Part shown: one piece after another, positions 1-21,289 of the stretch
Layout of the letters: each line of letters starts with the position of its first letter
Numbering within the stretch: position 1 is the stretch's first letter
Translations under genes and position numbers: made by a program
The notes under the pieces: generated by a model
Told to the model about the DNA's origin: nothing
Databases searched by the model: none
The model's input: only the letters and a program-made list of their open reading frames with translations
Source of the DNA: Deltaproteobacteria bacterium
Lineage (GTDB): Bacteria > Desulfobacterota > DSM-4660 > Desulfatiglandales > HGW-15
Assembly (NCBI GenBank): GCA_019308985.1
Contig: JAFDHB010000058.1
Coordinates: 1-21,289, forward strand
Direction of reading: 5' to 3'
Length of the DNA stretch: 21,289 nt

Positions 1-2
1 CA

Positions 3-1646
3 ATGATGGCGGAGAGCTTCCGAGCCCTGAGGACCAACGTCCAATTCAAGTTCGCAGAAAATAGGATCAAGAGCATTGCAATCACCAGTACGTCGCCCCA
101 GGAAGGCAAGACCATGGTTTCCACAAACCTTGCCATCACCATGGCCCAGGCGGGGGTGAAGACCCTCCTTGTGGACGCCGATATGCGAAAACCGGTGATG
201 GGCAGGGTATTTGGACTTGAAAATACCCCGGGATTGGCGGAGGTCCTCCTGGGAAACCACCCCTGGCGCGACACGGTAAAGAGCATAACAGATATTATCA
301 TGGGAAAGATGTCCCTCGATGAGGTGATGCTTACCCCGGGCCTGGATAATCTGAGTATCATTACTTCAGGCACCATACCCCCTAACCCTGCTGAGCTGAT
401 GGAATCCATGCGGTTTGACTCGTTTCTTGAAGAGGCCAAGAAGGAATACGATCTCATAATCTTTGATTCTCCCCCCATTATTTCCACTGCCGATGCATCC
501 ATAGTCGCTTCCAAGATGGGCGGGGTGGTATTGGTTTACCGCGTGGGAGCGGTTTCCAGGATTTTGCTGAAAAGGGCAAAGGCCCAACTGGAGCAAATCG
601 GCTGCAATCTTATCGGTGTAGTACTCAATGGGATGAAACCGGAGATAAGCCCGGATTTCAAAGACTATTACAAGTACTACCACTCTTATAAGGTGGTGGA
701 GGGGAAAAAGAAGAGAGGCTTTCCAGGAAAGGGGTTTTTCTGGGGATGGAAGAGGAAAGAGAGGCCAACGGATTTGGACCAGGAGTGGCTTTCTGAGCGC
801 CTTGAGAGGCCTTCTGAGGTTGCGGGGAAAAAGAAAGGGCCATTGAGGGCAGTGCTCCTGCTTATCGCCCTGATAATCCTGGCCCTGGGAATACTGTGGC
901 ACAACGGTATAATAGACCCGGGGGAGTGGCTGTCTCTTGAGAGACCTCCCGCCAAGAAGGAGACCCCCAAGCCTCTCGTAAAGAGGAGCCTGTTGAAAGG
1001 GGAGATCAAGACAAAGAAGATAGAGAGAGGAGAATCTCCGGCAATAGGTGGAAGGTCTGAGGAAAAGCGGGAGAAACAAGACACCACACCTGGAGTCAAG
1101 CTCCAAGGGACGAAGAAGGAGTTTGAGAAGGAGCCGGCCCTCTCCCCCAAGGGATCTCAGGCTTTGGGGGTTGTGACCCAAGTGACACCGCCTGAGAAGG
1201 AGCCGTCCTACCCCTATTCGCTTTATTTGGGGTCCTTCCGCAATATTGCCCTCGCAAAGAGAGCAAGGGCCTTTTATGGGGAAAAAGGCATCGGGACATA
1301 CTGGGCAAAGGTCCATTTCAAGGAAAAGGGTATATGGTACAGGGTTTTTGCGGGATATTTCCACTCCCGCGAGGAGGCGGAAAACTTCAAAAGGGAAAAA
1401 GGCCTCCAGGAAGCGGAGGTGAAGATGACGAGGTATGCGAATCTCCTGGGCACCTTTCAAAAGGGTGAAGCACTGGAGGCGAGAATGAAGGAACTGGAGT
1501 CCATGGGATTCAGCCCTTACGTAATTAGGCGTAAAGCCGGAGAGGCGAGACTCCTTCTGGGCGCCTATATCACAGAGGAGGGAGCCAGGCAAAACCAGAA
1601 GGATCTCCAGACCAAGGGCATCACAAGCAAAGTGGTGGAACGGTAA
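3..1646 (+). CDS. BY-kinase (CpsD/CapB-like) with C-terminal TM and two SPOR domains, 5' partial
   Basis: This is a bacterial tyrosine autokinase of the Wzz/CpsD type that controls polysaccharide chain assembly. The first residues (ESFRALRTN) are the conserved lead-in to the kinase domain, so the gene probably begins upstream of the window, perhaps with a Wzz domain. Visible motifs are Walker A (SPQEGKT, near residue 32), Walker A' (LLVDADMRKP) and Walker B (LIIFDSPP). A tyrosine cluster (DYYKYYHSY, near residue 220) looks like the autophosphorylation tail. Unusually, the protein continues through a basic linker, one membrane helix (about 282-299), a charged Pro/Lys/Glu-rich stretch, and two tandem SPOR-like repeats (about 403-475 and 475-547; YSLYLGSFRN, YRVFAGYFHSREEA). 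SPOR domains usually bind denuded peptidoglycan in the periplasm. The stop overlaps the start of the next gene (TAATG), implying translational coupling. Confidence 0.88.
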   Translation: MMAESFRALRTNVQFKFAENRIKSIAITSTSPQEGKTMVSTNLAITMAQAGVKTLLVDADMRKPVMGRVFGLENTPGLAEVLLGNHPWRDTVKSITDIIMGKMSLDEVMLTPGLDNLSIITSGTIPPNPAELMESMRFDSFLEEAKKEYDLIIFDSPPIISTADASIVASKMGGVVLVYRVGAVSRILLKRAKAQLEQIGCNLIGVVLNGMKPEISPDFKDYYKYYHSYKVVEGKKKRGFPGKGFFWGWKRKERPTDLDQEWLSERLERPSEVAGKKKGPLRAVLLLIALIILALGILWHNGIIDPGEWLSLERPPAKKETPKPLVKRSLLKGEIKTKKIERGESPAIGGRSEEKREKQDTTPGVKLQGTKKEFEKEPALSPKGSQALGVVTQVTPPEKEPSYPYSLYLGSFRNIALAKRARAFYGEKGIGTYWAKVHFKEKGIWYRVFAGYFHSREEAENFKREKGLQEAEVKMTRYANLLGTFQKGEALEARMKELESMGFSPYVIRRKAGEARLLLGAYITEEGARQNQKDLQTKGITSKVVER

Positions 1647-3040
1647 TGGAGGGTGGCACGCCCAGGATCGGATCACTTGGAGAAGAGGGCCAGACGACTA
1701 TAGAGTTGGTGCTACCCCTCTTGTTGCTTCTTTCTGTCCTGATCGCCTTTGCTATGGTTATTCCCATGCTCTCCCTTACCAAGACCCTGGCCCTGGCGGC
1801 AGGCCTCGTGGTCTTCATCCTGTGTTTTGTCAGCACGGAAATCTGCCTTTACGTACTCATATTTTCCATGCTCCTCAGCCCGGAGTTTATTGTGGGTTCT
1901 ACCGCGGGTTCTTCCATGGGCAGGGGAGTGACCCTACGGCTGGACGATTTCCTCCTGGTCATCATAGCGTTTGGTTGGCTGGCAAGGATGGCCATCAACA
2001 AGGATCTCGGCCTCTTCTTGAGGACGCCATTGAACAGGCCCATCGCCTTTTACATAATAATATGTCTGGTATCCACTCTGATCGGGGCGCTGTTCGGCAG
2101 GGTCCACCTTAAGACGGGCTTTTTCTTTGTCTTGAAGTACTTTGAGTATATTATTGTGTTCTTCATGGTTGCCAATCACATCAAGGACAGGGGCCAGGCC
2201 CGGAGATACTTATGGGCCATGCTGTTTACCTGTGTAATAGTATCCATAATCGGGATCGCTCAGGTCCCAGGAGGCGGAAGGGTATCCGCACCCTTTGAAG
2301 GGGAGGTCGGGGAACCCAATACCTTTGGAGGATACCTTGTATTTATGATTTCCCTCGCTGCGGGGCTGTTGATAACCGCAGGACCCCCTGCAAGGAAGTT
2401 CCTGTACCTTTCACTCATAGTACTTTTTGCAGTCCCGCTGTTTTACACCCAGTCAAGGAGTTCCTATTTGGCTGCGATACCTGCATTCTTGACCTTCGTT
2501 GTCATATCGAAAGAGAAACTCTGGCTTATACTGGCCGCACTGGTCCTTGCTCTCGCATTGCCCTTTCTTGCCCCGAGCGTGACAAAGGAGAGGATCAAGT
2601 ACACCTTCACCCAGGGCGCAAAAAGGAGGGACGTGGTCAAGGTGGCAGGCGTGAAGCTGGATACCTCCACCTCGGCCAGGCTGATCAGCTGGGGAGATGC
2701 GATCCGCGACTCGGCCAAACACCCCCTTTTAGGTTTTGGTGTCACAGGTTACCGCTTTGTAGATGCCCAGTACGTCAGGGTCTATACGGAGACAGGCACA
2801 ATAGGACTTTTGGCCTTTTTCCTCCTCATGTATGCCGTACTCAAACAGGCACGGAGCAGTTATGAGGCCTCAAGGGATGCCTTTGAAAAGGGGCTTTCCA
2901 TGGGCTTTCTGGCCGGATTCATCGGTCTGCTGTTTCATGGCCTGGGCGCGAATACATTTATTATTGTGAGAATCATGGAACCCTTCTGGTTCACCGCCGC
3001 CCTCGTCACCATGCTTCCACGCCTCCCAGAAAGGGAATAG
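1646..3040 (+). CDS. O-antigen ligase/polymerase family (Wzy-like) membrane protein
   Basis: This is a polytopic membrane protein of about 464 aa with some ten or more hydrophobic helices. It carries the O-antigen ligase family signature around residues 265-385: YTQSRSSYLA, then a large loop, then HPLLGFGVTGYRFVDAQYV. Such proteins polymerise or ligate undecaprenyl-linked glycans on the periplasmic side. It overlaps the upstream BY-kinase by one base, as expected in an exopolysaccharide operon. The N-terminus is odd. Residues 13-30 (EEGQTTIELVLPLLLLL) resemble a TadE/type IV prepilin signal with Glu at +5, and the typical start of this family seems to match the internal ATG at 1766 (MLSLTKTLAL). 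The 1646 start is kept because of the overlap, but the first 40 residues may be an extension. Confidence 0.85.
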   Translation: MEGGTPRIGSLGEEGQTTIELVLPLLLLLSVLIAFAMVIPMLSLTKTLALAAGLVVFILCFVSTEICLYVLIFSMLLSPEFIVGSTAGSSMGRGVTLRLDDFLLVIIAFGWLARMAINKDLGLFLRTPLNRPIAFYIIICLVSTLIGALFGRVHLKTGFFFVLKYFEYIIVFFMVANHIKDRGQARRYLWAMLFTCVIVSIIGIAQVPGGGRVSAPFEGEVGEPNTFGGYLVFMISLAAGLLITAGPPARKFLYLSLIVLFAVPLFYTQSRSSYLAAIPAFLTFVVISKEKLWLILAALVLALALPFLAPSVTKERIKYTFTQGAKRRDVVKVAGVKLDTSTSARLISWGDAIRDSAKHPLLGFGVTGYRFVDAQYVRVYTETGTIGLLAFFLLMYAVLKQARSSYEASRDAFEKGLSMGFLAGFIGLLFHGLGANTFIIVRIMEPFWFTAALVTMLPRLPERE

Positions 3041-3080
3041 GGCACAGAACTTCAAGACCCTGTGTTCAAATCACTTCTGA

Positions 3081-4475
<1,395 letters not shown>

Positions 4476-4551
4476 GGATCTCGGTGATTCCACCCCGTGA
4501 GTGGGTATTCTTCTCCGGCGCGGGAGACAAAGAGTCAAAGGCAAAAGACCA

Positions 4552-6117
4552 ATGGACTATAATAGGCCCATCAAGGTTTCAGAACATGTTTACTGGGTAG
4601 GGGCCCTGGACCAGGCGGATGCCTTTCAGTGTAACTCCTACCTTATCTGCCATGACAAGTGCGGCGTCATAATTGATCCCGGGAGCGTATTGTATTTCGA
4701 CAACCTGGTGCGCAAGGTCTCTGAGATCATACCCTTGGAACGCGTCTCCTACGTAATTGCTCAGCACCAGGATCCTGACGTATGCGGCAACATTGCCATG
4801 CTGATGGATGTGCTGAAGGCTGCGGGTAACGTTTCCTGCAAGGTGATCACGCACAGGAGAACATCTGTTCTCGTCCGGCATTATGGTGGAGCCATAGAGT
4901 TCCAGTACTCGGATGACTTGCCGGGCGGCAGATTGATGATACCGGGAGGACCTGACCTGGAGTTTATCCACACCCCTTACCTCCATGCACCGGGCGCAAT
5001 AGCCACTTACTACGCGGAAGACAAGGTGCTTTTTTCGGGGGACATATTCGGCGGGATGACCGAGAAATGGAGTCTTTTTGCGGACGAGGGTTACTTTGAA
5101 GAAATTTCCTCTTTCCACCGCGACTACATGCCGGCAAAGGAGATCCTGCTTTATGCCATGACCAGGTTCGAAGGCCGTGACATCGAACTGATAGCGCCTC
5201 AACATGGTTCAGTTCTCAGGCGGGAACAGGCCAAAGAGATTATCAGGATGTTCAAAGACTTTGAATGCGGGCTATTCATTGACAAGGCCTTCAAGGATGC
5301 CCTGCATGCTGCGCAAAAGAAAATAGAGGAACAGAACAGGATCATGGACGAGGAGCTGGCCCTTGCAGGGCGGTTTCAGCAGGCATTGATGCCCGATAAG
5401 ACCTTCCTGGACCAGATGGAAGGCCTTGACACTGACTTCCATTTCAGGTCGAGCAGCAGGGTATCCGGAGACTTCCTCATCATAGACAGGGTCAGAGAAC
5501 AACACCTTGGCGTGGTAATCATTGACGTGGTGGGTCACGGCGTCATGCCCGGCCTGGCTACCATTCAATTCAAGACCCTCTTTGATGAATACAAAGGGAA
5601 TTCCTTGAGCCCCTCCCAGGTCCTTCGGACAATCAATGAAAGGTCCTTCAGCGTCTATGAGCACGACATTTTTATCACCGCTCTTTACTTGATCTATGAT
5701 ATCCGCAGCTCGGAGTGCCTATTGGCATCGGCAGGAGGGGTGCCTCCGATATACTATGATTCCGCCCAGGGTCAAGCGAAGTTGATACTATTGAGAGGGA
5801 CGCCACTGGGCATGGGAAGTGATAGAGAGACCAGGATCCCGGAATACAGTTTCACCTTGAAGGAGAATGATGTCTTGATCCTCCAGACGGATGGATTGAT
5901 AGAGTGTTTCAATGACAGGGGTGAGCCGTTTGACAGTCTAAAAAGTCAGAAAAGGTTCATGGAGGAGATCAGGGAGGATCGCAGTGCCGGGCAGATCCTG
6001 AAGTCCATACTGGGAGCGGTGGAGCGGCACAAAGGTAAAGAGAGGGACTTTGAAGACGACGTGACCATCGTGGTACTAAAAAAGACACGGGACGAAGGGA
6101 AGAACGGACAGGGATAA
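4552..6117 (+). CDS. ODP-type diiron metallo-beta-lactamase-fold sensor fused to SpoIIE/RsbU-type PP2C phosphatase
   Basis: A 521-aa two-domain cytoplasmic regulator. Residues 1-230 form a flavodiiron-like metallo-beta-lactamase fold with the iron ligand pattern H72-x-D74-x-D76, H145, D164 and H218 (motifs QHQDPDVCG, TPYLHAPG, SGDIFG, PQHGS). It lacks a flavodoxin domain, as in the oxygen-binding diiron protein (ODP) family. A helical, probably coiled-coil linker (about 232-275) leads to a SpoIIE-type Ser/Thr phosphatase with the metal-binding blocks SGDF, DVVGHGVMPGLA, LQTDGLIECF and DDVTIVVLK. By family knowledge, a bound O2, NO or peroxide signal could set phosphatase activity toward an anti-anti-sigma (STAS) partner; no partner gene is in the window. 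The start at 4552 is chosen because homology begins there; an upstream GTG at 4501 would add 17 unlikely residues. No strong ribosome binding site is seen. Confidence 0.88.
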   Translation: MDYNRPIKVSEHVYWVGALDQADAFQCNSYLICHDKCGVIIDPGSVLYFDNLVRKVSEIIPLERVSYVIAQHQDPDVCGNIAMLMDVLKAAGNVSCKVITHRRTSVLVRHYGGAIEFQYSDDLPGGRLMIPGGPDLEFIHTPYLHAPGAIATYYAEDKVLFSGDIFGGMTEKWSLFADEGYFEEISSFHRDYMPAKEILLYAMTRFEGRDIELIAPQHGSVLRREQAKEIIRMFKDFECGLFIDKAFKDALHAAQKKIEEQNRIMDEELALAGRFQQALMPDKTFLDQMEGLDTDFHFRSSSRVSGDFLIIDRVREQHLGVVIIDVVGHGVMPGLATIQFKTLFDEYKGNSLSPSQVLRTINERSFSVYEHDIFITALYLIYDIRSSECLLASAGGVPPIYYDSAQGQAKLILLRGTPLGMGSDRETRIPEYSFTLKENDVLILQTDGLIECFNDRGEPFDSLKSQKRFMEEIREDRSAGQILKSILGAVERHKGKERDFEDDVTIVVLKKTRDEGKNGQG

Positions 6118-6120
6118 CGA

Positions 6121-7239
6121 CTATGGTTCTCCTGCCTTCCTCAACAGAATGTCTTCCATGATCCTGTAATTCTTGCGGGCGTCGTGGTTTTTCCGGACGT
6201 GCCGCTCGGCGGAAATCCCCATTCGGGCCCTCAGTCCCCTATCTCTTAGGAGCAGGGCGATAGAATCTGTGAATCTGTCCATCTGATCGGGGTGGGAAAG
6301 AAGGCCTGTCTCCCCGTGGATGACGGCCTCTGAAGCCCCCCAGGCGCTTAGTGCCACCACGGGAAGCCTGCAGGACTGGGCCTCCAAATAGACGACTCCC
6401 AGGCTCTCCTGGATACCGGGGAAAACGAATAGGTCCCCACCGCTATAAAACCTGCGCATTTCACCAGGGTTAACCTTGCCCAGGAAGAGGGCTCGACCGG
6501 GCAAGTGCTTCCGGGCGAGGGTTTCGAGGCGTCTTCTTTCCTTTCCATCGCCTGCTATGACAAGTTTGAAGCGCAGTCCTTGCCTGAAGAGGCGGGAGCA
6601 TGATTCTATCACAAGCCTTATCCCCCTGGCCTTCACTCCGGGTCTGAGCATGGCTGCGGACAGGACGACGGGCTCGTCGCCCCCCACCTGCCACAATCTG
6701 CGTGAATCCCGCCTGGCCGTTTCGTCAAAAGGAAAGCGGCCGGGATCGATTCCCGGCCTTACATAGAACAGTCGGTCCCCTGGGACAATCCTCTTCAGAT
6801 TCTTCTCATCATTTCGCTTGTTGGTGAACACCAGATCCGCCCTGGAAAGGGCCATGGTGTTCAGGATGTAACCCGGAAGGGACTTCAGCCTTCTGCGTCT
6901 CTTGGTGGAAAAGATCCCCTGGAAAATCACGTAGGGGATACCAAGGGATCGGCAGCATTCCATGCCCAACATATCAGGCGACTTGTAATAGGAATGGTAA
7001 GTTATCCAAATGTCCGGCCTTGTCCTGCCCAGAAGCCTGTTGACCCTGACGGTTTCTCCTACGAACAGGGGCCACAACCATGGCTTCCAATAGATCCAAC
7101 GGGTCCTCAGGTCGCTGACCATGTATAAGTGGTGGCCTTGTTCCCGGAGATAGGAGTAAAGCCCCGCTCCGGTAATCAGGTCACCCGAAGGATCAGGATG
7201 ACCCAGGGGCTTGAACGGCATGTAAAAGGCAATTCTCAT
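6121..7239 (-). CDS. Glycosyltransferase family 4 (GT-B)
   Basis: A 372-aa GT-B retaining glycosyltransferase, presumably acting on a lipid-linked glycan at the inner membrane face. The N-terminal Rossmann half starts MRIAFYMPFKPLGHPDPSGD. The C-terminal GT1 half has PGIDPGRF, LVIAGDGKER, the acceptor/nucleotide block ending FVFPGIQESLGVVYLEA (EX7E motif) and GETGLL. The start at 7237-7239 follows a G-rich stretch (AAGGGGGGTG on the minus strand) about 12 nt upstream; a 14-residue longer version is less likely. It converges on the phosphatase gene with 3 bp between the two stops. The sugar and acceptor cannot be told. Confidence 0.9.
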   Translation of the reverse strand: MRIAFYMPFKPLGHPDPSGDLITGAGLYSYLREQGHHLYMVSDLRTRWIYWKPWLWPLFVGETVRVNRLLGRTRPDIWITYHSYYKSPDMLGMECCRSLGIPYVIFQGIFSTKRRRRLKSLPGYILNTMALSRADLVFTNKRNDEKNLKRIVPGDRLFYVRPGIDPGRFPFDETARRDSRRLWQVGGDEPVVLSAAMLRPGVKARGIRLVIESCSRLFRQGLRFKLVIAGDGKERRRLETLARKHLPGRALFLGKVNPGEMRRFYSGGDLFVFPGIQESLGVVYLEAQSCRLPVVALSAWGASEAVIHGETGLLSHPDQMDRFTDSIALLLRDRGLRARMGISAERHVRKNHDARKNYRIMEDILLRKAGEP

Positions 7240-7542
7240 GGAACTAGTTTCACCCCCCTTCTCGGATACTTGAAAACCCAAGCCCTTGGATTCGTAAATA
7301 CCCTAACGTATTTATTTACTCATGACTTAGTGCTGAGTGAGCATTAAATAAGCATTCCCATCCGAAAGATGCGCCACCGCAATTGCGAATCCAGGCACTA
7401 AGCAAAAAGACGTTGATACAGCTTGGCGATCTCTTGCCTATTTAGAGGCGGATTGCTGGATCTGTCAATATTTTTGTCAAAGAGTGGCCTGAACGTTCCT
7501 GTTCAAATTGACATTTGATGGGGCCTTATATACCATGCGGGC
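7240..7542. other. Divergent intergenic region between two glycosyltransferases
   Basis: About 300 bp without a convincing gene. It must hold the promoters for both flanking genes. An AT-rich inverted repeat (GTAAATA at 7294-7300, TATTTAC at 7313-7319) and the promoter-like site at 7508-7536 are the only visible structures. Confidence 0.5.
7503..7536 (+). promoter_or_regulatory. Possible promoter with palindrome over the -35 box
   Basis: TTGACA (7508-7513), a 17-bp spacer and TACCAT (7531-7536) would start transcription at about the ATG at 7543, a near-leaderless mRNA. This fits the lack of a clear Shine-Dalgarno. A small palindrome, TCAAAT-TGAC-ATTTGA, covers the -35 box. The -10 match is weak. 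Confidence 0.35.
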
Positions 7543-8712
7543 ATGGAGGTACCAAGGCTTGATCTGTTGATATACGCCCACGACGGGAGGGGTCTCGGTC
7601 ATGCAAGCCGCTCAATCGCCGTAGGTATGGCGGTGCGCAGGCTGTTTCCAGACATGAAGGTTCTCTTTTTGTCCGGATGCCGGGAGAGTGCTGAACTGAT
7701 AGGCAATGCGCCCCTTGACTGGATCAAACTACCCTCCTACGAGTCCATGGTGGTGGATGGGAAATCCACCGGGAAGGAAGGCTTTTCCAACTTCTCGTCC
7801 AAGGAGATGGGAATAATACGGGGGGAACTCATCCGTTCTATAGTAAGGGTCAATGATCCCCGCTGTGTCCTGGTGGACCACAGCCCCCAGGGAAAGCGGA
7901 GGGAGCTCCTTCCTGCTCTCACGCAAGGAGGATCAGGCAGGACAAAGTGGGTGCTGGGAATGCGGGCCGTGATCGGTGATGTGAACAGCGTGTGGTCTGA
8001 TACGGCCCTGTCCGCCTTCAAGGCCCATTACCATGGGATCCTCTGGTATGGGGACTCCAAGATCCTGGGCGACAAGCCCTTGAGGAGTATACACCGGCAT
8101 TACGGTTTCCCGCCTGTAGAGGTAGGGTACGTATCCAGATTGCAAGAGATTGTTCGGTTTGACAGGAGCCTGACGGACGCGGCTGAAGGAGAAATCGCGG
8201 GCACGGTTTCCGTTCCGTGGATGGGCGAGAACACCGCCTACCTGCTCCTGGAAATTGCAAAGACCTTGAAAATGTTGGGCGAGAGGTACGGCGAGTGGCA
8301 CCTATACCTGGGCTCCAGGGTCCTAAGGGAAACGGGGAGTGAAGTGAAGGAGGCCCTGGAGTCTTTGCCATTCTGTATCCTGCGTGAGGTCGGGCCAAGA
8401 TATTTCAGGAGCCTCTTGAATTCGAGGGTCTCCCTGATATACGGGGGTTACAACAGCATGACTGATGTCCTTGCTGCCCAAAAACCTTCCGTAGTCGTGG
8501 TGCGTGGAATGCAGGACAGGGAGCAGGAGGACCACGTCGCGAAGCTAGCAAAACAAGCCGGGAACCTGGTGTTCCTGGAGGAAAAAGAAGCTGATAGCCG
8601 CAGACTTTTCCAAGAGCTCGAGGCCATGCTGGAATCTCCTCCTCCTGCGCGGGGAAGGGTGAACCTGGACGGGGCGGAGAACACTGCCCGCTACATAGCC
8701 ACCCTCCTGTGA
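7543..8712 (+). CDS. MurG/GT28-like predicted glycosyltransferase (COG4671-like)
   Basis: A 389-aa GT-B-fold protein. The N-terminus has a nucleotide-fold glycine loop typical of GT28/COG4671 proteins (YAHDGRGLGHASRS, residues about 11-24). The C-terminal half has the donor-binding region IYGGYNSMTDVLAAQKPSVV followed by DREQEDHVAKL, equivalent to the GGxNT...EQ segment of MurG-like enzymes. It is likely cytoplasmic or membrane-associated and transfers a sugar from an NDP donor; donor and acceptor are unknown. It is divergent from the GT4 gene, and together they look like the outer part of the polysaccharide locus. The ATG lacks a clear Shine-Dalgarno. Confidence 0.78.
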   Translation: MEVPRLDLLIYAHDGRGLGHASRSIAVGMAVRRLFPDMKVLFLSGCRESAELIGNAPLDWIKLPSYESMVVDGKSTGKEGFSNFSSKEMGIIRGELIRSIVRVNDPRCVLVDHSPQGKRRELLPALTQGGSGRTKWVLGMRAVIGDVNSVWSDTALSAFKAHYHGILWYGDSKILGDKPLRSIHRHYGFPPVEVGYVSRLQEIVRFDRSLTDAAEGEIAGTVSVPWMGENTAYLLLEIAKTLKMLGERYGEWHLYLGSRVLRETGSEVKEALESLPFCILREVGPRYFRSLLNSRVSLIYGGYNSMTDVLAAQKPSVVVVRGMQDREQEDHVAKLAKQAGNLVFLEEKEADSRRLFQELEAMLESPPPARGRVNLDGAENTARYIATLL

Positions 8713-8818
8713 GCGCGGTAGAACTGAAGAACACCCTGAGATGTATCCCCATTCTACCTATCCCTTTTCCTGGTTTCTTTGATCATGTAGTCATGGAGTA
8801 GAGGGATCGGGGACGACT

Positions 8819-8902
8819 TTAAGTAATTCAGTAATTAATCAAACATTCGAACAGCCTTCCATTATAGAAGGCCTTTCTTCACTGAGTTATTTAATTACTT
8901 AA
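8819..8902. repeat. 84-bp MITE-like repeat, copy 1
   Basis: The element is bounded by perfect 10-bp inverted ends (TTAAGTAATT and AATTACTTAA). Its core is a hairpin GCCTTCCAT-T-ATAGAAGGC with one mismatch. It matches 16464-16547 at 79 of 84 positions in the same orientation, and both copies are followed by GGACGT. No coding capacity. Confidence 0.85.
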
Positions 8903-8983
8903 GGACGTTATATTATAGCAGAGCTAAAGATGATACCCCTGAGGGTGCTAGAGCACAAAATGATATAGATCATAGCAAAGAAA

Positions 8984-9042
8984 GAAACCTCCTGTTAAGA
9001 GATAAAAGGGATAATACGAAAAATCTTAACAAAGGAGGTTTC
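8984..9042 (+). promoter_or_regulatory. Hairpin masking the transposase ribosome binding site
   Basis: GAAACCTCC (8984-8992) pairs with GGAGGTTTC (9034-9042), and GTTAAG (8994-8999) pairs with CTTAAC (9025-9030), around a 25-nt loop. The right arm is the Shine-Dalgarno, 2 nt before the ATG at 9045. A -10-like GATAAT (9010-9015) lies in the loop, so a transcript starting there would lack the masking arm. Confidence 0.65.
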
Positions 9043-9044
9043 AA

Positions 9045-10064
9045 ATGGATGTAGTGGATCGTATCAGGGTGGAGGAATTTCGTCAACTCAAGAAGGAGAT
9101 TCGAGGATCTGAGAGGCATTTGATTGTAGGGATTGACGTGGCCAAGGATAAGCATCATGCTTTTTTTGGAACGGCCACGGGGCACACCTTGTTGAAGCGA
9201 TTGGTCTTTGAGAACAACACAGATGGGTTTGAGAAATTGTTGACCTCTTCCGAATCGATGAAAGTGAAATATGCTCTTGAGAAAGAAGTATTTGGATTTG
9301 AACCGACGGCCAATTACCACAAGCCATTGGGAGAGTATCTGATTAACAGAGATTTCAGCGTGGTGATGGTTTCTGGGGCAGCGGTGAAGAATAATCGTGA
9401 GATGATGGATGGTCGGTGGGACAAGAATGATAGGAAGGACCCGGCCAATATAGCGGATCTGATCAGCCAGGGCAAATTCATGTATTACGATCATCCGGTT
9501 TTGCCGATGAGGGATTTAAGGAATTTGCTGTCCTTGAAGAGGCGTTTGAGGAGACAAGAGCATGGATTGAAGGTAAGGATTCGCAATCATTTATTGGCGC
9601 AGTATTTTCCTGAGCTGGACAGCTACTATAGCCAGTGGGAGCGAGGAGGCCTTTCGATAGTGAAGTTGGCTTTATCCCCTTCAGTGATAGCGGGCATGGA
9701 ATATAAGGAGTTTGAACGTTTGATTGTCCCGGGAACCCGTGGGGTGAACCTGAGCCAGCAAGAACGATTGAGAGCAATTTGGGAGAAGGCTGCCGACTCT
9801 ATTGGATGCGAAGTAGGTGAAGCTTTACAATTTGAGGCAGAGGTGATGGTAGAAGGCCTAAAAGAGATTAGAGAAGCTATCAGGGTAACTGATGAAAAGA
9901 TCAAGGAAGTTTGCCTTCATTTTCAAACTGGCATTTTGGGCATTTCATTGTTGGGGCCCTCCAAATTGTTGAAGGAAAAAGATCTGAGAGAGAAGAAAGA
10001 AGTGATGCTTGGCCTCCCAATAGAACTACCAAGCTCTATCAGGAGAGATGCGGGCACATTTTGA
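9045..10064 (+). pseudogene. IS110-family transposase, C-terminal domain missing
   Basis: 339 aa. The N-terminal RuvC-like DEDD domain is complete, with D31 in GIDVAKDKH, E86 in FGFEPTANY, and D129 and D132 in KNDRKDPANIADL. The helical middle is typical (LRNLLSLKRRL, KVRIRNHLLAQYFPEL, AIWEKAADSIGC). After about residue 287 (VCLHFQ) the sequence departs from what the family should show: the PGFGP motif and the Transposase_20 domain with the catalytic serine are absent, replaced by about 50 unrelated residues ending at 10064. The protein should be inactive for recombination. Whether a deletion or another insertion removed the end cannot be told. Confidence 0.8.
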
Positions 10065-10531
10065 GGATTTTCTCCATTTGAAGCCCTCCTTTTAGGGCTT
10101 AGAAGGTTAAGGAGAAATGAATTCGATTCATAAGTTTATACAGCAATAAGCGGATGCGGTCAATCAAGATCTAGAATAAAAGATTCATGGAAAGACACGA
10201 TGGAGACACAAGATGTTGGGGTTGCTGTATACGCTGCAAAAGTACTTAATTCTGGTAGTCGATGGTCGGGTCAAATTCATTTTTATTGAAGATTTGCCAG
10301 TTACAAGTTTTTCGGGTGTGTGGTCCATAAATATATAAATAACCTCATACCCTGGCGAGTTACCTATTCTTTATGGATGTTCCTCTCTCTTCGCCAGAAG
10401 AGCCAAAAACGGGAGATTTTACGTTGGGTTGGAGGAGGTGGGGAAGACTTCCAGAGGACAGAAAGAAAAATTCGAATTACCAATTAAAAATAGTCTTGCA
10501 TATAGTAGCACCATATGCAATCATATTCCAC
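10065..10531. other. Non-coding gap after the IS110 remnant
   Basis: About 470 bp, AT-rich, with no convincing gene. A hairpin AAGCCCT-CCTTTT-AGGGCTT (10081-10100) sits 17 bp after the transposase stop; it lacks a T-run, so it is not a clear terminator. An in-frame extension of the next gene to 10373 is possible but its residues look non-coding. Confidence 0.5.
10496..10520 (+). promoter_or_regulatory. Inverted repeat just upstream of the ATPase gene (operator-like)
   Basis: TTGCATAT (10496-10503) and ATATGCAA (10513-10520) are perfect 8-bp arms with a 9-bp spacer, ending 11 bp before the ATG at 10532. Arms of this size can arise by chance in a 21-kb window; position is the main argument. 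Confidence 0.35.
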
Positions 10532-11677
10532 ATGAAGAAAAGACGGTTTTGGCTTAGGAGCATTGAAAAACATTGGTCACGGTCCATCCTATGGATTTCC
10601 GGAGTTCGCCGTGTTGGGAAAACATGCCTGTGTCAAACGATTCCTGACGTTCACTATTTTGATTGTGAATTGCCAAGGGTCCGCCGGATGATGGAGGACC
10701 CGGAAGGCTTTTGGAGCGGTTTGAGGGGTCAGCGCGTTATTTTGGATGAAATCCATCGACTGGGAAACCCATCGGAAATATTAAAGATTGCCGCAGATCA
10801 TTTTCCGGATATCAAGGTGATCGCTACGGGGTCATCCCGCCTGGGAGCCTCTGCCAAATTCAAAGATACATTAGCTGGGCGTAAAACGGATTTTTGGCTG
10901 ACACCGATGATGAGTGAAGACCTACGTGACTTTGGCAACGAGGACTTGTCCTTTCGAATGTTGCGTGGTGGGATGCCCCCCTTCTTCTTGGGGAAAGATC
11001 TACCCGAAAAAGATTTTCAAGAATGGATGGATGCTTTCTGGGCCAAAGACATTCAAGAGCTTTTTCGATTGGAACGCCGGTACTCATTTCAAAAATTCAT
11101 TGAACTCCTGCTGATTCAAAGCGGTGGGATATTCGAAGCCACCAGGTTCGCAAGACCTTGTGAAGTCAGCCGAACCACAATTAGCAATTACCTGGCAGTC
11201 TTAGAAGAGACTCACGTGATCAATGTCATCCGTCCTTACAGCACGCATCGACCCACGGAGATTGTGGCAGCCCCGAAGGTCTATGGTTTTGATACCGGCT
11301 TTGTGTGTTATTACAAAGGCTGGTTTTCTCTGAGACCTGAGGATTTTGGGCTTCTGTGGGAGCATTATGTGCTCAATGAAACACATGCACATTTTCAAAC
11401 CCGGCGGGTAAACTACTGGCGTGACAAACGAGGCCACGAAGTCGACCTTATTATTGCTCCCCGACATCGCCCTCCTATCGCGATCGAATGTAAATGGTCA
11501 GCTTCAGATTTGGATCCTTCTGGAATTAAAGCGTTTAGAAAGCAATACCCAGAGGGTGAAAACCTTGTTGTGGCTCAGGATGTGGACAGAACCTTTGAAA
11601 AGTCATACGGGGATGTTCACGTCAAATTTGTAGATCTTAGGGGTTTGATTCTGCGATTGTCCAAGATTTTCGGCTAG
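10532..11677 (+). CDS. AAA ATPase with DUF4143 (PD-(D/E)xK-like) domain
   Basis: A 381-aa member of the widespread AAA_14/DUF4143 ATPase family, whose cellular role is poorly known. The P-loop domain shows Walker A GVRRVGKT (24-31), Walker B VILDEIH (69-75) and a sensor-like ATGSSRLG. A winged-helix-like region follows (CEVSRTTISNYLAVLEE). The C-terminal DUF4143 part has a nuclease-fold signature: E303-x-D305 (GHEVDLII), then E319-C-K321 (IAIECKW). The ATG at 10532 is chosen because homology starts there (RRFWLRSIEKHWSRSILWISG); no Shine-Dalgarno is evident. It lies between an IS110 remnant and an IS1595 copy and looks horizontally acquired. Confidence 0.85.
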   Translation: MKKRRFWLRSIEKHWSRSILWISGVRRVGKTCLCQTIPDVHYFDCELPRVRRMMEDPEGFWSGLRGQRVILDEIHRLGNPSEILKIAADHFPDIKVIATGSSRLGASAKFKDTLAGRKTDFWLTPMMSEDLRDFGNEDLSFRMLRGGMPPFFLGKDLPEKDFQEWMDAFWAKDIQELFRLERRYSFQKFIELLLIQSGGIFEATRFARPCEVSRTTISNYLAVLEETHVINVIRPYSTHRPTEIVAAPKVYGFDTGFVCYYKGWFSLRPEDFGLLWEHYVLNETHAHFQTRRVNYWRDKRGHEVDLIIAPRHRPPIAIECKWSASDLDPSGIKAFRKQYPEGENLVVAQDVDRTFEKSYGDVHVKFVDLRGLILRLSKIFG

Positions 11678-11783
11678 CGCCTCGTCGGCACCCCCAAAGC
11701 CCTGCCTTTGCCAACCGCTACCCGACGGTTACTGACCAGTACCTTGTGCTACGTGTTATTCAGGCGTGTTCCTAAGGGGTCAA

Positions 11784-11791
11784 TTGTGCAT
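11784..11791. repeat. 8-bp target site duplication, left
   Basis: TTGTGCAT directly abuts the left inverted repeat of the IS1595 element and recurs at 12830-12837. Confidence 0.85.
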
Positions 11792-12829
11792 AGTGGGTAT
11801 GCACTTTACTCAACCGGCCACAAGATGTAGAATGCGGTCATGGAAGAGACAAGACACCCTATTTCGGGCATTGATTATCCTGGAACATTTCAGGAATTTG
11901 ATCAATGGTTTAGCAACGATAATGCTTGCGTTGCATATATCGCGAAACTTCGATGGCCTAAAGGGTTTATTTGCCCCGGTTGTGGAGAAAAAACAGACAA
12001 CCCCTCTTTGATGGGGCGCGGTCTTTTCCTTTGTCGAAAATGTAAAAGGCAAACGTCCATTACTGCTGGAACATTGTTTCATGGCAGTCACAAACCGCTT
12101 CGGACGTGGTTTTTTGCTATGTGGTTTGTGACGAGTCAAAAACACGGAGCCAGCGCTCTCGGATTGAAAAGGGTCCTTGGCCTTGGCAGTTATAATACTG
12201 CATGGAATTGGCTTCATAAACTGCGTCGTGCTATGGTGCGCCCCGGACGGGATCAATTGACCGGCGCCGTTGAAATAGATGAAAAATACCTCGGAGGAGT
12301 CGGAACCAAGGTTCGCGGTCGAGGTGCTAATCGAAAGACAATCGTTGCAATCGCCGCGGAAGTGCGTGGTCGTGGTCCGGGTAGAATTCGCATGGCAAAG
12401 ATCCCTGACTTGTCGGCACCAACGTTGCGGCGATTCGTCAGTAACAACGTCCAGAGGGGAGCCGAGCTTCGAACGGATGCATGGTCTGGGTATAACGGTA
12501 TAGAGGTTATGGGCTACAAACATACTGTAACAAATGTCTCGGATAGCGGAGATCCTGCCCATGTTGTCATGCCTCGTGTTCATCGTGTTGCTTCCTTGCT
12601 TGATCGATGGTGGCTTGGAATTCATCAAGGCGCGATCAGACCGAAGCATCTTGATTACTATCTCGATGAATTTACATTCAGATTTAACAGGCGTACATCC
12701 ACGGCCCGTGGTCTACTCTTCTACCGTCTGATGGAGCAGGCCGTAGATTGTCGTCCCGTGCCGCGAAAAATGATTATAGGTGGCAAAACACAGTATATGG
12801 TAGATGGTTGAGTAAAGTGCATACCCACT
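11792..12829 (+). mobile_element. Intact IS1595-family (ISXO2-like) insertion sequence, 1038 bp
   Basis: Perfect 24-bp terminal inverted repeats lie at 11792-11815 and 12806-12829 (outer end AGTGGGTATGCAC). The single transposase gene fills the interior, and 8-bp direct duplications (TTGTGCAT) flank the element. An 8-bp duplication is the rule for IS1595. The sequence suggests a recent, possibly active insertion between the ATPase gene and pstC. Confidence 0.92.
11840..12811 (+). CDS. IS1595-family transposase
   Basis: 323 aa, full length. The N-terminal zinc ribbon has FICPGCG and LCRKCKRQ (CxxC...CxxC). It is followed by a helix-turn-helix-like stretch and the ISXO2-like DDE domain, with first Asp in VEIDEKYLGG, second Asp in LRTDAWSGYN, and the C-terminal acidic segment LDEFTFRFNRR. 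The stop codon (12809-12811) lies inside the right inverted repeat, a compact arrangement. The frame is uninterrupted, so the enzyme is probably functional. Confidence 0.92.
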   Translation: MEETRHPISGIDYPGTFQEFDQWFSNDNACVAYIAKLRWPKGFICPGCGEKTDNPSLMGRGLFLCRKCKRQTSITAGTLFHGSHKPLRTWFFAMWFVTSQKHGASALGLKRVLGLGSYNTAWNWLHKLRRAMVRPGRDQLTGAVEIDEKYLGGVGTKVRGRGANRKTIVAIAAEVRGRGPGRIRMAKIPDLSAPTLRRFVSNNVQRGAELRTDAWSGYNGIEVMGYKHTVTNVSDSGDPAHVVMPRVHRVASLLDRWWLGIHQGAIRPKHLDYYLDEFTFRFNRRTSTARGLLFYRLMEQAVDCRPVPRKMIIGGKTQYMVDG

Positions 12830-12837
12830 TTGTGCAT
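12830..12837. repeat. 8-bp target site duplication, right
   Basis: TTGTGCAT repeats the left copy at 11784-11791. Confidence 0.85.
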
Positions 12838-13197
12838 TAGGGTCGTGGGCATTAGGGTCGGACTATGCTAACTGGCTGGTTATAAATCCAAATGAACTGA
12901 AAAAGGCCCTATTTTGGGCCATAAAATGTCTATTTTGGCACCAAAAAGGGCCTTTTAAGGAAGAAGTCAAGATAAGGACAAGATGCCAATAGGGGCGAAC
13001 AGGGACTACATGCCGGGCTCTTACAATGCTGTTTTTGGGGTCGAAAACAGCCCTGCAAGCTCCCAGAACGGCCATTTCCGGGAATATATTGATTGAAAAT
13101 CAAACACATAGCTTGGTGCGACCCTAGTTCAGTACCTAGTTCAGTAGTTCAGGGTGCCTCTCTATTGAGGCAGACTCAGGGGAGAGTGCACTTTAAG
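12838..13197. other. Non-coding region upstream of pstC with nested inverted and tandem repeats
   Basis: No gene is seen in 360 bp. GCATTAGGGTCG occurs twice (12834-12845, 12849-12860). AAAAGGCCC (12901-12909) can pair with GGGCC (12916-12920) or with GGGCCTTTT (12948-12956), two mutually exclusive stems. CTGTTTT/AAAACAG (13029-13035, 13044-13050) forms a hairpin. CCTAGTTCAGTA is a perfect tandem duplicate (13123-13134, 13135-13146). TGCCTC/GAGGCA (13155-13172) is a hairpin just before the pstC ribosome binding site. No clear Pho box or pstS is found. Confidence 0.55.
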
Positions 13198-14094
13198 ATG
13201 AAAGGAAGCAAAATCCGGGCAAAGAAAGAGAAGGGGATAGAGGGCCTTTTCTTTATAATTGCCCTTGCTTGCATCCTGGTGTTAGCTGCCATCACAGCCT
13301 TTCTCTTTAAAGAAGGGTTGCCGGTCTTCCAGGAGGTATCACCCAAGGAATTCTTCTTGGGTCGTTACTGGTATCCCACTTCCGAGCCGCCTGAATTCGG
13401 GATATTTCCTTTGATTGTGGCCTCGTTGGCTGTCACACTGCTCTCTTCTTCTATTTCAGTTCCATTGGGTCTGCTAACAGCCCTATATCTGGCAGAATGT
13501 GCACCTCCCGGGTTAAGACAGGTAGTGAAACCGGTGGTCGAGCTGTTGGCAGCCCTGCCATCGGTGGTAGTGGGTTTTTTCGGCATGGTGGTGGCTCCTT
13601 TTCTCCAGGAGGCCTTTGATATTGCAACGGGCTTGAACCTCTTTAACGCTTCCCTTATGCTGGCATTCATGTCGCTTCCAACCATCTGCAGCATTTCGGA
13701 GGACGCCATCTTCATCGTGCCGGTGGAGCTGAAAGAGGCGTCCCTTGCCCTTGGGGCCACCCACTTTGAGACCATAGTGCGGGTCATATTGCCTGCATCC
13801 CTTTCAGGCATATCCACTGCGGTAATCCTGGGGATGTCAAGGGCCATCGGCGAGACCATGGTGGTTCTCATGGTGGCTGGAGGCGCTGCCTTGATCCCTG
13901 AGTCCTTGTTTGATCCGGTCCGCCCCATGCCTGCCAGCATTGCCGCGGAGATGGGAGAAGCACCTTACAGGAGCGAACATTACCATGCTCTGTTTGCCAT
14001 TGGTGTTGCGCTTTTTCTCTTCACCCTGATATTTAACCTGACCGCCCATTATATATCAAGGCGCTACCGGCAGGTGGGAGCAGCGACCCTTTAG
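13198..14094 (+). CDS. pstC: Phosphate ABC transporter permease PstC
   Basis: 298 aa, inner-membrane permease of the high-affinity phosphate importer PstSCAB. It has about six membrane helices and the ABC permease coupling loop EASLALGATHFETIVRVILP (from about residue 178) that contacts PstB. The ATG at 13198 lies about 12 nt after GGGGAGAG and yields a standard N-terminus; an upstream TTG at 13093 would add 35 residues that look non-coding. It leads pstC-pstA-pstB-phoU. The usual first gene, pstS for the periplasmic phosphate-binding protein, is not upstream, where mobile elements lie instead. Confidence 0.95.
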   Translation: MKGSKIRAKKEKGIEGLFFIIALACILVLAAITAFLFKEGLPVFQEVSPKEFFLGRYWYPTSEPPEFGIFPLIVASLAVTLLSSSISVPLGLLTALYLAECAPPGLRQVVKPVVELLAALPSVVVGFFGMVVAPFLQEAFDIATGLNLFNASLMLAFMSLPTICSISEDAIFIVPVELKEASLALGATHFETIVRVILPASLSGISTAVILGMSRAIGETMVVLMVAGGAALIPESLFDPVRPMPASIAAEMGEAPYRSEHYHALFAIGVALFLFTLIFNLTAHYISRRYRQVGAATL

Positions 14095-14108
14095 TCTAGG
14101 CAGGGTTC

Positions 14109-14975
14109 ATGAATACAAACAAAGGGATCAGGAAAAGAAAATTGATTGAAACCATTGCCTTCTGGTGGTTCAGGGGGGCAGCCATTATCAATGGCGTTGC
14201 CCTTGCAGTGATGATCTATTTCTTGGTCTCAAAGGGATGGAGGGCTATCAACTGGACCTTTCTGACCCATCCACCAATGGATTCCATGACTAAGGGAGGA
14301 ATCCTGCCCTGTATCGTGGGCACTGCGCTCCTGGGAATCGGTAGCCTGACAATCGCACTTCCCATTGGTGTGGCCTCTGCCATATATCTTAACGAGTATG
14401 CAAAGCCAGGAAAGCTATTCGATACCATACGACTGGGGATAAACAACCTGACAGGTGTGCCTTCGGTTGTCTTTGGGCTCTTTGGGCTCGCCCTTTTTGT
14501 GGTGGTTTTCAAGATGGGGGTGAGTCTTTTGGCAGGCTGTCTAACCTTGGCCGCCATGAGCCTTCCCTTGATAATCGGCTCCACTGAGGAGGCCCTGCGC
14601 GCGGTGCCTAACACTTACAGGGAGGCATCCCTTGCCATGGGTGCCACCAAGTGGCAGACTATCTGGAGGGCGGTGTTGCCTGCTGCCTTTCCTGGCATAC
14701 TCACGGGCTCCATTTTGGCACTTGGGCGGGTGGCTGGCGAGACCGCACCCATCATGTTTACTGCTGCGGTATTCTACACACCTGGGCTCCCAAAATCTTT
14801 GTTTGACGAGGTGATGGCCCTTCCCTACCACATTTACGTACTGGCAACAGCAGGGACTGAGATTGAAAAGACGGGGCACTTACAATATGGCACTGCGTTA
14901 GTCCTGATCGTGTTGGTGTTGGGCTTGAACTTAATAGCCATAATCTATAGAGCAAGGGCGCAAAAGAAGCGATGA
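14109..14975 (+). CDS. pstA: Phosphate ABC transporter permease PstA
   Basis: 288 aa, second membrane subunit of the phosphate importer, pairing with PstC. It has about six helices, the [19 protein letters not shown] segment typical of PstA, and the coupling loop [20 protein letters not shown] (from about residue 170). It starts 14 bp after pstC and overlaps pstB by 4 bp (ATGA), so it is cotranscribed and coupled. Confidence 0.96.
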
Positions 14976-15736
14976 AGCAGAAAAAGGCAAAGATGGCTGT
15001 TGAAAATCTCAATCTTTTCTATGGTGAAAAGCAAGCACTGGAGCGAGTGACACTTGAGTTTCGTCCAAACCAGGTCACAGCCCTAATAGGGCCTTCAGGG
15101 TGTGGAAAGAGCACTCTTCTTCGGTGCCTCAACCGGATGAATGATCTGATCCCCGGTATCCGGGTGGAAGGCCGCGTCCTAGTAGATGACCAAGATATCT
15201 ACCATCCTTCGGTGGATGTAGTGACATTGAGGCGGGGGGTGGGGATGGTTTTTCAGAAGCCCAACCCTTTTCCCAAGACGGTCTTTGAAAACGTGGCATA
15301 TGGTCTGCGGGTAAACGGCGTTAGGGACAAAGCGGAGATAGCGGAACGGGTTGAAAAGGCCTTAAGGCAATCCGCCCTGTGGGAGGAGGTAAAAGACAGG
15401 CTTGGCGATTCGGCATTGAAGCTATCAGGTGGGCAACAGCAACGCCTCTGTATAGCGCGTGCCTTGGCGGTCGAGCCGGAAGTGCTGTTGATGGATGAGC
15501 CCTGCTCGGCGCTTGACCCCATTGCCACTCAGAAAATCGAGGAGCTCATCCACGACTTGAGAAAATCATATACTATCATTATCGTGACTCACAACATGCA
15601 GCAGGCGGCGAGAGTGTCTCAAGCTACTGCCTTTCTTTACCTTGGGAGACTGATAGAGGTGGGTTTGACAGACGCAGTGTTCACGCGGCCTAAGCAGAAA
15701 CAGACAGAAGACTACATCACTGGTCGGTTCGGATAG
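14972..15736 (+). CDS. pstB: Phosphate ABC transporter ATPase PstB
   Basis: 254 aa, the ATP-hydrolysing subunit. Walker [10 protein letters not shown] (40-48), Q-loop VFQKPNPFP (93-101), signature LSGGQQQRL (151-159), Walker B VLLMDEP (171-177) and switch His207 are all present, so it should be active. It overlaps pstA by 4 bp. A second in-frame Met at residue 8 is a possible alternative start. Confidence 0.97.
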
Positions 15737-15753
15737 GGAGAGGAGGGAGAGTT

Positions 15754-16467
15754 ATGACAAGGCATCTTCAGCGAGAATTAGAAAGGCTCAAGAAGAGGAT
15801 CCTTTACCTTGGCGCCATGGTGGAAGAACGGGTCGATATGGCCGCTAAAGCGGTGGAGAAAAGGGACGGCAGACTGGCTCAAGAAATCATTGAAAGGGAC
15901 CATGAGATTGACGAGGCGGAGATTGAGATCGAGGAAGAATGTCTTAAGATCCTTGCCCTCCATCAGCCTGTGGCCGTGGACCTTCGCTTTTTGAGTGCGG
16001 TAATTAAGATAAACAACGATCTGGAGAGGATCGGAGACGAGGCGGTAAACATAGCCCAACGCGTCCTGGTCATCGCAAAGCGGGAAAAACTAGACATCCG
16101 GTTTGACTATTTACTGATGGCTGAAAAGGCAAAGGGGATGCTCAAAAGAAGCCTGGACGCGGTAGTGAACCTGGACCTGGACTCGGCAGTCAAGGTCTGT
16201 ATTTCAGATGACGAGGTGGACGGATTGCAGAGGGAGGCCTACGACGTCATAAAGGATGCAGTCGGGAAAAATCCCCTCAGGGCAGGGTATCTCATCAACA
16301 TGTTGCTGGTTTCGCGACACCTGGAGCGAATCGCAGATCACGCCACCAACATCGCTGAAGAGGTGGTTTACATGATAGAAGGAGAAATCGTTAGACACGG
16401 AAGGCTTCCCACGGGGTCTCGGGGGTCTCTCTTCCAAAAGTCTCGGGAAGACGGGGACAATCCTTAA
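15754..16467 (+). CDS. phoU: Phosphate signalling regulator PhoU
   Basis: 237 aa, all-helical, with the two PhoU repeats and their acidic metal-binding motifs (ERIGDEAVNIAQ near 92-103 and ERIADHATNIAEE near 190-202). PhoU links PstB to the PhoR sensor kinase and restrains phosphate uptake. A strong AGGAGGG lies 7 nt before the ATG, 17 bp after pstB. The stop codon (16465-16467) falls in the first bases of the second 84-bp repeat, so an insertion has probably set the C-terminus. No phoR or phoB is in the window. Confidence 0.96.
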   Translation: MTRHLQRELERLKKRILYLGAMVEERVDMAAKAVEKRDGRLAQEIIERDHEIDEAEIEIEEECLKILALHQPVAVDLRFLSAVIKINNDLERIGDEAVNIAQRVLVIAKREKLDIRFDYLLMAEKAKGMLKRSLDAVVNLDLDSAVKVCISDDEVDGLQREAYDVIKDAVGKNPLRAGYLINMLLVSRHLERIADHATNIAEEVVYMIEGEIVRHGRLPTGSRGSLFQKSREDGDNP

Positions 16468-16547
16468 ACAATTCAGTAATCAATCAAACATTCGAACAGC
16501 CTTCTATTATAGAAGGCCTTTCTTCACCGAGTTATTTAATTACTTAA
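16464..16547. repeat. 84-bp MITE-like repeat, copy 2
   Basis: The element differs from copy 1 at five positions only and has the same length and orientation. Its core hairpin GCCTTCTAT-T-ATAGAAGGC is perfect, while its left end (TTAAACAATT) has lost two bases of pairing. It overlaps the phoU stop codon. The hairpin plus the pyrimidine run CCTTTCTTC might act as a weak terminator. Confidence 0.85.
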
Positions 16548-16559
16548 GGACGTCCCTCG

Positions 16560-16865
16560 CTATTCGCTATACTCGCTACTCGCGGCTTCCCTGATATGAT
16601 TCTCCACATCGGCCGGTTGGCCATAAAGTCGATAGATATCCTCTTCATCCCAATCCAGATTGGTCGCAAATACACAATAGGTATAGCCCCAATGATCAAA
16701 AAGAGAGGTTTGCGCCCTATCGACATCATCTCTCCATCGTACTACCACCACCCGTCTGGCCCTGGCCCAGCCACTCCTCTGAAACAGGAAGCTCGAAAAC
16801 TCTATCTCGCCTCCCTCAGTCACCCTCTTGGTGTACATGCCCTCAGCCAGAGAAGCAGCGTAAGT
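16560..16865 (-). pseudogene. IS1380-type DDE transposase remnant
   Basis: A fragment of about 100 codons reading toward lower coordinates. It shows the C-terminal hallmarks of group 1 DDE transposases: FSSFLFQRSGWARARRVVVV, HWGYTYCVFATNLDWDEEDI and LYGQPADVENHIRE (the final motif with the catalytic Glu). Both ends are lost. Upstream there is an in-frame stop near 16868, and downstream the frame runs into a short TCGCTA-rich repeat beside the 84-bp element. Not functional. Confidence 0.7.
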
Positions 16866-16872
16866 TTATGAC

Positions 16873-16927
16873 TTTTTTCACAACGTGTGAAAAAAGGCTT
16901 GACAAAAGGAAAGGTTTTTTCTATATT
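16873..16927 (+). promoter_or_regulatory. Strong sigma-70 promoter with upstream palindrome
   Basis: -35 TTGACA (16899-16904), a 17-bp spacer and -10 TATATT (16922-16927) make this the best promoter in the window; transcription should begin near 16934. Just upstream, TTTTTTCACA (16873-16882) and TGTGAAAAAA (16886-16895) are perfect 10-bp arms with a 3-bp spacer, suitable for a dimeric regulator. It drives the structured leader and possibly the FmdE cluster. Confidence 0.8.
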
Positions 16928-16933
16928 GCGTTG

Positions 16934-17036
16934 AAACTGCTCAAGAAGAGCAAGCGGTCTTTACTGGGAGTTTGAGAACTTAACAAGGGCCAAGAAGGCA
17001 CTGCCACTTAGAAGAGTGGGCCTTCTTGGCTTTTTT
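16934..17036 (+). ncRNA. Candidate small RNA or attenuator leader upstream of the FmdE cluster
   Basis: About 103 nt between the predicted transcript start and the terminator, with no ORF. The 5' part can fold as a small three-way junction: P1 AAACT/AGTTT (16934-16938, 16969-16973), P2 GCTC/GAGC (16939-16942, 16948-16951), and P3 CGGT/ACTG with one G-U pair (16955-16958, 16963-16966). A 15-nt linker joins it to the terminator hairpin. It could be an independent sRNA or a leader controlling readthrough into the gene at 17103. No match to a riboswitch class is recognised. Confidence 0.55.
16989..17036 (+). terminator. Strong intrinsic terminator before the FmdE gene
   Basis: GCCAAGAAGGC (16989-16999) pairs perfectly with GCCTTCTTGGC (17020-17030). 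An inner stem CCACT/AGTGG (17004-17008, 17015-17019) extends the hairpin past a 4-nt bulge. Six T follow, then GTTTT. Confidence 0.9.
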
Positions 17037-17102
17037 GTTTTGAGATTTTAAAGGAAAACGGGAATCCAGGAGGCAGGAGATGGGCTTCCAAAAAGGGGAA
17101 TC

Positions 17103-18143
17103 ATGAGAAAGGGTGTGCAAATCTTCTTGATTGTAATACTGGTCTTTGGCATCCCAAGCGTTATCTGGGCAAGTGATCTAGGGCCTTCGATAGCGGGTGG
17201 TCTGAAAGAGCTGAAAATTTCGAAGGGAAGCCCCAACCTTCTCGCACTCACCAATGCGAGTTACGTAAATGTGGGCGGCAGCGCCGGTGTGAGATATGTG
17301 GATCTGATCCAGGACATAACAGGATGTTCCGTTGGGAGGCGTAACCTTTTATTCTTTCACCGCCCCGTTACATACCCATTGAAGGTGGCGCTTTTCCGGA
17401 AGGACACTAAGGATTGTGTTGTCATTACCTATGATGGAAAAGACACTAAAGTAGTGAAGCTCAATGTGGACGGTCAAAAGGCCACTGCTCCACAATATTG
17501 GCAGGAAATAGAGCGTACCCTTGGGGCATCCGACGGCTTCAGCATTGTTACCATCGCCAATTCATGGGCCATGAGTGTCCCTTATGATTTCCTCAAGTGC
17601 TGTGAATTTCACAACCATCTTTGTCCAGGCCTTACCTCCGGCTATTTCATTGTAAAGGTAATTCAGAAAAGGTATCCATTGAAGAAGGGAGAGAAATATA
17701 TATTCATTGCCTGTCCCCCCTGGTGTAAGGATGATGCCATACAGGTCGTTTTAGACCTCACCCCGGGCAAGAGGAGCCTCTTTGTAAAACAGCTTACAGA
17801 TCCCCAGAAGAGGGGTTGTGCAGCCGCAAACGTAGCAGGGATCCTGGTGATATGGAGGGCAAAAGAAAAGAAAGGCAGGGGAGTAGTCTTTCAGTTTGAC
17901 TGGGAAAGGGCCTGTGAGGTCTCGGGGGTGAAGAGAAAGGACTTCAGACCAAGGGGAGGGAAAAAGAACCCTGTCTTCTGGACCACCAGGGTGAAGTGTA
18001 ACTGGGGGCTTATCCCATATTTGAAAAGGCCGGAGGAATTTGTGAGGGTGGTAAAGGAGTTTGAGGTAAGCCTTGAAAGGCTCACGAAGCTCACAATAGC
18101 AGGGGTGAACCCGTATGAGGAGATAGACTTTGTGGTAAAATAA
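17103..18143 (+). CDS. Exported FmdE-family protein
   Basis: 346 aa with a Sec signal peptide (hydrophobic residues about 6-22, likely cleavage after IWA near residue 23), so it acts outside the cytoplasm. An N-terminal domain of unknown role (about 30-150) is followed by an FmdE domain whose metal-site motif CCEFHNHLCPG occupies residues 166-176, with further ligand candidates in ACPPWCKDDAIQ. FmdE was first seen as the zinc-binding subunit E of formylmethanofuran dehydrogenase operons, but most bacterial members are orphan proteins of unknown function. No formylmethanofuran dehydrogenase gene is nearby. The start follows AAGGGGAATC. It leads a same-strand cluster with a second FmdE-like protein. 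Confidence 0.85.
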   Translation: MRKGVQIFLIVILVFGIPSVIWASDLGPSIAGGLKELKISKGSPNLLALTNASYVNVGGSAGVRYVDLIQDITGCSVGRRNLLFFHRPVTYPLKVALFRKDTKDCVVITYDGKDTKVVKLNVDGQKATAPQYWQEIERTLGASDGFSIVTIANSWAMSVPYDFLKCCEFHNHLCPGLTSGYFIVKVIQKRYPLKKGEKYIFIACPPWCKDDAIQVVLDLTPGKRSLFVKQLTDPQKRGCAAANVAGILVIWRAKEKKGRGVVFQFDWERACEVSGVKRKDFRPRGGKKNPVFWTTRVKCNWGLIPYLKRPEEFVRVVKEFEVSLERLTKLTIAGVNPYEEIDFVVK

Positions 18144-18159
18144 GAAAGGAGGAGAAGAT

Positions 18160-18333
18160 ATGTGTGCACCGATTAGTGTAACGACAGGAGGAACAATAGC
18201 AGGCTGTAATGGTATTTGCGCCGCTCTCCCTTCGATCATGGCATCATTGAGTCTTCTGGGCGTGTTGATACTGAACTTTAAGACCTTGCTGGGCAAATTC
18301 CTCCCATTCAAACCAAGGCTGATGAACTCGTAA
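18160..18333 (+). CDS. Small Cys-containing membrane peptide, 57 aa, unknown function
   Basis: It begins 16 bp after the FmdE stop, behind AAAGGAGGAG with ideal spacing (7 nt from AGGAGG to the ATG), one of the best ribosome binding sites in the window. The peptide starts MCAPISVTTGG, has cysteines at 2, 16 and 20 (AGCNGIC), one hydrophobic helix (about 21-40) and a basic tail (KTLLGKFLPFKPR). It could be a small membrane subunit, or a substrate of the radical SAM enzyme encoded about 1.1 kb downstream. The last residues (LMNS) and the stop codon coincide with the start of a repeat-like element, so the C-terminus may have been altered. No family is recognised. Confidence 0.65.
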   Translation: MCAPISVTTGGTIAGCNGICAALPSIMASLSLLGVLILNFKTLLGKFLPFKPRLMNS

Positions 18334-18435
18334 AAAGTCAAAATTGAGATGGCAAAGTAAAAAGCTTCAAGTTCAAGGCGCGCAAATCTCGTGTGATGAG
18401 GCGTACTTACCGTACGCCGCAATCACAACGAGATT
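18321..18435. repeat. Truncated palindromic element with 51-nt hairpin
   Basis: GATGAACTCGTAAAAAGTC (18321-18339) starts a stretch that resembles repeats I associate with deltaproteobacterial genomes (memory, not checked). It ends in a long hairpin: AATCTCGTGTGAT (18385-18397) pairs with ATCACAACGAGATT (18422-18435) with one bulged A, enclosing GGCGTAC/GTACGCC (18400-18406, 18412-18418) around loop TTACC. The matching right arm of the outer part is absent. Confidence 0.6.
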
Positions 18436-18449
18436 CGGGCAAAAGTTGT

Positions 18450-18494
18450 TTGATCTCCCCTGCTCGTGATAAGGGGCTTGGAGTTTGACCACCC
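18450..18494 (+). repeat. 45-bp direct repeat, copy A
   Basis: 32 of 45 positions match 19393-19437, including an identical 14-nt core GCTCGTGATAAGGG. It sits about 130 bp upstream of the second FmdE-like gene. Function unknown. Confidence 0.55.
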
Positions 18495-18624
18495 TTGTAT
18501 TGCTTATAGTGCGCAAAGCAGAGGATTATATTTCCACCCTGGAGGTGTTCGAGTTCGGAAATCAAGGGTCGGTGAAAAGAAAATGACTGTGGCCAAAGAT
18601 AATAAAGAAAGGAGTGAGTTTGAA

Positions 18625-19296
18625 ATGCAGGGTGTAAAAAGCGTCGCTTTATTTGCATTATTGATCGTGCTCACATTGCTTTGTTTTGTTGGTTGGGCCG
18701 GTCAACTACCGAGCCAAGGTAAGTCTCGGCTTTTGTGCTTCAAACACGGACTACCCCTAGGCGATGGGATTTATATTCTGGAGATTGAAGACTTGATTCA
18801 CAAGGGGGTGATTGAAAAATATGGCAGAGAGGAGTTTGAAGCCTCTATCCTCACCCATGAGATTCATCGGCATATTGGTGCCTATACTCTTATTGGGACC
18901 AAAATGGGAATCTACGCTATGGAACTCTTGAATGCTCCAGTGAAGAAAATGAAGATAGTCTCTGAAGCTGGGGGCGGGAAATATCCAGTGAGGTGCATAA
19001 ACGATGGTATAATGGTTTCTACCCTGTGCTCCTATGCATGGGGAGCGCTAACAGTTGATACCACAAAAGGCAATTATGCTGCCACCTTCAGTTATAATGG
19101 CAAGACCGTCCGCCTTGAGTTAAAGCAACAGTACAAATCCGAATTGGAAGCCAAAATTGATGATGCCGTGTTAAAACATAAAAAGGAAGGGAAATTTACC
19201 CCGCAGTACTGGGCGGAGGTTAAGAAGTTAGCATGGTGGATATGGCTTGAGTGGGATAGAAATGTCATTTTTGATGTCCGGTGGATTCAACGGTAG
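18625..19296 (+). CDS. Second exported FmdE-like protein
   Basis: 223 aa. The ATG at 18625 follows AAAGGAG with 10-nt spacing and gives a clean signal peptide (hydrophobic about 7-25, then GWAGQLPS); longer in-frame versions from 18583 or 18466 lack such a signal. The body resembles the FmdE-fold domain with the His-rich motif THEIHRHIGAY (H78, H81, H83), then AMELL, VSEAGG, and CINDGIMVSTLCSYAWGAL (C124, D127). The His pair equals the HNH of the upstream FmdE protein, but the Cys-Pro-Gly after it is replaced by Ile-Gly. It is probably periplasmic. Reaction and ligand are unknown. Confidence 0.75.
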   Translation: MQGVKSVALFALLIVLTLLCFVGWAGQLPSQGKSRLLCFKHGLPLGDGIYILEIEDLIHKGVIEKYGREEFEASILTHEIHRHIGAYTLIGTKMGIYAMELLNAPVKKMKIVSEAGGGKYPVRCINDGIMVSTLCSYAWGALTVDTTKGNYAATFSYNGKTVRLELKQQYKSELEAKIDDAVLKHKKEGKFTPQYWAEVKKLAWWIWLEWDRNVIFDVRWIQR

Positions 19297-19392
19297 ATTT
19301 TGTTCTTTGCTTCACTTGATGTTACGTCCAAACCTTGGCAAGAATCTGAGAATACCCTCCATGGGTCTGGTTCTTCTTCGGTTAAAGGTGGC

Positions 19393-19437
19393 TTGATTTC
19401 CTGCGCTCGTGATAAGGGTCCGGAGATCTGGCCACCT
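19393..19437 (+). repeat. 45-bp direct repeat, copy B
   Basis: Partner of 18450-18494. It sits about 40 bp before the radical SAM start. In one frame both copies would read LIS-x-ARDKG...PP, with a TGA in copy A where copy B has TGG. Confidence 0.55.
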
Positions 19438-19477
19438 TTTTGGCAGGATGAAGGACTGGCAGGTGAGCGTGTCCAAG

Positions 19478-20314
19478 ATGTTCCGTAAAAGGACCCTTCA
19501 GGTTGAGGTCACAACATTTTGCAACCTCGATTGCTCCATATGTTTGAGGGGAAGGGTGGATAGACCCAACAGAATGCTTTCCTTTACCGATTTTAGACGT
19601 ATATTCGATCCCTCTATCTGCAATTACGTAGGGTTACATGGGTGGGGGGAGCCTTTGCTCAACCCGGAGCTCTTTGAAATGATAGCCTATGCCAGGTCAC
19701 ACAGAGTTGTCGTCAACCTGACTACAAACGGGACCTTACTTCGGGAGAGAGGGGAAGAGATACTGCGCAGCGGTTTAGAAGAGATCGCATTTGGAGTATA
19801 TGATCCGAAACTACTACTGAATTGCTTGCCAGCTATCCAATGGTTCATTCGAGAAAGAAACAAAAGAGGTTTGAAGACACCAAGAACCTATCTTGATGTC
19901 ACCCTTCATCAGGGCACCCGCAACTCCATCAGGGACTTGGTCCAACTGGCTTCGAAGGCAGGCATTGAAGCAGTAATTGTTCACAGGCTTTTCGACCTGT
20001 ATGGCGTGGGATCAGTGGCGAAATGTGTTTCAGCCGACGACGAAAGAGAACTTTTCGCCCAATTAAGGGAGGTAGCTCGATCCTCCAAGATAAAACTATA
20101 TCTCCCTGTGAAACATTCCTATCCGTGCCGAATCGTGAGGCGAAGCGTTTTCGTGACCGTTGAGGGAAACATCACACCCTGCACCTACCTTATCGAAGAG
20201 CACCTGGGAAGTGCCGTTGAACAGGGCGTAGGAAAGGCCCTCAAATCCACACAATACAAAGGCTTTCTCAAGAGGATGAAAGATCACCCTGTGTGCTCCA
20301 AGTGCAGGTGGTAA
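19478..20314 (+). CDS. Radical SAM enzyme with short twitch/SPASM-like C-terminus
   Basis: 278 aa. The radical SAM cluster motif CNLDCSIC gives C15, C19 and C22. SAM-binding features follow: HGWGEPLLNPELFE (GGEP-like motif) and NLTTNGTLL. Four C-terminal cysteines (C217, C235 in ITPCTYL, C273 and C276 in VCSKC) could hold one auxiliary 4Fe-4S cluster, as in twitch/SPASM enzymes that modify peptides or build cofactors. The protein ends two residues after the last Cys, shorter than classic SPASM enzymes, and has no recognisable peptide-recognition (PqqD-like) domain. The start at 19478 is chosen by homology (MFRKRTLQVEVTTFCN) and a modest AGGTGAG; 19448 is an alternative. It is followed 2 bp later by a membrane protein gene. 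Confidence 0.85.
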   Translation: MFRKRTLQVEVTTFCNLDCSICLRGRVDRPNRMLSFTDFRRIFDPSICNYVGLHGWGEPLLNPELFEMIAYARSHRVVVNLTTNGTLLRERGEEILRSGLEEIAFGVYDPKLLLNCLPAIQWFIRERNKRGLKTPRTYLDVTLHQGTRNSIRDLVQLASKAGIEAVIVHRLFDLYGVGSVAKCVSADDERELFAQLREVARSSKIKLYLPVKHSYPCRIVRRSVFVTVEGNITPCTYLIEEHLGSAVEQGVGKALKSTQYKGFLKRMKDHPVCSKCRW

Positions 20315-20316
20315 GC

Positions 20317-20889
20317 ATGAGATATTCCTACTTTACATTTGGTGAGTGGGTCTTCATCCTTCTCTTTGCGCTTTGCGGTGCGCTGATGAACGTGTTCTTT
20401 CCCACCAAAGAATTCCTGGCGGGATTGGAAATGACGGAACCTGTCAAGGGGATGAGCCTTTTTGGCGGCTTCTTCTTTGTAATGTGGGTCTACCTTGGGC
20501 GAAGGGTTACGCAAAAAAGATACGGCGGACTGGCAACGGCTATACTTTTAGTATCCTTTTGCCTTTTTTTGAGCCCGTGGTATGGTGTCATCTCTCCTTG
20601 GTGGTTTAGCTTCTATGGTCTTGTCGCCCTTTTCGTTTGTGGTACTTGGATAGAGCTTTCCTATGAAAGCTGGGACTGGCTCGGCGGTGGCCTTGCCAAT
20701 CTTTTCTGCCTCGGGATTACCTGGCTTGCATTTGGCTTTCATCAGCAGATGTGGCCGGATGCCAGAGGTGTTCCCTTGGCCTTGACAGCCGTATTCATTT
20801 CAGGAGTTGCCGGTATCTTCTCTGCCAAGTTGATCGGCCAACTTGCCGCTGCAATCGGGCCGAAAAGTAGTTCTATATTGCCACCATAA
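20317..20889 (+). CDS. Six-helix membrane protein, possibly ECF S-component-like
   Basis: 190 aa with about six hydrophobic segments (residues roughly 8-28, 45-65, 72-95, 97-120, 128-150, 155-182) and small-residue-rich helices (FALCGALMN, GGGLANLF). Size and helix number match substrate-capturing S components of ECF vitamin/metal transporters, but no EcfA or EcfT gene is in the window and no definite family motif is seen. It starts 2 bp after the radical SAM stop (TAA-GC-ATG), so the two are almost surely cotranscribed. A GTG start at 20293 inside the previous gene is less likely. Its 3' end overlaps the DUF364 remnant on the other strand by 17 bp. Confidence 0.7.
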   Translation: MRYSYFTFGEWVFILLFALCGALMNVFFPTKEFLAGLEMTEPVKGMSLFGGFFFVMWVYLGRRVTQKRYGGLATAILLVSFCLFLSPWYGVISPWWFSFYGLVALFVCGTWIELSYESWDWLGGGLANLFCLGITWLAFGFHQQMWPDARGVPLALTAVFISGVAGIFSAKLIGQLAAAIGPKSSSILPP

Positions 20890-21099
20890 CGTGGCTCACA
20901 CACCTTAGGGCGAGATCAGCATCAACAACCCTTGTCCCTGAAAGGGCATGCACGCCGTAATCCAGGAGCACAGGGGAAAGAGGGACCGTATCTCCAAGCA
21001 TGACAATATAGGCCTTGGGGTCGCACAGCTCAAGCAAATGCTCAAGGGTGTGGTTGGTCAGGGAAGTTCCAGTAATTGCCACCACGTCCGCCTCTCCTG
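20873..21099 (-). pseudogene. DUF364 (putative heavy-metal chelation) domain fragment
   Basis: The frame gives ADVVAITGTSLTNHTLEHLL, ending LLDYGVHALSGTRVVD, the core of the DUF364 Rossmann-like domain. The N-terminal domain and the first half of DUF364 are missing: upstream the frame runs into the tail of the zinc-ribbon gene with no good start. The usual C-terminal end after the LRxVS segment is also missing. It looks like a decayed copy. Such proteins are associated with metal or metallocofactor handling. Confidence 0.65.
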
Positions 21100-21147
21100 A
21101 TCCTCCTCTTGGGTGCCCATCGTTTTCCCCGCTCACATTTTGCCGTT

Positions 21148-21289
21148 CTATTCCCGTGTCATGGCCGTTCCACACTTGGGGCATTTCTGTTCATAACAGG
21201 GACTCCCGGCCTGATGGATTGCTCTTTCGCCGCACTTTGGGCAAACGCAATATCCGGCCGGTCCGGCCGCAGATCCACCGCCCCGCCCT
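21148..21289 (-). CDS. Small Gly-rich zinc-ribbon protein, 5' partial
   Basis: About 46 codons are visible, ending at the TAG at 21148-21150; the start lies beyond the window edge. The visible part has a Gly-rich lead (GRGGGSAAGPAGY) and two metal-binding knuckles (CVCPKCGER, KCPKCGTAM), with an additional Cys between them in GSPCYEQ. Small proteins of this type are common in strict anaerobes near FeMo-cofactor-biosynthesis-like or metal genes, but their role is not settled. Confidence 0.7.
   Translation of the reverse strand, partial: GRGGGSAAGPAGYCVCPKCGERAIHQAGSPCYEQKCPKCGTAMTRE

What the first reader, a model, noticed from the sequence alone, without database searches (positions are those of the whole stretch)
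16873..20889. Candidate undescribed envelope metal/cofactor or peptide-maturation cluster: two secreted FmdE-like proteins, a 57-aa peptide, a radical SAM enzyme and an ECF-S-like membrane protein
Five genes on one strand: two exported FmdE-fold proteins with different metal motifs (HNHLCPG and HRHIG), a small Cys-containing membrane peptide between them, a radical SAM enzyme with an auxiliary-cluster Cys set, and a polytopic membrane protein 2 bp downstream. A metal-linked DUF364 remnant and a zinc-ribbon gene lie beside it. Seen directly: order, signal peptides, Cys/His motifs. Known: FmdE members bind zinc and are mostly orphans; twitch/SPASM enzymes modify peptides or build cofactors. Inferred: they form one pathway. 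Gaps of 291 bp and 181 bp around the second FmdE-like gene weaken the single-operon claim.
Basis: partly seen in the sequence, partly recalled or inferred. Interest (0 to 1): 0.75.

Follow-up and report, generated by a model that had tools for sequence, protein, structure and literature searches.

The report
Radical-SAM membrane-peptide operon for metal uptake
A tiny membrane peptide starting Met-Cys-Ala-Pro travels with its own radical SAM enzyme, an exported metal-binding protein and a transporter-like protein through distant bacteria and archaea, probably as a new peptide-based way of taking up nickel or another metal.

Summary
Four of the five genes form a real, conserved module: exported FmdE1 (17103-18143), a 57-aa one-helix peptide "p57" (18160-18333), a radical SAM/SPASM enzyme (19478-20314) and a membrane protein with an ECF S-component fold (20317-20889). 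The order recurs in Deltaproteobacteria, Dehalococcoidia and several archaeal lineages. p57 is the new part: a peptide family with invariant Met1-Cys2, near-invariant Pro4 and an N-out charge pattern, under purifying selection. It tracks the radical SAM subfamily (7 of 297 genomes of the window's probable phylum have the enzyme, all 7 have p57), also in a second arrangement with a TPR protein and no ECF-S protein. The second FmdE gene is not conserved there; it lies between imperfect direct repeats. The operon's leader holds an undescribed tandem-hairpin attenuator-like RNA; relatives of it precede CbiM, NikA-like, DUF4198, CooT, FecCD, FmdE and TonB-plug genes (14 of 24 ORFs), tying the operon to a nickel/cobalt-type uptake regulon. 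Best reading: the enzyme matures the Cys end of p57, which then handles metal at the membrane. The modification and the metal are inferred, not shown.

The parts
16899..16927 (+). sigma-70-like promoter TTGACA-17-TATATT
   Evidence: 11 of 12 consensus positions (four such sites found in the region against 4.4 in shuffles, so not evidence alone); TTGACAAAAG also in L001 and L003 upstream of the same gene
16934..17041 (+). structured leader: two hairpins with C[ANGAA]G loops, the second overlapping a terminator hairpin with a T run (attenuator-like)
   Evidence: CM hits in relatives; 5 pairs changed on both sides, 0 of 500 shuffles reach the covariation score, 8 related sequences; no Rfam match at gathering score
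17103..18143 (+). FmdE1: exported protein (by eye), N-terminal domain (about 20-155) plus C-terminal FmdE domain
18160..18333 (+). p57: 57-aa one-helix membrane peptide MCAPISV..., putative substrate of the radical SAM enzyme
   Evidence: 41 family ORFs in 31 of 79 loci; M1-C2 invariant, P4 at least 90% in 38; dN/dS 0.21 and 0.15 for the two pairs that include the window
18625..19296 (+). FmdE2: second exported (by eye) FmdE-domain protein (HRHIG); open frame from 18466; not conserved in the module
   Evidence: PF02663 5.6e-15; absent between p57 and rSAM in relatives
18434..18496 (+). left copy of imperfect direct repeat flanking FmdE2
   Evidence: 71% identical to 19377-19439
19377..19439 (+). 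right copy of imperfect direct repeat flanking FmdE2
19478..20314 (+). radical SAM enzyme (278 aa), CxxxCxxC plus four C-terminal Cys ending CSKCRW-stop
   Evidence: PF04055 4.6e-10, PF13186 SPASM 6e-8; alignment A5; one clade with its relatives, support 99
20317..20889 (+). 190-aa membrane protein, ECF S-component fold

Best explanation
This is a metal-acquisition operon built around a small ribosomally made membrane peptide and its dedicated radical SAM enzyme. Likely course: (1) a leader RNA of a nickel/cobalt-type uptake regulon lets transcription through when the metal is short (inferred from the genes it precedes). (2) p57 is made and the radical SAM/SPASM enzyme modifies its N-terminal M-C-x-P-[IV]-x-V segment, most simply at Cys2, the only Cys in most archaeal members (inferred). 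A thioether from Cys2 to a nearby residue across Pro4 is my guess. (3) p57 sits in the membrane with this end outside and its basic end inside (inferred from charges). (4) There the matured Cys end binds or passes on a metal or metal complex together with the exported partner encoded next to it: FmdE1 in this operon, a TPR protein in others. (5) The ECF-S-like protein is the membrane receptor for what is passed on, in the FmdE1 version. Shown by computation: conservation, linkage, fold, coding of p57, and the leader RNA's gene associations. Not shown: the modification, the metal, transport.
For: Conserved FmdE1-p57-rSAM-membrane operon across distant bacteria and archaea. p57 and the enzyme co-occur: in genomes drawn from the phylum of G002 (Desulfobacterota by its record title) the enzyme is in 7 of 297, p57 in 8 of 297, both in 7 (Fisher 2e-13, uncorrected for kinship; four of the seven genomes, G002, G006, G007 and G282, had supplied sequences to the profiles, and the other three, G269, G394 and G446, also have both). 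p57 lies beside the enzyme in 7 of 8 loci of the subfamily there (L124-L130 and L097; the eighth is cut by its contig end) against 0 of 23 loci of the next-best radical SAM enzymes. p57 and rSAM overlap by 4 bp in both copies of G394. One or few enzymes but up to six p57 genes per genome, many directly after a TPR or FmdE1 gene, as expected for substrates. Charge bias C-side over N-side in 38 of 38. Metal context: TonB receptors 9 of 98 bacterial neighbour ORFs, FUR 3, DUF4198 3, ExbD 2; DUF4198 4, CbiM 3, CbiQ 3, FecCD 2 of 136 archaeal ones. Leader RNA relatives precede CbiM 5, SBP_bac_5 (NikA-like) 3, DUF4198 2, FecCD 1, FmdE 1, CooT 1, TonB plug 1 of 24 ORFs.
Against: No direct evidence that p57 is modified. 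No leader-peptide recognition domain or protease was found beside it. Type B loci point to iron/haem rather than nickel: FeoA/FeoB-like genes by eye, TonB receptors and the haem-degrading rSAM HutW. FmdE1 occurs without a p57 ORF in 48 of the 79 loci, some on short contigs. The leader RNA has no convincing match at the archaeal modules (best L040, E 0.4). Three of the five CbiM genes behind leader relatives (L210, L213, L222) are near copies, so not independent. The profiles were made partly from genomes later scored. Most genomes are MAGs, and their completeness is not told.
Confidence: 0.5

Rival explanations
1. p57 is an unmodified structural subunit: a one-helix anchor or docking helix for FmdE1 or the TPR protein. 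The radical SAM enzyme acts on something else, for example the exported protein or a small molecule that the ECF-S protein then takes up.
For: Several p57 per genome, many beside an exported partner; the conserved N at the helix end (A3) and the small-residue-rich N-terminus could be packing motifs.
Against: p57 follows the enzyme even where the partner protein is of another family (FmdE1 or TPR), and the most conserved residues are Met1-Cys2-x-Pro4, not the helix.
Confidence: 0.2
2. p57 is the detached first helix of a CbiM/NikM-like receptor: its N-terminal M-C replaces the M-H metal ligand of CbiM, and the 190-aa protein is the remaining six-helix core.
For: ECF S fold; same N-out topology by charge; CbiM proteins seen here begin with M-H, and their N-terminus as a metal ligand is recalled knowledge; the module adjoins CbiM-CbiQ-ABC genes in L079 (Pfam) and L074 (clustering).
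Confidence: 0.12
3. p57 is the precursor of a released small cofactor or signal (as PqqA or MftA are), cut out and used by the exported partner as a redox or metal cofactor.
For: SPASM enzyme with a dedicated peptide; conserved heptapeptide, mostly MC[AV]P[IV][SAT]V.
Against: No protease or further biosynthetic gene recurs among the 25 commonest families listed (rarer families are not shown there); the conserved end is at the N-terminus next to a membrane helix; several p57 per genome.
Confidence: 0.1
4. The genes are neighbours in a loose metal-envelope region without a joint function.
For: Gaps around FmdE2 in the window; FmdE1 is common without the rest.
Against: Same order in bacteria and archaea, co-occurrence in evenly drawn genome samples and overlapping stop/start codons of p57 and rSAM.
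Confidence: 0.05

Closest known systems
Radical SAM/SPASM peptide-maturation systems (RiPP type: sactipeptides, ranthipeptides, PqqA/PqqE, MftA/MftC; recalled)
   Same: dedicated short peptide gene directly before a radical SAM enzyme with auxiliary-cluster Cys; close co-occurrence
   Different: the peptide is a membrane-spanning helix whose conserved part is the extreme N-terminus, often with one Cys; no recognition domain, protease or exporter seen; partner is an exported FmdE or TPR protein; modification untested
TIGR04317 W_rSAM_matur and TIGR04311 rSAM_Geo_metal
   Same: nearest NCBIfam models of the enzyme (97.3 and 78.6 bits)
   Different: far below the curated cut-offs (380 and 400 bits); 23 loci of the next-best enzymes in the phylum sample carry no p57
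ECF S-components, including CbiM/NikM
   Different: no Pfam or NCBIfam match; no M-H start; comes with p57 and rSAM
FmdE family PF02663 (2glz)
   Same: C-terminal domain fold and HxHxCPG motif
   Different: exported, with an extra N-terminal domain without a clear structural match, operon with rSAM and p57
Metal-binding RiPPs (methanobactin, bufferins)
   Same: ribosomal peptides in metal handling (bufferin abstract start seen; methanobactin recalled)
   Different: those are for copper and bufferins are made by MNIO enzymes; here radical SAM, membrane helix, nickel-type context
ANTAR-controlled dual-hairpin leaders
   Same: two small hairpins, exclusive with a terminator (passages of PMC3369931)
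   Different: loops here are 5-nt ANGAA closed by C-G, not 6-nt with A1 and G4

Membership tests
Radical SAM RiPP (peptide plus maturase) | short ORF that is truly coding and conserved | tested here: met
   41 ORFs in 31 loci; dN/dS 0.13-0.60 in 10 of 11 pairs computed, the eleventh saturated
Radical SAM RiPP (peptide plus maturase) | peptide gene tied to the maturase gene | tested here: met
   7 of 297 genomes have the enzyme, all with p57 (4 of the 7 supplied profile sequences); adjacency 7 of 8 loci against 0 of 23 controls
Radical SAM RiPP (peptide plus maturase) | the enzyme modifies the peptide | not testable with these tools
   needs co-expression and mass spectrometry
Radical SAM RiPP (peptide plus maturase) | RiPP recognition element or leader peptide with cleavage | tested here: inconclusive
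   no extra domain before the radical SAM core in A5; the conserved part is the N-terminus itself, so no classical leader; no structure search for such a domain was made
TIGR04317 / TIGR04311 maturases | score above curated cut-off | tested here: not met
   97.3 of 380 and 78.6 of 400 bits
ECF S-component | six-helix S-component fold | tested here: met
ECF S-component | works with EcfT and EcfA | tested here: inconclusive
   CbiQ and ABC genes adjoin in L079 and, by clustering, L074
CbiM/NikM | PF01891 profile match | tested here: not met
   no Pfam family for the window protein at E<=1
FmdE (PF02663) | profile above gathering score | tested here: met
   FmdE1 76.4 and FmdE2 56.0 bits against 22.9
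ANTAR target RNA | two hairpins with 6-nt loops, A at 1 and G at 4 | tested here: not met
   loops read as ANGAA, 5 nt with C-G closing pair, in the instances listed; definition
Known Rfam cis-regulatory RNA | match at gathering score | tested here: not met
   none in window or in 10 loci; best sub-threshold bit score in the window's leader region RF04312, 22.4 of 59 bits

The most novel reading that the evidence does not exclude
p57 is the first ribosomally made, radical-SAM-matured peptide dedicated to nickel (or cobalt): a membrane-tethered metal ligand whose modified N-terminal Cys hands the metal from an exported FmdE protein to an ECF receptor, shared by anaerobic bacteria and methane-oxidising archaea, and in bacteria switched by a new class of metal-responsive tandem-hairpin leader RNA.
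Probability: 0.22. Interest if true: 0.92.

Novelty: new variant of a known kind. Interest (0 to 1): 0.78.

Why it matters
Methane-oxidising archaea and sulfate reducers need much nickel for methyl-coenzyme M reductase, CO dehydrogenase and hydrogenases (established knowledge, recalled), and how they win it in sulfidic sediments is poorly known. The finding gives a defined peptide, enzyme, receptor and regulatory RNA to test. It would add a membrane-spanning peptide to the substrates of radical SAM maturases, and it gives a function-linked home to part of the largely orphan FmdE family. The leader RNA alone is a candidate new metal-responsive regulator in Desulfobacterota.

Tried and rejected
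The five-gene claim: FmdE2 rejected as a core part. 'One enzyme serves p57s in trans in G269' was first suspected from p57 and rSAM on separate contigs; both lie at contig ends (C5 start, C16 end), so at least the FmdE1-linked pair is probably one operon split by assembly. The TPR-linked p57 of G269 (C33) still has no enzyme beside it.

Split-CbiM reading: kept as a rival, weakened. Cofactor-precursor reading: kept at low weight. A known riboswitch for the leader: no Rfam match. ANTAR target: loops do not fit.

Rows dropped before counts: the archaeal neighbour scan used 136 of the 177 ORFs listed (L194, L195 and some others left out). Downstream-gene counts use 24 ORFs from 27 RNA matches (three had none), taken as the longest ORF starting within 350 bases. 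The control scan used 73 of 74 ORFs (one was the enzyme itself), and its output shows only the 25 commonest of 71 families, so single members of a metal family could be hidden. From the leader alignments A12 (12 sequences) and A13 (11) only 8 well-aligned ones went into model R2. Phylum names for the genome samples are my inference from the record titles of the centre genomes; the tool names none.
Full report
OBSERVATION. The window holds five + strand genes at the stated place: FmdE1 17103-18143, p57 18160-18333, FmdE2 (start 18625 preferred, frame open from 18466) to 19296, radical SAM 19478-20314, membrane protein 20317-20889. Pfam finds FmdE in the first and third, Radical_SAM plus SPASM in the fourth, nothing in p57 or the membrane protein. 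NCBIfam gives only sub-threshold relatives of the enzyme, the best being TIGR04317 (97 of 380 bits) and TIGR04311 (79 of 400). The DUF364 piece is a convergent fragment, and an IS1380 remnant lies upstream. That FmdE1 and FmdE2 are exported is read from their N-termini by eye.

CONSERVATION. One scan of GTDB species genomes with an FmdE1 alignment gave 79 loci. In 13 of them FmdE1, p57, the enzyme and the membrane protein stand in this order on one strand (L001, L003, L004, L031, L032, L037, L042, L044, L050, L058, L060, L074, L079). L051 has the same with an extra TPR-p57 pair in between. L041, L053, L061 and L075 have p57-rSAM-membrane protein on the strand opposite to FmdE1. By record title these 18 are Deltaproteobacteria or Desulfobacteraceae, Dehalococcoidia or Dehalococcoidales, an 'Actinomycetes' MAG, Methanophagales, Methanosarcinales, Methanomicrobiales, Archaeoglobaceae, Hadesarchaea, Bathyarchaeota and Thermoprotei. 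All 25 loci with the enzyme (E<1e-40) hold a p57 ORF, 24 of them directly before it; in L040 the nearest is about 1.7 kb after it. FmdE1 without the rest is common: 54 of the 79 loci lack the enzyme at that threshold, some because contigs end.

THE PEPTIDE. Iterated profile searches found 41 p57 ORFs in 31 of 79 loci; one of them is a fragment behind a masked stretch (L044). In an alignment of 38, Met1 and Cys2 are invariant and Pro4 is at least 90% conserved; the start is mostly MC[AVST]P[IV]. One strongly hydrophobic stretch follows, often ending in N-F/Y. All 38 have a more positive C-side than N-side, hence a predicted N-out, C-in topology. Substitution ratios dN/dS are 0.13-0.60 in 10 of 11 pairs, the last being saturated, so it is coding. 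Bacterial members have at least two further Cys; most archaeal ones have only Cys2. A search of 5.8 billion proteins gave 30 relatives without Pfam domains, 'hypothetical' where named.

LINKAGE WITH THE ENZYME. In genomes drawn evenly from the phylum of G002 (Desulfobacterota by its record title), the enzyme's subfamily is in 7 of 297 at E<=2e-110, with a gap to the next hit at 5e-37. p57 is in 8 of 297, and all 7 enzyme genomes are among them. Four of the seven (G002, G006, G007, G282) carry loci that went into the profiles, so the blind part of the test is three genomes (G269, G394, G446), which all have both. p57 lies beside the enzyme in 7 of the 8 loci (L124-L130 and L097; the exception L127 is cut by the contig end), but in none of 23 loci of the next-best radical SAM enzymes. 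In the phylum of G003 (Halobacteriota by title) p57 is in 31 of 294 genomes and the membrane protein in 26, both in 25; some of these genomes also supplied profile sequences. The enzyme is in 32 of 35 genomes picked for p57 or the membrane protein, with p57 inside the fetched stretch in 27 of 30 such loci. Elsewhere the family is rare: 1 of 251 in the phylum of G001 and 1 of 200 in that of G004; in both the only hit is the genome on which the draw was centred. A quick tree puts all enzymes of the module in one clade apart from four others (support 99); the bacterial rows group together (98) next to two archaeal ones (90). Fisher values are 2e-13 and 2e-29, without correction for kinship or for the shared profile genomes.

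TWO VERSIONS. Type A is FmdE1-p57-rSAM-membrane protein. Type B is TPR protein-p57-rSAM without the membrane protein beside it (L184, L185, L189, L192, L193, and in another order L186). In both copies of G394 p57 and rSAM overlap by 4 bp; TPR and p57 overlap by 4 bp if p57 starts at its first ATG, or are 5 bp apart if it starts at the ATG of the MC motif. Eight of 16 p57 genomes tested have no membrane protein at E<=1e-4, among them type B genomes G394, G446 and G417; some may be incomplete. So p57 goes with the enzyme rather than with the membrane protein. Genomes carry one membrane protein (26 of 26) and mostly one enzyme, but up to six p57 genes, many directly after a TPR or FmdE1 gene. That is what one expects if p57s are substrates.

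METAL CONTEXT. Among 98 neighbour ORFs of bacterial p57 loci, 9 are TonB receptors, 3 FUR, 3 DUF4198, 2 ExbD, 2 TonB. Among 136 of 177 archaeal ones are 4 DUF4198, 3 CbiM, 3 CbiQ, 2 FecCD, 2 SBP_bac_5. Type B loci also hold the haem-degrading radical SAM protein HutW and, by eye, FeoA/FeoB-like genes. A paper on delta-proteobacteria describes NikM with periplasmic NikK/NikL partners and NikR sites as their nickel system (passages of PMC545781); it mentions no leader RNA in the passages shown.

THE LEADER RNA. Between a TTGACA-17-TATATT promoter (16899-16927) and FmdE1 lies a leader with two hairpins, each with a C[ANGAA]G loop. The second can instead form a terminator followed by T residues. 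The same leader stands before FmdE1 in L001, L002, L003, L031 and L197 (these and the window made model R1), and R1 then found it before TonB receptor genes directly downstream of the module in L031 (1e-15) and L196 (2e-14). Pairs covary: 5 with changes on both sides (4 of them in the first hairpin), and 0 of 500 shuffles reach the observed covariation score, for either structure; these are 8 partly close sequences. Model R2 found L002, L038 (Clostridiales, before FmdE1) and L005 (NaphS2, before FmdE1), which it was not built from, at E 2e-7, 8e-4 and 3e-3. In 287 genomes of the phylum of G002 it matched 54 at E<=0.05. E-values are per genome, so about 14 chance matches are expected at 0.05; the 26 new loci fetched have E<=4e-3, where about one is expected. 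At 27 new matches examined, 13 show both hairpins and 26 at least one. The 24 ORFs behind them include 5 CbiM (three of them near copies), 3 SBP_bac_5 (the NikA model TIGR02294 is first or second best, below its cut-off), 2 DUF4198 and one each of FecCD, FmdE, CooT and TonB plug; 10 of 24 are none of these. None of these families is among the 25 shown for 73 control ORFs. Rfam has no match. Nickel is the simplest common factor, but cobalt is not excluded.

MECHANISM AND LIMITS. I infer that the enzyme matures the Cys end of p57 inside the cell and that this end, once outside, handles a metal together with FmdE1 (or the TPR protein) and, in type A, the ECF-S-like protein. Linkage, coding, fold and regulon are shown by computation. 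Modification, topology, metal and transport are not shown. The type B context speaks for iron or haem, so the metal may differ between versions. FmdE2 is probably a local addition (flanked by a 63-nt repeat at 71% identity), though a distant FmdE-like ORF also sits inside the operon of L048, and an unidentified ORF lies at the same place in L111.

NOVELTY. Radical SAM enzyme plus dedicated peptide is a known kind of system. A membrane-spanning peptide with the conserved part at its extreme N-terminus, coupled to FmdE and ECF-S proteins and to a nickel-type regulon, is a variant that I found in no library or paper searched.

Noticed in passing
window 16899-17041; L001:159-289; L031:9651-9782, 12929-13052, 15392-15520; L196:9043-9168 (-); L205-L230: Undescribed tandem-hairpin, terminator-overlapping leader RNA with ANGAA loops, often before nickel/cobalt-type uptake genes; candidate metal-responsive attenuator or riboswitch.
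   Followed up: yes
window 18434-18496 and 19377-19439: Imperfect direct repeats (71%) flank the FmdE2 gene, which relatives lack at this place: sign of an insertion or duplication.
   Followed up: partly
window 16560-16838 (-): IS1380-family transposase remnant between the pst/phoU genes and the operon.
   Followed up: no
L001:3351-4085 and ORFs next to the membrane protein in L023, L046, L191: A CooC/MinD-like ATPase (CbiA/ParA domains in L001; the others by clustering or by eye) follows the membrane protein; CooC-type ATPases insert nickel into CO dehydrogenase (recalled), which would fit the nickel reading.
   Followed up: partly
L014:2937-5825, L034:9851-17538: Tandem arrays of FmdE1-like proteins in ANME or Methanophagales archaea, near SBP_bac_5-type transporter genes.
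   Followed up: no
L194:8640-9081, L195:6362-6784: Two divergent p57 types in opposite orientation (MCAPASV and MCTPVYV) beside one enzyme in two archaeal genomes (G730, G634).
   Followed up: no
L185:3314-4732 (-): HutW/ChuW anaerobic haem-degradation radical SAM protein beside a TPR-p57-rSAM unit and a TonB receptor: links the second version to haem or iron.
   Followed up: partly
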